This document shows positions 1 to 64,000 of a stretch of 64,000 bases of DNA, one piece after another. The stretch comes from Acidobacteriota bacterium. Lineage in GTDB: Bacteria; Acidobacteriota; Vicinamibacteria; Vicinamibacterales; UBA8438. Both the position numbers and the translations under genes were made by a program. The notes beneath the pieces are model-generated. The model searched no databases and had not been told where the DNA came from. It saw only the letters and a list, made by a program, of their open reading frames with translations. How positions within the stretch are numbered: the first letter of the stretch is position 1; each line of letters begins with the position of its first letter. The stretch is from positions 1-64,000 of the forward strand of contig JAPOVI010000121.1 in assembly GCA_026708265.1 (NCBI GenBank), given 5' to 3'.

Positions 1-53
1 AGGAGCTTGCGCCGCGGCACGCACTCCGTTGGCGTTCTGCGGCGCAAGCTCCT
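1..53 (-). repeat. Inverted repeat at the 3' end of the dehalogenase gene
   Basis: Bases 1-15 (AGGAGCTTGCGCCGC) and 39-53 form a perfect 15-bp inverted repeat with a 23-nt loop. On the minus strand the right arm begins inside the TAG stop codon of the dehalogenase gene (TAGGAGCTTGCGCCGC). A near copy of this arm sits at the stop codon of the Tsx-like gene (41056-41070). It is one member of the window's dispersed palindromic repeat family and may act as a terminator or mRNA 3'-end stabiliser; no T-tract follows. Confidence 0.75.
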
Positions 54-948
54 AGGAACGGGGCAGGCCTCCGTACCATTCGCGGAGCGCCTCCCCGATC
101 GCGTGCGGCTGGTCCTCCTGCACGAAGTGCAGCCCGGGACCGATGTCGACCGCGGTGAGGTTGGGCAGGCGCTCCCGGCACCACGCCAACAGGTCCTTGC
201 GCAGGATGGCGCCCGGCCGCGCGTAGAGCAGCAGCTTCGGAACGTCCGCTTCGGCGAGCCACGCCGCGTAGTCCCCGACGAGCGCGTCCACGTCCGCCGG
301 CTCGCCGTCGATGGGGATCTCGTTGGGCCAGCGCCAGACCGGCTTGCGGCTTTCCGGGTCGCGGAACGGCTGGCGGTAGCGCTCCATCTCGTCGTCGCTC
401 AGGGTCCGCAGGATCGCCCCCGGCAGCACCTGCTCGACGAACGCGTTGCGGTTGACGACGAGGTCCCAGCCGACCTCCGGCGTGCGGAACCGCTCGAACA
501 GGGGACGCACGGTGCGCGGCCACTCGTCCCAGGTCACGGGACGGACGATCGCCTCCATGAACGCGAGCCCCCGGACGTTGGCCGCGTGGCGCCGCGCGTA
601 GTGGAACCCGAGCGCCGAGCCCCAGTCGTGGAGCACGAGCGTCAGCCGCCGCAGGCCCAGCGCCTCGATGAAGCCGTCGACGTAGCGCGCGTGGTCGACG
701 AGGCGGTACTCCAGGTCCGGCCGGCCCGACCGGCCCATGCCGATGAGGTCCATCGCCACGCAGCGCCCATCCCGCTCGAGGTGCGGCATGACGTTGCGCC
801 AGAGGTAGCACGACGTCGGGTTGCCGTGCAGGAAGAGGATCGGGTCGCCCTCGCCCGCTTCGACGTAGTGGATGCGCGAGCCGGCGACGGTCACGAATCG
901 CGACTCGTAGGGCATCGCGGCGGAGATCGGTTCTTCATCGGTCGGCAT
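52..948 (-). CDS. dhaA: Haloalkane dehalogenase (alpha/beta hydrolase, HLD-II type)
   Basis: Predicted to hydrolyse carbon-halogen bonds of haloalkanes to an alcohol and halide in the cytoplasm. The 298-residue protein has HGN at 41-43 (Asn43 for halide binding), the nucleophile in HDWG (Asp108, with halide-stabilising Trp109), Glu132 in FMEA and His274 near the C-terminus. The Asp-His-Glu arrangement with Glu after strand 6 is that of subfamily II (DhaA/LinB). The start chosen is the ATG directly before the conserved N-terminus; the reading frame stays open upstream but that stretch has no family similarity. Its stop codon lies in a palindromic repeat. A related hydrolase with another substrate cannot be excluded. 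Confidence 0.85.
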   Translation of the reverse strand: MPTDEEPISAAMPYESRFVTVAGSRIHYVEAGEGDPILFLHGNPTSCYLWRNVMPHLERDGRCVAMDLIGMGRSGRPDLEYRLVDHARYVDGFIEALGLRRLTLVLHDWGSALGFHYARRHAANVRGLAFMEAIVRPVTWDEWPRTVRPLFERFRTPEVGWDLVVNRNAFVEQVLPGAILRTLSDDEMERYRQPFRDPESRKPVWRWPNEIPIDGEPADVDALVGDYAAWLAEADVPKLLLYARPGAILRKDLLAWCRERLPNLTAVDIGPGLHFVQEDQPHAIGEALREWYGGLPRS

Positions 949-1128
949 TCGAAGCTCCCGGCGCGGGCGGCCGCGACCGGCGCCGGTCGCGTCCCGTTGC
1001 GCATCGCGCGCGGATCCTACCCCGGCCGGGCCACGGGCGCCCGCGGGCCGTCGTGCGGCGGCCGAAGGGTACCGTGGCGGACCGCGCGAGCGACGCACGA
1101 CCGCGGGCCGTGGTCTAATGGGGCCGAC

Positions 1129-1992
1129 ATGGCGGTTCGCGTGCAGTCGGTGCTCGATGGCGCGGGGAGTCTGGTCTTCCCCGGCGTCTACGACGCGCTC
1201 TCGGCGAAGCTGGCGGAGCGGGTCGGCTTCGAGCTGGCGTTCGTCTCCGGCTACGCCGTGTCGGCGACCAGCCTCGGCGAGCCCGACGTCGGCCTGCTGA
1301 CGCAGACGGAGGTGATCGAGCGGGCGCGCTCCATCTGCCGCAGCGTGGCGATACCGATCATCGTCGACGCCGACACCGGCTACGGCAACCCCCTGAACGT
1401 CGTCCGCACCGTGCGCGAGCTGATCGCGGCCGGCGCCGCCGGCTGCTTCCTCGAGGACCAGCGCTGGCCCAAGCGCTGCGGCCACATGCGCGACAAGGCG
1501 GTCGTGGCGCGCGACGAGTACCTGGCGAAGATCCGGGCCGCGGTGGACGCGAAGGGGGACGACGACTTCTTCCTCGTCGCCCGGACCGACGCCATCGCCG
1601 ACGGCGGGCTCGAGGAGGCTCTGGCGCGCGCGGAGGCGGCGCGGGCGGCGGGCGCCGACGCCACCTTCGTCGAGGCGCCGCGCTCGCTCGACGAGCTGGC
1701 CGAAATCGGCCGGCGCGCCCCGAAGCCGACCGTGGCCAACATGATCGAGCAGGGCCGGACTCCGCTCCGCCCGCGAGACGACCTCGCGGCGCTCGGCTTC
1801 CAGTTGGTCCTCTATCCGCTGACCGGCCTGTACGCCGCGGCCCGCGCCCTGGAGAGCGTGTACGGCGCGCTGCTCGCGGACGGGACGTCGGCCGGGGTCA
1901 CGGATCGCCTGATCGCGTTCGAGAGATTCAACCGGATCGTGGGCGTCGACGAGCGGCTCGCCCTCGCCGAGGCCTACGACCGGGAGCTATAA
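1129..1992 (+). CDS. Isocitrate lyase/PEP mutase family protein
   Basis: A 287-residue TIM-barrel enzyme of the isocitrate lyase/phosphoenolpyruvate mutase superfamily, which makes or breaks C-C or C-P bonds next to a carboxylate with Mg2+. Visible hallmarks are VDADTGYGN (metal-binding Asp residues, about 84-92) and the loop PKRCGHM, equivalent to the KKCGH catalytic loop of lyases such as methylisocitrate lyase and oxaloacetate decarboxylase. The loop Cys points to a lyase rather than a phosphonate mutase. It diverges from the dehalogenase gene over a 180-bp gap. A TCTAAT hexamer lies at 1114-1119, 9 nt before the ATG, with no clear ribosome site. The exact substrate is not readable from sequence. 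Confidence 0.8.
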   Translation: MAVRVQSVLDGAGSLVFPGVYDALSAKLAERVGFELAFVSGYAVSATSLGEPDVGLLTQTEVIERARSICRSVAIPIIVDADTGYGNPLNVVRTVRELIAAGAAGCFLEDQRWPKRCGHMRDKAVVARDEYLAKIRAAVDAKGDDDFFLVARTDAIADGGLEEALARAEAARAAGADATFVEAPRSLDELAEIGRRAPKPTVANMIEQGRTPLRPRDDLAALGFQLVLYPLTGLYAAARALESVYGALLADGTSAGVTDRLIAFERFNRIVGVDERLALAEAYDREL

Positions 1993-1993
1993 T
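1988..1993 (+). promoter_or_regulatory. Consensus -10 box upstream of coxS
   Basis: TATAAT, a perfect sigma-70-type -10 hexamer, overlaps the stop codon of the preceding gene. It would start transcription near position 2000, leaving a short leader with GGAGG at 2019-2023 before the GTG start at 2030. No good -35 hexamer is visible at 17 nt. Confidence 0.5.
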
Positions 1994-2029
1994 GCCGCGC
2001 TTCCTGCTCGCTCCAACCGGAGGTGACGC

Positions 2030-2509
<480 letters not shown>

Positions 2510-2522
2510 CGGGAGTGCAGCC

Positions 2523-4904
2523 ATGAGCACCAGAATCTTCGGCTCCGGTATCCGCCGCCGCGAGGACCCGCGCCTCATCACCGGGAGCGCGACGTACACG
2601 CACGACATCACGCTGCCCGGGATGGTGTACGCGGCGATGCTGCGCAGCAGCCACGCCCACGCGCGGATTACGCGCATCGACACCGAGAAGGCCAGGGCCG
2701 CCCCCGGCGTCCTCGCCGTCTACACCGGCGGCGACATCGAGGGCGCCCTGCAGCCGATGCCCTGCGCGTGGCTGCTGCCCGATTCGAACCTCCGGATCGC
2801 TCCCTACCCCTGCATCGCCAAGGACGTCGTCCGCTACACCGGCGACATCGTGGCGGTGGTCGTGGCCGAGCGGATGCCGGAGGCGCACGACGCCGTCGAG
2901 CTCATCGAGGTCGACTACGAGCCGCTTCCCGTCGTCACCGACCCCGAGAAGGCGGCCGCGGACGACGCGCCGCAGCTCCACGGCAAGGACATCAACGGGG
3001 ACGACATCCCCGGCAACCAGGCGTTCCACTGGACCGTGGCGGGCGGCGGCGACGTGGATGCCGCCTTCGCCGAGGCCGAGGCGAACGGCGTCGTCATCAA
3101 GGAGCGCATCCTTCAGCAGCGGCTGATTCCGAACGCGATGGAGCCGCGCGGCGCGGTGGCCCAGTACAACCGCGCCACCGGCGAGCTGACGCTCTGGAAC
3201 ACGACCCAGAACCCGCACATCGTCCGCTTCCTCTGCTCGGTCGTCACCGGGGTGCCCGAGGACAAGCTGCGGGTCATCGCGCCGGAGGTCGGGGGCGGCT
3301 TCGGGAGCAAGATCGCCGCGTATCCCGCCGACTTCCTGACGGTGTTCTGCTCGAAGTCGCTCGGCCGCCCGGTCAAGTGGATCGAGACCCGGAGCGAGAA
3401 CTACCAGGCGACCACCCACGGCCGCGACCACGTCCAGGACGTCGAGCTCGCGGCAACGAAGGACGGCAGGATCACGGGGCTGCGCTGCACCGTCCACGCG
3501 GGGATGGGCGCGTACCTCTCGACCGCCGCCCCGGGCATCCCGACCATCCTGCACGGCCTGATGCTGTCGGGCTGCTACACGATCCCGGCCCTCAAGGAGG
3601 ACGTCTACGGCGTCTACACGAACGGCGTCCCCGTGGAGGCCTACCGCGGGGCCGGCCGTCCGGAGGCGACGTTCATGCTCGAGCGCGTGATCGACATGCT
3701 CGCGAGCGAGCTCGACCTGGACCCGGCCGACGTCCGCCGCCGGAACTTCATCCCCAAGTTCGACGACGGCCACGAGGTGGTCACGACGCTCAACTACGAC
3801 AGCGGCGACTACCCCGGGGCGCTCGACAAGCTGCTCGATCACACGGGCTACTCGGCGCTGCGCGAGAAGCAGAAGGCGGGTCCGTCGAACGGCAAGTACC
3901 TCGGCCTGGGGCTCTCGTCCTACGTCGAGATCTGCGGGCTCGGGCCGTCGCAGGTCGCCGGGCAGATCGGGTTCCAGGGCGGGCTGTGGGAGAGCGCCAT
4001 CGTCCGCTTCCACCCCACCGGCAAGGTGCACGTCTTCATCGGCGCGTCGCCGCACGGACAGGGCGAGGAGACGACCTTCGCCCAGATCGTGGCCAGCGAG
4101 ATCGGCGTCGCCGCGGACGACGTGAAGATCTTCCACGGCGACACCGACTCCACGCCGATGGGCTGGGGCACCTACGGCAGCCGGACCACCGCGGTGGGCG
4201 GGGCGGCGCTCGCCGTGGCCGTTCGCAAGATCCGCGACAAGGCGAAGGTGCTGGCCGCGCACCTGCTCGAGGCCTCGGTCGACGACATGGACTACGAGGA
4301 CGGCAAGTTCTTCGTCAAGGGGTCGCCCGACAAGGCGAAGACCATCCAGGACATCGCCCTGATGGCGAACGTCGCCTGGGACATGCCGGAGGGGATGGAG
4401 GCCGGGCTGGAGGCGTCGACCTTCTACGATCCGCCGAACTTCGTCTTCCCCTACGGCGCCCACCTGGCGGTGGTCGAGGTCGACGCGAGCACGGGGCACG
4501 TCGACCTGACCGGCTACACGGCCCTCGACGACTGCGGGCCGCAGATCAACCCGGTCATCGTCGAGGGGCAGGTCCACGGCGGCATCGTGCAGGGCGTCGG
4601 GCAGGCGCTCTGGGAGGGCGCCGCCTACGACGAGAACGGGCAGCTCGTCACCGGATCGATGCTCGACTACGCCCTGCCGCGGGCCGATCTGCTGCCGGAC
4701 CTCGACGTCATCTCCACCGTCACGCGGTCGCCGCACCACCCGCTGGGGGTGAAGGGGATCGGCGAGGCGGGCACCATCGCGTCGACGGCCGCCGTCTACA
4801 ACGCGGTGATGGACGCCCTGCGGCCGCTCGGCGTGAAGCGCGTCGACATGCCGCTGACGCCCGAACGGGTGTGGCGCGCGATCCAGGAAGCGAAGGGGAG
4901 CTGA
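2523..4904 (+). CDS. coxL: Molybdopterin-binding large subunit, CoxL form II-like
   Basis: Catalytic subunit (793 residues) of a xanthine oxidase-family molybdenum hydroxylase that binds Mo-molybdopterin cytosine dinucleotide and hydroxylates its substrate or oxidises CO with water. The active-site loop reads AYRGAGR (Ala373-Arg379). Genuine CO dehydrogenases (form I) carry AYXCSFR, so this is a form II enzyme, for which CO oxidation is doubtful. GVKGIGEAGT near the C-terminus contains the conserved catalytic Glu. It begins at ATG 13 nt after coxS and ends 3 nt before coxM. Other possible substrates are aromatic aldehydes, N-heterocycles or purines. Confidence 0.9.
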   Translation: MSTRIFGSGIRRREDPRLITGSATYTHDITLPGMVYAAMLRSSHAHARITRIDTEKARAAPGVLAVYTGGDIEGALQPMPCAWLLPDSNLRIAPYPCIAKDVVRYTGDIVAVVVAERMPEAHDAVELIEVDYEPLPVVTDPEKAAADDAPQLHGKDINGDDIPGNQAFHWTVAGGGDVDAAFAEAEANGVVIKERILQQRLIPNAMEPRGAVAQYNRATGELTLWNTTQNPHIVRFLCSVVTGVPEDKLRVIAPEVGGGFGSKIAAYPADFLTVFCSKSLGRPVKWIETRSENYQATTHGRDHVQDVELAATKDGRITGLRCTVHAGMGAYLSTAAPGIPTILHGLMLSGCYTIPALKEDVYGVYTNGVPVEAYRGAGRPEATFMLERVIDMLASELDLDPADVRRRNFIPKFDDGHEVVTTLNYDSGDYPGALDKLLDHTGYSALREKQKAGPSNGKYLGLGLSSYVEICGLGPSQVAGQIGFQGGLWESAIVRFHPTGKVHVFIGASPHGQGEETTFAQIVASEIGVAADDVKIFHGDTDSTPMGWGTYGSRTTAVGGAALAVAVRKIRDKAKVLAAHLLEASVDDMDYEDGKFFVKGSPDKAKTIQDIALMANVAWDMPEGMEAGLEASTFYDPPNFVFPYGAHLAVVEVDASTGHVDLTGYTALDDCGPQINPVIVEGQVHGGIVQGVGQALWEGAAYDENGQLVTGSMLDYALPRADLLPDLDVISTVTRSPHHPLGVKGIGEAGTIASTAAVYNAVMDALRPLGVKRVDMPLTPERVWRAIQEAKGS

Positions 4905-4907
4905 GCC

Positions 4908-5828
4908 ATGTTTTCTGCCGACTTCGACTACTACCGTGCGGGCTCGGTGGCCGAGGCGGGGCAACTGCTCGCCGCGCACCCCGGCGCGAAGCTCCTCGCC
5001 GGAGGGCACAGCCTCATCCCGCTCCTGAAGCTGCGACTCGCCGCGCCGGGGGCGGTCATCGACATCGGGCGCATCGCGGAGTTGCGCGGCATCTCGGCCT
5101 CCGCCGATTCGCTGCGGATCGGGACGCTCACCACCCACGCCGAGATCGCGGCGTCGGCGGAGGTCCGGCAGCACGCGGCAGCCCTCGCCGAGGCGGCCGG
5201 GCAGATCGGCGACCCCGCGGTCCGCAACCGCGGCACCATCGGGGGCAACGTGGCCCACGCCGATCCGGCCTCGGACCTTCCCACCGTGCTCGCGGCGCTC
5301 GGGGCGACGCTCGAGGTCACCGGACCGGAGGGCGAACGCTCGGTCGGGGTCGGCGACTTCTTCCAGGGCGTGATGATGACCTCGCTGGGCGAGCGCGATC
5401 TGCTGACGGCCATCCAGATCCCGATCGGCGGCGATCGGGGGACGGCCTACGTCAAGTACTCGCACCCGGCGTCGCGCTATGCCGTCATCGGCGTGGCGGC
5501 GTCGATCACCCTCGCCGGGCGGGGCTGGCTCTCCGCGCTGACCGGGCAGGGCAAGGGCGACCCGACGTGCGGCGAGGCGGCCGTCGCCATCGGGGGCCTC
5601 GTCCCCGCGCCGGCGCGGTGCGGCGCGGTGGAGGGGGCGCTCGCGGGCCAGCCGCTCAAGGCCGAGACGTTCGAGGCGGCCGCGGACGCGGTGGGCGGAG
5701 ACCTCGGCGGCGATCTGCTGGGCGACGTCTTCGCGTCGGCCGAGTACCGCAAGGCGGTCGCCCCCGTCTACGTGCGGCGGGCCCTCGCCGCGGCGGCCGA
5801 GCGGGCCACGGCGGGCCAGGCGGGGTGA
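4908..5828 (+). CDS. coxM: FAD-binding medium subunit of the molybdenum hydroxylase
   Basis: Transfers electrons from the Fe-S subunit to a quinone or other acceptor. The 306-residue protein has the two FAD pyrophosphate motifs of the family: AGGHSLIP at 31-38 and TIGGN near residue 110, followed by HADPASDLP. The C-terminal CO-dehydrogenase flavoprotein domain follows. Length is normal. It starts 3 nt after the large-subunit stop, so the three subunits form one operon (S-L-M order rather than the M-S-L order of Oligotropha). Confidence 0.92.
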   Translation: MFSADFDYYRAGSVAEAGQLLAAHPGAKLLAGGHSLIPLLKLRLAAPGAVIDIGRIAELRGISASADSLRIGTLTTHAEIAASAEVRQHAAALAEAAGQIGDPAVRNRGTIGGNVAHADPASDLPTVLAALGATLEVTGPEGERSVGVGDFFQGVMMTSLGERDLLTAIQIPIGGDRGTAYVKYSHPASRYAVIGVAASITLAGRGWLSALTGQGKGDPTCGEAAVAIGGLVPAPARCGAVEGALAGQPLKAETFEAAADAVGGDLGGDLLGDVFASAEYRKAVAPVYVRRALAAAAERATAGQAG

Positions 5829-6354
5829 GGGTCACGCCCCGCGGATACGACCCGTCGCACCGGCCCGCTGCACCGCCCAGACCGGCTCGCTGGTGAACGC
5901 GAACCCTGAGGCGACCGTACCGCAGTGCCGAAACGAAGTCGGCGGGAGGTCTTGATGCCAACGGTGCCACTCGAACCGGCGGACCTTGCAGTGCCCTGCG
6001 GGGAGCTCGACCGCTATCATCGCGCCTCACCCTTTGAGCACGCGGCGACGGCGAATCCTCCGCCTCGGACGACGCACATCGGACATAGCGTGACAGAGGC
6101 GGAAGTTCATATCGTGCACACTCGGGTGTCTGGCGTCAGCACAAACATCGTTGTCGGGACGACGCCATGAACCGACGCCGCCCGTCGCAGCTTCATTGCC
6201 CGACCACCGGTGGCGGCGGCTTCACATACTGGATCGTCGTAGGCCATCGAGCAGGCCGGTTCGACTCCAGCGTGCGTGCCGGTCGATCCACGTGACGACA
6301 TCGGCACGAGAGCACACGATACGGGCCCTCAGGATTCACCCGCTTAGACCCAAC
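5829..6354 (+). other. 526-bp gap between coxM and the coxD-like gene
   Basis: This stretch is visibly less G+C rich than its neighbours and contains no frame with recognisable family similarity. An open frame at 5925-6170 lacks a convincing ribosome site and resembles nothing known to me. The long distance is unusual inside a cox-type cluster, so this may be decayed sequence. Nothing else recognised. Confidence 0.5.
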
Positions 6355-7362
6355 ATGCCCGCATCGACGCCCTCGTCCATCGACGACCTTCGCCGGCTCC
6401 TGTCGGAGCACCTGTACATCGCCGACGACGGCCTCGCGACCGCCGTCTACCTCGCGCTGAAGCTGCGCCGGCCGCTCCTGCTCGAGGGGGAGGCCGGGGT
6501 CGGCAAGACGGAGGTGGCCAAGGTACTCGGGGCGGCACTCGACGCCGAGCTCATCCGCCTCCAGTGCTACGAGGGACTAGACGTAACGCACGCCGTCTAC
6601 GAGTGGAACTACGCGCGGCAACTTATCGAGATCCGGCTCGCGGAGGCGGCGCGCGCCGGGAGCGATGGCGACGCGGCGCGTGGCGCGAGTGCCGGCGCCG
6701 GTGCTGGCGACGACGACGCGACCGGCGAGCGAGCGGCGCGCGTCCGGGAGCTGTTCGGGCCGGACTTCCTGATCGAGCGGCCGTTGCTCCAGGCGCTCCG
6801 CGACGGGCGCCCGCGCCCGCCGGTGCTCCTTATCGACGAGCTGGATCGGGCCGACGAGGAGTTCGAGGGCTATCTGCTGGAACTGCTCTCCGACTTCCAG
6901 ATCACGATTCCGGAGATCGGGACGATCCGGGCGGCGACGCCCCCGGTCGTGGTCATCACCTCCAACCGCACGCGCGAGCTCCACGACGCCCTGAAGCGTC
7001 GATGTGTCTTCGCCTGGATCGACTACCCGAGCTTCGAGAAGGAGCTCCGCATCATCGCGACGAAAGTGCCCGACGCCCCCGTGCGGCTCGCCGAGCAGGT
7101 GACCGGCTTCGTGCAGGAGCTCCGGCAGGCCGACCTCTACAAGGTGACCGGCGTGTCCGAGACCCTCGACTGGGTGGCGGCCCTCGTTGCCCTCGACCGG
7201 CAGGAGCTCGACGCGGAGACGATCGATCGCACCCTCGGCATCGTCCTCAAGACGCAGGAGGATCTGCAGGCCGTCCGCGGCGAGCGGATCCAGCAGATGC
7301 TGAACCGGGCGAAGACGCCGGGCGCGCGAACGGTCGGTCCCGACGCGCCGGCCCGCACTTGA
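6355..7362 (+). CDS. coxD: MoxR-family AAA+ ATPase, CoxD-like
   Basis: MoxR ATPases act with VWA-domain partners in maturing metalloenzymes; CoxD with CoxE is needed to build the Mo-Cu site of CO dehydrogenase. The 335-residue protein has Walker A GEAGVGKT (45-52), Walker B LLIDELDRAD (about 157-166) and sensor 1 ITSNRTRELHDALKRRC. An Ala/Gly/Asp-rich insertion of about 30 residues around 100-130 makes it slightly longer than usual. The start is the ATG just before the conserved N-terminus; the frame extends upstream without similarity. The following VWA gene is separated by a toxin-antitoxin pair on the other strand. Confidence 0.87.
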   Translation: MPASTPSSIDDLRRLLSEHLYIADDGLATAVYLALKLRRPLLLEGEAGVGKTEVAKVLGAALDAELIRLQCYEGLDVTHAVYEWNYARQLIEIRLAEAARAGSDGDAARGASAGAGAGDDDATGERAARVRELFGPDFLIERPLLQALRDGRPRPPVLLIDELDRADEEFEGYLLELLSDFQITIPEIGTIRAATPPVVVITSNRTRELHDALKRRCVFAWIDYPSFEKELRIIATKVPDAPVRLAEQVTGFVQELRQADLYKVTGVSETLDWVAALVALDRQELDAETIDRTLGIVLKTQEDLQAVRGERIQQMLNRAKTPGARTVGPDAPART

Positions 7363-7418
7363 TCGAGCAAGCTCGTGTAGATCCCCGCCGAGTGGTCCCT
7401 ACCGACACCCCGGCGTCT

Positions 7419-7775
7419 TCAGGGCGCTCCGGTCATCGCAAGCAGCGCGTTGACCCGGTGCAGAACCGCGACGACAGTCGCCTTCGGGAGGACGCCAATC
7501 ACCGACGCGTTGCGCTTCCGCCAGTCCAGGCTCTTCACCTGATCGGCGAGGATGACGCCGGCAACGCCCAGTCCGTCCGGAACGGCGACTTCGAACGGGT
7601 ATCCCTTGACCCGGCTGGTGACAGGACAGAACAGCGCGAGGCCAACCCTGCCGTTATACGCAGCGGGCGAGAGTACGACGGCGGGTCGGCGGCCCGCCTG
7701 CTCCCTTCCGGTCTGCGGGTCGAAGTCGATCCACACGGCATCGCCGCGCTCGGGAACGCGTCGCGGCGACTTCAC
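7419..7775 (-). CDS. mazF: MazF/PemK-type endoribonuclease toxin
   Basis: Type II toxin that would cut mRNA at short sequences, held inactive by the upstream antitoxin. The 118-residue protein shows the family N-terminus RGDAVWIDFDP, then GREQAGRRPAVVLS with the conserved RPAVV strand, PVTSRVKGYPFEV with the conserved Thr-Ser, and GVILADQVKSLDW with the conserved Asp-Gln. Its ATG overlaps the antitoxin stop by 4 nt (ATGA). The pair lies opposite to, and between, the CoxD- and CoxE-like genes, which suggests insertion by gene transfer. Confidence 0.92.
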   Translation of the reverse strand: MKSPRRVPERGDAVWIDFDPQTGREQAGRRPAVVLSPAAYNGRVGLALFCPVTSRVKGYPFEVAVPDGLGVAGVILADQVKSLDWRKRNASVIGVLPKATVVAVLHRVNALLAMTGAP

Positions 7776-8014
7776 CAGGACTCGCCACCGACGGAGAGGC
7801 CGGTTTCGACCTCATCGTGAATGTTGTCGTCGGTCACGCCAGCCAGCAGCGCGTCCAGATCCGTTGCGGGCTTTTCGAGCACCGAGATCTCGAGCTTCTC
7901 CCCCCGAGGCGTCAGCTCCACCGCGGTGTCGAGGCTGAGGCCAACCTGGGAAGCCACCGATTGCGGTATCCGGACCGCCAGACTGTTGCCCCACTTTCCG
8001 ATGCGCGTCTCCAT
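7772..8014 (-). CDS. mazE: MazE-type AbrB/SpoVT-fold antitoxin
   Basis: An 80-residue antitoxin. The N-terminus (METRIGKWGNSLAVRIP) is the swapped-hairpin AbrB-type DNA-binding domain; the acidic C-terminal half would wrap around MazF. Family knowledge predicts that MazE and MazE-MazF repress their own promoter. A purine-rich ribosome site (AGGGGAAGG on the minus strand) precedes the ATG. The first gene of the two-gene operon, with a strong promoter 50 nt upstream. Confidence 0.92.
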   Translation of the reverse strand: METRIGKWGNSLAVRIPQSVASQVGLSLDTAVELTPRGEKLEISVLEKPATDLDALLAGVTDDNIHDEVETGLSVGGESW

Positions 8015-8060
8015 GGCGGACCTTCCCCTGCTTCAGGTTGCGAGCGGATGCGGAAGTAGA

Positions 8061-8096
8061 TACAGTGTTTATACGCTTGTAGGCTGCGGGCGTCAA
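8061..8096 (-). promoter_or_regulatory. Promoter of the mazEF pair
   Basis: On the minus strand TTGACG (8096-8091) is followed by exactly 17 nt and TATAAA (8073-8068), an excellent sigma-70-type promoter in an A+T-rich pocket. Transcription would begin near 8061, 47 nt before mazE. The -10 box lies inside TACA...TGTA (8061-8081), an imperfect palindrome that could be the MazE operator; the operator part is an inference. Confidence 0.72.
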
Positions 8097-8138
8097 CCGC
8101 GGTCGGTGGCGCAAGACCGTCAACAGTACGGAGCCGCG

Positions 8139-9371
8139 ATGTCCTACCTGCTCCACAACCTGCTGCACTTCGTGCGGCTGCTGCACCGATTGGGGCTCGA
8201 CGTGCAGGCGGGGCGGACGCGCGACGTCGCGGCGGCCCTTGCGCACGTGGACGTGGGGCGTCGGGCCGACTTCTACCACACCCTGCGCTGCCTGCTGGTG
8301 CACCGGGTCGAGGACCTGGAACCGTTCGACGAGGCGTTCCGGGTGTTCTGGCGCCGGCCGCACGGCGACTGGACCCCGCGCGACCTGCGCGCGATGGGCG
8401 AGACCCGCCGCTCCGGCCAGCCGGAGTACGAGTCGGAGCTGCCGCCCGGGGGCGAGGGCGGGGACGGCGACACGAGCCGCGAGCCGCGCTACCAGGTGGA
8501 GCGCATGGCCGCGCTCAGCTACAGCAGCCGGGATGCCTTGTACGCGAAGGACTTCGAGCAGTTCACGGAGGCGGAGGTGGCGGCCGCCCAGCGGCTGATC
8601 GCCGATCTCGACTGGGAGCTCGGGGCGCGCCGCTCGCGGCGCTGGACGTCCGGCCGCGGTCCCGCCCTCGACCTGCGCCGCACCCTGCGCGCCAACCTGC
8701 GTTACGGCGGCGAGCTGGTCGACCGGCCGACCCGTCGGCGCAAGACCAAGCCGCGGCCCCTCGTGCTCCTGTGCGACGTCAGCGGGTCGATGGAGCGCTA
8801 CAGCCGCATGCTGCTCCATTTCGTTCACACCCTGAGCGGCGGGGACCGGACGGCGAGGGTGGAGTCGTTCGTGTTCGCCACGCGCCTCACCCGCATCACG
8901 CGACAACTCGCCGCGCGGGCCGCGGGCGCCGTCGTGCCGACCCTGCCGCGGACGATCGGCGACTTCGGGGGCGGCACCCGCATCGGGGAGGCGCTGCGCA
9001 CGTTCAACGTCGACTGGGCCCGGCGCGTGCGCGGCCAGAGTCCCGTCGTGCTGCTGATTTCGGACGGCTGGGACCGTGGGGAACCGGACGTGCTGCGCCT
9101 CGAGATGGGGCGGCTCCAGCGCTCCTGCCAGCGGTTGATCTGGCTGAACCCGTTGCTCGGGTCGCCCGACTACCTGCCCCTGACCCGCGGCATGCAGGCG
9201 GCGCTGCCGTTCATCGACGACTTCCTGCCGGTCCACAACCTGGCGAGCCTCGACGCGCTGGCGCGGCACCTCAACGCGCTGCCCGCGCGGCGGCCCGCCC
9301 GGCGGCAGGCAGCGGCCCGACCGGTGGCGCCCGCGGCGACCGCGGCGCAGGCGGCACCGGAGTATGCTTGA
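8139..9371 (+). CDS. coxE: VWA-domain protein, CoxE-like
   Basis: Partner of the MoxR ATPase in maturation of the molybdenum enzyme. The 410-residue protein ends in a von Willebrand A domain with an intact MIDAS motif, DVSGSM (Asp213, Ser215, Ser217), and GGGTRIGEALRTF (metal-binding Thr). The N-terminal 200 residues match the CoxE-like family with LGLDVQAGR and DFYHTLRCLLV. The ATG start follows the mazEF promoter region; the frame extends upstream through the antitoxin but without similarity. coxG follows after 3 nt. Confidence 0.87.
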   Translation: MSYLLHNLLHFVRLLHRLGLDVQAGRTRDVAAALAHVDVGRRADFYHTLRCLLVHRVEDLEPFDEAFRVFWRRPHGDWTPRDLRAMGETRRSGQPEYESELPPGGEGGDGDTSREPRYQVERMAALSYSSRDALYAKDFEQFTEAEVAAAQRLIADLDWELGARRSRRWTSGRGPALDLRRTLRANLRYGGELVDRPTRRRKTKPRPLVLLCDVSGSMERYSRMLLHFVHTLSGGDRTARVESFVFATRLTRITRQLAARAAGAVVPTLPRTIGDFGGGTRIGEALRTFNVDWARRVRGQSPVVLLISDGWDRGEPDVLRLEMGRLQRSCQRLIWLNPLLGSPDYLPLTRGMQAALPFIDDFLPVHNLASLDALARHLNALPARRPARRQAAARPVAPAATAAQAAPEYA

Positions 9372-9374
9372 AGC

Positions 9375-9833
9375 ATGGATGTGTCGGCGACCTACACCTT
9401 CGAGGCCCCGCGCGACCGCGTCTGGAGCCTGCTGGTCGATCCGGACGTGATTGCGGGCTGCCTGCCCGGCTGCGAGTCGATGGAGGCGCTCGGCGACGAC
9501 ACCTACCGCGCGACCCTCACGATCGGCATCGCCGCCATCACCGGCCGCTACCAGGGCACGGTCCGCATGACCGACAAGCAGGAGCCGGAGCGCTACACCC
9601 TGATGGTGGAGGGCAAGGGAAGGCCCGGGTTCGTCAACGGCTCGGCCACGATCTCGCTGGCGGAGGAGGCCGGGGGCGCCGAGACGCAGGTCGCCGTGGC
9701 CGGCACCGCCCAGGTCGGCGGCACCATCGCGCGCGTCGGCCAGCGCCTGCTGGGCGGCGTGTCCAAGATGACGATGGACCGCTTCTTCGCCTGTCTCCGG
9801 GAGCGGGCGAAGCAGGGCGGCGCGGAGGCGTGA
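9375..9833 (+). CDS. coxG: CoxG-type SRPBCC protein
   Basis: CO dehydrogenase subunit G family, an SRPBCC (START-like) fold thought to help anchor or mature the hydroxylase at the membrane. The 152-residue protein begins with the typical FEAPRDRVWSLLVDPDVIAG and carries GCLPGCESME. It starts 3 nt after coxE; TATGCT at 9363-9368 lies exactly 6 nt before the ATG, so a leaderless internal promoter is possible. The common C-terminal membrane-anchor tail of longer CoxG proteins is absent. It overlaps the next gene by 1 nt. Confidence 0.88.
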   Translation: MDVSATYTFEAPRDRVWSLLVDPDVIAGCLPGCESMEALGDDTYRATLTIGIAAITGRYQGTVRMTDKQEPERYTLMVEGKGRPGFVNGSATISLAEEAGGAETQVAVAGTAQVGGTIARVGQRLLGGVSKMTMDRFFACLRERAKQGGAEA

Positions 9834-11212
9834 TGGCGACTGTGTGGCGCGCGGCGGCCGGCCTGGCGATCCTCGCCGCGTTCGCGGCCGGCGTCGTGAC
9901 GATGCTCGTCGTGGTCTTCGATCTGCGGGTCGAGCTCGCCGGCAGCGGCCTCCGGCCCATCTTCTCGTTCGGCGATCCCGAAACCCACTACGCTGCGCTG
10001 GACGCGCACCGCGCCGCGAATCCCGCCCCCGCGCAACCGACCGCGACCGCCGCGCGCTGGACCGATTTCCGCGGCCCTCTCCGCGACGGGCGCTACACGG
10101 AGACCGCCATCCGCACCGACTGGCCGGGCTCCGGGCTCGAACGCCTGTGGCGCCACCCGATCGGCGGCGGCTACGCATCGTTCGTCGTGGCCGACGGGCT
10201 CGCCTTCACGATCGAGCAACGCCGGGACGACGAGGTCGTCGCGGCGTACGACCTCGAGACCGGCGCCGAGCACTGGACGCACGCCTGGCGCGCGCGCTTC
10301 GAGGAATCGATGGGCGGTCCCGGACCACGCGCCACGCCGACCTGGCACGAAGGCTGGCTGTACGCGCTGGGAGCCACCGGACGCCTCGTCTGCCTGGATG
10401 CCGGCACGGGCGCGCTCGTCTGGGAGCGGAACATCCTGGTCGACGGCGGCGCCGCCAACCTGCCGTGGGCGATGTCGGGCTCGCCGCTGATCGTCGACGA
10501 CCTCGTCGTGGTGCTGCCGGGAGGGACGGACGGCTGGTCGGCGGCCGCCTACGACCGGCACTCCGGCGACGTGGCCTGGCACGCGCTGGACGACGTGCAG
10601 GCGTACACGTCGCCGATGCTCGTCACGCTCGCCGGTGTCCGGCAGGTGGTGATCGTCACCGCCGGGCGGGCCGTCGGACTGCGGCCGGCGGACGGTGCCC
10701 TCCTCTGGGAGTACCCGTGGGAGGTGGGGATGGTGCCGAACGTGGCCCAGCCCCTGCCGGTGGGGGACGACCGTCTCTTCCTCTCCGCGAGCTACGGGAA
10801 GGGCGCGGCGCTCATCGAGCTGGCCCCCGAGGGCGACGGCCTCGCCGCGTCGACGGTCTGGGAAACCCACCGGATGCGGAACCGGATCAGCAGCTCGGTG
10901 GTGGTCGACGGCTACATCTACGGCCTCGACCACGCGATCCTCGCCTGCCTCGACGCGGCAACCGGCGAGCTGATGTGGAAGGGCGGCCGCTACGGCGACG
11001 GGCAGCTTCTCGCGGCCGGCGATCACCTGGTGGTGCTGACGGAGGACGGCGACCTGGTGCTGGTGCGCGCCACGCCGGAGCGCCATGAAGAGGTGGCCGG
11101 ATTCCGCGCCATCGACGGGAAGACCTGGAACGTGCCCGCGATCGCCGGCGGGCGCCTGCTGGTGCGGAACGCCCGCGAGATGGCGGCGTTCGATCTCCTG
11201 CCGCCGTCCTGA
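9833..11212 (+). CDS. Membrane-anchored PQQ-like beta-propeller protein
   Basis: A 459-residue protein with one N-terminal membrane segment (about residues 5-30, LAILAAFAAGVVTMLVVVF) and a periplasmic propeller made of PQQ-like repeats (YDLETGAEHWTHAW, LDAGTGALVWERN, LRPADGALLWEYPW, LDAATGELMWKGG). The repeats are those of BamB/quinoprotein propellers, but PQQ binding residues cannot be assigned. The start codon overlaps the coxG stop (TGATG), so it is translationally coupled to the cox-type cluster, which suggests a role with that enzyme. It converges with ku; a pair of hairpin repeats lies between. Confidence 0.8.
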   Translation: MATVWRAAAGLAILAAFAAGVVTMLVVVFDLRVELAGSGLRPIFSFGDPETHYAALDAHRAANPAPAQPTATAARWTDFRGPLRDGRYTETAIRTDWPGSGLERLWRHPIGGGYASFVVADGLAFTIEQRRDDEVVAAYDLETGAEHWTHAWRARFEESMGGPGPRATPTWHEGWLYALGATGRLVCLDAGTGALVWERNILVDGGAANLPWAMSGSPLIVDDLVVVLPGGTDGWSAAAYDRHSGDVAWHALDDVQAYTSPMLVTLAGVRQVVIVTAGRAVGLRPADGALLWEYPWEVGMVPNVAQPLPVGDDRLFLSASYGKGAALIELAPEGDGLAASTVWETHRMRNRISSSVVVDGYIYGLDHAILACLDAATGELMWKGGRYGDGQLLAAGDHLVVLTEDGDLVLVRATPERHEEVAGFRAIDGKTWNVPAIAGGRLLVRNAREMAAFDLLPPS

Positions 11213-11230
11213 CCTCCCGCCGCAGTCCCG

Positions 11231-11310
11231 GCCCGCCCTGAACGGGCGCGTTGGGAGTCTGTCCGTTCGGCGGCGCAGATTCCTGGCCCGCCCTGAACGG
11301 GCGCGTTGGG
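11231..11310. repeat. Two identical 25-bp hairpin repeats between convergent genes
   Basis: The 25-bp sequence at 11231-11255 recurs perfectly at 11286-11310 (period 55). Each copy holds the small hairpin CGCCC-TGAAC-GGGCG and ends in GCGTTGGG. Between them lies a GGAGTCTG...CGCAGATTCC inverted repeat, linking them to the dispersed repeat family. They probably serve as a bidirectional terminator between the propeller gene and ku. Related copies: 18451-18535 and 41940-42088. Confidence 0.75.
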
Positions 11311-11318
11311 GACCTGTA

Positions 11319-12239
11319 TCAGGCGCGCTTCCGCTTGCGGACCGGGGCTGCCGCGCTGCCGGCCCCGGCCGATGCGTCGGCGGCCGCAGCCCGCGACGCC
11401 CGCTTGCGGGGCGCCTTGACCGGCTTCTTCTTCGAAGCGCTGACCTGGTCGAGGTCCTTGTTGCGGCCCACCGCATCGAGGCTCTTGCGCAGCGCCTCCA
11501 TCAGGTTGACGACCTTGGCGGGCGCTTCCACTTCGCTCTCGACCACCTCCTCGCCCGCCACCTTCGCGTCGATGATGCGCCGCAACTCCGCCTGGTACTC
11601 GTCCGTGAACTCCCGCAGGTCGAGATCCCCCGCGAAGTTGCCGATGACCTGCTTCGCGAGCGCCACCTCGGCCTCGTTCACCGTCTCCGGCAGGTCTTCG
11701 AGCTCGTCGATCCCCGACATGCGGCGCACCTCGCTCGCCTGCCGCAGCGTGAACATGACGAGGCCCTTCTCGCGCGGCTGCACGGCGACGAGGTACTCGC
11801 GGCCCAGCAGGGCCAGCTTGCCGATCCCGGCCTTGCCCGCGAGCGCCTCGCGCAGGACCGCGAAGGCGCTCGCCGCCACCTTGCCGTCGGGGGCCAGGTA
11901 GAACGGCCGCTCGACGTACATCGGGTCGATGGAGTCGACGTCCGCGAACCGCAGCAGGTTGATGATGCGCGTCGACTCGGGCCTCGCCTTCGCCAGGTCC
12001 TCCTCGTCGACGACGACGTAGCGGCCCTTCTCGAACTCGTAGCCCTTGACGATCTCGGACTTGTCCACCTCGCGGTCGCACTTCGGGCAGCGCTTCTTCT
12101 GCGTGATGCGGGTCTGGCACTCGGCGTGGAGCTGGTTGAACCGGATCACGCCCGCGGTATTGGTCGCCGGGAAGACCCGCACCGGGACCGTCACCAGGCT
12201 CACCTTCATGTAACCCTTCCAGGTCGGACGTGCGGGCAT
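11319..12239 (-). CDS. ku: Ku homodimer protein of bacterial non-homologous end joining
   Basis: Binds double-strand DNA ends and recruits LigD. The 306-residue protein starts with the Ku core (WKGYMKVSLVTVPVRVFPA), contains the paired CXXC-like segment HAEC...KKRCPKCDREV and EIVKGYEFEKGRYV, and ends in a Lys/Arg/Ala-rich tail (about 265-306) of the kind that aids DNA binding and threading. Length is normal. GGAGGAG lies just before the ATG, only about 3 nt from it, and TATAGT (12257-12262, minus) lies just upstream. It is divergent from ligD across 219 bp, the usual partner arrangement. Confidence 0.95.
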   Translation of the reverse strand: MPARPTWKGYMKVSLVTVPVRVFPATNTAGVIRFNQLHAECQTRITQKKRCPKCDREVDKSEIVKGYEFEKGRYVVVDEEDLAKARPESTRIINLLRFADVDSIDPMYVERPFYLAPDGKVAASAFAVLREALAGKAGIGKLALLGREYLVAVQPREKGLVMFTLRQASEVRRMSGIDELEDLPETVNEAEVALAKQVIGNFAGDLDLREFTDEYQAELRRIIDAKVAGEEVVESEVEAPAKVVNLMEALRKSLDAVGRNKDLDQVSASKKKPVKAPRKRASRAAAADASAGAGSAAAPVRKRKRA

Positions 12240-12256
12240 CGTTCTCCTCCCACCTC

Positions 12257-12262
12257 ACTATA
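12257..12262 (-). promoter_or_regulatory. -10 box of ku
   Basis: TATAGT on the minus strand. Transcription from it would start around 12250, immediately before the GGAGGAG ribosome site (12243-12249), giving a leader of about 11 nt. No -35 match is visible. Confidence 0.45.
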
Positions 12263-12458
12263 TCGGTCGCGGGCGGCGCCGGCAGCGACCGCGGACCACC
12301 AGGCGGCGGCCGCCGCCCCGGTGCGACGCCGCCGGGCAGCGGCGGGAGTCCAGTCGCGATCCGCCGGAACGCCGCCGAGAACCGCTGGGGAGCACGGTCG
12401 CGGCCCGTCGGAACGCCGGGGGGCGGCCCGCCGGGGCCGCGTGCCGTATGCTGTGCCC

Positions 12459-14705
12459 GTGCCGAGTCAGGGCAAGGCGGGGATGCCGGCGCCCCCGGTC
12501 TGGCGCGGCGACCCGCGCGACGTCCGCCCGATGCTGGCGGAGGCCGCGCCGGCGGCGGCGCACCCCAGCATCCTGGACCGTCCGGACGCCCGGTTCGAGC
12601 CCAAGTACGACGGCATCCGCGCCCTGGTTGCGCTGGACGGCGTCGCCCCGCCCCGGATATGCACCCGGCTCGGACGGGACAAGACGGAGCAGTTCCCCGA
12701 CCTCGTCGAGCCCCTCGCCGCACTCGGCCGGCAGCTCCGGCGGCCCCTGCTGCTCGACGGCGAGATCGTCGCCGTAGGCGGCGACGGGACGGCGAGGCCG
12801 TTCCAGTACCTGCAGGATCGGCTGCACGTTTCGGGAGGGGCGGTCCGCGCGGCGGCGCAGGCAACCGCCGCGGCGCTCGTCGTCTTCGACCTGTTGCGGG
12901 ACGGCGAGGCGGACCTGCGTCCCCTCCCGCTCCACGAGCGGCGGCGGCGTCTGGAGCGTCTGCTGCGCCGACGGACTTCCGACAAGATCCGCCTGATCGA
13001 CAGCCAGGTCGGTGACGGCACGGCCCTGGCCGCACACGGACGGGAGCGCGGCTGGGAGGGCGTGGTCGTCAAGCAGCCGGACGGGCGCTATTTCAGCGGC
13101 CGGCGGAGCGCGACCTGGCAGAAGGTCAAGTTCACCGAGAGCGAGGAGTTCGTCGTCGGCGGCTGGACCTCGCCGCGCGGGTCGCGTCCCCACTTCGGGG
13201 CCCTGCTGCTCGGCTACTACCCCGCGGGCGGGGAGCGCGCGTCCTCCCCGGAGCGGCTGGTCTTCGCCGGCCAGGTCGGCACCGGCTTCACGGCGGCGGA
13301 GCTCGACCGCATCGCGGCGCGCCTGCTCCCCCTGGAGACAGGGGACTGTCCGTTCGCCGAGCTGCCGGCGCCGCTCCGCGCGGAGACCCGTCGCTGGGTC
13401 TCGCCGTCGCTCGTCGCGCAGGTGACGTTCACCCAGTGGACGCGCGACGGCGTGCTCCGCCACCCGGTCTACGACGGTCTCCGGGGGGACAAGCGGCCGG
13501 ACGAGGTGCGCCGCGCCGCCCTGCGGCCGTCCCCCGACCGCGCGGCGGCCGGGGCCGCGGCCCGATCCCGCGGAGCACGGGCGCCCTCCGGCGCGCGGGC
13601 GGCGCAGTCCGGTCCAGTGACGCGCTCCGCCCCCGCGCCTCGGCGGCCGGCGCGGTCGAAGCGCGCGTCCCGCCCCGTGGCCGCCCCGCCGGCCCGGATC
13701 CCGCCGGATCCGCACCCGGAGCCTGCCGCGGGGGACCTGCTGGCCCAGCTCGAGGATCTGGAACGGACCGGCCGGCGCAGCACCCTCGTCCTGAGCGACG
13801 GCGCGCGGGTGCCCGTCGGCAACCTCGGCAAGATCTTCTGGCCCGCCGGCGGAGTCACGAAGGGCGAGCTGGTGCGCTTCTACCTGCGCATGGCGCCCTA
13901 CCTGCTGCCGGTCGTCGCCGACCGGCCGCTCGTCATGAAGCGATTCCCCAACGGGGTGGAGGGGAAGTCGTTCTACCAGCACCGGGCCCCGAACCCGCTC
14001 CCGGAGGGCATCCGGGTGACCGCCGTCCGCGAGAGTCCGGACAAGCCTCACTCGGAGGTCCCGTACCTGGTCGGGGGGCGTCTCCAGACCCTGCTCTACA
14101 TGGCCCAGCTCGGCGTCATCTCGCAAGATCCGTGGTTCTCGCGGCTGCCGGACACCCAGGCGGCCGACATGGCGGCCCTCGACCTCGACCCGATGCCGGA
14201 GACGACCTTCGATCGCATCCTCCACGTCGCCTGCTGGCTACACGACGAGCTCGAACGGCTCGGCGTGCCGAGCTTCGCCAAGACCTCGGGGTCCGGGGGG
14301 TTGCACATCTTCATTCCGCTGCCGCCCGGAACACCCTACGAGGCCGGCATGATCTTCTGCCAGATCCTGGCCACCGTCGTCGCGGAGGCCCACCCGGAGG
14401 CGGCCACCGTCGAGCGGATGGTGCGGCAGCGCCGGCCGGACGCCGTGTACATCGATTACCTCCAGAACATCCACGGCAAGACGCTGGCCTGCGCCTACAG
14501 CGCGCGGGCGAGCCCGTTCGCCGGAGTCTCCACCCCGCTCACGTGGGCGGAGGTCCACGAGGGGGCGGCGGCGGGCCTTCGCCCGCACGACTTCACCATG
14601 CGCTCGATCTTCGGGCGCCTGGACCGGGCGGGCGACGTCTGGGCAGGGTTGCGGGGGTCGCAGCCGGCCGACCTCGAGGCGGTGTTCGCCTACGGGGCGG
14701 GCTGA
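12459..14705 (+). CDS. ligD: ATP-dependent DNA ligase D (ligase plus polymerase domains)
   Basis: Seals double-strand breaks with Ku. The N-terminal ligase domain holds the nucleotidyl-transfer lysine in KYDGIRA (Lys49), LLLDGEIV and GVVVKQPDG; an OB-fold follows to about residue 360. A low-complexity Ala/Pro/Arg linker leads to a C-terminal primase-polymerase domain (from about 458) with DLDP (about 575) and SGSGGLHIFIPL. No 3'-phosphoesterase domain is present, and the order is Lig-Pol. Start: GTG 12459 lies 6 nt after TATGCT (leaderless-type); ATG 12483, after AAGGCGGGG, is the alternative and would shorten the protein from 748 to 740 residues. Confidence 0.93.
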   Translation: MPSQGKAGMPAPPVWRGDPRDVRPMLAEAAPAAAHPSILDRPDARFEPKYDGIRALVALDGVAPPRICTRLGRDKTEQFPDLVEPLAALGRQLRRPLLLDGEIVAVGGDGTARPFQYLQDRLHVSGGAVRAAAQATAAALVVFDLLRDGEADLRPLPLHERRRRLERLLRRRTSDKIRLIDSQVGDGTALAAHGRERGWEGVVVKQPDGRYFSGRRSATWQKVKFTESEEFVVGGWTSPRGSRPHFGALLLGYYPAGGERASSPERLVFAGQVGTGFTAAELDRIAARLLPLETGDCPFAELPAPLRAETRRWVSPSLVAQVTFTQWTRDGVLRHPVYDGLRGDKRPDEVRRAALRPSPDRAAAGAAARSRGARAPSGARAAQSGPVTRSAPAPRRPARSKRASRPVAAPPARIPPDPHPEPAAGDLLAQLEDLERTGRRSTLVLSDGARVPVGNLGKIFWPAGGVTKGELVRFYLRMAPYLLPVVADRPLVMKRFPNGVEGKSFYQHRAPNPLPEGIRVTAVRESPDKPHSEVPYLVGGRLQTLLYMAQLGVISQDPWFSRLPDTQAADMAALDLDPMPETTFDRILHVACWLHDELERLGVPSFAKTSGSGGLHIFIPLPPGTPYEAGMIFCQILATVVAEAHPEAATVERMVRQRRPDAVYIDYLQNIHGKTLACAYSARASPFAGVSTPLTWAEVHEGAAAGLRPHDFTMRSIFGRLDRAGDVWAGLRGSQPADLEAVFAYGAG

Positions 14706-14783
14706 CCGGAGGCGGCCGATCGCACCCGTGAACCGTGCTACGATCGCGGCTCGACAGGATGCCGGGCGGACCGGATTGAAGCC

Positions 14784-15716
14784 ATGAATCGCTGCCTGAA
14801 CCGACCGTTCGCCGTTGCCGTCACCTTGGCCGTCCTCGGCGCCATCGTCGCCCTGTCGGTCGTCCCGCTCGAAGCGCAGCGCTTCCGCCGCCGCACGACG
14901 CTGACGGCCGTTCGCGCGGCCGCCGAGTCGGGCGACGCGCAGGCCCAGCTCGAGCTCGGCAGCCGCTACGACACCGGCGAGGGCGTCGAGCAGGACTTCA
15001 CCGAGGCCGCCGCCTGGTACCGTCGAGCCGCCGAGCAGGGCCACGCCGACGCGCAGTTCAACCTCGGCAACATGTACGACACGGGCGAGGGCGTCCTCCA
15101 GGACTTCGCCGAGGCCGCCGGCTGGTACCGGCAGGCGGCCGACCAGGGGCACGCCGACGCGCAGTTCAACCTCGGCTACAAGTACGCCACCGGCGAGGGC
15201 GTGGCCGAGGACGACGCGGAAGCGGTGGCGTGGTACCGGCAGGCGGCCGATCAGGGGCACGCCAGTGCCCAGCACAGCCTCGGCTACCAGTACGACACGG
15301 GGGGAGGCGTGGCGCAGGACGACGCCGAGGCCTTCGCCTGGTACCGCCGGGCCGCCGAGCAGGGACTCGCCGAGGCGCAGTTCAGCCTCGGAAGCCTGTA
15401 CGCCAACGGCGAAGGCGTCCCCCAGGACGACGGCGAGGCGGTGGAGTGGTACCGGCGGGCGGCGGAACAGGGCAACGCGTACGCCCAGAGCAACCTGGGA
15501 CTGATGTACGCCGACGGCCGCGGCGTCGACCGGGACAACGTCGCCGCCTACATGTGGCTCAACCTGGCGGCCACGCAGCTCACGGGCCCCCAGCGCGACA
15601 TCGCGGTCAACACGCGCGTCCGAGTGGCCGCCGCCATGAGCCGCTCGGATCTCGTCGAGGCGCAGCGCCTGGCCCGCGAGTGGACGCCGTCGGAACCCGA
15701 CGACAGCCGGCGCTGA
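14784..15716 (+). CDS. Secreted Sel1-like repeat protein
   Basis: A 310-residue protein with a signal peptide (hydrophobic stretch about 8-30, ending VVPLEAQ) and six to seven tandem 36-residue Sel1 repeats (pattern AQxxLGxxYDTGEGVxQD, then AxxWYRxAAxQGH), so an alpha-solenoid in the periplasm. Such proteins mediate protein-protein contacts, often in envelope or signalling complexes; the partner is unknown. The repeats are highly regular at the DNA level, which suggests recent repeat duplication. A TACGAT hexamer near 14739 may be its -10. Confidence 0.82.
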   Translation: MNRCLNRPFAVAVTLAVLGAIVALSVVPLEAQRFRRRTTLTAVRAAAESGDAQAQLELGSRYDTGEGVEQDFTEAAAWYRRAAEQGHADAQFNLGNMYDTGEGVLQDFAEAAGWYRQAADQGHADAQFNLGYKYATGEGVAEDDAEAVAWYRQAADQGHASAQHSLGYQYDTGGGVAQDDAEAFAWYRRAAEQGLAEAQFSLGSLYANGEGVPQDDGEAVEWYRRAAEQGNAYAQSNLGLMYADGRGVDRDNVAAYMWLNLAATQLTGPQRDIAVNTRVRVAAAMSRSDLVEAQRLAREWTPSEPDDSRR

Positions 15717-15767
15717 CCGGCGCCCCGGGCCTCCGCGCAGCGCCCCTGATCGAGGCAGCACCGGCCC

Positions 15768-16232
15768 TTGTGGACATGTCCGAAGTGCGGGGCCCGGTTC
15801 GTCAACCGCAACCAGTGGCACTCCTGCGGGCGGGCGACGCTGGACCAGTGGCTGGACGGGCTCGGGCCGCGCGGTCTGGCGCTGTACCGCCGCTTCGCGG
15901 CGCTCGTGGAGGCGTGCGGCGAGTTCCACGTGGCGCCGGCCAGGACGCGCATCGCGTTCCTCGGCCAGGTGCGGTTCGCGTCGATCACCCGTCTCCGCGA
16001 CGACGGGATGGTCTGCACGTTCGCGCTCCCCCACGCGCTGCGGTCCCCGCGCTTCGCGCGTGTCGAGGAAGTCGTCCCCGGCTGGTTCGTTCACACCCTC
16101 GTCGTGACCACCCCGGAGGAGCTCGACGACGAGGTGCAGACGTGGATCCGCGAGAGCTACCGGCTCATGGGCATGCGCGAGCGCCTCGTCGAGCGACGAC
16201 TGGCGCCGCGAGCGACCCGGGCTCGGGGATAG
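15768..16232 (+). CDS. DUF5655 domain protein with N-terminal zinc ribbon
   Basis: A 154-residue protein beginning with a zinc ribbon-like CPKC...HSC and then the DUF5655 domain (LDQWLDGLGPRGLALYRRF, VAPARTRIAFLGQVRF). The function of the family is unknown. An in-frame TGA lies seven codons upstream and no ATG or GTG fits, so the start is most likely TTG directly before WTCPKCG; GAGG lies 13 nt upstream. It follows the Sel1 gene after 51 nt. Confidence 0.72.
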   Translation: MWTCPKCGARFVNRNQWHSCGRATLDQWLDGLGPRGLALYRRFAALVEACGEFHVAPARTRIAFLGQVRFASITRLRDDGMVCTFALPHALRSPRFARVEEVVPGWFVHTLVVTTPEELDDEVQTWIRESYRLMGMRERLVERRLAPRATRARG

Positions 16233-16275
16233 ACGTTGCGGCCGGAGCTGTAGCCCAAGTACCGTGAGTTGCAGG

Positions 16276-16608
16276 ATGAGAATCTACAGCGCACCGATTC
16301 TCGCACAGGTCGCTCACGTCCAGCACGTTCTGGAGGCGCACGGCATCGAGTGCCGAATCCAGGGCGAGTATCGCTCGGGCGCGGTCGGCGAAATCCCGCC
16401 GTCCGAGGCGTGGCCCGAGCTGTGGGTCGTGGATCCGGCCAACGCCGTCGAAGCGCAACGCCTGGTGGACGAGGCAATCGAGGCCGCGGAGCCGGACGCG
16501 CCCGGCTGGACATGCACGCGCTGCGGGGAGCCCAACGAAGGGCAGTTCAGCGCGTGCTGGAAGTGCGGGACCGACCGCCCCGACGACCTCCGGGAGTCTG
16601 CGCCGTAG
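16276..16608 (+). CDS. DUF2007-like protein with RanBP2-type zinc finger
   Basis: A 110-residue protein. Residues 1-72 resemble the DUF2007 (putative signal-transducing) ferredoxin-like domain: MRIYSAPILAQVAHVQHVLE and PELWVVDPANAVEAQRLVDE. A zinc finger follows, WTCTRCGEPN...ACWKCG (four Cys). The ATG is chosen over a GTG four codons upstream. The last residues ESAP and the TAG stop are encoded by a dispersed palindromic repeat, the same ending as the RsbU-like phosphatase at 38473. Confidence 0.75.
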   Translation: MRIYSAPILAQVAHVQHVLEAHGIECRIQGEYRSGAVGEIPPSEAWPELWVVDPANAVEAQRLVDEAIEAAEPDAPGWTCTRCGEPNEGQFSACWKCGTDRPDDLRESAP

Positions 16609-16716
16609 AACGGCGCCGCCTCCCGCGGGAGGCGCAGACTCGCTGAAGGATTCCGTTGGGCTCCGAGCGGAGGCCGCAGCGCGACCTGGCGGTCGCGGCG
16701 ACGAGCGGCGGGGCTG
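16594..16716 (+). repeat. Dispersed palindromic repeat, full copy
   Basis: It opens with a perfect 11-bp inverted repeat GAGTCTGCGCC (16594-16604) / (16631-16641), enclosing GTAGAACGGCG and a second small hairpin, then runs through GAAGGATTCCG, GCGGAGGCCGCAGCGCGACC and a GCGACC/GGTCGC hairpin. The first arm encodes the last four residues and TAG stop of the DUF2007 gene. Very similar, in reverse, to 38367-38488. Confidence 0.85.
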
Positions 16717-16724
16717 GTTGGGGT

Positions 16725-17573
16725 TCAGTCGCTCTTCGCGGCGTCGGCCCGCTCGTCGTGGGACAGCGGACCCTTGGGCAGGCGCCCGTCCACGTCGGTG
16801 AAGCCGTACTCTTCGGCCAGGTGGCGGGCCGTCACGGCCCGGCCCGTGTATCGCAGCACGTCGGCGTCGGCGGCCAGCGCGGCCACCGCGCGTCCGCAGA
16901 AGCGGGGCGTTTCGGATCCGCTGAGGTCGAACACCTGCTCCACGTTCGGCACCTGCTGCAATCGCTCGGTACGCACCAGCCCCGGCCAGAGCGAGACTAC
17001 CGTCACGCCGTGGTCGCGGAGCTGGTGCGCCGTGTCGGCGGTGATGCGGTCCAGCGCGCACTTGCCCACGCCGTAGGCCACATGCCAGGCGAATCCGGCC
17101 GCGCCCGATGAGCTGATGTTGACGATCAGGCCCCGCCGGGCGGCCGCCATCGGCCTCGCGGCGTGCCAGCAGGCGACGTAGGCCGAGCGCGTGCCGACGT
17201 CGATCATGTCGTCCCAGTTCGACAGCGGAGTCTCCCAGAAGGGCAGGCCGGAGGTCAGCTCGGGCGGGATGAGAAACGCGTTGTTCACCAGGATGTCGAG
17301 GCGCCCGCGGTCGCCGGCCACGCGCTCGAAGAGCGCCGCCACCTGGGCGTCGTCGCGGTGGTCGCAGGCGACGCCGACCGCTCGGCCGCCCAGCGCCTCG
17401 ACCTCCCGGACGGTCTCCTCCAGGCTGCCGGGCAGCGCCGCGTCGCCGTCCTTTCGGGTACGCCCGGTGACGTAGACCGTCGCCCCGGCGGCGCCGAGCT
17501 CCAGCGCGCAACCCTTGCCGATGCCCCGGCTGGCACCGGTCACGATCGCCGCGTAACCGTCGAGCGCGCCCAA
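16725..17573 (-). CDS. SDR-family oxidoreductase (DHRS1-like)
   Basis: NAD(P)-dependent short-chain dehydrogenase of 282 residues. It has the cofactor motif TGASRGIG (12-19), NNA (97-99), catalytic Ser in ISSSG (153-157), Tyr167 and Lys171 (YGVGK). WETPLSNWDDMIDVG and AYVACWHAARPM are typical of the DHRS1 group. The start is a TTG (17571-17573) because GGAGG lies 5 nt before it and the first residues match the family; no ATG exists in frame nearby. The substrate is unknown. A repeat copy lies just past the 3' end. Confidence 0.85.
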   Translation of the reverse strand: MGALDGYAAIVTGASRGIGKGCALELGAAGATVYVTGRTRKDGDAALPGSLEETVREVEALGGRAVGVACDHRDDAQVAALFERVAGDRGRLDILVNNAFLIPPELTSGLPFWETPLSNWDDMIDVGTRSAYVACWHAARPMAAARRGLIVNISSSGAAGFAWHVAYGVGKCALDRITADTAHQLRDHGVTVVSLWPGLVRTERLQQVPNVEQVFDLSGSETPRFCGRAVAALAADADVLRYTGRAVTARHLAEEYGFTDVDGRLPKGPLSHDERADAAKSD

Positions 17574-17578
17574 CCCTT

Positions 17579-17583
17579 CCTCC
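17579..17583 (-). promoter_or_regulatory. Ribosome site deciding a TTG start
   Basis: GGAGG followed by a 5-nt spacer and TTG. It fixes the start of the SDR gene in a frame that otherwise stays open for more than 90 codons upstream without similarity. Confidence 0.7.
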
Positions 17584-17848
17584 GTCCCGGCCGAAGTCCG
17601 GCGGGGCCGGCGGGGGCGGTGACGCTGCCCGAGCCGGCGCGTTCGTGAGGATGCATGCTCCGTCCGCCGCACTGTGTTGTGAGCGTGGACGCCGCGCCGA
17701 GCGGCCCGCGCGGGTGCGGGCCATGAGCGGTCCTCCCGTCGAGTCAACCACCATACCAGACCAGATGCGCTGCGGCCGGCAATGCGCCCCCGCGGCGTTC
17801 GCGGTATGCTGATTGTCGACGCGCTCGCGACGCGAGGCGTCCGCATGC

Positions 17849-17925
17849 GCGCCCGTAGCTCAGCTGGATAGAGCGCCGGGCTTCGAACCCGTAGGTCGGG
17901 GGTTCAAATCCCTCCGGGCGCGCCA
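17849..17925 (+). tRNA. tRNA-Arg (anticodon UCG)
   Basis: All arms can be folded: acceptor GCGCCCG/CGGGCGC, D arm GCTC/GAGC, anticodon loop CTTCGAA with TCG at 34-36, T arm GGGGG-TTCAAAT-CCCTC, discriminator G and encoded CCA. The outermost anticodon-stem pair is a C-U mismatch. It reads CGA (and possibly other CGN) codons. The DoxX gene follows 37 nt downstream. Confidence 0.95.
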
Positions 17926-17962
17926 TCTCCTCTTTCGCCCGACCGTGCGCGAGGAGGATCAA

Positions 17963-18340
17963 ATGAACAGAGCGCTCTGGGCAGGCCAGGTTCTGCTGGC
18001 GGTCGCGTTCCTCGCGGCCGGAGGCTTGAAGCTGGCCACTCCGGCCGCGGACCTGGACGCCTCGATGCCGGAGTTCCCGGCGGGGTTCGGGAGGCTCATC
18101 GGCACGCTGGAGGTGGCGGGAGCGATCGGCGTGGTCGCCCCCGCCGCCACGGGCATCCTGCCGGTGCTGACGCCGGCCGCGGCCGGCGGGCTGGCAGTCA
18201 TCATGGTCGGAGCGGCGTTCACCCACCTCGTCCGGGCCGAGTACCTCCCGACGCTCACCCCGCTCGTGCTGCTGGTGGTGGCGGTGACCGTGCTGTACGG
18301 GCGCCTGAAGCTGCATCCCGTCAGCCCGCGGGCCCGCTGA
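17963..18340 (+). CDS. DoxX-like membrane protein
   Basis: A 125-residue protein with four predicted membrane helices (about 5-25, 45-65, 70-90, 97-115), the DoxX family size and pattern (LLAVAFLAAGGLKL at the start, AAFTHL in the third segment). DoxX proteins are small membrane proteins often linked to quinone or redox-stress functions; no specific role is readable. GAGGAGG lies 5 nt before the ATG. It lies directly after the tRNA gene. Confidence 0.75.
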   Translation: MNRALWAGQVLLAVAFLAAGGLKLATPAADLDASMPEFPAGFGRLIGTLEVAGAIGVVAPAATGILPVLTPAAAGGLAVIMVGAAFTHLVRAEYLPTLTPLVLLVVAVTVLYGRLKLHPVSPRAR

Positions 18341-18450
18341 CGCCCGGCCGCGGAGACGGAAGCACGCCGGCGCCGCCCGGTCGACCGCGCCCCCCCGCGG
18401 ACGCCGGCGAGGGGACCCGTCCGGGCCGAGGACGGCGCGCGGCCGACCCG

Positions 18451-18535
18451 GAGTCTGCGCCGCGAGAACCACCACGCACCGAGCTCCGGGCGCGGGCAGA
18501 CTCCCAACGCGCCCGCAAGGGCGCGCTCGCTCGCG
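18451..18535 (-). repeat. Dispersed repeat with AGTCTGC arms
   Basis: GAGTCTGCGCC (18451-18461) pairs with GCAGACTCC (18495-18503), followed by CAACGCGCCCGCAAGGGCGCGC, the reverse complement of the GCGTTGGG hairpin element at 11231. It lies in the 256-bp gap before the alcohol dehydrogenase gene; a TATGAT hexamer at 18537-18542 follows it directly. Confidence 0.65.
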
Positions 18536-18596
18536 CTATGATCTCCTGTTGCGTGCGGCGACGCGCGCCGGCTCGTCCCGCGCCAGTTCAGCAACG

Positions 18597-19736
18597 ATGA
18601 CGCCGTTCGACTTCCACCTCCCCACACGCCTCGTGTTCGGAGCCGGCGCGATCGACCGGATCGGGGAGTTGGCCCGCGACCACGGCTTCCAGCGGCCGCT
18701 GGTCGTCTCCGATCACGGGCTCGAGGAAGCGGGACACGTGGACCGCGCGCTCGGGCTGCTGCGGAAGTCGGGGATCGAGGGCGAGGTCTTCGACGACTTC
18801 GACGTCAACCCCGACGCGGCGATGGTCGACCGGGGCGTCGCGTTCGCCGCGGACCGCGGCTTCGATTCCGTCATCGGACTCGGCGGCGGCAGCTCGCTCG
18901 ACTGCGCGAAGGCGATCAACCTGCTGCTGACGAACGGCGGCGCGATGGCCGACTACCGCGGCTACGGGCACGCCCGCCGGCCGCTCCTGCCGATGTTCGC
19001 GGTGCCGACGACGGCCGGGACCGGCTCCGAGGCCCAGAGCTACGCCGTCATTGCCGACAGCGCGACGCACATGAAGATGGCGTGCGGCGATCCGAAGCTC
19101 GCCTTCGCCGTCGCCATCCTCGATCCGGAGCTGACGTACTCCCAGCCGCCGGCGGTCACGGCCGCGGCCGGCTTCGACGCGATCGCCCATGCCGTCGAGA
19201 CAGCGGTCACCCGGCGCCGTTCCGCCATCTCCACCCTCTTCTCCCGCGAGGCGTTCCGCCTCCTCGACGGTCACTACCAGCGGGCGCTCGACGAACCCCG
19301 GGACCTGGCGGCCCGCAGTGCGATGCAGCTCGGCGCCTACCACGCCGGCGTGGCGATCGAGCAATCGATGCTCGGCGCCGCCCACGCCTGCGCCAATCCC
19401 CTGACGGCACGCTACGACCTGACCCACGGGGTCGCTCTGGCGATCCTGCTGCCGCACATCGTGCGCTGGAACGCGGAGGGCGGCCCCGATCTCTACGGCG
19501 ACCTCGTCGGACTGGCGGCGGCCGCGGCGGAGGAGGGTGCCGGCGAGTACCTCGCGGCGCGGCTCGCGGCCATCGGCCGGAGCGTAGGATTCCCGGCCGA
19601 CCTGCGGACGGCCGGAGTCCCCGCCGGCGACCTGTCCGTCCTCGCGGAAGCCGCCGGCCAACAGTGGACCGGCACGTTCAACCCGAGGCCATTCGGATCA
19701 CGCGAAGCGTTGGAGGTCTATCGATGCGCGTACTGA
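18597..19736 (+). CDS. Iron-containing alcohol dehydrogenase
   Basis: Group III NAD(P)-dependent alcohol dehydrogenase of 379 residues. It shows the nucleotide motif GGGSSLDCAK (about 100-109), TTAGTGSEAQ, and the metal-binding segments GFDAIAHAVETAV (Asp and His) and AAHACANPL...DLTHG (two His). Length is typical. It ends 13 nt inside the next gene, so the two are probably co-transcribed and coupled. The physiological substrate is unknown. Confidence 0.88.
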   Translation: MTPFDFHLPTRLVFGAGAIDRIGELARDHGFQRPLVVSDHGLEEAGHVDRALGLLRKSGIEGEVFDDFDVNPDAAMVDRGVAFAADRGFDSVIGLGGGSSLDCAKAINLLLTNGGAMADYRGYGHARRPLLPMFAVPTTAGTGSEAQSYAVIADSATHMKMACGDPKLAFAVAILDPELTYSQPPAVTAAAGFDAIAHAVETAVTRRRSAISTLFSREAFRLLDGHYQRALDEPRDLAARSAMQLGAYHAGVAIEQSMLGAAHACANPLTARYDLTHGVALAILLPHIVRWNAEGGPDLYGDLVGLAAAAAEEGAGEYLAARLAAIGRSVGFPADLRTAGVPAGDLSVLAEAAGQQWTGTFNPRPFGSREALEVYRCAY

Positions 19737-20887
19737 GTGACACCCGCCGCCGTGCGCCGGCCGCTCCGAGCCGCGTCGCGGCCACCCTTGCCGTCCTGGT
19801 GCTCGCCGGCGCCGCCGGCGCGGCGGCCCAGCCCGCGGCCCCTGCCGACGCCTGGACGCAGTTCCGCGGTACGCCGGCGCTCACGGGCGCCTCGGAGGCC
19901 GCGGTGCCGGCCGAGCTCGAGCTGCTCTGGACGTTCGAGGCCGGCGAATCCATCGACTCGTCCGCGGCCGTCGTCGACGGCACGGTCTACGTCGGCACCT
20001 ACACCGGCGAGCTGATTGCAGTCGATCTCGAGAGCGGCGCCCCGAAGTGGCGCTACCGGGCCAGCGAGCGTATGGGCATCGGCGAGTCGTCGCCGGCGGT
20101 GAGCGGCGGCCGGGTCTACGTGGGCGACCTCGCCGGCGTGCTGCACGCGGTCGACGCCGAGACCGGGGCGGCCGTCTGGACCTTTGCCACGCAGGGCGAG
20201 ATCAAGTCCTCGCCGGTCGTGTCGGGCGGTCGCGTGCTGGTCGGGTCGTACGACGGCTACCTCTACGGGCTCGACGCAGCGACGGGCGAACTCGCGTGGC
20301 AGGTCGAGACCCAGAACTACGTCCACGCCACCCCGGCCGTCTCCGACGGCATCGCCTACTTCGGAGGCTGCGACGAGACCTTCCACGGCGTCCGCGTCAG
20401 CGACGGCGAGGAGGTCGTCAGCCTGCCGGCCGGCGCCTACACGGCCGCCTCGTCCGCCATCAAGGACGGCCGGGCCTACTTCGGCACTTTCGACAACGAG
20501 GTGCTGGGCCTCGACCTGACGACGCAGGAGATCCTCTGGCGCTACGAGCATCCGCGCCGGCATTTTCCGTTCTACTCGTCGGCCCTCAACGTCGACGGGC
20601 GCGTCGTCATCGGCGGGCGCGACCGGATGGTGCACGCCATCGACGAGCGGACCGGCGAGGCGCTGTGGACCTTCATGACCCGCGCCCGCGTCGACTCGTC
20701 CCCCGCCGCGTCGGACGGCCGGATCTACATCGGGTCGGGCGACGGTCGGCTCTACGTTCTCGATCTCGAGACCGGCGACAAGCTGTGGGAGTTCGACACC
20801 GGCGCTCCGCTGTCGGCCTCGCCCGCGATCGCCGACGGCAAGGTGGTGATCGGCTCGCAGGACGGCGTGCTCTACTGCTTCGGTTGA
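19724..20887 (+). CDS. Secreted PQQ-like beta-propeller protein
   Basis: A 387-residue protein with a signal peptide (about 15-40, ending AAAQPAA) and at least seven PQQ-like blades (for example VDLESGAPKWRYRA, VDAETGAAVWTFAT, LDAATGELAWQVE, LDLETGDKLWEFD). It could be a BamB-like scaffold or a quinoprotein-like redox protein; catalytic PQQ and metal residues of alcohol dehydrogenases are not visible. It overlaps the iron alcohol dehydrogenase gene by 13 nt. Confidence 0.82.
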   Translation: MRVLSDTRRRAPAAPSRVAATLAVLVLAGAAGAAAQPAAPADAWTQFRGTPALTGASEAAVPAELELLWTFEAGESIDSSAAVVDGTVYVGTYTGELIAVDLESGAPKWRYRASERMGIGESSPAVSGGRVYVGDLAGVLHAVDAETGAAVWTFATQGEIKSSPVVSGGRVLVGSYDGYLYGLDAATGELAWQVETQNYVHATPAVSDGIAYFGGCDETFHGVRVSDGEEVVSLPAGAYTAASSAIKDGRAYFGTFDNEVLGLDLTTQEILWRYEHPRRHFPFYSSALNVDGRVVIGGRDRMVHAIDERTGEALWTFMTRARVDSSPAASDGRIYIGSGDGRLYVLDLETGDKLWEFDTGAPLSASPAIADGKVVIGSQDGVLYCFG

Positions 20888-21060
20888 GGGCGCGCAGAAC
20901 GCCCGTGCCCCCGCGCTTACGGGAACGTGAAGGCGCGGGCGGGATCGAAGGCGAGGCCCGGGAGCAGCACCGAGCGAACCCTGCCCCCGGGCCGCGCCCG
21001 CTGAACCTCTCATGCGAATCCCGTGCCAGGAAGGCGGCGCGGAGCGGCGCCGCGGACTGA

Positions 21061-21066
21061 TATAGT
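21061..21066 (+). promoter_or_regulatory. -10 hexamer 6 nt before a start codon
   Basis: TATAGT, then GGCGCG, then the ATG of the radical SAM gene at 21073. With no Shine-Dalgarno upstream, this spacing predicts a leaderless transcript. The same layout is seen at 9363 and 12447 and at the thioesterase gene (24624). Confidence 0.5.
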
Positions 21067-21072
21067 GGCGCG

Positions 21073-22461
21073 ATGAGCCAGACGGCATCGGCGGAGCCTC
21101 CCGGCGCGGCGGAAGCGCCCGGCGCAACCGGGGTCGGCGACGCGCCGGAGGCGCCCGGCGCGACGGAGGTCGGCAGCTACTTCGTCGCCAACTATCCCCC
21201 GTTCTCCACCTGGACGACGGACGCGGTCGAGGCAGCGGCGCGGCCCGCGCTGGCCACGCCCGCTCCGCCCGGCGTGCCGCTCGGCTTGTATCTGCACATC
21301 CCCTTCTGCCGCAAGCGCTGCCATTTCTGCTACTTCCGGGTCTACACGGACAAGAACGCGGCCGAGGTGCAGTCGTACCTCGACGTGCTGGGGCGCGAGT
21401 GGGAGCTGTACGCCGATCAGCCGGCCATCGCCGGCCGCCCGCTCGACTTCGTCTACTTCGGCGGCGGGACGCCGTCGTTCCTCTCCGTCCGGCAACTCCG
21501 CAGCCTCGTCGACCGGCTGTCGGCCGTCACCCCCTGGACGAACGCGAGCGAGATCACGTTCGAGTGTGAGCCGGGAACGCTGACCGAGTCGAAGCTGGCC
21601 GCCATCCGCGAGATGGGCGTGACGCGGCTCAGCCTCGGCGTCGAGCACTTCGACGACCAGATGCTGGAGATCAACGGCCGCGCGCACCGGTCGGCGGAGA
21701 TCTTCCGGGCCTACGCCTTTGCCCGCTCGGTCGGCTTCCCGCAGATCAACATCGACCTCATCGCCGGCATGCTCGGCGAGAGCGACGACAAGTGGCGGGC
21801 GACCGTCGAGAAGGTCGTCGCGCTCGATCCGGACAGCGTCACCATCTACCAGATGGAGCTGCCCTTCAACACGACGATCAGCAGCGATCTGCTCCACGGG
21901 AACGGGCAGTTCCAGCAGACGGTGGCCCCCTGGTCGACGAAGCGGCGCTGGGTCGACGAGGCGTTCGCCGAGCTCGAGCGCGCCGGCTTCACGATCGGCA
22001 GCGCTTACACCGCGGTGAAGGATCCGTCGCGCACGCGCTTCGTGTACCGCGACCGGCTCTGGCAGGGAGCCGACCTGGCGGGGCTCGGCGTGGCCTCGTT
22101 CGGGCACGTCAACGGCGTCCACATGCAGAACCTCGACTCGTGGGGGGCCTACGCGGCGGCCATCGAGGCGGGGCGCATTCCGTTGAATCGCGCCTACCGG
22201 CCGACCGACGAGGAACGCCTCATCCGCGAACTGGTGCTGCAGCTCAAGCTGGGCTCCATCCGCCCGACCTACTTCCGCGAGAAGTACGGCGTCGACGTCC
22301 GGGAGCGCTTCACCGATCCGCTCGCGTCCCTGGACCGCGACGGCTACCTCGACGAGTCGTCACCCGAAACCGTGCGCCTATCGCGCGGCGGCCTGCTGCG
22401 CGTCGACAGCCTGCTCCCCCGCTTCTTCCTGCCCGCCCACACCGACATCCGCTACACGTAG
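21073..22461 (+). CDS. HemN/HemW-like radical SAM protein
   Basis: A 462-residue protein with LYLHIPFC-RKR-C-HF-C (CxxxCxxC: Cys79, Cys83, Cys86), YFGGGTPSFL around 131, GVTRLSLGVEHFDD, INIDLIAGMLGE and a HemN C-terminal domain. The fold is that of coproporphyrinogen III dehydrogenase relatives, but HemN-like proteins also include haem-binding HemW, haem-cleaving enzymes and C-methylases. It opens a tight gene group with a chorismate-lyase-like protein, a halogenase-like flavoprotein, a thioesterase and a CoA ligase, so a tailoring role is more likely than haem synthesis. The N-terminal 35 residues are Ala/Gly/Pro-rich. Confidence 0.82.
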   Translation: MSQTASAEPPGAAEAPGATGVGDAPEAPGATEVGSYFVANYPPFSTWTTDAVEAAARPALATPAPPGVPLGLYLHIPFCRKRCHFCYFRVYTDKNAAEVQSYLDVLGREWELYADQPAIAGRPLDFVYFGGGTPSFLSVRQLRSLVDRLSAVTPWTNASEITFECEPGTLTESKLAAIREMGVTRLSLGVEHFDDQMLEINGRAHRSAEIFRAYAFARSVGFPQINIDLIAGMLGESDDKWRATVEKVVALDPDSVTIYQMELPFNTTISSDLLHGNGQFQQTVAPWSTKRRWVDEAFAELERAGFTIGSAYTAVKDPSRTRFVYRDRLWQGADLAGLGVASFGHVNGVHMQNLDSWGAYAAAIEAGRIPLNRAYRPTDEERLIRELVLQLKLGSIRPTYFREKYGVDVRERFTDPLASLDRDGYLDESSPETVRLSRGGLLRVDSLLPRFFLPAHTDIRYT

Positions 22462-22519
22462 GCGCACCTCCGGGGCGCGGTGTGAGGCTCCATCTCCCCG
22501 CGGCCGTGACCGACCGCCG

Positions 22520-23086
22520 ATGACCACCGAGCCGCCAGGCGCGGAGCCGCGAAGCGAGGGGTTGCTCTACCCCCTCGACCTGGTCTACGAGCGCGCCGGC
22601 ATCGAGATCCCGCGCGTGGAGGTGGTGGCGCCGGACGACATCCCGCTCCCCTACCGCTCGCTGCTCGCGCACGACCTCGACATGACGCTGACGCTGGAAC
22701 GGCACTTCGGCGGCCGGGTCGTGCTGCGGCCGCTGTCGACGTTCACGCTGGGCGAGTCCTACTTCCGGCGCGTGCTGCTGGTGCAGGAGTACGCCGGCCA
22801 GCCGGTCGAGATGGGGGCGATCCGGATGCGGCTCGACGCGTTCAGCGACGAGATTCGCGGGCAGATCCTGAACAACGAGGTCCCCCTGGGACGCATCCTG
22901 CGCGAGGGTCGCTTCGAGTACGAAAGCCACGTCAAGGCCTTCCTGCGCGTGACTCCGAACGCGGAGATGATGGGCGTCTTCTGGATGCGCGAGTCGCGCC
23001 CCCTCTACGGGCGGCGCACCGAGGTCCTGCACGGAGGGGCGCGCATCGGGGACATCGTCGAGGTGCTCCCGCTCGTGATGCGATAA
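22520..23086 (+). CDS. Chorismate pyruvate-lyase-like protein (UbiC/DUF98 fold)
   Basis: Likely releases pyruvate from chorismate to give 4-hydroxybenzoate. The 188-residue protein aligns by eye with UbiC: SYFRRVLL (Arg84, equivalent to the substrate-binding Arg of RYWLREILL), VPLGRIL at 121-127 (UbiC TPLGRYL), YGRRTEV (UbiC WGRRSRL) and a C-terminal Glu181 in VEVLP (UbiC catalytic Glu in TELFLP). Overall similarity is low, so a related reaction on chorismate is possible. It lies 58 nt after the radical SAM gene and 8 nt before the halogenase-like gene. Confidence 0.7.
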   Translation: MTTEPPGAEPRSEGLLYPLDLVYERAGIEIPRVEVVAPDDIPLPYRSLLAHDLDMTLTLERHFGGRVVLRPLSTFTLGESYFRRVLLVQEYAGQPVEMGAIRMRLDAFSDEIRGQILNNEVPLGRILREGRFEYESHVKAFLRVTPNAEMMGVFWMRESRPLYGRRTEVLHGGARIGDIVEVLPLVMR

Positions 23087-23087
23087 T
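23082..23087 (+). promoter_or_regulatory. -10-like hexamer 7 nt before the halogenase start
   Basis: GATAAT overlaps the chorismate-lyase stop codon and lies 7 nt before the ATG at 23095, with no Shine-Dalgarno between. It could give a leaderless transcript or be chance. Confidence 0.35.
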
Positions 23088-23094
23088 CGATTCG

Positions 23095-24360
23095 ATGGGC
23101 ACCGGGCAGCGCTACGACTGCGTGGTCATCGGCGGCGGACCCGCGGGGGCCACCGCGGGGACGGTGCTGGCGCAGCACGGCCGGCGCGTCGCGGTGCTGG
23201 AGCGGGAGGCCTTCCCCCGCTACCACATCGGCGAGTCGCTGATGCCGTACACCTGGTTCACGTTCGAGCGGCTCGGGGTACTCGACTGGTTCGAGGAGGC
23301 GGCCTGCCCGAAGAAGTACAGCGTGCAGTTCGTCTCGACGACGGGGAAGGTCTCGCAGCCGTTCTACTTCTTCGAGACGATCAAGCACGCCTGCTCGACG
23401 ACCTGGCAGGTGCGGCGCAGCGACTTCGACCGGATGCTGCTCGACAACGCGCGGGCCAGGGGCGCTGACGTGCTGCAGGGAGTCGCCGTTCGCGAGCTGC
23501 TGACCGACGGCGGCCGCGCCGTCGGGGTGCGGGCCGACGTGGCGGGCGGCGGGTCGGAGACCTTCCGCGCCGACGCAGTCATCGACGCCTCCGGGCGCGA
23601 CACGTTCCTGGCCTCGAAGCTCGGCTGGAAGCGCCGCGACCCCGACCTCACGAAGATCGCCATCTTCACCTACTACCGCGGCGCGAAGCGCGACCCGGGA
23701 CTCGACGAAGGGGCGACCACGGTCGCCTACATCCCGGAGAAGGGCTGGTTCTGGTACATCCCGCTGCCGGACGACGTCGTCAGCGTCGGCGTCGTCGCCG
23801 AGGCGGACTACCTGTACCGCGACACGCGGGACCCGGAAGCGATCTTCGCGCGCGAGGCGGCCGACTGCATCTGGATCGAGGACCACCTCCGCGGCGGCAC
23901 GCGGGTGGAGCCGGTGCGCGTGACCGGAGAGTTCAGCTACCGCGCCGAGGCGATCGGCGGCGACGGCTTCTGCTTGGCCGGCGATGCGTTCTCGTTCCTC
24001 GACCCGGTCTTCTCCACCGGCCTCTTCATGGCCCTCAAGAGCGGGGAGATGGCCGCCGACGCCGTCCATCGCGGCCTCGAAGCCGGCGCGGGCGGGGTGA
24101 CCGCGGCGACGTTCGCCGACTACGAGCGCGACATGCGCTGGGCGCTCGACCAGTTCCGGCAGCTCGTCCTGTCGTTCTACAACCAGTCCTTCAGCTTCCG
24201 CGACTTCATCCGGGCCCACCCCGACCTCCACCCGCGGCTGGTCGACGCCCTGGTCGGCAACGTCTTCGCGGACCTCGGCCCCCTGTTCGACGCCCTGCGG
24301 GAATTCTCGGCCCGCACGTCGCGCGCGGCACCGGCCGTGCCTGCCGCGAGCCGCACGTAA
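23095..24360 (+). CDS. Flavin-dependent halogenase-like oxidoreductase
   Basis: A 421-residue FAD enzyme. The nucleotide motif is GGGPAG (13-18); the halogenase signature WxWxIP is present as WFWYIP (218-223) followed by SVGVV; YHIGESLMP follows the first strand; and PKKYSVQF (Lys73/Lys74) falls where phenol/pyrrole halogenases such as PltA have the catalytic Lys. The second FAD motif GDAFSFLDPVFSTG is also present. Placement after a chorismate-lyase-like gene suggests a 4-hydroxybenzoate-type substrate. The same motifs occur in some non-halogenating hydroxylases and reductases, so halogenation is a hypothesis. Confidence 0.75.
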   Translation: MGTGQRYDCVVIGGGPAGATAGTVLAQHGRRVAVLEREAFPRYHIGESLMPYTWFTFERLGVLDWFEEAACPKKYSVQFVSTTGKVSQPFYFFETIKHACSTTWQVRRSDFDRMLLDNARARGADVLQGVAVRELLTDGGRAVGVRADVAGGGSETFRADAVIDASGRDTFLASKLGWKRRDPDLTKIAIFTYYRGAKRDPGLDEGATTVAYIPEKGWFWYIPLPDDVVSVGVVAEADYLYRDTRDPEAIFAREAADCIWIEDHLRGGTRVEPVRVTGEFSYRAEAIGGDGFCLAGDAFSFLDPVFSTGLFMALKSGEMAADAVHRGLEAGAGGVTAATFADYERDMRWALDQFRQLVLSFYNQSFSFRDFIRAHPDLHPRLVDALVGNVFADLGPLFDALREFSARTSRAAPAVPAASRT

Positions 24361-24635
24361 GCCGAACACCGGCCGATAGCCCCGGCCGCCTTGCCGGCGA
24401 GCCGGAGCCGGCTGAATCGTCCCCCGTCGCGCAGCCTCCCGGACCAGCGGGCGGGGATGTCGTCCGCGGTGCGGCAGGCGAGGCCAAGCCCGAACCGGCG
24501 ATGCCCGAACCGGCGACGTTGGTGTCGCAGCGTCTCTGGTGCATCGCCATCTCGGGCCCACGCCGCTCCGCGTGGCCGCGGCGCTGACGGCCGGCTGCGC
24601 AAGGGGGGCCGGCAGCGCCGGAATAGAATGTGCGC

Positions 24636-25061
24636 GTGGCGAGCGAGTACCGGCTGCGACGGCGTGTGCAGTTCCACGAGACCGACACGGCCGGCATCGT
24701 GCACTTCTCCTGGTTCTACCGCTACATGGAGGAGGCGGAGCACGCGCTCTGGCGATCCGTCGGCCTCAGCATCGCGCCGCGGCATGCCACCGTCGGCTTT
24801 CCGCGCGTCGCCGCTTCCTTCGACTTCCACCGCCCGTTGCGGTTCGAGGACGAGTTCGAGGTGCACATCCGCATCGCAAGGGTCGGCCAGAAGTCGATTC
24901 GTTACGCCACCGAGGTGACGAAGGACGGACACTCCGTCGCGACCGGCAGCCTGACCGTGGCATGCATCGACAAGCGGCCGGGCGCGCCGTTCCGGTCGAC
25001 GCCGATCCCGTCGGAGATCGCCGAGCGCTTCGAGGTCGCGCTGCCCGCCCCCGACGCCTGA
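24636..25061 (+). CDS. 4-hydroxybenzoyl-CoA thioesterase-family hotdog protein
   Basis: Acyl-CoA or aryl-CoA thioesterase of 141 residues. ETDTAGIVHFSWFYRYMEEA contains the catalytic Asp of the 4HBT/YbgC type, followed by FPRVAASFDFHRPLRFEDEF. The GTG start at 24636 lies 6 nt after TAGAAT (24624-24629), a leaderless arrangement; GTG 24630 is the alternative. It ends 2 nt before the ligase gene, with which it would act: CoA activation followed by hydrolysis or transfer of an aryl group. Confidence 0.82.
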   Translation: MASEYRLRRRVQFHETDTAGIVHFSWFYRYMEEAEHALWRSVGLSIAPRHATVGFPRVAASFDFHRPLRFEDEFEVHIRIARVGQKSIRYATEVTKDGHSVATGSLTVACIDKRPGAPFRSTPIPSEIAERFEVALPAPDA

Positions 25062-25063
25062 AC

Positions 25064-26446
25064 GTGCCGCGCGAATCGGAACCGCCCCACGCCAAGCCGA
25101 TGCTCCCGCGCAGTGCCAGGCCGCCGGACGAGGAATGCCTGCCGCGCGCGACGCTGGTGGCCCGGCAGGGCGAGCGGCTACAGTCCCTCCTCCGGATCGT
25201 GTCCGAGAGCAACGACTTCTACCGCCGCAAGTTGGCCGTCGCGGGGATCGACGTCGCCCGGCTGACCTTGCCCGCGGATCTCGACACCCTGCCGTTCACG
25301 ACCAAGGCCGAGCTGATCGCCGACCAGGCGGCTTCGCCGCCGTGGGGGACCGTGCCGACCGAGCCGCTCGAGCGCTACACGCGCTACAGCCAGACGTCCT
25401 CGACCACGGGCCGGCCGCTCCGCTGGATAGACACACCCGAGAGCTGGCAATGGATGCTCGACTGCTGGAAGGCGGTCTTCCGCGCGGCGGGCGTCTCCGA
25501 TCGGGACAGGGTCTTCTTCCCCTTCTCGTTCGGGCCGTTTCTGGGCTTCTGGACCGCGTTCGACGCGGCGACGCAGATCGGCGCGCACGCGATTCCGGCC
25601 GGCGGGATGACGAGCGCGCAACGGCTGGGTCTGATCGAGGCGCTCGCGCCGACGGTCGTCTGCTGCACCCCGACCTACGCGCTGCGTCTTCTCGACGTGG
25701 CGCGCGAGGGTACCGGCCCCGACCCGCTGGCAGCGCGGACCGTCCGCGTAATCATCGTCGCCGGCGAGCCCGGCGGCAGCATCCCCGCGACGCGCCGGCG
25801 CATCGAGCGCGGCTGGGGGGCCCGGGTCATCGACCACCACGGCCTGACCGAGGTGGGGCCGATCAGCTTCGAGTGCCTGGAGGGACCCGGCTACGTCCAC
25901 GTGAACGAGTGCGAGTACATCGCCGAGGTCGTCGATCCCGCAACGGGCGACCCGGTCCCCGACGGCCGGCAGGGCGAGCTCGTGATCACCAACCTCGGGC
26001 GCACGGCAAGTCCCGTCATCCGCTACCGTACGCGCGATCTCGTGGTCCGCACCGGGGAGCCGTGCGCCTGCGGCCGGACGTTGGCCCGCCTCGCCGGCGG
26101 CGTGGTAGCGCGCGCGGACGACATGGTGAGCGTACGCGGCGTCAACGTCTACCCGGCGGCGGTGGAGTCGGTGTTGCGCACCATCGACGCGATCGTCGAG
26201 TTCCGCTGCACGGTGCGGGCGACGGGCCCGCAAGCGGCGATCGAGGTGGAGATCGAGGTGGGAGCCGGCGCGGACGCGGGCGCGACCGCCGAGCTGGCGG
26301 GCCGCCGCCTGCGGGAAGCCCTCGGGCTGCGGGTGCCCGTCGCGCCGGTGGCGCCGGCGACGCTGCCGCGGTTCGAGATGAAGGCGCGCCGCTTCGTCGT
26401 CGAACGGGCGGACCGAGGACCGCAAGAACAAGGAAATGTCCAATGA
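25064..26446 (+). CDS. Phenylacetate-CoA ligase-like adenylate-forming enzyme
   Basis: Activates an (aryl)carboxylate with ATP and probably transfers it to CoA. The 460-residue protein has SSTTGRPLRW (P-loop type, about 112-121), VIIVAGEPGG, HHGLTEVGPISFEC (core motif), RYRTRDLV and the zinc-binding CACGRTLARL of PaaK relatives, then a complete C-terminal subdomain (VNVYPAAVE, LPRFEMKARRF). GTG 25064 lies 2 nt after the thioesterase stop; ATG 25100 is an alternative. It overlaps the VOC gene by 4 nt (ATGA). The likely substrate is the aryl acid made by the upstream genes. Confidence 0.83.
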   Translation: MPRESEPPHAKPMLPRSARPPDEECLPRATLVARQGERLQSLLRIVSESNDFYRRKLAVAGIDVARLTLPADLDTLPFTTKAELIADQAASPPWGTVPTEPLERYTRYSQTSSTTGRPLRWIDTPESWQWMLDCWKAVFRAAGVSDRDRVFFPFSFGPFLGFWTAFDAATQIGAHAIPAGGMTSAQRLGLIEALAPTVVCCTPTYALRLLDVAREGTGPDPLAARTVRVIIVAGEPGGSIPATRRRIERGWGARVIDHHGLTEVGPISFECLEGPGYVHVNECEYIAEVVDPATGDPVPDGRQGELVITNLGRTASPVIRYRTRDLVVRTGEPCACGRTLARLAGGVVARADDMVSVRGVNVYPAAVESVLRTIDAIVEFRCTVRATGPQAAIEVEIEVGAGADAGATAELAGRRLREALGLRVPVAPVAPATLPRFEMKARRFVVERADRGPQEQGNVQ

Positions 26447-26796
26447 CCATCACCGGAATCGCCAACGTCATGCTCGGGGCCGCGGATCTCGACCGCGCCC
26501 GGACCTTCTACCGGGACACCCTGGGCCTGGCGGTCAAACAGGAGATCCCCGGGTTCGTCTTTCTCGAGACCGGTCCCGTCACGCTCTGCCTCAGCACGGC
26601 CCACGCCCGGCTCGCGGAACAGCCGGGGCCCACGGAGGTCGTGCTGTCGGTTGCCAGCGTGCGCGACGCCTACGAGGCACTGCGCGAGAGGGGCGTCGAG
26701 TTCCTGCGCGAGCCGGGCAACGTGACCGGGGATTCCTGGGCGGCGAACTTCCGCGACCCGGACGGGCACCTGCTGTCGATCTTCGGCCCGGAGTGA
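26443..26796 (+). CDS. VOC (glyoxalase/dioxygenase fold) protein
   Basis: A 117-residue single vicinal-oxygen-chelate domain: NVMLGAADLDRARTFYRDTL at the start, FRDPDGHLLSIFG at the end with the conserved metal Glu/His region altered (no His in the first strand). It may be an isomerase, a small dioxygenase or an immunity/binding protein. Its ATG overlaps the ligase stop, so it belongs to the same operon. Confidence 0.8.
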   Translation: MTITGIANVMLGAADLDRARTFYRDTLGLAVKQEIPGFVFLETGPVTLCLSTAHARLAEQPGPTEVVLSVASVRDAYEALRERGVEFLREPGNVTGDSWAANFRDPDGHLLSIFGPE

Positions 26797-26809
26797 GAAG
26801 CGTAGTAAC

Positions 26810-27847
26810 ATGCGCGGGTTCAGGAGGAGAATTTCCTTGCGCCGATCCAATCTTCGGTGGCCGGCGGGCGTCGTGTCCGCCGCCGTGTGTGTCGCCGTCG
26901 CCGCGTGCGGCGGCGGGGGGGGCGAGGCGGGTGACGCCGCGCCGTCCCGACAGTTCCTCAGCATGGGCACGGCGCCGCCCGGCGGCGCCTTCTTCGTCGT
27001 CGGCAGCGCCCTGGCCGAGGTCGTGAACGAGACCGCCACCGGGCTCGGCTACAACGTGACGGCCGAGGCGACGAGCGGCTCACAGGAGAACATCCGACGC
27101 CTGGCGAGCGGCGAGCTCGACTTCGCGCTGTCGAACGCCGCGATCACCTACTTCGCGGTGCGCGGCAGCGAGGGGTGGGACCGCGCCTACCCGGTGCGCT
27201 CGGTCATGACGCTCGCGCCCAACGTCGCGCTCTTCGTCACGCAGGCCTCGTCGGGCATCGAGCGCCTGGACGATCTGCGCGACCGACGGGTCACGGTCGG
27301 TCCGGCGGGCGCCGGGTTCGAGTACTTCGTCGGCCCGCTGCTCGAGGCGCACGGCGTGAGCTACGAGGACTTCTCGCCGCTCAACGCCACGCAGCAGGCC
27401 GCCGTCGACATGCTCACCGACGGCTCGGCGGATGCGACATTCCTGGGCGGCGCCGTGCCGACCGCCTCGATCACGCAGGCCGCCGCATCGATGGACATCA
27501 CGTTCATCCCCTACGGGGACGACGAGAAGATGCGTCTGGTCGACCAGTACCTCTTCTTCCGGCCGGCGACGATCCCGGCCGAGACCTATCGCGGCCAGAC
27601 CGAACCGTTCGAGGGCCTCGACGTCGGCTCGATGCACGTCATCACGTCGGCCGACGCCCCGGACGATCTGGTCTACAACGTGACGAGGCTGCTCTACGAG
27701 AACCGGGAGCTGGTCGTCGAGAAGCATGCCGCGGGCCGCGCCATCAACCCGAACAACGTGGTGCGCGATACGGGCACGGAGTTCCATCCGGCAGCGATTC
27801 GCTACTACCAGGAAGCCGGCGTCTGGCCGCAACAGGCAGCGCCGTGA
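26810..27847 (+). CDS. TAXI-family TRAP transporter solute-binding lipoprotein
   Basis: A 345-residue periplasmic binding protein. A lipoprotein signal ends at Cys33 (VAVAAC, then Gly-rich). The mature part starts with FLSMGTAPPGGAFFVVGSAL and contains TSGSQENIRRLASGELDFAL, the typical TAXI ligand site. TAXI proteins deliver small carboxylates or amino acids to TRAP permeases. Only 13 nt after the VOC gene and overlapping the permease gene by 4 nt, so it may transport a precursor or product of the upstream group. Confidence 0.9.
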   Translation: MRGFRRRISLRRSNLRWPAGVVSAAVCVAVAACGGGGGEAGDAAPSRQFLSMGTAPPGGAFFVVGSALAEVVNETATGLGYNVTAEATSGSQENIRRLASGELDFALSNAAITYFAVRGSEGWDRAYPVRSVMTLAPNVALFVTQASSGIERLDDLRDRRVTVGPAGAGFEYFVGPLLEAHGVSYEDFSPLNATQQAAVDMLTDGSADATFLGGAVPTASITQAAASMDITFIPYGDDEKMRLVDQYLFFRPATIPAETYRGQTEPFEGLDVGSMHVITSADAPDDLVYNVTRLLYENRELVVEKHAAGRAINPNNVVRDTGTEFHPAAIRYYQEAGVWPQQAAP

Positions 27848-29811
27848 CGCCGGAGACCCCACCGCCGCGCGACGTCCGGCTCCTGGTGAGCGGCGGCCTC
27901 GGCGTGCTGCTGTGCGCCTTCACCCTGGTGGAGGTGAACTACCCGCTGCTCGCTCCCCAGAGCCGGCTGGCGTTCTTCGCGCTGGTGGGGCTGACGCTGT
28001 GCTTCCTCAACGTCCCCCTGCACCCTTCCCTGAAGGACGATCCGCGGGCGCGCGCGTCGGATGTCGTGCTGGCCGTGCTGGCCGCGCTCTGCTGCGGCTA
28101 CATCGTCATCCAGACGGATCCGATGTTCGACAGGTGGTGGGTGGACGGTCAGACCCTCGGGAACCGGGCCGGCTTCGAGACGGCCTACGACACGGCGATC
28201 GGCCTGCTGGGCCTGCTGCTCGTGATCGAGGCGGCCCGGCGCGCCCTCGGCCTGGCCCTGCCGCTGCTGGCGGGCGCCTTCATCCTCTACGCATTGTTCG
28301 GATCTGCGTTTCCGGACTGGCTGTTCCCGCACCGCGGCTACACGATCCCGCGTGTCGTCGCCCAGACGTTCCTGCACAGCCAGGGCATCTTCGGCGTGGC
28401 GCTGAACGTGATGTTCACCTACGTCTTCCTGTTCGTCATCTTCGGCGCGTTCCTCGAGGCCACCGGCGCCACGCGCTTCATCGTCGACTTCGCCGAGCGG
28501 GTCTTCGGGCGCAGCTCCGGCGGGCCGGCCAAGGTGGCGGTCCTGAGCAGCGGGCTGATGGGCTCGCTCTCCGGCAGCGCCGTCGCGAACACCGCGACCA
28601 CCGGGACGTTCACGATTCCGATGATGCGGAGCGCCGGCTTCCAGCCCGTGACGGCGGCCGGCGTGCAGGCGGCGGCGAGCTCCGGCGGGGCGCTCATGCC
28701 CCCGGTGATGGGCGCGGGCGCCTACATGATGCTCGAGATCGTCGATCCGCCGGTGACGTACCTGGAGATCATCCGGGCGGCGCTCATTCCCGCGCTCCTG
28801 TACTACCTGTCCCTGATCCTGATCGTGCACTTTCACGCGAAGCGCGTGGCGATCGCGTCGCCGGCGGAAGCGCCGACCAGGGAGCCGGACACGCCCGACG
28901 CGGTGGCGCGCTCGCGCGCGGCGGGCTTCGTCTTCGCCTCGGCGCTCGGCAGCCTCATCCTGTTCCTGGTGCTCGGCTACACGGCGTTCCGCGCGGTGAC
29001 GCTGTCGCTCGTGGTGATCGTGCTGGTCAGCAGCCTGAACAAGGCGACGCGCCTCGACTGGCGCTTCACGATGGTGAGCCTGGTCACCGCGGCGCGCGGG
29101 GTGGTGCCGCTGGTGGCAGCCGCCGCCTGCGTCGGCATCATCATCGGCGTCGTGACCCTGACGGGTGTCGGGACGCGCCTGCCGGCGACCATCATTCCGC
29201 TCGCCGAGCAGAGCCTCTTCCTGGCCCTGATCCTGATCATGATCTCGTCGATCGTGCTCGGGATGGGACTCCCCTCCGCCGTCTGCTACCTCCTGATGGC
29301 GACGCTCATCGGACCGGTGCTCGGCAACCTGGGCGTGATCCCCCTCGCCGCGCACCTGTTCATCTTCTACTTCGGGATGATGTCGATGGTGACGCCGCCG
29401 GTCGCGCTCGCGGCCTACGCGGCTTCCTCGATTGCCGGCACCCGCATCATGCCGACCGGCCTGGCGGCGTTCCGCTTCGCGCTGGTGGGCTTCACCCTGC
29501 CGTACATGTTCATCTACCGGCCTGAACTGCTGATGCTGACGCCTTCCGGCGAGCCGGCCGGCTGGCTCGCGATGCTGTTGCCGGTCGCCATCGCCACGCT
29601 CGGCGTCACCTGCTTCGCGGCCGGGATCGCCGGTCAGCTCAGCCGGCCCCTGGGGCTCGGCCTCCGTCTCGCCATCTTCGGCGCGGCGGGGCTGCTGCTC
29701 GCTCCCGGCCCCACGGCCTCGCTCGCCGGCCTCGACCTCGCGATCTTCGACGTCGCGGGCGTCGTCCTCTTCTGCGTCGTGCTCGCCGTCGACCGGCGCT
29801 CGACGACCTGA
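27844..29811 (+). CDS. TRAP transporter fused (4TM/12TM) permease
   Basis: A 655-residue fused DctQM-type permease energised by an ion gradient. The N-terminal four-helix Q domain (about 10-160) is followed by a DctM domain with SGLMGSLSGSAVANTATTG and SSGGALMPPVMGAGAYMM (about 235-290), and GMGLPSAVCYLLMATLIG and MVTPPVALAAYAAS in the second half. The GTG start overlaps the TAXI gene stop (GTGA). The substrate is unknown. Confidence 0.92.
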   Translation: MTPETPPPRDVRLLVSGGLGVLLCAFTLVEVNYPLLAPQSRLAFFALVGLTLCFLNVPLHPSLKDDPRARASDVVLAVLAALCCGYIVIQTDPMFDRWWVDGQTLGNRAGFETAYDTAIGLLGLLLVIEAARRALGLALPLLAGAFILYALFGSAFPDWLFPHRGYTIPRVVAQTFLHSQGIFGVALNVMFTYVFLFVIFGAFLEATGATRFIVDFAERVFGRSSGGPAKVAVLSSGLMGSLSGSAVANTATTGTFTIPMMRSAGFQPVTAAGVQAAASSGGALMPPVMGAGAYMMLEIVDPPVTYLEIIRAALIPALLYYLSLILIVHFHAKRVAIASPAEAPTREPDTPDAVARSRAAGFVFASALGSLILFLVLGYTAFRAVTLSLVVIVLVSSLNKATRLDWRFTMVSLVTAARGVVPLVAAAACVGIIIGVVTLTGVGTRLPATIIPLAEQSLFLALILIMISSIVLGMGLPSAVCYLLMATLIGPVLGNLGVIPLAAHLFIFYFGMMSMVTPPVALAAYAASSIAGTRIMPTGLAAFRFALVGFTLPYMFIYRPELLMLTPSGEPAGWLAMLLPVAIATLGVTCFAAGIAGQLSRPLGLGLRLAIFGAAGLLLAPGPTASLAGLDLAIFDVAGVVLFCVVLAVDRRSTT

Positions 29812-29945
29812 CCCGCTCCCCCCGCGGGCGGCGGTACGCATGCCCCGGTCGGGCACCGGCCGCTGGACGGCGGCCTTCGGGCAGCCCGCCGAGCCCGTGC
29901 CGCTCGCCCCCAGCACGTCGCCGCGAGGCCGTTCCCGGGGCCGTG

Positions 29946-31691
29946 TCAGCGCGACCCGGCGACCTTCACCGTGACGACGTCGATGCCGTGGTACTTCTTG
30001 TGACGCACCGACGACGCGTAGTGCCGCAGCAGGCGGAACGAGATCTCGGTCTCGCTCTCCTCCGGAGTCTCCGCACGGTCCCCGAGGTAGGTCAGCCGAT
30101 CCTCGATGTTCTGCTCGTCGAAGACAGCCAGGAACTCCATCTCGACGGCCTCGTGACCGGGGCGCGCCACGAGGATCATGCGCGGCGGCGTCCGGGCGGC
30201 GTGATCCCCGCGCACCTGCAGCAGGCACATCAGCGCCTCCTCGCCGGCCGCTCGCAACTGCTCCACCGACTGCCGGCTCCACTGCATCCGGCCTCCGAGT
30301 TCGCGCAGGAGAGCGTCGATGCGCGGCAGCGCCGAGGAATCGAGCGCCGCCTCCAGCCGCCGGCGCCGCCGACCCGTGAGCTCCAGGAAGGCGGTCATCA
30401 GAATGGCGGCCAGTACCCCGACGGTCATGCCGTTGCCGAGCGAAGCGCTCCAGGTCGCACCGAGCACGCCCCGAAACACGCTTCCGTCCTCGAGGGCCAC
30501 GCCGAGCGCAAGCGCCACTCCCACCACGAGTCCCCGCTGCGGATCGAGGCCGTCCTGCACGACCGTGCGCATGCCCTCCACCACCAGGAGCCCCATGATG
30601 ATCAACAGAAAGGCCCCCATGACGGGGCCGGGCACGGAGAGCAGCACCGCCGTCAGCTTCGGCAGGAACGCCAGCGCGAACAGGATGCCGCCGATGGCGT
30701 ACCCGACGCCGCGCGCTGCGACGCCGGTGAGATTGATGAGCGAGACGCTCGACGGCAGGTAGGCGATGACGGGCGGCGTCACGGCGACCCCGGACAGCAG
30801 GATCCCGACGCCGCTGGCGTTGAGCGCGCCCTGCACCAGCCGAAAGTCGGTCGCGTGCGGGCGCCGCGACGACGCTCGCTGAATGACCACCCCGTCGCTG
30901 CTGGTCTTGACGGCGGCGACGAGGGCCACGATGGTGAACACCGGCAGCAGGGCCCAGAAGCGGCCGTCCGGCGTGAGGTCGATTCCCGGCCAGCCGGCGA
31001 GCCCCGGAAGGTCGAACCAGGGAGCGCCGGCAACGGGCCGCGCGTCGTACAGCCCGAAGAACGAGGCGGCGGCGCAGCCGGCCAGGATTCCGCTGAGCGG
31101 CGCCCACAGGCGCCAGACGCCGGAGGCGCGGAGCGCCATCGCGCTGGCGACGACCAGCGTCACGCCGGCGACGATCAGGGCGCCGGCCGGGGCGCCTTCG
31201 GACGCGTCCGCGATCCTGCCGACCGCGATCGGCATGACCGTGACCCCGATCAGCATGAGGGCGGTGCCGGAGACGATGGGCGTGATGATCCGCCGCAGGA
31301 ACGGCAACCACGCCGCCATCGCGAACTGGAACACCGACGCGACGACGATGAGGCTCGCCAGCGTCGCGAGCCCGCCCTCCGTCAGCGCGACGACGGAGAC
31401 CGCGATGAAGTGCGGCCCCGCGCCGGTCATGAGGATATGGCCGGCGCCGAACCGACCCAGGTGAGCCGCCTGCAGGGCGGTGGTGACCCCGGCGATGATC
31501 AACGCCGCGAAGACCGCCCACGTCAGGTAGACGTCATCCTCGCCGGCCGCGCCGACGACGATGGTCACCATCAGGACCGTGTTCGCCAGGACGAGCACGA
31601 CGCCCTGGAGGGCTACGCCGAGCGTCACGAGCGGCGGCGGCCGCTCGTTCGGCTCGTACCGAATGCGGCGATTGATGCGAGGTCCGCTCAT
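29946..31691 (-). CDS. NCS2 nucleobase permease with RsbW-like C-terminal domain
   Basis: A 581-residue protein. Residues about 20-430 have the 12-14 helices of uracil/xanthine permeases (PLVTLGVALQGVVLVLANTVL, HILMTGAGPHFIAVS, VTVMPIAVG, GVAVTPPVIAYLPSSVSLI). The last 150 residues are soluble and resemble a GHKL ATPase of the RsbW type: an EEALMCLL helix where RsbW has its N-box helix, and FRLLRHYASSVRHKKYHG before a terminal strand. The ATP-binding N-box Asn and the DxGxG glycine motif are not clear, so it may be a non-ATPase relative. It converges with the TRAP permease gene. Confidence 0.78.
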   Translation of the reverse strand: MSGPRINRRIRYEPNERPPPLVTLGVALQGVVLVLANTVLMVTIVVGAAGEDDVYLTWAVFAALIIAGVTTALQAAHLGRFGAGHILMTGAGPHFIAVSVVALTEGGLATLASLIVVASVFQFAMAAWLPFLRRIITPIVSGTALMLIGVTVMPIAVGRIADASEGAPAGALIVAGVTLVVASAMALRASGVWRLWAPLSGILAGCAAASFFGLYDARPVAGAPWFDLPGLAGWPGIDLTPDGRFWALLPVFTIVALVAAVKTSSDGVVIQRASSRRPHATDFRLVQGALNASGVGILLSGVAVTPPVIAYLPSSVSLINLTGVAARGVGYAIGGILFALAFLPKLTAVLLSVPGPVMGAFLLIIMGLLVVEGMRTVVQDGLDPQRGLVVGVALALGVALEDGSVFRGVLGATWSASLGNGMTVGVLAAILMTAFLELTGRRRRRLEAALDSSALPRIDALLRELGGRMQWSRQSVEQLRAAGEEALMCLLQVRGDHAARTPPRMILVARPGHEAVEMEFLAVFDEQNIEDRLTYLGDRAETPEESETEISFRLLRHYASSVRHKKYHGIDVVTVKVAGSR

Positions 31692-31725
31692 GTCGGCCGA
31701 CCGCGAGCGGCCGGCGGCGAGTACT

Positions 31726-32010
31726 CTACAGTCCTTCGACGATGGTCGAGTCCCGGGTGCACACGCCGTCGGTCTGCCGCAGGGACTCCTGGACCCTCGA
31801 ATCCGCGGTGCAGGCCTTCGCCGTCTCGAAGTCGGGGAATCGGACGATGACGTTGCGGCCGCGACCCTGGCCGGTAACCTGTTCGCAGCGGCCGCCCCGG
31901 GCCAGGAACTCGCCGCCGAACTCCTTCACGGCCTCCACGGCCGGCCCGATGTGTTTCTCGTAGACCTCGGCGTCATGAACGTCGACGCGCATGATGAAGT
32001 ACGCGGGCAT
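31726..32010 (-). CDS. DUF1330 family protein
   Basis: A 94-residue ferredoxin-like (dimeric alpha+beta barrel) protein. MPAYFIMRVDVHDAEVYEKH and GGEFLARGG, NVIVRFPDFETAKAC fit DUF1330, a family without established function. It uses ATG with GGAGGA about 6 nt upstream; the frame stays open far upstream through repeats. It lies 34 nt upstream (ahead on the same strand) of the NCS2 permease gene and is probably co-transcribed with it. Confidence 0.82.
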   Translation of the reverse strand: MPAYFIMRVDVHDAEVYEKHIGPAVEAVKEFGGEFLARGGRCEQVTGQGRGRNVIVRFPDFETAKACTADSRVQESLRQTDGVCTRDSTIVEGL

Positions 32011-32109
32011 CGCAATGTCCTCCGCACGCTCACCAGACGGTGAGGCGGCACTGTCGGGAAACGGAATAAGCCGGCGGAGCGCCGCATTTCGAGCGAGCCC
32101 ACCGTCGCG

Positions 32110-32124
32110 GGAGTATGATACTCC
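32110..32124. promoter_or_regulatory. Perfect 7-1-7 palindrome upstream of the DUF1330 gene
   Basis: GGAGTAT-G-ATACTCC, with an A+T-rich centre, 100 nt upstream of the DUF1330 start and just before the triplicated repeat. It has the geometry of a dimeric repressor site, but no regulator is encoded nearby. Confidence 0.35.
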
Positions 32125-32130
32125 GAGCCA

Positions 32131-32420
32131 GGAGTCCTCGCCGCGGAACGGCGCGGACTCCTGAAGGATCGGGTTGGGCGCCGAGCGGAGGCCGCAGCGC
32201 GACCTTGCGGTCGCGGCGACGAATGGTGGGCCAGGGGTCTGCGCCGTAGAACGGCGCGGGCTCCTGCGGGGTTGGTTGGGCACCAGGCGGAGGCCGCAGC
32301 GCGACCTTGCGGTCGCGGCGACGAATGGTGGGCCAGGGGTCTGCGCCGTAGAACGGCGCGGACTCCTGCAGGGTTGGTTGGGCACCAGGCGGAGCCCTCA
32401 GGCGACGAATGGTGGGCTAG
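32131..32420 (+). repeat. Three tandem copies of the dispersed palindromic repeat (period 102)
   Basis: The CTGCGCC-type arm recurs at 32137, 32239 and 32341, exactly 102 nt apart. Each unit has the hairpin GTCTGCGCCGTAGAACGGCG...GACTCC, then GTTGGTTGGGCACC, GCGGAGGCCGCAGCGCGACC and a GCGACC-TTGC-GGTCGC hairpin, then GACGAATGGTGGGCCAG. Copies two and three are nearly identical; the third ends early by deletion of the GCGACC hairpin. It fills the divergent gap (32011-32430) and no gene is present there. Confidence 0.9.
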
Positions 32421-32430
32421 GAGGGACTCG

Positions 32431-33213
32431 ATGAAGCGTCTTGTCGTTGGTTTGGCGGCCGTGGCCGTGATCGTGCTGCTCGTCGTAGGCAGCGTGCCCG
32501 GGACGCACGCCCAGGAGGCGATGCCCTGGATGCGCGTCGACGTGCTCGAAGTGCTCCCCCGCGAGCTGGATGAGTTCATCGAAGTGCAGATCGAGCATGT
32601 CAACCCCGCCCTCCAGCGCGCGGGGGTGCCGTGGCGCTCGGCCTGGCGCACGGCCGAGTTCGGGAACGTGTACGAGCGGACGTTCGTGACCCCGATGGAG
32701 GACCTCGCCGAGCTGGATCGCGGCGGCCCGCTGGGGATCGCCCTCAATCGGAACGACAGGGAGCGCCTGGACGAGCGCGTGCGTCGCACCATTTCCGGCC
32801 ACCGAAGCTACGCGTTGCGATACCGGCCGGAGCTGAGCGTCGAGACCGAGAACCCGGGCGGGCTCTCCCTGGCGTGGATCACGAGTCTCGAAGTGGCGCC
32901 GGGACGCCTCGCCGACTGGCAGACGTTCATGCGGCAGCGACTTCCGCAAATCGGAGGGGACAACGTGGTGTTCGGCGTCTACGAGCGCTACCTGGGCGCC
33001 GGAGCGGCCGTGTGGCAACTCGTCGAGAACCACGCCAGCTTCACCGAGCTCGACCGCCCCACGATCATGCAGCGCGCCCTGGGCGAGCGGACGAGCAACG
33101 TCGCGGCCGGACTGGCCGGCGTGGTCCTCTCGGTGGAGCGCACCGTGCTGCGGTACGACCCCGAGCTGAGCTTCTCGGACCCGGGAGGCGGAAGCGGCGG
33201 CCGGTTCCGCTAG
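32431..33213 (+). CDS. Secreted protein of unknown function with two ferredoxin-like halves
   Basis: A 260-residue protein with a signal peptide (about 4-27, ending GTHAQEA). The mature part looks like two similar alpha+beta units: WMRVDVLEVLPRELDEFIEV at the start and WITSLEVAPGRLADWQTFMR around 150, each followed by a short strand-rich region, as in NIPSNAP/ABM-type dimeric barrels. I do not recognise a named family. ATG with GGAGGG 6-7 nt upstream. It starts right after the repeat array. Confidence 0.7.
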   Translation: MKRLVVGLAAVAVIVLLVVGSVPGTHAQEAMPWMRVDVLEVLPRELDEFIEVQIEHVNPALQRAGVPWRSAWRTAEFGNVYERTFVTPMEDLAELDRGGPLGIALNRNDRERLDERVRRTISGHRSYALRYRPELSVETENPGGLSLAWITSLEVAPGRLADWQTFMRQRLPQIGGDNVVFGVYERYLGAGAAVWQLVENHASFTELDRPTIMQRALGERTSNVAAGLAGVVLSVERTVLRYDPELSFSDPGGGSGGRFR

Positions 33214-33260
33214 GACGCCGTCACCATTGAGGCTGCGGCGTCCGTAACCTGCTCCGTCCA

Positions 33261-33334
33261 GGGGGCGCGCCCCGCGCCGCCACGCGCCGGGCGCGCCCCT
33301 GGATCGCTGCTTCGACGCCTCCGGGCGCGCCCCT
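33261..33334. repeat. Three GGGCGCGCCCC palindromes
   Basis: The self-complementary GGGCGCGCCCC occurs at about 33262, 33289 and 33323 in the 269-bp gap before the ATP-grasp gene. Nothing else was seen in this gap except a TATGTT hexamer near 33373. Role unknown; may be a terminator for the preceding gene. Confidence 0.5.
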
Positions 33335-33482
33335 CCTCGGTCGTTTCCCGCCCCCGACCAGCTCTCGGCGTGATATGTTTCGCCCGCCCGGGCGACGATA
33401 CTCGTTGCTGCGCCGCCCCCGATGCGGTACAACCACGCAAGGGCGCGGCCTCGCACCGGCCGCACCGCCGCGGGACTTCCCC

Positions 33483-34916
33483 ATGGACTTCCGAAGCTAC
33501 GAGCTCGACGCGCCCGTCTACGACGAAATGTTTCTGCCGGACGGCACCCCGCGCGAGCACAGCCGGGCTCTCCACGACACGTTGCGCGGCCTCTCCGCCG
33601 ACGACCTCGCCACCATTCAGTCCCGCGTGACCCGCTCGTTCGTGAGCGAAGGCATCACCTTCACCGTCTACGGCAGCGAGGAGGCGGAAGAACGCATCAT
33701 CCCCATCGACTGCGTGCCGCGCATCCTGTCGGCGGCCGAATGGCGGCTGCTCGAAACCGGGCTCACGCAGCGGATGCGGGCCGTGAACCGCTTCCTGGTG
33801 GACGTCTACGGGGATGCCCGCGCCGTGGCCGACGGCGTCGTCCCGGACGACATCGTCTTCGGCTGCCCTCAATTCCGCCCGGAGATGCGCGGCGTCCGCG
33901 CCCCGCGCGACGTCTGGGCCGCCATCTGCGGCAGCGACATCGTCCGCACGCAGGACGGCTTCATCGTGCTGGAGGACAACCTCCGGGTGCCGTCGGGCGT
34001 CTCCTACATGATTGCCAATCGGAAGGCCGTGAAGTCGAACCTGCGCCGCCTGTACCGCAGTTGCCGCGTGCGCGAGGTGGAGCACTACGGGCGCCTGCTG
34101 CGGCGGACGCTCGTCGAGCTTGCTCCCGAGGGGCGGCACGACCCGAGAATCGCGCTGCTGACGCCCGGCGTCCACAACTCCGCGTTCTACGAGCACGTGT
34201 TCCTCGCCCACGAGATCGGAGCCGAGCTCGTGGAGGGACGCGACCTCCTCACCCGGAACGGCCTCGTCTACATGCGGACGACGGAGGGGCTGCGGCGCAT
34301 CGACGTGATCTACCGCCGCGTGGACGACGATTTCCTGGACCCGGAGGTCTTCCGCGCGGACTCGATGCTCGGCGTCCCGGGCCTCCTGGAGGCGTACCGG
34401 CTGGGCGGGGTGAGCCTCGTGAACGCGCCCGGCACCGGAGTTGCGGACGACAAGAGCGTGTACCCCTACATCCCGGACCTGATCCGCTACTACCTGGGCG
34501 AGGACGCCCTGCTGGCGAACGTGCCGACGCACATCTGCCGCCGGCCGGAAGAACTGGAGTACACGCTCGACAATCTCGAGAACCTCGTCGTGAAGCAGGT
34601 CGGCGCGTCGGGCGGCTACGGCATGCTGGTCGGCCCGCACGCCACGCCGGAGGAGCGCGAGTCGTACGCGGCCGCGGTGCGCAAGGACCCGGCCGGGTAC
34701 ATCGCGCAGCCGGTGCTGGATCTCTCCCGCGCCCCGTGCATCATCGAGGGGCGTGCGGCAGCGCGGCACGTGGACCTGCGGCCCTTCGTCCTGACGGGGC
34801 GGGAGACGCGGCTGGTGCCCGGTGCGTTCAGCCGCGTGGCGCTCCGCGAAGGGAGCATCGTCGTGAACTCGAGTCAGGGCGGAGGGGGCAAGGACGTCTG
34901 GGTGCTCGACGAATGA
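33483..34916 (+). CDS. Circularly permuted ATP-grasp protein (DUF404/DUF407)
   Basis: A 477-residue member of the circularly permuted ATP-grasp family, predicted peptide-bond-forming ligases that work with alpha-E proteins. Recognisable parts are YDEMFLPDGTPREH at the start, PFDCVPR-like IPIDCVPRILSAAEW, FIVLEDNLRVPSGVSYM, VKQVGASGGYGMLVGP and DLRPFVLTG near the end. Its start follows a long open upstream frame; the ATG directly precedes the conserved N-terminus. It overlaps the alpha-E gene by 4 nt (ATGA). No transglutaminase-like or peptidase gene follows, unlike the common operon. Confidence 0.88.
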   Translation: MDFRSYELDAPVYDEMFLPDGTPREHSRALHDTLRGLSADDLATIQSRVTRSFVSEGITFTVYGSEEAEERIIPIDCVPRILSAAEWRLLETGLTQRMRAVNRFLVDVYGDARAVADGVVPDDIVFGCPQFRPEMRGVRAPRDVWAAICGSDIVRTQDGFIVLEDNLRVPSGVSYMIANRKAVKSNLRRLYRSCRVREVEHYGRLLRRTLVELAPEGRHDPRIALLTPGVHNSAFYEHVFLAHEIGAELVEGRDLLTRNGLVYMRTTEGLRRIDVIYRRVDDDFLDPEVFRADSMLGVPGLLEAYRLGGVSLVNAPGTGVADDKSVYPYIPDLIRYYLGEDALLANVPTHICRRPEELEYTLDNLENLVVKQVGASGGYGMLVGPHATPEERESYAAAVRKDPAGYIAQPVLDLSRAPCIIEGRAAARHVDLRPFVLTGRETRLVPGAFSRVALREGSIVVNSSQGGGGKDVWVLDE

Positions 34917-35905
34917 TCCTCTCGCGCAACGCGGAAGACCTCTACTGGATGGGCCGCTACCTGGAGCGGACGGAGCATCTCTGCCGGCTCCTGAGCTGCC
35001 AGGTCGAGACCCTCGTCGACCGGCCGGTGCGGGAGATCAACTTCGGCTGGCGGCGCATCTACGACTCGCTGAGCCGCCGGCCGCCGGGGCCCGCCATCTA
35101 CTTCGCGGCGAGCGACGACGAAGAGGACGACGACTACACCCTGGCCGACTCGTTCACCCTGGCCGACGACCTCACGTTCGAGCCGACGAATCCCGACGCC
35201 GTGCGTTCCGGGCTCGCCCGCGCGCGCGAGAACGCCCGGCAGGTGCGGCACCGCGTCAGCGGCGAGACGTGGACCTGCCTGAACGAAACCTGGCTCGGCT
35301 TCCGGGCCCGCACCATCGAGGAGATCTGGAAGGCCGCGCCCGAGGCCTTCTACGTGGGCGTCGCCCACGAGCTGAACACGCTCGCCGGCGTGGCGCAGAC
35401 GACGATGTACCGGGACGAAGGCTGGCGCTTCCTGCAGCTCGGAAGGTTCACGGAGCGCGCCCAGTTGACCATCGCGCTGCTGCTCGCCCAACTCTCCCTG
35501 GTCCGGGCGGAACCGCGAGCCTCAATCGAGGCCGACTGGTCGAGCCTGTTGCGGATCTGCCAGGCCGTCGACGCCTACGCGCAGTGTCACGGCGTCGAGA
35601 TCGTCGCCGACCGGGTGCTGGACCTGCTGGCGGGCGACGTGCTGCTGCCCCGCTCCCTGTGCCGCGCGCTCGATGGCGCCGCCGGCACCCTGGACGCCGC
35701 CGCGCTCGGCCCGGGCCCCATCGCCGAGGCGAGGCAGCTGGCGCACGACCTGGCCGCCACGACGCGCCGCCGCTGGCCGCGGCGGCCGAGCCTGGACGAC
35801 CGCGCGGATCGCCTCCGCCACATGCAGCGCGAGTGCCGTGCGCTGCACGACCTGGTGTACGCCGCCTACATCGGCTACGAGGCCGAGGGCGCCCCCGTCC
35901 GCTAG
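34913..35905 (+). CDS. Alpha-E domain protein (DUF403)
   Basis: A 330-residue helical protein beginning MILSRNAEDLYWMGRYLERT, the hallmark of alpha-E proteins (conserved Arg-Asn, Trp-Met-Gly-Arg-Tyr, Glu-Arg). It contains WRFLQLGRFTERAQLT and ends with REC-RALHDLVYAAY. An acidic insert (DDEEDDDYTLAD) lies around residue 65. It is always paired with the ATP-grasp partner encoded just upstream. The precise substrate is unknown. Confidence 0.88.
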   Translation: MILSRNAEDLYWMGRYLERTEHLCRLLSCQVETLVDRPVREINFGWRRIYDSLSRRPPGPAIYFAASDDEEDDDYTLADSFTLADDLTFEPTNPDAVRSGLARARENARQVRHRVSGETWTCLNETWLGFRARTIEEIWKAAPEAFYVGVAHELNTLAGVAQTTMYRDEGWRFLQLGRFTERAQLTIALLLAQLSLVRAEPRASIEADWSSLLRICQAVDAYAQCHGVEIVADRVLDLLAGDVLLPRSLCRALDGAAGTLDAAALGPGPIAEARQLAHDLAATTRRRWPRRPSLDDRADRLRHMQRECRALHDLVYAAYIGYEAEGAPVR

Positions 35906-35940
35906 CGCCCGCGGCGGACCTGCGGAAACGGAGAGCAGCC

Positions 35941-37230
35941 ATGAACGAACTTGCCACCGCCGAGTTCCGGTTCGTGTTCAACACCCTGTCGTTCCTCATC
36001 TGGGGTGCGCTGGTGATGTGGATGTGCGCCGGCTTCACCATGCTCGAGTCGGGGTCCGTGCGCACGAAGAACGCCTCCGTCATCTGCCTCAAGAACATCG
36101 GACTCTATGCGATCGCCGGTCTCGCCTTCTACGTCATCGGCTACAACCTGATGTACGTCGACGTCGCGGGGTGGATCGGCTCCGTCTCCTTCCTGTACGG
36201 CCCGTCGGCCGACGAGGTGGCGCTGGTGGCGGGCGACGAGAGTGCGCGCGCCGCGGTGGTCGCGACCGACTACGCGGTCATGTCCGACTGGTTCTTCCAG
36301 ATGGTGTTCGTGGCGACGGCGGCGTCGATCGTCTCCGGCGCGCTGGCCGAGCGCGTCCGGATCTGGTCGTTCTTCGTGTTCACGCTGGTCCTCACGGGCG
36401 TCATCTACCCGATCGTCGGCGCCTGGACGTGGGGCGGCGGCTGGCTGGGGGCGCTCGGCTTCCAGGACTTCGCCGGCTCGACCATCGTGCACGGCACCGG
36501 CGGGTGGGCGGCGCTGGCGGGCGCGCTCGTCGTCGGGCCGCGGCGGGGCAAGTTCCGTGCGGACGGCACGGTCCTCATGACGCCTCCCTCAAACGTTCCC
36601 GTCGTGACGCTGGGCGTGTTCATCCTGTGGTTCGGGTGGTTCGGCTTCAACGGCGGCTCGCAACTCGCGCTGGCGAGCGCGGCCGACGTCGTCGCCATGA
36701 GCCACGTGCTCGTCAACACCAACCTCGCGGCGGCGGCCGGGGTCATCGCGGCCATCGCCGTCTCGCGGCCGATCCTCGGGCGCGTCGACCTGCTGGCGGG
36801 CCTGAACGGCGCCATCGCGGGGCTGGTGGCGATCACCGCGGGACCGACCTTCACGACCCACTACTGGGCGATCCTGATTGGAGCCCTGGGGGCCGTCATC
36901 TGCACGGCGGGCCTGAAGCTCCTCGAGCGCGTGCGGGTGGACGACGTGGTCGGCGCCGTGCCCGCCCACCTCTTCGCCGGCATCTGGGGCACGCTGGCGG
37001 CCAGCATCGCGGCCGGCGCCAATCCGGCGATCCAGTTGCTCGGCGTGGTCGCGATCGGGGCGTTCGCCTTCGCCGCTTCGTGGCTGACCTGGATCGCCAT
37101 CGACCGGACGATGGGCGCCCGCGTGTCGCGCCAGGTGGAGCAACTCGGGGGGGACGTCGCGGACCTGGGAATGGAGGCCTATCCGGAGTTCGTGCTCATG
37201 CCGGAGCCGGACGAGGCGGCGGCCGAGTAG
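35941..37230 (+). CDS. amtB: Ammonium transporter AmtB
   Basis: A 429-residue inner-membrane ammonium channel with 11-12 helices. The twin pore histidines lie in IVHGTGGWAAL and VPAHLFAGIWGTL; MCAGFTMLESGSVRTKN matches the conserved second helix start, and FGWFGFNGGSQLAL the NPG-like core. There is no signal peptide-type first helix and no GlnK gene nearby. It starts 35 nt after the alpha-E gene. The TAG stop is the first bases of a dispersed repeat copy. Confidence 0.93.
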   Translation: MNELATAEFRFVFNTLSFLIWGALVMWMCAGFTMLESGSVRTKNASVICLKNIGLYAIAGLAFYVIGYNLMYVDVAGWIGSVSFLYGPSADEVALVAGDESARAAVVATDYAVMSDWFFQMVFVATAASIVSGALAERVRIWSFFVFTLVLTGVIYPIVGAWTWGGGWLGALGFQDFAGSTIVHGTGGWAALAGALVVGPRRGKFRADGTVLMTPPSNVPVVTLGVFILWFGWFGFNGGSQLALASAADVVAMSHVLVNTNLAAAAGVIAAIAVSRPILGRVDLLAGLNGAIAGLVAITAGPTFTTHYWAILIGALGAVICTAGLKLLERVRVDDVVGAVPAHLFAGIWGTLAASIAAGANPAIQLLGVVAIGAFAFAASWLTWIAIDRTMGARVSRQVEQLGGDVADLGMEAYPEFVLMPEPDEAAAE

Positions 37231-37334
37231 GAGTCCGCGCCGTAGGACGGCCCCCGACTCCTGGAGGGTTGGTTGGCCACCTGGCGGAGGCCGCAGCGCG
37301 ACCCTGCGGTCGCGGCGACGAAGGGTGGTCAGGA
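37228..37334 (+). repeat. Dispersed palindromic repeat at the amtB stop codon
   Basis: Starts with TAGGAGTCCGCGCCG, where TAG is the amtB stop, then GGTTGGTTGGCCACC, GCGGAGGCCGCAGCGCGACC and GGTCGCGGCGACGAAGGGTGG. It matches the 102-bp unit of the array at 32131. Confidence 0.85.
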
Positions 37335-37396
37335 GTGCGCGGGCGCGAACGCTGGCCCCGGCGGTCGCTTCGGAGCCGGTCGGAGGGATCCGTCCG

Positions 37397-37738
37397 TCAG
37401 CCGGTCACGACGAGCGCCGCCTCGCGCGAGTCCTTGATCGGGATGATGCGGTCGAATCCGCTGATGCGGAAGACCTCGTGGATGTGGTCCTTCATCGCGC
37501 AGAGCACGAGCGTGCCGCTGCTCCCCTGCAGCTTCTTGGCCGCAATCAGCAACACCCGCATGCCGGAGCTGCTGATGAAGTTGAGGCGGCTGAAGTCGAT
37601 CACCAGCCGCTGCTCGCCGCCGGCAATGCGCTCCATGACCAAGGCCTCGAACGAGCGCGCGTTCGCGCTGTCGAGGCGGCCGACCGGCAGCAGGATCAGC
37701 GTCTCGTCGGAACGTTCCTCGGCGACTTCGATGTCCAT
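37397..37738 (-). CDS. STAS-domain anti-sigma factor antagonist (RsbV-like)
   Basis: A 113-residue single STAS domain that would bind the RsbW-like kinase when unphosphorylated. LVIDFSRLNFISSSGMRVLL carries the phosphorylatable Ser57 in the SSSG loop (replacing DSSG). Last gene of the partner-switching operon: phosphatase, kinase, antagonist, on the minus strand. No sigma factor is encoded in the window. Confidence 0.87.
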   Translation of the reverse strand: MDIEVAEERSDETLILLPVGRLDSANARSFEALVMERIAGGEQRLVIDFSRLNFISSSGMRVLLIAAKKLQGSSGTLVLCAMKDHIHEVFRISGFDRIIPIKDSREAALVVTG

Positions 37739-37765
37739 GCGACCACCCCGCCACGCGCCTCGCCC

Positions 37766-37803
37766 GCCATTCGTCGCCTGACGGCTCCGCCTCGGGCCCA
37801 GCG
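37766..37803 (-). repeat. Partial copy of the dispersed repeat
   Basis: GCCCGCCATTCGTCGCC and GGCTCCGCCTCGGGCCC correspond to the distal end of the element in reverse. It lies between the STAS and RsbW-like genes. Confidence 0.6.
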
Positions 37804-37842
37804 AAGCCTACGGCAGTCCGCGACCTTCCACGGCGCGGATCG

Positions 37843-38274
37843 CTACGCAGCGACGGCCAGGTTCCGCTCCATCGTCAGGTGGTTCCTGCCGGCGGTGAAC
37901 TCGTAGCGCACGCGGTCCGCCATCGACTTCACCAGATGCAGGCCCAGATTGTCGGCGCTGCGTTCCTCCAGCGGCGACTCGATGTCGGCGGCTCCGGCGT
38001 GTCGCGTCGGATCGAACGGCGCGGCGTTGTCCGTCAGGGTCAGAACCAGCCGGTCGTCGTCGACCCGGAGACCGATCTCGATCCGCGGCTCGGCAACGCC
38101 GGCGAACCCGTGCGTCACCGCGTTGGCGATCAACTCGTCGAGGGCCAGGTTGACGGCATAGACCTGCGGCTCCGCAAGACCGTTCGCGTCCCCGAACTCC
38201 TCGACGATCCTCGACACGTTGCCTACGCCGGACAGGCGGGGCGCGACCGAAACGCGAAGGTCGTTGAACGTCAT
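37843..38274 (-). CDS. RsbW-like serine kinase/anti-sigma ATP-binding protein
   Basis: A 143-residue GHKL ATPase. The N-box reads LALDELIANAVTHGF (Glu and Asn for Mg-ATP), then LTLTDNAAPFDP (G1-box Asp with the first Gly changed), and NLGLHLVKSMADRVRYE (G2 region). It would phosphorylate the STAS partner and sequester an unseen sigma factor or effector. AAAGGGA precedes the ATG. A full repeat copy separates it from the upstream phosphatase gene. Confidence 0.87.
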   Translation of the reverse strand: MTFNDLRVSVAPRLSGVGNVSRIVEEFGDANGLAEPQVYAVNLALDELIANAVTHGFAGVAEPRIEIGLRVDDDRLVLTLTDNAAPFDPTRHAGAADIESPLEERSADNLGLHLVKSMADRVRYEFTAGRNHLTMERNLAVAA

Positions 38275-38366
38275 TGGACAATTCCCTTTCGTACTCTAGC
38301 AGTGCGGGCCCGAGCCGCACAACCGGTCCCGCCGGGGGCTTCCGCCCGGCAGGAGCCGCTCCACCT

Positions 38367-38488
38367 GGCCCGCCATTCGTCGCCGCGACCGCCGGGTCGC
38401 GCCGCGGCCTCCGCTCGGCGCCCAACCCAATCCTTCAGTGAGTCTGCGCCTCCCGTGGGAGGCGGCGCCGTTCTACGGCGCGGACTCC
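38367..38488 (-). repeat. Dispersed palindromic repeat, full copy in reverse
   Basis: Nearly identical over about 120 bp, in reverse orientation, to 16594-16716, including the GAGTCCGCGCCGTAGAACGG arm. On the minus strand that arm encodes the final ESAP and TAG stop of the RsbU-like gene. Confidence 0.88.
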
Positions 38489-41016
38489 TGCTGCCGGCGC
38501 AGGACGAGGCAGGTCATGTCGTCCGCGGCCGGCATGCCGGCCGAGAAGGTCCCAATCTCGCGCCACGCGTGGTGCACGACCTCCGAGGGCGTCCTGCCCG
38601 CCGTGCCGACCAGCGCGGCCTCCAGCCGGTCCTTGCCGAACAGCTCCCCGCTGCCGTTCACCGCGTCGGTCAAACCGTCCGTGTACAGGAACAGGGTCTC
38701 CCCGGGCTGCAGCACCTGCCGCCGGCTCGCGTACGGGAACTCCTCCATCACTCCCATGGCCAGGCCTCCCGTTGCCGGCAGGGTCCGGCAGACGTCGTCG
38801 GCACCTATCAGGTAGGCCGGGTCGTGGCCCGCACAGACGTACTCGATGGCCCCCGCCTCGGGATCGACGACGGCCAGCATGGCGGTCACGAACAGGCCCA
38901 TGGGGTTCTGGCGGCAGACCCGGTCGTTCGCCGCGCTGGTGACCGCGTCGATGCCGTCGCACTCGGCGAACGCCGCCTTGATGGCGGCCTGCGAGGCGGC
39001 CATGAACAGCGCGGCAGCGACCCCCTTGCCCGACACGTCCCCGACGACGAGACAGCGGCGGCCGGGCGCCGGCTCGGTGACGTCGACGAAGTCGCCGCCG
39101 ACCCTCTGCGCCGGGGTCATCCGCGCGCAGGCGGAGAAGACGCCCATCTCGACCGTCCCCTCGCGTACGAGCGCGGCCTGCACGACCTTGGCCATCTCCA
39201 GGTCCTGCTCCATCGCTTCCTTCGCGACCCGCAGGTTGTGGTTGCTCTCCTCCAGGTCCCGCGTGCGCTCCGAGACCAGCATCTCGAGCTGTTCCTCGCG
39301 GTTGAAGACCTGCACGGTCATGGCCGTGAAGACGCGCGCCAGGCTGCCGATCTCGTCCTGCCGGCGCAGCACCTCCTCCATCTCCTCGTCCTCGGGCTGG
39401 TTGCCCGCCTCGACCTGCCGCGCCGCGTCGGCGATGACCTCGATCGGGTGCGTCAGCCACCGCGTGCCCCAGGCCGCCGCGAAGGCGGTGAGCCCGAGCA
39501 GCGCGAACGCAATCAGCGTCGTGTTCAGCGCCTCCCCCTGCACGGTGAGCGCGATGTCGTCCAGGCTCACCGAGATGGCGAGGCCGCCGATCGGAATGCC
39601 CCCCGTGTTGATGAGGGGCGACGCGACCCAGATGCCGCGATCCTCGGGCGCCAGGAGGCTGAGGGCCGAGGCGCTCACGACGCGGCCCTGCTCCAGCGCC
39701 GAGGACATGACCGACTCCACCCGGCCCCCGAACGCGCTGGCGGCGCCCGAGGCGCCCGGGGCGGCCAGCTCCGCTCGCGGCGCCGCGGCGGTAACGTCCC
39801 CTTCCAGGTTGACGACCCAGAGCGCCTCCAGGTTCCGCGAGCGCACCAGGACATCGGCCTCGCGCTGGTAGACGGAGTAGAGCAAGTTGCCGGCGCTGCT
39901 CTCGATGGGGATCCCGACCTGCGACAGGCGCGACCCGTCCGCAGCGGCAACGGCCACGTATTTGTAGACGGCGCCGTCGGAGACGCGTGGAGCGGAGGCG
40001 TGCTCGAGGAGCGGTTCCGACCCGTCGAGCAGCGCCCCGTAGTCGTCGAAGTACGGCACCTCGCCCCCCGCGGACGGATCCGTTGCCGCCACGCTCGAAT
40101 AGACGGGCTCTCCGTTGCCGTCCACGACGCGGATCTCGCCTATCGCGGTCGTCGAGACGATGCGGGCCAGTCTCTGGTCGATCTCCGCCGCGGACCACTC
40201 GGCCGCCTCGGCGGCCGACACGAAGCGGTCGACGATGGTCGCCTGCACCGCCATGTGCTGGCCCAGAATGCCCTCGATGACGGCCGAGACGTCCGCCCGC
40301 TGCGACGTGTAGACGTTGGTCAGGATCTCCTGCTCGCCGAAGACCAGCGCGTTGCCGATCTGCACGATCCGCCGCCTGTCGACGCCGCCGACGCCGACAT
40401 ACTTGTAGACCTCCTGATCGATCTCCCGCACCTGCGCCGGCTGCGTGATGAAGTCGTCCCCGCCCGGCGGCGCGGCGAGCAGCACGTAGAACTTCGACGC
40501 CTGCGGCTGAACCGCCGGGTCCGGATCGAACTGGAACGGGATCAGCTCGCCGCGATCGTCGCGCACGTTGGTGAGGTAGGAGAAGCCGGCCTCGTTGGTG
40601 ATCCAGAACTCGTCGAGCACCGTGTTGGCGGTGATGTCCTCGAGGATGCGGATGACGCGCGGGGGGTCGAAGCCGGCCTGCTCCGCCGCGTCGACCAGGT
40701 GAGCGGCGATGCGCGCCTGGGCGATCATCTGCCCGTCGAGCGTGGCATCGAGCGTGCGGGCGACGTTGGCCAGCGAGATTTCGCCCATCTCCGCGAAGCT
40801 CGCCGAGAGCAGCTCCGCGAGGTGCGTGGCGGCTCCCTCCGCCTCGTCACGCAGCACCGTGGCCGCGTTGTAGAGCAGCGTGGCCGACGTCGCGGTGATC
40901 GTCACGGCGAGCAGGACGGCCAGCGCCAGGAAGCCGCGGACCGCCAGCCGCATGCGCGCCGGGGTCCGCCACGCCTCGAGGGACCGGGATAGCACCCCGC
41001 CGTTGGACTTCGCCAT
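38473..41016 (-). CDS. RsbU-like PP2C (SpoIIE) phosphatase with membrane sensor
   Basis: An 847-residue membrane protein. The first helix is at about 26-48 (LALAVLLAVTITATSATLLY), a large extracytoplasmic dCache-like sensor follows to about 500, then a second helix (TTLIAFALLGLTAFAAAW), a HAMP-like segment (ITHPIEVIADAARQVE-type), a short coiled coil (LEESNHNLRVAKEAMEQDLE) and a SpoIIE phosphatase domain with GGDFVDV, VGDVSGKGVAAALFMA and ADDMTCLVL (metal Asp residues). It would dephosphorylate the STAS partner on sensing an external signal. Its last four residues come from a repeat element. Confidence 0.9.
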   Translation of the reverse strand: MAKSNGGVLSRSLEAWRTPARMRLAVRGFLALAVLLAVTITATSATLLYNAATVLRDEAEGAATHLAELLSASFAEMGEISLANVARTLDATLDGQMIAQARIAAHLVDAAEQAGFDPPRVIRILEDITANTVLDEFWITNEAGFSYLTNVRDDRGELIPFQFDPDPAVQPQASKFYVLLAAPPGGDDFITQPAQVREIDQEVYKYVGVGGVDRRRIVQIGNALVFGEQEILTNVYTSQRADVSAVIEGILGQHMAVQATIVDRFVSAAEAAEWSAAEIDQRLARIVSTTAIGEIRVVDGNGEPVYSSVAATDPSAGGEVPYFDDYGALLDGSEPLLEHASAPRVSDGAVYKYVAVAAADGSRLSQVGIPIESSAGNLLYSVYQREADVLVRSRNLEALWVVNLEGDVTAAAPRAELAAPGASGAASAFGGRVESVMSSALEQGRVVSASALSLLAPEDRGIWVASPLINTGGIPIGGLAISVSLDDIALTVQGEALNTTLIAFALLGLTAFAAAWGTRWLTHPIEVIADAARQVEAGNQPEDEEMEEVLRRQDEIGSLARVFTAMTVQVFNREEQLEMLVSERTRDLEESNHNLRVAKEAMEQDLEMAKVVQAALVREGTVEMGVFSACARMTPAQRVGGDFVDVTEPAPGRRCLVVGDVSGKGVAAALFMAASQAAIKAAFAECDGIDAVTSAANDRVCRQNPMGLFVTAMLAVVDPEAGAIEYVCAGHDPAYLIGADDVCRTLPATGGLAMGVMEEFPYASRRQVLQPGETLFLYTDGLTDAVNGSGELFGKDRLEAALVGTAGRTPSEVVHHAWREIGTFSAGMPAADDMTCLVLRRQQESAP

Positions 41017-41055
41017 GTCTTCGACCTTCTGAGCGCGCTGGGCGTCGCGTTCTGC

Positions 41056-41070
41056 GGGCGCAAGCTCCTA
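41056..41070 (-). repeat. Repeat arm at the Tsx-like gene stop codon
   Basis: On the minus strand TAGGAGCTTGCGCCC begins with the TAG stop of the upstream gene. It matches the first 14 bases of the arm at 1-53. Confidence 0.7.
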
Positions 41071-41916
41071 GAGGCGCCAGATCACGAGGAACTGCGCCAC
41101 GTTGTCGCTGCCGTCCGCCCCGAGCTTGTTGCCCCAGTACTGGTACTCCACGCCGACGAAGAGCTCGTTGCCGGTCCCGTTCAACGCCTTGCTCAGGTCC
41201 CACGTGAGCTGCGGCTGGGCGAGCACCCAGCTCTTCACCTCGCCGCCGGCGGGCTTGATCGTCGTCGCGCCGATGTACTCCGCGTGGCCGGTGAAGAGGA
41301 ACGACTGACTGCCGATGTCGAAGACGGCTCCCCAGTTGACGTCGAACATGAAGCTGTCGCTGGTCCGGGGGGCAGCCCCGGGGCCGACGCCGTCGCTGGC
41401 GTTCAGGAACGCGGTGATGTCGGTGTTGAGGAACAGGAAGCCGGGGACGTCCCAGGCCAGGCGGACCCCGGGCAGATACTTCATGAAGTTCGCGTCGGCA
41501 TCGAAATTGATGCCGCCGATCAGCGCGATGTCGCGCACCGGCCCGCCCCCGACGGTCCGGCCCGTCAGCTTGCTGAGGCTCAGCGTCGGATACCACTCGC
41601 CGTAGAGGTCCAAATCGTTGAAGCCGTCGCTCAACTGGTCGTCCAGGAAATCGATGAAGAAGAAGCTGTCGCCGTACGACCAGCTCATGGCCTGCTGGAT
41701 CGTGAGAATCGACGTCGGGCTCTGTCGTCCCGTGAACGGATTCGTCAGCCGGCCGTACTGATAGTGGAACTCCATCTGCGCGGAGGCGCACGACGCAGCG
41801 GCCAGCCACAAGGCCGCCGTCGTCGCAGCGCGGCGCAGACCGCGCCCGAGTGCGCGCCGCGGCACGCGGGCGGACGCCCGCACGGGCGGAAGCGCAAGTC
41901 TGGTCAACCGTGCCAT
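41068..41916 (-). CDS. Tsx-like outer-membrane channel protein
   Basis: A 282-residue protein with a long signal peptide (Arg-rich start, AALWLAAASCASAQ) and a beta-barrel: alternating strands from MEFHYQYGRL, WSYGDSFFFIDFLDD (as in Tsx, the nucleoside channel) to a C-terminal strand VAQFLVIWRL ending in a hydrophobic residue. It would admit nucleosides or similar small molecules. First gene of the RsbU-RsbW-STAS operon (51 nt before the phosphatase). GAGGTGA lies 6 nt before the ATG. Confidence 0.72.
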   Translation of the reverse strand: MARLTRLALPPVRASARVPRRALGRGLRRAATTAALWLAAASCASAQMEFHYQYGRLTNPFTGRQSPTSILTIQQAMSWSYGDSFFFIDFLDDQLSDGFNDLDLYGEWYPTLSLSKLTGRTVGGGPVRDIALIGGINFDADANFMKYLPGVRLAWDVPGFLFLNTDITAFLNASDGVGPGAAPRTSDSFMFDVNWGAVFDIGSQSFLFTGHAEYIGATTIKPAGGEVKSWVLAQPQLTWDLSKALNGTGNELFVGVEYQYWGNKLGADGSDNVAQFLVIWRL

Positions 41917-41939
41917 CGACGTCACCTCGTTTTCGAGCG

Positions 41940-42088
41940 CCCTTCGCGCCCGCCGGTGGCGCGCCCGGACGGGCGCGTTGGGAATCGGCGCCAGCACGAA
42001 TCGCTCCATCCGACGTGCCTGCGGCACAGGCTCCTGGCGCGCCCTGGCGGGCGCGATGGAGATCTGCGGCGCAGACTCCTGGGCCATC
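41940..42088. repeat. Cluster of dispersed repeat arms in a divergent gap
   Basis: Contains two CGCGCCC(T/G)G(G/A)CGGGCGCG hairpins with GCGTTGGG or GCGATGG ends, and GGAGATCTGCGGCGCAGACTCC (near 42059), an almost perfect palindrome. These are the same building blocks as at 11231-11310. No gene is seen in 41917-42189. Confidence 0.65.
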
Positions 42089-42189
42089 CTACCGCATAAG
42101 TTGGGGCCTCGGCCGGTGAGCCGCGCGCCACGCCCCCGCATCGCGCCATGCGCGTGATACGCTCCGGGAGGCTGGCGCAGGAGAGCGAA

Positions 42190-42960
42190 GTGGAGACCGC
42201 GTACCGCAGGCGGCGACGGCACGACCGCCGCACGACCGCGGGCCACGTGCGTCGAACCGCGACCGGCCCCGCACTCGCCGCCGCGTCGCTCGTGGCCCTG
42301 CTGCTGGCCGGGCCCACGGCGGCAGGAGCCCAGCCGCCCGCGTTCGACCCCGTCCCCGGCGCCATCACGCTGCCCGAGGTCATTCCGGTCTTCCCGCTGC
42401 CCGACGTGATGCTGTTCCCCAACGTCTCCCGGCCTCTGCACATCTTCGAGCCGCGCTATCGAGCGATGGTGGCGGATGCGCTGGCAGGCGATCGGCTGAT
42501 CGGGATGGTCACGCTCCAGCCCGGATACGAATCCGAGTACGAGGGGCGCCCACCCGTGTTCGCGATCGGTTGCGCGGGTCGGATCACGGAGGTGGAGGAG
42601 CTGCCCGACGGGCGGTACCTGATCGTCCTGCGCGGCCTGGTGAAGTTCCGAATCCTCGACGAGGATCGAAGCCGGCCCTACCGGCTGGCGCAGGTGGAGG
42701 CGCTCCCCGAACTGGTCGACGACGCGGAGCTGGCCGCCCTCGGCGAGCTCCGCGGGACACTGGAGGCGATTCTCGCCGCCGCCCGGGGCGGGGCGCCGGC
42801 GCCGGCCGCGCTGCCCGACGAGGACCTGGTCAACGGGCTCGCGCAGTACGCGCCCATCGACCCGCGCGAGCGCCAGCGCCTGCTGGAAGCGGCGGGGCCG
42901 CTGGAGCGCGCCCGGGCCCTCGTCGACCTGTTCCGGGCCCCGGCGGAGCCGCCGCGCTGA
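42190..42960 (+). CDS. Secreted LON substrate-binding-domain protein
   Basis: A 256-residue protein with a hydrophobic export segment (ALAAASLVALLLAG) ending GAQPP, followed by a stand-alone LON N-terminal domain (PVFPLPDVMLFPNVSRPLHI, IFEPRYRAMV, IGMVTLQPG) and a helical tail; no ATPase or protease domain. AGGAGAG lies 4 nt before GTG 42190. ATG 42148 would add 14 residues; GTG 42247 would give a more standard signal peptide but has no ribosome site. The function of such exported LON-domain proteins is unknown. Confidence 0.72.
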   Translation: METAYRRRRRHDRRTTAGHVRRTATGPALAAASLVALLLAGPTAAGAQPPAFDPVPGAITLPEVIPVFPLPDVMLFPNVSRPLHIFEPRYRAMVADALAGDRLIGMVTLQPGYESEYEGRPPVFAIGCAGRITEVEELPDGRYLIVLRGLVKFRILDEDRSRPYRLAQVEALPELVDDAELAALGELRGTLEAILAAARGGAPAPAALPDEDLVNGLAQYAPIDPRERQRLLEAAGPLERARALVDLFRAPAEPPR

Positions 42961-43076
42961 CGGGGGCCGTGGCGGACGACGGCCGCGCCTTCGCCGCACG
43001 CGCCTCAGGATCATAGAATGGCGCCGACCGGCCGGCGGCACGGATGGTGGGCGCCGGGCCCTCGACGAGGAACCAC

Positions 43077-43862
43077 ATGACGACATCGATGTTCACCGAG
43101 CGCGTTGCCGGCCCCGCCATCGGCGCGGGGATCGCGGGCGGCGTCGCATCCTCCGCCGCCTTCGACGCGCCGCTCGGCATGGCGCTCTCCACGGGGGTGG
43201 CGGCCGGAGCCGTCGGCCTCATCGTCCCCTTCCAGATCGCGAACGGCTGGTTCTTCGGCGCGCTCCGGCGCCGGCTCGCGGCGAGCGCCCGCGTCGTCGC
43301 GATCCTGAGCTTTCTCCTGATCACGATGCCCCTCTTCTTCGGCAGCGGCGGCCTGGCGATGGAGGGGCCGGTCGCGGACGGGCTCGAGGTGCTCCTGTTC
43401 CTGACCGGGCTGGCCGCGTTCCTGTGCGGCAGCACGGCCGCGCTGCTCGACCCGGCGCCGGCCGCCGGACCCGACACTCCCCTGCCCGCGGTGCTCTCCC
43501 CGGCGGCCATCGCCGCGGCGATCGTGACGGGCGCCGTGGTCGGCGTCGCGCTCGCGCTCGTACTCGACGCCGCCTGGTCGACGGCTGCGCTGGGCGGGCT
43601 GGCGACGGGATTGCTCGCCCTGCTGCTGCCGCTGCAGATCCGCGACGGGCGATTCACCCCGAACGTGGAGGGCCTGCAACCGGTCTGGGGGGTGGCGTTC
43701 CTGATGGTCTTCGTCTCCGCCTTCGTCGGCGTCGGCGCGCTCGGTCTCGACCGTTCAGTGCAGTTCAGCCTCGCCCTGCTGATTCTGGCCCTCGGTGCCG
43801 CCGCGTACGCGGCCGGGACGACCACGGAAGTGCTCTGCCAGGCGGAGGAGGACCGCGGCTAA
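43077..43862 (+). CDS. Multi-pass membrane protein of unknown function
   Basis: A 261-residue protein with about seven membrane helices arranged as two similar halves, each with Ala/Gly-rich helices and a LIVPFQIANGWFFG or LLLPLQIRDGRFTP segment, which suggests internal duplication. I do not recognise the family. ATG 43077 with GAGG about 8 nt upstream is preferred over ATG 43044. Next gene starts 64 nt later. Confidence 0.65.
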   Translation: MTTSMFTERVAGPAIGAGIAGGVASSAAFDAPLGMALSTGVAAGAVGLIVPFQIANGWFFGALRRRLAASARVVAILSFLLITMPLFFGSGGLAMEGPVADGLEVLLFLTGLAAFLCGSTAALLDPAPAAGPDTPLPAVLSPAAIAAAIVTGAVVGVALALVLDAAWSTAALGGLATGLLALLLPLQIRDGRFTPNVEGLQPVWGVAFLMVFVSAFVGVGALGLDRSVQFSLALLILALGAAAYAAGTTTEVLCQAEEDRG

Positions 43863-43926
43863 ACGTCGGCTCCCCGGCGCGAGCGATGCAGCGGATCAGG
43901 AGACGGGCGCGCATACGCTTGAGAGC

Positions 43927-44559
43927 ATGGAGAAAGCCCGCTCCGTAGCGCTCGTGCTGGCCGTACTGCTCGCAACGACGGGCGCCGGCGGGGAACCGGC
44001 CGAGCACCGCATCGCCATCTTCAGCCCCGACGTGAACGACCTCCGGCTGGCGATGACGTTCGACGCCATCAAGTTCTGGAACTCGGTCGCCGCCCGGCTC
44101 GAGTTGGACCTGCGGCTGGTGAGCGACGTGATCATCGCCTCGCCGGTCACGCGGCGGCTCGAGACCTACGCGCGAACCATCTCGCAGCGGGCGGGACGGC
44201 TGCGGTCGGGGCCGGGGGAGCCGGACGCGCCCGAGGCGGTGACCGCCGTCGACGCCGACGTCGTCCTCCTGCTGTCGCGGCAGGACCTGATGTCGTTCGC
44301 GTGGCCCATCCCCAAGCGGCGAGGGCACTTCATCGCCATCGAGGCAGACGAGCTGGCGATGGCGCAGAACCTCAACATCGCGCGCAACATCATCGCCCAC
44401 GAGATCGGACACTCGCTGGGACTCGTCCACAACGGGGACCCGACCTCGCTGATGTGCGGACCCTGCCGGACGTCCGGGCTGGGGCACGGGGAAGACGAGT
44501 ACATGCGGCTCACGGACGGCGACCGGCGGCGCCTGGTCGAGCGGTACGGTTCCCGGTAG
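43927..44559 (+). CDS. Metzincin-like zinc metalloprotease
   Basis: A 210-residue protein with a short signal-like N-terminus (VALVLAVLLATTGAGG). The zinc site is HEIGHSLGLVH (His158, His162, His168, with Glu159 as base), followed by a Met-turn SLMCGPC, the metzincin arrangement (archaemetzincin/matrixin-like). It would be secreted. TACGCT lies 7 nt before the ATG. The substrate is unknown. Confidence 0.8.
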   Translation: MEKARSVALVLAVLLATTGAGGEPAEHRIAIFSPDVNDLRLAMTFDAIKFWNSVAARLELDLRLVSDVIIASPVTRRLETYARTISQRAGRLRSGPGEPDAPEAVTAVDADVVLLLSRQDLMSFAWPIPKRRGHFIAIEADELAMAQNLNIARNIIAHEIGHSLGLVHNGDPTSLMCGPCRTSGLGHGEDEYMRLTDGDRRRLVERYGSR

Positions 44560-44650
44560 CTCGACTCGGCGCTATGATGAACGGCGCACGGCGGCGCACG
44601 GCCGCGCACCCGGCGGATCGCGCCGTTTCCACCAGTCCAAGGAGATCTCC

Positions 44651-45091
44651 ATGCTGAAGAACAAGCGGCTTCTCGCGGCGTTCGGCGTGACCGTGTTCGC
44701 GGCCGGCTTCGTGGCCGGCGACCTGGCGGAGCTCGGCAGCGTGGCGGAGGCGCAGAGCGAGAAGGTGTTCGAGATGAGGACCTACACCGCGCTCCCCGGC
44801 CGCCTGGATGCCCTGAACGCCCGCTTCCGGGACCATACGACGCGCATCTTCCGGAAGCACGGGATGTCGAACGTCGGCTACTGGGTCCCGCAGGACGATC
44901 CGCTCGCCGAGAACACCCTCATCTACATCATCTCGCACCCGAGCCGCGAGGCGGCGGCCAGCAACTGGGACAGCTTCCGCGCGGATCCGGAATGGCAGCG
45001 GGTGGCCGAGGAGTCGCAGCGGGACGGCCGCATCGTCGAGAGCGTCGAGGCCGTCTTCATGGACGCCACCGACTATTCGCAGATCCAGTGA
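44651..45091 (+). CDS. NIPSNAP-family secreted protein
   Basis: A 146-residue protein with a signal peptide (LLAAFGVTVFAAGFVAG...AEAQSE) and one NIPSNAP domain: VFEMRTYTALPGRLDALNAR, FRKHGMSNVGYWVP, IYIISHPSREAAASNWDSF. This is a dimeric alpha+beta barrel without known enzymatic role. AAGGAG precedes the ATG. It lies 51 nt upstream of the hydrolase gene, likely an operon. Confidence 0.88.
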   Translation: MLKNKRLLAAFGVTVFAAGFVAGDLAELGSVAEAQSEKVFEMRTYTALPGRLDALNARFRDHTTRIFRKHGMSNVGYWVPQDDPLAENTLIYIISHPSREAAASNWDSFRADPEWQRVAEESQRDGRIVESVEAVFMDATDYSQIQ

Positions 45092-45142
45092 ACGGCAGGC
45101 CGCCGCAGGCGGCGGCGTGCAACCCAACTCCAGGAGGACCAG

Positions 45143-45883
45143 ATGAAGCCCAGAACTCTTGCCGCAGCGCTCGGCGCGCTGCTCGTCGCACTCGCGGCGG
45201 CTGCCCCGGCCGGGGCCCAGTCGATGGACGTGGATCTCACGGGCGCCGACGGGGCGATGCTCAAGGCGACCTACACGTCGCCGGGCAGTCCCGGACCGGC
45301 GATGCTCCTCATCCACCAGTGCAACATGGACCGCCATTCCTGGGACAGCATCGCCGGCGGGCTGGTCGATGCCGGGGTCCACGTGCTGACGATGGACCTG
45401 CGCGGCTTCGGCGACAGCGAGGGCGAGCCGCTGGCGGGCGCGGAGGGCTTCCGCAACCTGATGATGAAGTCGCCGGGCGACCTCGACATCGCCTACGACT
45501 ACCTGGTGGGCAAGGACGGCGTGGACGGCTCGCGCGTCGCGGTGGGCGGAGCGAGCTGCGGCGCCATGCTGACGGCCGACCTCGCGTCGCGCCACGCGGG
45601 CATCACGAGCCTGATGCTCCTCTCCGGGCCGCCGAGCGATGCGGCGATCGCCCACATCGCAGCCACGCCTGGCCTCGCCGTGTTCGGCGCCGCGACCTCC
45701 GGCGACACGATCACGCCGGGCGTCGCCGACGTCATCTCGCGCGCCGTCGACGGCTCCGGGCACGAGAAGTCGATGGCCAAGGTGTACGACGGCACCGAGC
45801 ACGGCCTTCCGATGTTCGAGGCGAACCCCGAGCTCCAGCCGCTGCTGCTCGAGTGGCTGAAGAACGAGCTGCTCTCGAACTAG
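45143..45883 (+). CDS. Secreted alpha/beta hydrolase (dienelactone hydrolase-like)
   Basis: A 246-residue protein with a signal peptide ending APAGAQS. The oxyanion segment is LLIHQCNMDRHSWDS, the nucleophile elbow is GGASCGAM (GxSxG, with Cys next to the Ser), and the catalytic His is in DGTEHGLPMF. An esterase or amidase; substrate unknown. AGGAGG lies 5 nt before the ATG. A perfect hairpin terminator follows 54 nt after the stop. Confidence 0.83.
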   Translation: MKPRTLAAALGALLVALAAAAPAGAQSMDVDLTGADGAMLKATYTSPGSPGPAMLLIHQCNMDRHSWDSIAGGLVDAGVHVLTMDLRGFGDSEGEPLAGAEGFRNLMMKSPGDLDIAYDYLVGKDGVDGSRVAVGGASCGAMLTADLASRHAGITSLMLLSGPPSDAAIAHIAATPGLAVFGAATSGDTITPGVADVISRAVDGSGHEKSMAKVYDGTEHGLPMFEANPELQPLLLEWLKNELLSN

Positions 45884-45936
45884 CACATCCGGCGCAGGCC
45901 CCGTGGGGCCTTGGCCGCAGTCGCAAGGCGAGGCCA

Positions 45937-45971
45937 CGCCGCCGGCCGGTTCCGGCAACCGGCCGGCGGCG
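45937..45971. terminator. Perfect 15-bp hairpin between convergent genes
   Basis: CGCCGCCGGCCGGTT (45937-45951), a 5-nt loop and its exact complement (45957-45971). It lies between the stops of the hydrolase (+) and TPR (-) genes, so it can end transcription from both sides. No T-tract on either side. Confidence 0.75.
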
Positions 45972-46037
45972 AATCGCGCCTGTGAAGCACGCTACGCGCC
46001 CGTTCCGGCGCAACTCAGCCGTGGCAACGCGCACCCG

Positions 46038-47699
46038 TCAGAACCGGGAGGCCCGGAGCCAGGTGTCCGACCGCGCCCAGGCCTTCTCGAGCTCCGCGTC
46101 GACCGCGGCCGAGGGACGGCCTTGGGCCTTGAGCGCCGCCTGGAGGCCGAACAGGGACCATCCGTTGTTGGGATGGTCGGCGAGCTCGTCCCGGTAGACG
46201 CGTTCCGCATCGGCCGGGCGGTCCGCCTCCAGCAAGGCCGCCCCCAGCCAGTGCCGCGCCGCGAACGGCAAGGGCTCCGGCTCCGAGTACTCGAGCTGGT
46301 CCTCGATCGCGACCGCCCGCTCGAACGCCGCGATCGCCTCGTCCAGCTTGCCGGCGTCGCGCCGGATCTCCCCTTCCAGGATCCCGCCGACCGCGCCGAG
46401 CAGGAGCTCGCCCGAGTCGAAGCGGAACCGCGCGGTCGTCGACTCGGCCAGGTCCCGAACGCGCCGGAGATAGACCTCGGCGAAGTCCGCGTCGCCGGCC
46501 CTCAGGTGCGCGTAGCCCTGCGCGAAGTCCCAGAGCCCGCCCGCGACCTCCTGCTGCGGGCGCTCCGTGACCGCCAGCACCTCGTCGAATCTCCCGAAGC
46601 GAATCAGCGTCAGGACGTGGAACACCGAGTCGTCCATGAGCTTGGCGTAGTCCTTGCCCGCCTGGATGGCGATGGCGCCCTGGCCATCCATCGACGCCGC
46701 GAAGAGCAGCATGTGCAGGTTGTGGCTCGGATAGATAGCCACTCCCTCGCCGTGCTCCGCCTTGAGGTCCGAGTGCCACGCCGCCACGTTCGCGCGCACG
46801 CCGTCCGCCCAGCGGCCGATCTCGTTCCAGGTGTGGGACGGCATGTGGTTGATGTGGCTGGCGCCGGGAATCTCGCTCCCCAGGTGCTCGGCGCAGGCCG
46901 AGGCCCGCCCCGGCTCGACGGTCGACTCCGTGGCGTGGATGTAGAGGTGGCACGCTCCCGGATGCCGGATGTTCCGCTCCAGCACGCTCTCGAGCACGCC
47001 GTGGAGCCGCTGCACGTTCGGGTCGTCGAGGTCGCGCGTGCCGCGCCGCGGCTCCAGCAGGAACAGTGCATCGCCGTACAGCGTCATCGCGTCGAGGTCG
47101 TCGGGCCACGCCTCGGCCACCGCGCGCATGGCGCCGGCATAGGCCTCGTCCTGCTCGCGGCGAGTCGCGGGGTCGAAGTCCTCCACGTAGCGGGTCGACA
47201 GCGCGTCGATGTAGGCCCGCTCCTTGGGGCTCGCGGCGGCGCGGCGCGCGAGTGCCTCCCCGAGCGCCGCGTAGGCGTGCGGCGCCTCGAAGGGACGCAT
47301 CGGCCCGTTCAGGTACGACCCCCAGGCCCAGGCCTCGCCCCAGTAGCAGATGGCGCAGTCCGGGTCGCGCTGCCAGGCCTCCCGGAACGAGCGGATCGCC
47401 TCCTCCTTGGCGAACGCGTACATCAACCGGAAGCCCTGGTTGAAGTAGGCCTGGGCCTCGGCGTCCGACGACGAGATCGGATGCTCGTGGCCGCCGAGCA
47501 CCCCCTCGTAGAGGGGCATCGGAGCCGCGAAGCTCTCGGGCAGCTCCGGGCTCGCGGTGTCCGGGCCGCCGCCGTGCCCGCCGTGGTCCTGCGCCGCGCC
47601 GGTCGCACCGGCGCCGACGAGGAGCGCCGCTGCGAGGGCCGCCGCCCAGGAACGAGCGCGACCGGCCGGGATCGCGGGTGTCTGATCTGTTGCTCGCAT
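46038..47699 (-). CDS. Secreted TPR-repeat protein
   Basis: A 553-residue protein with a signal peptide (AALAAALLVGAGATGAAQ) and a His/Gly-rich mature start (DHGGHGGG). TPR-like helical repeats run through the chain (AEAQAYFNQGFRLMYAFAKE, DADFAEVYLRRVRDLAE, LDEAIAAFERAVAIE). A conserved central segment, HPGACHLYIHATE and GASHINHMPSHTWNEIGRW, is rich in His and Cys and may bind metal. I know this as a recurring family in environmental bacteria without assigned function. GGAAGGA precedes the ATG. Confidence 0.78.
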   Translation of the reverse strand: MRATDQTPAIPAGRARSWAAALAAALLVGAGATGAAQDHGGHGGGPDTASPELPESFAAPMPLYEGVLGGHEHPISSSDAEAQAYFNQGFRLMYAFAKEEAIRSFREAWQRDPDCAICYWGEAWAWGSYLNGPMRPFEAPHAYAALGEALARRAAASPKERAYIDALSTRYVEDFDPATRREQDEAYAGAMRAVAEAWPDDLDAMTLYGDALFLLEPRRGTRDLDDPNVQRLHGVLESVLERNIRHPGACHLYIHATESTVEPGRASACAEHLGSEIPGASHINHMPSHTWNEIGRWADGVRANVAAWHSDLKAEHGEGVAIYPSHNLHMLLFAASMDGQGAIAIQAGKDYAKLMDDSVFHVLTLIRFGRFDEVLAVTERPQQEVAGGLWDFAQGYAHLRAGDADFAEVYLRRVRDLAESTTARFRFDSGELLLGAVGGILEGEIRRDAGKLDEAIAAFERAVAIEDQLEYSEPEPLPFAARHWLGAALLEADRPADAERVYRDELADHPNNGWSLFGLQAALKAQGRPSAAVDAELEKAWARSDTWLRASRF

Positions 47700-47832
47700 C
47701 AACCTGTCGTCCTTCCCCGGGCGGCCCGCCGCCCGTCCATACTGCGACGGATCATACGCAATCGCAATGCGGGCCCCGGCTCCGGGCCGCTCCGCTCCGC
47801 TCGATGTGGGGTATGCTTGCGCGGGAGAGGCC

Positions 47833-48660
47833 ATGCGACGCATCCTCGCGCTGACGGCGATTCTGTTGGCGTCGGTGCTCCTCGCCGGGGGCCACGCGCA
47901 GTGGCGCTGGGGTGTCGGCGAGGGCAACCTGCCACCACGCTTCCCGCCCGCCTCGCTCCCCGACCGCGACTTCGCCTTCTGCAAGATCATGTACGACCAG
48001 GTCCGCTACGAGCGGCTGGGGATGGGCTGGTCGACCGACTACCCGTACGCCGGCATCAACCTCATGCTGCGGCTCGAGGACCTCACTACGACCCGCATCA
48101 GCACGGACCGCCGCGGCGACCCCAACCACTGGGTCGTGCGCATGACGGACGACGCCCTCTTCAACTGCCCGTTCACGATGGCTTCCGACGTCGGCACGAT
48201 CGGCTTCAGCGCCGCGGAGGCGGCGCGCATGCGCGAGTACCTGCTGAAGGGCGGCTTCCTGTGGGTGGACGACTTCTGGGGCACGGCCGCCTGGCGGCAC
48301 TGGGAGAGCGAGATCGGCCGCGTGCTCCCGCCGTCGCAGTACCCAATCCGTGACGTGCCGCTCGACCACCCGGTGTTCCGCACGCTGACGCACGTGGCGA
48401 AGGTGCCGCAGATCACGGCGATACAGTTCTGGTACGGGTCGGGCGGCCGCACGACCTCCGAGCGGGGCCGCGACAGCGAGGTGCCGCACTTCCGCGCCAT
48501 CAGCGACGAGCACGGTCGGTTCCTCGTGGTGATGACCCACAACACCGACGTCGCCGACGCGTGGGAACGGGAGGGGGACGACCCCCGGTTCTTCCGGCAG
48601 TTTTCGCCCGACGGCTACGGCCTCGGCATCAACGTCCTGCTGTATGCGATGAGCCGCTAG
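47833..48660 (+). CDS. DUF4159 domain secreted protein
   Basis: A 275-residue protein with a signal peptide (LALTAILLASVLLAGGHAQ). FCKIMYDQVRYE and WSTDYPYAGINLMLRLEDLT, then MREYLLKGGFLWVDDFWGT and FLVVMTHNTDVADAWE are typical of DUF4159, a class I glutamine amidotransferase-like fold of unknown role, often near MoxR/VWA genes (not so here). TATGCT at 47812 may be its -10. The TAG stop is followed by GAGCCCGCGC, like the repeat-borne stops. Confidence 0.85.
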   Translation: MRRILALTAILLASVLLAGGHAQWRWGVGEGNLPPRFPPASLPDRDFAFCKIMYDQVRYERLGMGWSTDYPYAGINLMLRLEDLTTTRISTDRRGDPNHWVVRMTDDALFNCPFTMASDVGTIGFSAAEAARMREYLLKGGFLWVDDFWGTAAWRHWESEIGRVLPPSQYPIRDVPLDHPVFRTLTHVAKVPQITAIQFWYGSGGRTTSERGRDSEVPHFRAISDEHGRFLVVMTHNTDVADAWEREGDDPRFFRQFSPDGYGLGINVLLYAMSR

Positions 48661-48725
48661 GAGCCCGCGCGGGGAGCGCGTCGGGGTCGGTCTCGCGCGA
48701 GCGAACTCCAGGACTCCACCTGGCC

Positions 48726-49961
48726 ATGCCACGAGACGCAACGCCGCTCGCTCGCTGCTCGCGCCGAGCATTCCTCGGGTCCGTGCCGGCTCTCGCCGGC
48801 GCGGGGGCCCTCCTCCCCGCTACGGGAGCGCCGGCGCTGGCGCTCGGGCAGGCGGAGCTCGGCCTGCGCATCACGGGCATGGAGACGTTCGTGGTCCGCG
48901 CCACGGCCCGCACGAGCTGGATCGTCATCCGACTCACCACGAACGACGGGCAGACCGGCCTGGGCGAAGCGTCGCTCGGCCGGCGGACGGAACTCCCGGA
49001 GCTCGAGCGGTTCTTCGCGCTCGTCCGGGACCGCTCCCCCTTCGAGATCCACCGCTACCGGCAGGCCGGGCGGGAAGCCGCGGCGACCGGCGACCGCGCG
49101 GTCGCTACCGCCTTCAGCGCCGTGGAGCAGGCGCAGTGGGATCTCGTCGGCAAGGCGCTCGGCGCGCCGGTCCACGACCTCACGGGCGGCGCGCTGCGGC
49201 AGGAACTGCCGGCCTACGCCAACATCAACCGCGCGACGTCGGAGCGGACCCCGGAAGGGTTCGCCGCCAACGCTCGGCAGGCCGTCGCCGACGGGTTCGA
49301 CGCCATCAAGGCCGCGCCGTTCGACGGCTTCCCGGCCCTCGACGCACCGGCGGCCGAGGTCGAGGCGGCGACGGAGCTCGGCATCGCGTGCATCGAGGCC
49401 ATGCGGGACGCGATCGGCCCGGACGTCGCCCTGAAGATCGACGTCCACAGCTACTTCGACGTACCCCTGGCCATCGAGGTCGCCGCCCGGCTCGAGCCGC
49501 AGTCGCTGTCGTGGGACGAGGAACCCGTGCCGCCGACGGATCTGGCGAGCACGCGGGCGATCAAGGAGGGTATTCGGCAGACGATGGCGGGCGGGGAGTT
49601 CCTCTTCGGGGTGGAGGGCTTCGAACCGCTCTGCCGCGAGCGGGCGGTCGACGTCATCATGCCGGACGTCAAGCATTGCGGAGGCGTGACCGAGCTCACG
49701 AAGATCGCCACCGTCGCGGAGCTCTACGGCGTGCTCGTCTCTCCGCACAACCCGAGCGGCCCCGTCTCCACGATGGCCTCGGCCCAGGTGTGCGCCGGCC
49801 TCCCGAACTTCGACATCCTGGAGTACCAGTGGAACGAGGTCCCGTGGCGCGGCGACCTGATCGATCCACCGGAGCGGTTCACGGAAGGCATCCTCCAGGT
49901 ACCCGACGGGCCCGGGATCGGCGTCACCCTCAACGAATCGGTCGTCCGCCAACACCTGTAG
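48726..49961 (+). CDS. Enolase-superfamily (mandelate racemase/muconate lactonizing-like) protein, TAT-exported
   Basis: A 411-residue protein with a twin-Arg-type signal (RRAFLGSVPALAGAGALLP). The barrel shows FDAIKAAPF (one Lys of the usual KxK is Ala), metal ligands in LKIDVHSYF (Asp), SWDEEPVP (Glu) and AGGEFLFG (Glu), VIMPDVKHCGG, and His in VSPHNPSGPV. It would abstract a proton alpha to a carboxylate; dehydratase, epimerase or cycloisomerase activity cannot be chosen. Export of such an enzyme is uncommon. Confidence 0.83.
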   Translation: MPRDATPLARCSRRAFLGSVPALAGAGALLPATGAPALALGQAELGLRITGMETFVVRATARTSWIVIRLTTNDGQTGLGEASLGRRTELPELERFFALVRDRSPFEIHRYRQAGREAAATGDRAVATAFSAVEQAQWDLVGKALGAPVHDLTGGALRQELPAYANINRATSERTPEGFAANARQAVADGFDAIKAAPFDGFPALDAPAAEVEAATELGIACIEAMRDAIGPDVALKIDVHSYFDVPLAIEVAARLEPQSLSWDEEPVPPTDLASTRAIKEGIRQTMAGGEFLFGVEGFEPLCRERAVDVIMPDVKHCGGVTELTKIATVAELYGVLVSPHNPSGPVSTMASAQVCAGLPNFDILEYQWNEVPWRGDLIDPPERFTEGILQVPDGPGIGVTLNESVVRQHL

Positions 49962-50095
49962 CGACCGCCAGCCCCGACGGCGGCTTCGGGAGGGCGGCAG
50001 CGCGGCTCTCGGAAGCCACCGCGCAACTCTCGGCAGCGCCGCTCACGGTGTCCAGAATCCTCGGCGGGCGCCAGCATGCCCCGCGGACGCGCAGC

Positions 50096-50113
50096 GCCGC
50101 TCACAAGAGCGGC
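50096..50113. terminator. Small hairpin between convergent genes
   Basis: GCCGCTC-ACAA-GAGCGGC, a 7-bp stem with a 4-nt loop, between the enolase-superfamily gene (+) and the DUF2277 gene (-). Several GCAGCGC(G/C)GCTC half-repeats surround it. Confidence 0.5.
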
Positions 50114-50121
50114 AGCGCGGC

Positions 50122-50403
50122 TCACGGTGCCGCGGCGCGTCCGAAGCGCTCGGCGGCGCGGGCTCGGGCGCGCGCGGCGACCTCGGCGCGGTCCCGCGAT
50201 GGGGCCGAGGTCACGAGACTGTCGATCAGGCGTCGCGCCACCTCCGCGACTTCGTCGACCGCGGTGTCGAAGACCTCCTGATTGGCCTGCGACGGCTTGG
50301 TGAAGCCGCTCAGCTTGCGCACGAACTGGAGAGACGCCGCCCGCACCTCCTCGTCCGTGGCGGGCGGATCGAAGTTGAAGAGCGTCTTGATGTTGCGGCA
50401 CAT
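50122..50403 (-). CDS. DUF2277 family protein
   Basis: A 93-residue protein starting MCRNIKTLFNFDPPATDEEV, the signature of DUF2277, with LQFVRKLSGFTKPSQANQ and a C-terminal Ala/Arg-rich helix. Function unknown. ATG 50403 is chosen because family members begin with MCRNIK; ATGs 12 and 15 nt upstream are in frame. Confidence 0.87.
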   Translation of the reverse strand: MCRNIKTLFNFDPPATDEEVRAASLQFVRKLSGFTKPSQANQEVFDTAVDEVAEVARRLIDSLVTSAPSRDRAEVAARARARAAERFGRAAAP

Positions 50404-50419
50404 GGTGCCCGCCATCATA

Positions 50420-50503
50420 GCCCGCCGTTCGTGGCCTGCGGCTCCGCTCGGCGCCCAACCCAATCCTTCAGGAATCCGCGCCGTTCTACGGCGCGGATTC
50501 CTC
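50420..50503 (-). repeat. Dispersed palindromic repeat copy, reverse
   Basis: GCCCGCCGTTCGTGGCC, CGCTCGGCGCCCAACCCAATCC and the inverted repeat GGAATCCGCGCCG/CGGCGCGGATTCC. A shorter form that lacks the GCGACC hairpin. It lies upstream of the DUF2277 gene and the iron-type operon. Confidence 0.8.
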
Positions 50504-50550
50504 GCCGTCGGGCCGGGGTCGTGACGGTCGCGCTGGCCGTCCCCTCCCCC

Positions 50551-50579
50551 TTGACCGACCATCCTGGTCGGGTTAGTAT
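50551..50579 (+). promoter_or_regulatory. Sigma-70-type promoter of the Kelch/PQQ and iron region
   Basis: TTGACC (50551-50556), exactly 17 nt, then TAGTAT (50574-50579). The predicted start is near 50586-50588, right before a perfect 7-1-7 palindrome. Confidence 0.72.
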
Positions 50580-50588
50580 TCTCGCGAC

Positions 50589-50603
50589 TGAGACTCAGTC
50601 TCA
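50589..50603 (+). promoter_or_regulatory. Fur-family-like operator
   Basis: TGAGACT-C-AGTCTCA is a perfect 15-nt palindrome with the 7-1-7 layout of the Fur box (TGATAATNATTATCA), sharing its TGA.A.T/A.T.TCA positions. It covers the expected transcription start, where a bound repressor would block the promoter. A haem-type TonB receptor region follows, in keeping with iron control. Zur, Mur or another Fur relative could also bind. Confidence 0.6.
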
Positions 50604-50639
50604 ATATCAAGAGAACGGACGCGCAGCCGAGGAGACGTC

Positions 50640-52859
50640 ATGAGCCAAGCACTGCCAGCGCAGATCCGCCAACTTCTCGTCCTCGTCGCCGGCTTGGTGC
50701 TCTCCCAGCCGGTGGTGGGGCAACCCGCGCGGCAACCGTGGCAGCCGCCCGACCTGATCGACGCGGTTGCGAGCCTCGGCGCCGCCGTTCACGACGGCTC
50801 GCTCTACGTCTACGGAGGCCACGTCGGCCGCGTCCATGCCCACTCGATCGAGAACATCAGCCCCGGCTTTCGGAGCGTCGACCTGCGCCCCGACCAGGGT
50901 TGGCGGGAGCTTGCCCGCGGACCGCGACTGCAGGGAACGGTGCTCGTCTCGGACGGAACGACGTTGTATCGGGTCGGCGGCATGACCGCGACCAACGCAA
51001 CCGCCGCCGAGCCAGAAGTCCTTCGCTCGAGTCGCTCCGCGGCCCGCTACGACGCGGCGGCGGATCGCTGGGACCCACTGCCCGACCTTCCGGCGGGACG
51101 CTCGTCGCACGACGCCGTCGTGCTCGACGGCGTGCTCTACGTGGTAGGGGGCTGGGAGCTTCGCGGCCCCGACGAGGACGCGGTGTGGGCGGACACGCTC
51201 CTGGCCCTCGATCTCGAGCGAGGCACCGAGTGGCGACGAATCCCGTCGCCCTTCCAGCGGCGAGCGCTGGCGGCCGGGGCGGCCGCGGGGCGCGTATACG
51301 CGTTCGGCGGCCTGACGCGGCAGCAGGGTCCGGTCCTCGCGGTCGACGTTTTCGACACGACGACCGGCGAGTGGTCCGCCGGTCCGGGGCTACCGCCGGC
51401 CGGCAGCCTGCAGGGATTCGGTATCGGTGCCGCCAGCCACCGCGGACGCGTTTTCGTCAGTCAAGCCGACGGCAAGGTGTACGGCCTGCGCGGCGACGGC
51501 GAGGGCTGGGACCTCGCCGCGACCCTGCCCCACCCGCGCTTCATGCACCGGCTGGCCCCGTTCGATGATCACCTCCTCGCCGTCGGCGGCGCCGCGCGCG
51601 GGGGACACCTCGCGGTGATCGACGTCGTCCCGGTGGGGCGCGACGCGGAGACCTCGTCCGACGACGACGCCGCAGATGCGGGCCGTGATCGGGGCACCAC
51701 CCGCTGGACCGGCTTCCTGGGCGGCACGCTGGGCAACGTGAGCCGTGCGGCGCGACTGCCGCTGACCTGGTCGGATTCGGAGACGGCGTGGCGAATGACC
51801 ACGGCGGGGTTCGGCCAGTCGAGCCCCGTGATCTGGGACGACACGGTCTTCGTCACCTCGCTCGAGGGCCGGCTCAAGGAGACGCTGCACATCACGGCCC
51901 TGGAGCTCGACAGCGGGGCCGAGCGCTGGCGCCGCACGTTCGACGCGGCGGAGCGGCTCGAATGGAACGACTACGTCTCCAAGGGAGCCCCGACGCCGGC
52001 CGTCGACCGCGAGCACCTGTACGCCTTCTTCGACAGCGGCGATCTGATGGCCCTCACGCACCAGGGCGACGTGGCCTGGCATCGGGACCTGAGCGCGGAG
52101 TTCGGCACGGTCGGAGGGAACCACGGCGTCGGCAACTCCCTGCTCCTGACGGACCGCGCCGTCGTCGTGCTCCTGACGCGACGGACGTACTCCTACCTGC
52201 TGGCCGTCGACCCGGCCACGGGACGCACGCTGTGGAAGACGGATCGCGATCCCGGGGTGGCGTGGAGCACGCCCGTGCTGGCCCCGGACGGCGGCGAGAT
52301 CGTGGTCAGTGCTTCCGGCCGCGTCGAGGGTTTCGATCCCGCGACCGGCGCCCGGATCTGGTCCTTCGACGGCCTGCGCGGCAACCACGTCCCGTCCCCC
52401 ACCGTGACGGACGATCTCGTCATCGTCGGCGGCATGGCGGTCGCTGCGAATCTCGCCCTGCGGCGCGGGCGCGCCGGCGCTCTCGACGCCGGTGATGTCG
52501 CCTGGAAGGTGGACTCCGCCTCCAGCTTCGGGTCTCCCTTCCTCTACCGGGACTGCGTCTACTGGGTGAATCCGGCCGGCGCGGCCCGTTGCGTCGCCCC
52601 GGACTCCGGCGACGTCCACTGGACGCACCGGCTTCCCGCGTCCACCTGGGCAACGCCCCTCGGCCACGGGGACCGCGTCTACTTCTTCACGGACAGGGGG
52701 GTTACCGAAGTGTTGCGGGCGTCGGCCGCAGCGCCGGAGCGGCTCGCAACGAACCATCTGTCGGTCGATGCCCCGGTGACCGGGTTCGCCGTGGTCGACG
52801 ACGCCATCGTCATCCGGGCCGGCCGCGAAGTGATTCGGGTCGGACGTCCGAGGCGCTGA
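50640..52859 (+). CDS. Kelch/PQQ-like double beta-propeller protein
   Basis: A 739-residue exported protein (signal about 8-28, ending VVGQ). The first half is Kelch-like (SLYVYGGHVGRVHAHS, LYRVGGM, LYVVGGWELRG, VYAFGGL, LLAVGGAARGG); after an acidic linker (about 335-355) the second half has PQQ-like blades (LELDSGAERWRRTF, VDPATGRTLWKTD, FDPATGARIWSFDG, VAPDSGDVHWTHRL). This hybrid next to CbiX-like and TonB receptor genes under a Fur-type site suggests a role in metal or haem handling at the envelope. GGAG lies 5 nt before the ATG. Confidence 0.8.
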   Translation: MSQALPAQIRQLLVLVAGLVLSQPVVGQPARQPWQPPDLIDAVASLGAAVHDGSLYVYGGHVGRVHAHSIENISPGFRSVDLRPDQGWRELARGPRLQGTVLVSDGTTLYRVGGMTATNATAAEPEVLRSSRSAARYDAAADRWDPLPDLPAGRSSHDAVVLDGVLYVVGGWELRGPDEDAVWADTLLALDLERGTEWRRIPSPFQRRALAAGAAAGRVYAFGGLTRQQGPVLAVDVFDTTTGEWSAGPGLPPAGSLQGFGIGAASHRGRVFVSQADGKVYGLRGDGEGWDLAATLPHPRFMHRLAPFDDHLLAVGGAARGGHLAVIDVVPVGRDAETSSDDDAADAGRDRGTTRWTGFLGGTLGNVSRAARLPLTWSDSETAWRMTTAGFGQSSPVIWDDTVFVTSLEGRLKETLHITALELDSGAERWRRTFDAAERLEWNDYVSKGAPTPAVDREHLYAFFDSGDLMALTHQGDVAWHRDLSAEFGTVGGNHGVGNSLLLTDRAVVVLLTRRTYSYLLAVDPATGRTLWKTDRDPGVAWSTPVLAPDGGEIVVSASGRVEGFDPATGARIWSFDGLRGNHVPSPTVTDDLVIVGGMAVAANLALRRGRAGALDAGDVAWKVDSASSFGSPFLYRDCVYWVNPAGAARCVAPDSGDVHWTHRLPASTWATPLGHGDRVYFFTDRGVTEVLRASAAAPERLATNHLSVDAPVTGFAVVDDAIVIRAGREVIRVGRPRR

Positions 52860-53052
52860 CGACCGTCTCCGCACGTCGGAGACCCGACCGGAAACAGCGT
52901 ACGAAGGAGTCGAACGCGAGCGAAGACCAGCAATCGACGAGAAGACGGGTGCTCCCTCGGATGGTTCGAGGAACCGCGCAGGGGCACCCGGTGAGCACGG
53001 GCGCAGGGCAAGTGAACACGCGGCGCGCCACTTGAAGAGGGTGAGGAGAAGA

Positions 53053-53490
53053 TTGGCGAAACGAGCTTCGACGTGGTTGCTACCTGCCCTGTTGGTCGTG
53101 CTTCTGGCGCCAGGAGTCGGCGCGGCCCAAGGCATCCTGCTGCTCGCTCACGGTGGCCGTGCCGACTGGAACCAGGAAGTCCTCGGACTGGCGGCCGGAG
53201 TCGCTTCGAGCGTGCCTGTCGAGGTGGCGTTCGGCATGGCGAACAAGCGGACCATCCAGGAAGCACTGGGCCGGCTGGCGGAACACGACGTCGCGAGCAT
53301 CGTCGCGGTTCCGCTGTTCATCTCGTCGCACAGCAGCGTGATGCGGGCCACGGAGTACCTGCTGGGGAGCCGCGATGAAGCGCCGCCGCAGATGGAGGCC
53401 TTTGCCCGCATGGCCGCCCGGCGCGAGTCGGAGGGCGATGCGGCCAGCGACACCGGCTTCGACTGGACCACGCCACTTGAGCCGGAGTGA
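53053..53490 (+). CDS. CbiX/SirB-like chelatase-domain protein, C-terminally truncated
   Basis: A 145-residue exported protein (signal WLLPALLVVLLAPGVGAAQG). ILLLAHGGRADWNQEV carries the first metal-binding His of CbiX; VPLFISSHSSVMRATEYLLG the second. After about residue 115 the sequence no longer follows the family and stops, where the usual second domain is expected. It stops at the exact point where a headless TonB receptor fragment begins, so a deletion probably fused the two. TTG start at 53053 is chosen because GAGGAG lies 4-5 nt upstream; TTG 53032 is the alternative. Confidence 0.65.
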   Translation: MAKRASTWLLPALLVVLLAPGVGAAQGILLLAHGGRADWNQEVLGLAAGVASSVPVEVAFGMANKRTIQEALGRLAEHDVASIVAVPLFISSHSSVMRATEYLLGSRDEAPPQMEAFARMAARRESEGDAASDTGFDWTTPLEPE

Positions 53491-54533
53491 ACGCGCGCTC
53501 CGGCGCGGTGATTCCGTCCCGCCTGATCTATCCCACGAAGTACTTCCCGGAGAGCGACGTCGTCGAGGCCGGAGCGTATCTGCAGGGCGAGATCCAGCTC
53601 GGGCGCCTCACGCTGGTGCCGGGCGTGCGCTACGACCACTTCACCCTCGACGCCGATCAGGCCGACTCCGTCTTCCTGGCAAGCCTGAACCCGGTGCCCG
53701 CCGACTTCTCGGCGGACGCCGTCTCGCCGAAGTTCGGCATCGCGGCGCGCCTGACCGACGTCGTCACCGTGCATGCGCAATATGCGGGCGGCTTCCGGGC
53801 GCCGCCCTACAGCAACATCAACACCGGCTTCACGAACTTCCGGGGCGGCTACACGACGCTGCCGAACGCGGCGCTGCGCGCGGAGACGAACGACAACATC
53901 GAGGTCGGCATCCGCTCCGCGTTCGCCCGCGCCAGCTTCGACCTGACGACGTTCGTCAACTACTACGACGACTTCATCGAGTTGACCAGCCTCGGCTTCA
54001 ATCCCCGGTCGAGGCTGCTCGAGTTCCAGAGCCAGAACCTCGAGCAGGCGGAGATCAAGGGGGTCGAGATGCGGGGCGAGGCCTACCTCAGCGACAGCGT
54101 GACCCTGCGCGGGAGCTACGCCCACATCCGGGGCGTCGCCATCTCGAAGGACGTCACGGTGCCGCCGCTGGCCGCGGAGACGCCGCTCGGATCCGTCGCC
54201 CCGAACGAGGGCGTTCTCGGTCTTCGCTACGTCCGGCCGTCCGGTCGCTGGGGCGGCGAGGTCTCCGTCCGCATGGTCGAGTCGTACCAGCAGGTCGCGA
54301 TCGACGGGGTCGACGAGGATCAGTTCTCGCCGGACGAGTACGCGATTGTCGACCTCGTCGGGTTCGCCTCGCTCATGGAGGACCTGACGTTCCGGCTCGG
54401 CCTGCTGAACCTGACCGACGCCAAGTACTTCGAGTGGTGGAACGTGCGGGGACGGCCGGCCGACGACCCGGTCATCGACCGCTACTCGAGCCCGGGAATC
54501 AGCCTGGTCGCCTCACTCGGATACGACTGGTAG
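53487..54533 (+). pseudogene. TonB-dependent receptor fragment (C-terminal barrel only)
   Basis: The 348 residues match the last part of the intact receptor at 54683 almost position by position (YPTKYFPESDVVEAGAYLQG, LTLVPGVRYDHF, FRAPPYSNINTGF, FEWWNVRGRPADDPVIDRYS, ending GYDW). Signal peptide, TonB box, plug and about half the barrel are missing. A GTG overlaps the stop of the truncated CbiX-like gene. It cannot be exported or form a full barrel, so it is very likely a remnant left by a deletion. Confidence 0.85.
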
Positions 54534-54682
54534 CAAACGGCCGCCCGGCCACCGCGGGTTGGAGCGCGTTACGCGGGACGTCCCGCGGAACGTACCCTGA
54601 CGCATCCGGCGACGCCGGCGCGCACTCGACATCGCGCCGGCGTCGTCTGGCCAACCGGCGGCGACCTGTAGGACCATGAAGC

Positions 54683-57127
54683 ATGCACGTCGCCGCCCGC
54701 TCGCCTGCGCCGGACTCCGGCCCCTGCCGTCCCGGCCGCCGCCTGGTACGCCTCGCAGCCGTCGCGGCGGCCCTGACCGTCTCGCTGCTTGACGTTGCGC
54801 CGGGAGTCCACGCCGCAGAACCGGGGACGCGCGAGGTTCGCGCCCCCGCAGACTCCCACCGCGCCCGGCGGGGCGTGCAGGCGCAGGACCAGGCCGCCGG
54901 GCCGGAGGACTCGCGACCCGCGGACGTACCCGCCGAGCCGGCCTCCGCCGCCCCACCGCCGGATGACGCCGCCTCGACCGACGACCCGCTCACCTTTCTC
55001 GACTCCGTTACCGTGACCGCGACGCTTCGTCCATCCCCCGTGCGGGAGACGCCGGGCGTGGTCTCGGTCATCGACGAGGAGACGATCCAGGAACGAATGA
55101 TCCAGAACGCGGCCGACCTCGTGAAGTACGAGCCGGGCGTCTACGTCGAGAGCAACGTCACCCGGCTGGGCCTCAACGGCTTCAACATCCGCGGAATCGG
55201 CGGGAATCGCGTCCTCACCCGCATCGACGGCGTCGAGACGTCGGAGCAGTTCGACTTCGGGCCCTTCAACGTCCACCAGGTGTCGTTCGATGTCGACGCC
55301 CTGAAGTCGGTCGAGATCGTGCGCAGCGCGAATTCCGCCCTCTACGGAAGCGACGCGCTCGGCGGCGTCGTCTCCCTGTTCACGAAGGATCCCGCGGACT
55401 ACCTCCGCGGCCGGCGCTTCCATGCCGGGGCCAAGACCACGTGGGACGGCCGCGCGGACACCCTGAGCGGCAACGCGGCCCTGGCCGGGGGCGGGGAGCG
55501 GCTGCAGGCATCGCTCTTCGCCAGCACCTCCCGCGGAGGGGAGATTCGGAACCAGGGGACCATCCACGCGGAGGACGCCACCCGCACCGCGCCCAACCCG
55601 CAACACCTCGCGGCCACCCAGGCACTGGCGAAGATCGTCTTCACCGCCGCCGCCGGCAACGTGCTGCGGGTGGCGGCGGAGGTCTACGACACGCGCGTCG
55701 AGACCGAGGTTCTCTCCCAGCAGGGCCTCGTCGAGTTCGGGCCCGCGATCGGCATCGACACCAAGGACGTGGACGCCCTCGACACGCAGGACCGTCTGCG
55801 GCTCTCGCTTGATCAGACGCTCGCGGGACGCGGCGGGCTCGACCTGCTCACCTGGGGCGTCCACCGCCAGCGCAGCGACACCGCCCAGGTGGTCGACGAC
55901 CGCCGCTCGACACGCGGCTTCGGGTCGCCGGTCGAGGCAGACCGGCACGGCACGGTCGATTTCGACCAGGCAGGCGCCGGCGGCTCGGTGCAGGCGCAGA
56001 AGCGGCTCGGGGACGCCGACGGCGGCATGCTGCTGACGTTCGGGGCCAGCTACAAGACCGATCACTTCGACGTCCTGCGCGACGCCGTCGAGATCGACGT
56101 CGTCACCGGAGCCGAGATCCCGCCGCGGCAGACCTACCCGACGAAGTATTTCCCCGAGAGCGACGTGGTCGAGGCGGGATCCTACGTGCAGGGCGAGATC
56201 CAGCTCGGCCGGCTCACGCTCGTGCCGGGGGTGCGCTACGACCGGTTCACGCTCGACGCCGACCAGGACGACCCGATCTTCCTGGCGAGCTTCAACCCGG
56301 AGCCGGCGGACTTCGCCGCGCACGCCGTATCCCCGAAGGTGGGCGCTGCCGCGCGCCTGACGGACGTCGTCACCGTGCACGCGCGCTACGCGGCAGGCTT
56401 CCGGGCGCCGCCGTACAGCACCGTCAACACGGGCTTCACGAGCTTCAGCGCCGGCTACACGACGCTGCCGAACCCGACGCTGCGGGCCGAGAAGAGCGAC
56501 AACCTGGAGGTCGGCGTCCGCACCGCCTTCGCGCGGGCGAGCCTCGACGTCACCGCGTTCGTCAACCGCTACGACGACTTCATCGAGCTGGCCAGCGTCG
56601 GCATCAACTCCTCGACCCGGCTGCTCGAGTTCCAGAGCCGCAACGTCGAGCAGGCGGAGATTGCGGGCCTCGAGGTGCGCGGCGAGGCCTACCTGACCGG
56701 CAACCTGATGCTGCGCGGCAGCTACGCGCGGATCGACGGCGTGTCGCTCTCGACCACCGCCGCCGGCTCGCCCTTCGGCGAGGCGCCGCTCGGCTCCATC
56801 GCCCCGAGCGAGGGCCAGATCGGCATCCGCTACGTCCACCCCCGCGGCCGCTGGGGAGGGGAGCTCTCCGCGCGGCTGGTGGAGGGCTACGGTCAGTCGG
56901 ATGCCGGCGCCAACCAGTTCGCGCCCGACGCCTATCAGGTCGTCGACCTCGTGGGCTTCGCGGCGCTCGGCGATGCGCTCACCCTGCGGCTGGGGCTGCT
57001 CAACCTGACGGACGCCAGGTACTTCGAGTGGTGGAACGTGCGGGGACGCCTGCCCGGCGACCCGGCCATCGACCGCTACTCCAGCCCGGGGACGAGCGCC
57101 GTCGCGTCCCTGGCGTACGACTGGTAG
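54683..57127 (+). CDS. TonB-dependent receptor, haemoglobin/haem type
   Basis: An 814-residue outer-membrane receptor. Signal peptide (about 20-45, ending GVHAAE), a Pro/Ala/Asp-rich linker, TonB box-like VTVTATLR (about 111), plug with VVSVIDEETIQERMIQNAAD and NIRGIGGNRVLTRIDGVE, and a 22-strand barrel ending in SLAYDW. The FRAP-NPNL-type haem box appears as FRAPPY...NPTLRAEKSDNLEVG. It would import haem or an iron complex using TonB energy. Part of the linker (54847-54880) is the dispersed repeat read as protein. Fur-type control is likely. Confidence 0.9.
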   Translation: MHVAARSPAPDSGPCRPGRRLVRLAAVAAALTVSLLDVAPGVHAAEPGTREVRAPADSHRARRGVQAQDQAAGPEDSRPADVPAEPASAAPPPDDAASTDDPLTFLDSVTVTATLRPSPVRETPGVVSVIDEETIQERMIQNAADLVKYEPGVYVESNVTRLGLNGFNIRGIGGNRVLTRIDGVETSEQFDFGPFNVHQVSFDVDALKSVEIVRSANSALYGSDALGGVVSLFTKDPADYLRGRRFHAGAKTTWDGRADTLSGNAALAGGGERLQASLFASTSRGGEIRNQGTIHAEDATRTAPNPQHLAATQALAKIVFTAAAGNVLRVAAEVYDTRVETEVLSQQGLVEFGPAIGIDTKDVDALDTQDRLRLSLDQTLAGRGGLDLLTWGVHRQRSDTAQVVDDRRSTRGFGSPVEADRHGTVDFDQAGAGGSVQAQKRLGDADGGMLLTFGASYKTDHFDVLRDAVEIDVVTGAEIPPRQTYPTKYFPESDVVEAGSYVQGEIQLGRLTLVPGVRYDRFTLDADQDDPIFLASFNPEPADFAAHAVSPKVGAAARLTDVVTVHARYAAGFRAPPYSTVNTGFTSFSAGYTTLPNPTLRAEKSDNLEVGVRTAFARASLDVTAFVNRYDDFIELASVGINSSTRLLEFQSRNVEQAEIAGLEVRGEAYLTGNLMLRGSYARIDGVSLSTTAAGSPFGEAPLGSIAPSEGQIGIRYVHPRGRWGGELSARLVEGYGQSDAGANQFAPDAYQVVDLVGFAALGDALTLRLGLLNLTDARYFEWWNVRGRLPGDPAIDRYSSPGTSAVASLAYDW

Positions 57128-57239
57128 CCGAGCCCGCCGGCCGCTGCCGCGGCGTAGACGCGCGCCGTCCGTGGCTCCTTGCGCGGGCGTTGCCCGCCGT
57201 CGGGTCGCCTGAACGACGCTGCGGGCGGGGCCGAGCGCG

Positions 57240-58868
57240 TCAGCCCGCGGCGGCCGGGAAGTAGCGGCGCAGCGTCGCCGCCCCCGGCCCCGGGGTCAGG
57301 CGCGACACGACGTACATCAGCAGCGACGAGCCGATCAGCATCGGCAGGACGGGCATGTAACCGAGCACCGCGGTGCCGCCCGGCGTGCGCGTGATCAGGT
57401 CCAGCCCGCCGAGGGTCCAGATCGGGACCACGGTTCCCGGCGGCGGCGCGGGAACGACCGCCTGCAGGACCGCCACCGCCGTCATCGTCGCCGCCGTCCA
57501 CAGCACGACGGCGAGCGCGCCCCACTTGGTGCTGCCCCGCCAGAAGAGCGCCGCCACGAGGAGCGGCAGCAGCGTCGTGAACCCGGAGAAGGCGTACTGC
57601 ACCGCGATGCCGAAGATGCCGGGCGGCGCCTGGAGCGCGATCGCGTAGGCCACGAGTGCGATCAGCACCACGAACAGCCGCCCCGTCTGCACCTGCACCG
57701 CCGAGCCGAAGCGCGACTTGCCGCCGTAGTACGCGAAAACGTCCTCGGTGAACATCGTCGACAGGGCGAGAATCTGTGAGTCGCTGGCCATCACCGCGGC
57801 CATGATGCCCGCGCCGAGGAGCCCCGCCAGCCACAGCGGCGCGTAGTGCTCCAGCATCAGGATGATCACGTCGTCCCCGGCCGCCGCGCGCTGCAGATCC
57901 GCGGTCTCCGCCGGCGTCCGGTCGCCCGCGTCCGCCGCGAGCTCCGCGCGCGCCTCCAGCTTCGACTCGATGCCCGGCACGTCGGTCATCGCGTTGGCGG
58001 CGAGTCCGAGGAACGTGCAGGGCAACCAGATGGCCAGGATGCAGAGGGGATAGAAGATGACCGTCTTCCGGAACTGCCCCATCCGGCGCGCGGTGAGACA
58101 GAAGATGGAGATGTGGGGGAACATGATCGTCGACAGCGGGATCAGCATGTAGCTGAAGAAGAACCGCGGCGAGATCTGCTCCCGCGTCAGGAGCGGCGCC
58201 GACTCGGGATTGCCCGCGAGGCGCTCCATCGCGGCCGGGAACCCGCCGATGCTGACGCCGATGAAGAGGATGGCGGCGGCCCCGAACGTCAGGAACAGCA
58301 CGGTCTGGAACGTGTTGACCCACGCCGTCCCCCGCATGCCGCCGAAGAACACGTAGCTCATCACGACCGCGGCCACGATCAGCCCCCCGAACCAGTAGGG
58401 CACCACGCCCCCGCTGACCGCGTTCAGCACGGTGCCGCCCCCCATCACGGCGATCACGATGTAGGGCACGAGCAGCGTCGCCTGGACGGCGAAGATGGCG
58501 GTCCCGATGTGTCCGCACTCCCACCGGTCGCGGTACATCTGCACCGGCGTCATGAAGCCGTGGCGCTTGCCGAGCGCCCAGACGCGCGTCCCGAACAGGT
58601 AGAGGGTGATCGGAATCAGGAACGCCGACGACGACCCCATCAGGCCGTAGGTCACCACGCCGTTCGCGAACGCGTGGCCCGCCGACCCGAGGATGGTGAA
58701 CGCCGTCATGTTGGTGCCGAAGAGCGACAGCAGGAAGACGTACTGGCCGAGCGAGCGGTTGGCGAGGAAGTAGCCCTCGGCGCCGCCGCTCCCCGGACGC
58801 CGGAACGCGAAGATGCCGATGTAGAGGACGACGCAGAGATACAGGAAGACCACCAGCGCGGGGATCAC
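57240..58868 (-). CDS. Sodium:solute symporter (SSS family)
   Basis: A 542-residue inner-membrane transporter with about 13-14 helices. [20 protein letters not shown] and [16 protein letters not shown] are the conserved early SSS segments; [20 protein letters not shown] (the Na+ site helix 8 region) and DVFAYYGGK follow. A Glu/Ala-rich loop lies around 320-345. The GTG start overlaps the stop of the small upstream gene (GTGA), so both are co-translated. Substrate unknown (carboxylate or amino acid types are common). Confidence 0.9.
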
Positions 58869-59119
58869 GGGCGCGCCTCCTCCGGCGGCTCCCCGTCGGC
58901 CGCATCGCCCGCCTCCAGCTGCGCCTCCAGGTGCGCGGGCCAGGCGTAGCGCACCAGCGCCCACATCAGCCCGGCCACGGCCAGCGAGTAGACCCCGTGG
59001 TAGAAGAGCCCGATGGGGAGGAATCCGAACACGAGCGGCCGCGCCGAATCCCAGAACCAGACGTCCTGGTGCAGCAGGTAGAGCGCGGCGACGGCGGCGG
59101 CGAGCAGCCAGTTCCTCAT
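58865..59119 (-). CDS. Small membrane partner of the symporter (DUF3311-like)
   Basis: An 84-residue protein with two to three membrane helices ([37 protein letters not shown]) and an acidic C-terminal tail. Size, topology and position just before an SSS gene fit the small DUF3311-type companion subunits. Overlaps the symporter start by 4 nt. Confidence 0.72.
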
Positions 59120-59396
59120 CGGCTTGCGGCGGGCGGGCGCCGGGCAAGAATACACCGGCCGCCCGGACGCCGGCGGCCGGCGGCAGCGGCAGCGGCAGCG
59201 AGGCGACAGGTCCTCCCGCAATCCCGCCGTCTCGTCCCGGCCCGGACCGCGCCGGCCGGCGGTGGCGCCGGCGAAGGCGCGGGTGCTGGCACGCGGCCTT
59301 GTCAGCCGGGCGCCACGCACCGGACAATACTGGCGCCAGCGGTCCCGGCAGGGGCCGACGACCCCGTTTTCCAGGCCATCCAAGGAGATCAGTCGC

Positions 59397-59852
59397 ATGA
59401 CGTGGACGTTGTTCGTGCTCGGAGCAGCCCTGTCGTGGGGCGCCTACGGCGCCACCCTGCACACCGGCCAGGCGCAGCTCGGCAGCGGCCTGCGCGCCCT
59501 GCTCTGCGTCGGTATCGCCTACTTCCTGATTGCGGTCGTGATCCCGGTCATCACCCTCGGCAGCCAGGGGCAGCTCGGCGCGAGCGGCTTCAACGCGTCG
59601 GGGACGACCTGGGCCATCGGCGCCGGTGCGCTCGGGGCAATCGGCGCGGCGTGCATCACGTTCTCGTTCATCACCGGCGGCCGTCCGCTCTACGTGATGC
59701 CGCTCGTCTTCGGAGGCGCGCCGCTCATCAACGTCCTGGTCTCGATGGTGCTCCACCCGCCCAAGGAGGCGCCGAGCCCGATGCTCTACCTCGGATTCCT
59801 CATCACGGCGGCGGGTGCGGCGATCGTGCTCTACAACCGGCCGCCGGCATGA
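59397..59852 (+). CDS. Small multi-pass membrane protein
   Basis: A 151-residue protein with about four to five helices ([69 protein letters not shown]). The ending resembles half a drug/metabolite transporter, but I do not recognise a family. AAGGAG lies 9 nt before the ATG. Divergent from the symporter pair over 277 bp. Confidence 0.7.
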
Positions 59853-59926
59853 CGCCGGCCAGCGGCATGACACCGGCCGCCCGCGGGATCGCGCGCGGGG
59901 ACGATCCGGCGCGCCATCACGGGTGT

Positions 59927-59988
59927 GATGGGAGGCTGCGTGGGCCCGAAGCTCCCCGCATCGCGGGTCTGCCGCGCAGACTCCCATC
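59927..59988 (+). repeat. Hairpin repeat ending 3 nt before a start codon
   Basis: GATGGGAGGCTGCG (59927-59940) and CGCAGACTCCCATC (59975-59988) pair over 14 bp with one mismatch. It shares the GGGAGTCTGCG core of the dispersed repeats. The CaiB gene ATG is at 59992, so the structure covers the place of a ribosome site; none other is visible. Confidence 0.7.
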
Positions 59989-59991
59989 GCC

Positions 59992-63252
<3,261 letters not shown>

Positions 63253-63298
63253 CACACCCCCTCGCTCGACCGCCCTGCGCCCCGCGGCTGGAAGCCGC

Positions 63299-64000
63299 CT
63301 ACATCCGGAAGCGCACCTCGAGCAGCACAGTCCGCCGCAGGATGTCGCCGAAGATGTGCTGCTTGATGTGGCGGTTCAGCAGGTTGGTACCCTTGAGCAC
63401 CGTCGTGATGGCCCCGTCCTGCCACCGCATCCCGACGCTCCCGTTCACCATCGTGTAACCGCTGGAGTAGCCGTGGTACTCGCGCGTCAGGACGTCGCTC
63501 CAGAACGCGTCGGTCGCGGCACTGACCGACGCGCTCGCGATGTAGCGGGGTCCGTTCCAGGAGACGCCCGCGTTGCCGCGATGCGTCGGGGGCAGGGTCA
63601 GCTCCTCCGGGAGGTAGGGATTGTCGGACTCCAGGATCGTCGGCTCCGCCTGCCACGAGTAGTTGATCCAGGCCGAGGCCGAACGCGAGAAGCGCTGGTC
63701 CCACCACAGCTCGGCGCCGACCTGGCGGGTGGGTCCGAGATTGAAATACGTGAACGCCGTCCGCGGCAGGAAGATGCCGAACTGGGCCATCTGCTGCAGC
63801 AGGAGTCCCGGCACCTGGGCCGCGAGCGGCGCCGGAAGCTGGTCCGCGCCGAGGTAGGCCGCCCACCCGGGCGGCAGGTTCTGCGGCGTGTAGGGGTCGA
63901 CGTCGGACGCCACCGGGACGAAGTTGATCGGATTGTCCCGCCGGTTCAGGTAGGCCGCCGCCCCGATCGTCCCTCCCGGCCACAACGTCCCCGTGTAGCT
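63299..64000 (-). CDS. TonB-dependent receptor, C-terminal part (continues past the window)
   Basis: About 233 residues of an outer-membrane barrel running off the window edge. Strand-turn-strand units such as VGAELWWDQRFSRSASAWIN, ASASVSAATDAFWSDVL and TMVNGSVGMRWQDGAITTVL are followed by LKGTNLLNRHIKQHIFGDIL and the terminal strand VLLEVRFRM, as in TonB receptors without haem features. The N-terminal plug is not visible. Substrate unknown. Confidence 0.8.
   Translation of the reverse strand, partial: SYTGTLWPGGTIGAAAYLNRRDNPINFVPVASDVDPYTPQNLPPGWAAYLGADQLPAPLAAQVPGLLLQQMAQFGIFLPRTAFTYFNLGPTRQVGAELWWDQRFSRSASAWINYSWQAEPTILESDNPYLPEELTLPPTHRGNAGVSWNGPRYIASASVSAATDAFWSDVLTREYHGYSSGYTMVNGSVGMRWQDGAITTVLKGTNLLNRHIKQHIFGDILRRTVLLEVRFRM

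Follow-up and report, generated by a model that had tools for sequence, protein, structure and literature searches.

This locus raises the question of whether a permease that carries a signalling-type domain at its C terminus could connect a transporter fold to a bacterial partner switch. The window, that is the whole stretch of 64,000 nucleotides analysed from an Acidobacteriota contig (JAPOVI010000121.1), contains on its minus strand a two-domain open reading frame of 581 residues with an ATG start (29946-31691). Its GC content by codon position, 0.71/0.49/0.92, is of the coding type. The preliminary description of this stretch took the product for a nucleobase permease with an RsbW-like extension that might sense purines or pyrimidines. 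The fold of both domains, the residues at their ligand sites, and the distribution and gene neighbourhood of the fusion were analysed.

Architecture and predicted fold

The first 437 residues (30381..31691, minus strand) form an SLC23/NCS2 (Xan_ur_permease) membrane domain, assigned by PF00860 and by the full-length model. The PF00860 match covered residues 26-399 (E 2.4e-36) with 125.7 bits against a curated cut-off of 27. The nearest NCBIfam family was the xanthine permease pbuX (TIGR03173), whose curated score of 414.15 bits was not reached by the window protein (179.1 bits). The full-length AlphaFold model, built on a 24-row alignment, had a mean pLDDT of 76.5. Its Foldseek comparison with the PDB returned UapA, UraA or SVCT1 at ranks 1-13 with E values down to 2.4e-15, followed by SLC26Dg; as modelled, the window protein has the UraA/UapA fold. 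The membrane domain is thus of the kind found in the SLC23/NCS2 (NAT) proteins UraA, UapA and XanP.

The remaining residues, 438-581, together with the stop codon (29946..30380, minus strand), constitute the tail, for which an RsbW/SpoIIAB-like domain is predicted. The structure prediction gave an RsbW-type fold and not an unrelated one. The tail-only AF2 model from 39 rows had a pLDDT of 79.7 and a pTM of 0.74, being weak around residues 105-109 of the model. In both models the elements follow the order strand-helix-helix-strand-strand-helix-helix-strand-strand. The Foldseek ranks 1-21 of the tail model were all RsbW, SpoIIAB, UsfX or an RsbU-RsbW protein (best E 2.2e-8). VIA-align superposed the model on Bacillus subtilis RsbW with Z 15.2 and 2.0 A over 114 residues; Z was 12.3-15.2 for the RsbW/SpoIIAB/UsfX group, compared with 11.0 for SiaB, 10.8 for LvrC and at most 6.9 for histidine-kinase domains. 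The tail thus shares its predicted fold from end to end, and its element order, with the anti-sigma kinases of HATPase_c_2 (PF13581).

The sequence relation is more distant. Profile-profile comparison (hhalign) of window-type tails with a set of 23 RsbW-type domains, drawn both from the window and from genomes related to it, gave E 2.7e-4 and a probability of 42, covering the whole domain. The Pfam search for HATPase_c_2 gave no match to the window protein itself, and gave matches to 3/24 full-length relatives and 6/39 tails (best 5.2e-6); one relative, G166:C310, had 27.5 bits with its neighbours in frame, the Pfam cut-off being 27.4. A search of the tail profile against PDB chain sequences gave chance matches only (Notch, S100; best E 0.58). 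The tail is RsbW-like and gave no STAS match, and is thus not a C-terminal domain of SLC26/SulP type. The kinship to RsbW was recognised from the fold, from profile-profile comparison and, in a few members, from Pfam. The RsbW-type fold is firm for a prediction, and the sequence support for kinship of the window-type tail is moderate.

The tail lies in frame behind the permease in the loci read. Its dN/dS was 0.07-0.15 against the three closest homologues and 0.40-0.42 against L004 and L006. The matches across genomes, the in-frame position and the dN/dS values indicate that residues ~438-581 are a real domain. The extension of about 150 residues given in the preliminary description was thereby confirmed.

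Residues of the nucleotide and substrate sites

The ATP motifs, which had been called unclear, turned out to be lost. When the tails and the RsbW set were aligned together, 39/39 tails had the N-box Glu, 0/39 the N-box Asn, 0/39 the G1 Asp and 2/39 the second Gly of G2; all four residues were present in 23/23 RsbW domains. Glu485 (30237..30239, minus strand) is this N-box Glu and the sole residue of the ATPase motifs that remains. The residues invariant across the 39 tails were E485, L490, N528, R553, L555 and H564. By these residues the tail is probably a pseudo-kinase, and binding of ATP in the usual mode is most likely not possible. The tail thus differs from RsbW, SpoIIAB and UsfX in having lost the N-box Asn, the G1 Asp and the G2 glycines and in being fused to a 14-TM permease, and resembles them in the N-box Glu and in having STAS genes as neighbours in several lineages.

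The substrate site of the membrane domain was altered as well. Profile alignment to UapA and UraA, together with the relatives, placed Ser314-Ser315 (30747..30752, minus strand) at the Gln-Asn position of the NAT signature in TM10, and on the same bases Lys262 (30906..30908, minus strand) at the substrate-binding Glu of TM8 (UapA E356 / UraA E241). The UapA residues at these positions presumably have roles in reading the substrate. The complete permeases without a tail had the NAT Gln-Asn in 9/9 cases, and no RsbW-tailed row had it. At the TM8 position, 50 of the 75 RsbW-tailed rows (the 76 rows classed as fused, minus a Rhodococcus row whose tail is an OHCU decarboxylase) had E or D, and the clade of the window, in which TM3 was also changed, had Lys. 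For UraA, a triple alanine variant with E241 and E290 among the changed residues is reported as a negative control for transport (PMC11362169). Because the Gln-Asn pair is lost family-wide and the TM8 Glu has become Lys in its clade, a nucleobase role of the window protein is unlikely; it could instead be an altered transporter or act as a receptor. These losses, and the added tail, set the RsbW-tailed family apart from UraA, UapA and XanP.

Anion transporters of TRAP or DASS type adjoin fusions without the TM8 acid in the genus of the window (26873-29811 in the window), in genus g3 (L095) and at L102:6717-8021, L089:8042-9472 and L105:8396-9847. No TRAP or DASS neighbour was found at the other Lys-type loci L006-L008 and L096-L098, and a connection of these anion transporters with the missing TM8 acid is only suggestive.

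Distribution and phylogeny of the fusion

The search for the fusion in other genomes gave tail matches in 27/193 genomes of the class and 17/297 genomes of the phylum, and a further clade in Pseudomonadota. The window genome encodes eight PF00860 proteins, seven of them with the tail (one cut by the contig end); the eighth is shorter, without a tail, and we take it to be AzgA-like. Three MAGs, two labelled Chloroflexi, contained four or five tail matches each, for which binning errors are possible. The tail was retained in more than 60 distinct readable proteins.

The second set of fusions was found on plasmid records of Azospirillum, Thiodictyon and Pseudoroseomonas, where they are annotated as solute carrier family 23 protein and the tail is unnamed. 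With the Azospirillum protein as query, matches at E 1e-40 came from 4/398 genomes sampled in the phylum to which a Methylobacterium genome belongs, and one of these, G838, lacks the tail; with the G552 protein, 12/297 genomes of its order matched at E 1e-50. The profile of nine tails of this pseudomonadotal clade matched the RsbW set with E 7.8e-10 and probability 96.5, and the window-type tails with E 1.9e-5 and probability 78.

The permease-domain tree was built from 54 domains hand-picked from 94: 35 of acidobacterial type, nine pseudomonadotal and ten without an RsbW tail, the last including the OHCU-tailed Rhodococcus protein. Each of the three groups lay on one side of a branch (supports 100/99, 100/99 and 99/94). 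A single origin of the fusion does not follow, since the tree is unrooted and compatible with one or two origins.

Several candidates were rejected. Rhodococcus qingshengii (H3) appeared by coverage to be a third fused lineage, and its tail was an OHCU decarboxylase (PF09349, E 4.4e-31), which is a different fusion; this permease-OHCU decarboxylase gene lies on a plasmid (L147:7875-9785) upstream of urate genes. The Methylobacterium match L010, like G838, had no tail. No credible stand-alone copy of the tail was found among the tail-profile matches: L027 and L182 were frame-shifted or split fusions, L065 was a chance match, and L125 and L139, short matches to the second tail profile, were ordinary RsbW proteins. 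A hypothetical protein of Thiodictyon (L146:11854-12375) is similar to the final part of the fusion next to it, the last membrane helix included, and was taken for a partial copy in decay. At L009:4884-6170 one frame joins residues 1-207 to 397-581, so that half of the permease is lost and the tail kept, either by deletion or by assembly error. Neighbouring pairs of fusions were seen at L087:7237-12192, L104:6822-10587, L166:8287-12042 and L146:5503-9512, as if they were hetero-oligomers or duplicates.

Gene neighbourhood in the window

A gap of 34 bp separates the permease start from an upstream gene for a DUF1330 protein (31726..32010, minus strand; PF07045, E 7e-22); in L006 and L008 the fusion has a DUF1330 neighbour as well, but downstream. 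Convergent with the fusion is a TAXI-type TRAP pair (26873..29811, plus strand) of an NMT1_3 binding protein (PF16868) and a DctM-type permease (PF06808, E 5.4e-79), which also stands beside the orthologues in L093, L094 and L095.

The complete RsbU-RsbW-STAS module announced in the preliminary description was verified by Pfam, 5.7 kb from the permease and behind four opposite-strand genes. It comprises, all on the minus strand, a STAS protein of the anti-anti-sigma type with an ISSSG motif (37397..37738; PF01740, E 1.2e-20), a stand-alone RsbW-type kinase with mostly kept ATP motifs (37843..38274; PF13581, E 1.1e-21) and an RsbU-type HAMP-SpoIIE phosphatase (38473..41016; PF07228, E 8.8e-47). 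An ammonium transporter gene (35941-37230, plus strand; PF00909, E 2.9e-93) adjoins the STAS gene, convergent with the cluster, and this neighbourhood is kept in L093 and L094. A gene pair of a circularly permuted ATP-grasp protein and an Alpha-E protein lies between the fusion and the cluster (33483-35905). L093 and L094, of the same genus, retain the cluster, and it was not found beside the orthologues L095-L098 read in genera g3 and g10; for this reason, and for its distance from the fusion across opposite-strand genes, it is not strong evidence of a dedicated partner.

The proposed sensing of purines or pyrimidines was not supported. Besides the replaced substrate residues, none of the neighbours identified was a nucleobase-pathway gene, and the Tsx-like porin that had been suggested could not be substantiated: the candidate, a secreted-looking protein upstream of RsbU (41071-41910, minus strand), had no Pfam match up to E 10.

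STAS genes beside the fusions

For a link to partner switching the cluster of the window is a weak argument; independent support comes from relatives elsewhere, which lie directly beside STAS genes, at some loci with RsbW and SpoIIE. In the acidobacterial family f58, where 11 genomes have tails, one paralogue showed the order fusion-GPP34-STAS on one strand in 10/10 readable loci, the copy of the eleventh genome not being among them. In G963 the fusion and the STAS gene are divergently transcribed, and GPP34 lies downstream. The GPP34 (Golgi phosphoprotein 3 family) gene was located at L101:10660-11331 (the same place as L074), at nine further f58 loci and at L211:10682-11356; the trio of fusion, GPP34 and STAS occurs in two phyla. 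For GPP34 with STAS, only unrelated papers were found in the open-access literature, judged by titles and the beginnings of abstracts.

The fusion, STAS and RsbW genes of G552 (L165) stand in tandem. In G973, G1056, G1100 and G945 the fusion and a STAS gene face away from each other, their matched regions ~260-280 bp apart, and SpoIIE and RsbW genes lie further on; the assignment by Pfam covers G1100 only. The Thiodictyon plasmid carries two fusions within 9 kb of STAS, SpoIIE and HATPase_c_2 genes. In all seven STAS proteins that were inspected, the serine of the ISSAG-type motif is present.

The fusion family is associated with STAS genes above chance. Seven of 37 fusions in 18 genomes had a STAS gene within 3 kb against 0.29 expected (Poisson P 2.7e-8), and with four similar genomes counted once four independent cases remained (P 2.4e-4), the P values being indicative as the 3 kb distance was set after seeing the cases and G292, G181 and G239 were hand-picked. 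Neither the window, with its distance of 5.7 kb, nor Thiodictyon, represented by its plasmid alone, is counted among these cases. Among the pseudomonadotal loci a STAS gene was present in the stretch read at 7/21 and absent at 14/21. Among the acidobacterial and 'Chloroflexi' loci read, STAS, RsbW or SpoIIE was nearby only in the genus of the window and in the one f58 paralogue. The window genome has seven fusions and five STAS genes, so there is no one-to-one pairing. The switch module has its own HAMP-SpoIIE sensor at several loci, and a second sensor is hence not required.

Another membrane protein, L207:4620-5771, ends in HATPase_c_2 (E 3.3e-15) and lies between an SBP_bac_3 protein and a SpoIIE phosphatase. 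Its N-terminal part had no Pfam match and looks like an amino-acid ABC permease, making it possibly another transporter-fold/RsbW fusion. Similar modules were seen in L205, L206 and L208.

Proposed mechanism and alternative explanations

From the computed two-domain architecture, the predicted RsbW-type fold, the losses of nucleotide- and nucleobase-site residues and the STAS association we infer a mechanism in which the docking of STAS proteins on the tail would link an SLC23-fold receptor or transporter to partner switching. This is our preferred reading, held tentatively and with slightly more doubt than belief. Like RsbW and the SLC23 proteins, the tail would probably form a dimer; it would keep the surface that grips unphosphorylated STAS, and phosphorylation of STAS by it would not be possible. 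An extracellular ligand, probably anionic in the clade of the window, would drive the elevator motion of the membrane domain; this motion would alter the hold of the tail on STAS and with it the amount of free STAS, by which an anti-sigma factor or a different partner would be released. The signal would most likely run from membrane to STAS, as in a transceptor, and the same contact could serve the reverse direction, with STAS gating transport. The receptor reading is favoured by the loss of the usual substrate residues. A broader proposal is a new class of membrane transceptors that would mirror SLC26-STAS: SLC23-fold receptors, no longer recognising nucleobases, would answer an extracellular ligand by sequestering STAS with an ATP-dead RsbW tail. 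Such a class, rather unlikely as it stands, would have members in Acidobacteriota, Pseudomonadota and Chloroflexi-labelled MAGs, some of them beside a GPP34-family gene.

The foremost alternative is a role within the protein itself, in which the tail is a regulatory or assembly domain of an ordinary transporter, serving stability and transport as the STAS domain does in SLC26, without signalling, and the STAS neighbours regulate transport or are incidental. This is a real possibility, though we consider it doubtful. TM14 is followed by the RsbW-type tail in the one case and by the STAS tail in the other, and deletion of the STAS domain is reported to impair transport by SLC26Dg (PMC6497670). 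That only one of the genome's eight PF00860 proteins lacks the tail and that most family members have no switch gene nearby also fit such a role, which does not predict the repeated STAS neighbourhood or the fusion/GPP34/STAS trio in two phyla.

The flow could also be reversed: a STAS protein controlled by SpoIIE and RsbW would bind the tail and thereby turn the transporter on or off, so that the partner switch would control uptake instead of reading it. The SpoIIE/RsbW/STAS module beside the fusion in G973, G1056, G1100, G945, G552 and Thiodictyon is in line with this, and the HAMP-SpoIIE sensor that the module frequently has would make the permease the output; the loss of substrate residues, however, is no less compatible with a receptor than with a regulated transporter, and this reading is judged improbable. 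That the tail is a partnerless GHKL-fold relic, functionally unrelated to anti-sigma factors and tolerated at the C terminus, would explain the lost nucleotide site but is very hard to believe given the six residues invariant in 39 tails, the low dN/dS against close homologues and the retention of the tail in so many distinct proteins.

Among the closest known systems are the SLC26/SulP anion transporters, which share with the fusion the 7+7 membrane fold and a partner-switching-type domain after TM14. Their C-terminal domain is STAS itself, whereas the tail of the fusion has the predicted fold of the STAS partner. A precedent for an SLC-fold transporter in a signal pathway is DauA, the Escherichia coli SLC26 protein, with DctA and DcuS; DauA acts differently, through DctA and a two-component system, and is reported to contact DctA via the transmembrane domain (PMC5703999). 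No paper on an NCS2/SLC23 permease fused to a HATPase or RsbW-type domain was found in the open-access literature.

Conclusion

The proteins annotated as solute carrier family 23 that carry such tails are, judging by their substrate-site residues, probably not nucleobase transporters. A possible role of bacterial GPP34 in partner switching would merit a test. SLC23, the sister family of SLC26, carries at the same position the other half of the pair, the STAS-binding fold. If the tail binds STAS, a small-molecule transporter fold would have a directly testable connection to partner switching, and it would be worthwhile to seek a common logic behind the SLC26-STAS and SLC23-RsbW fusions.
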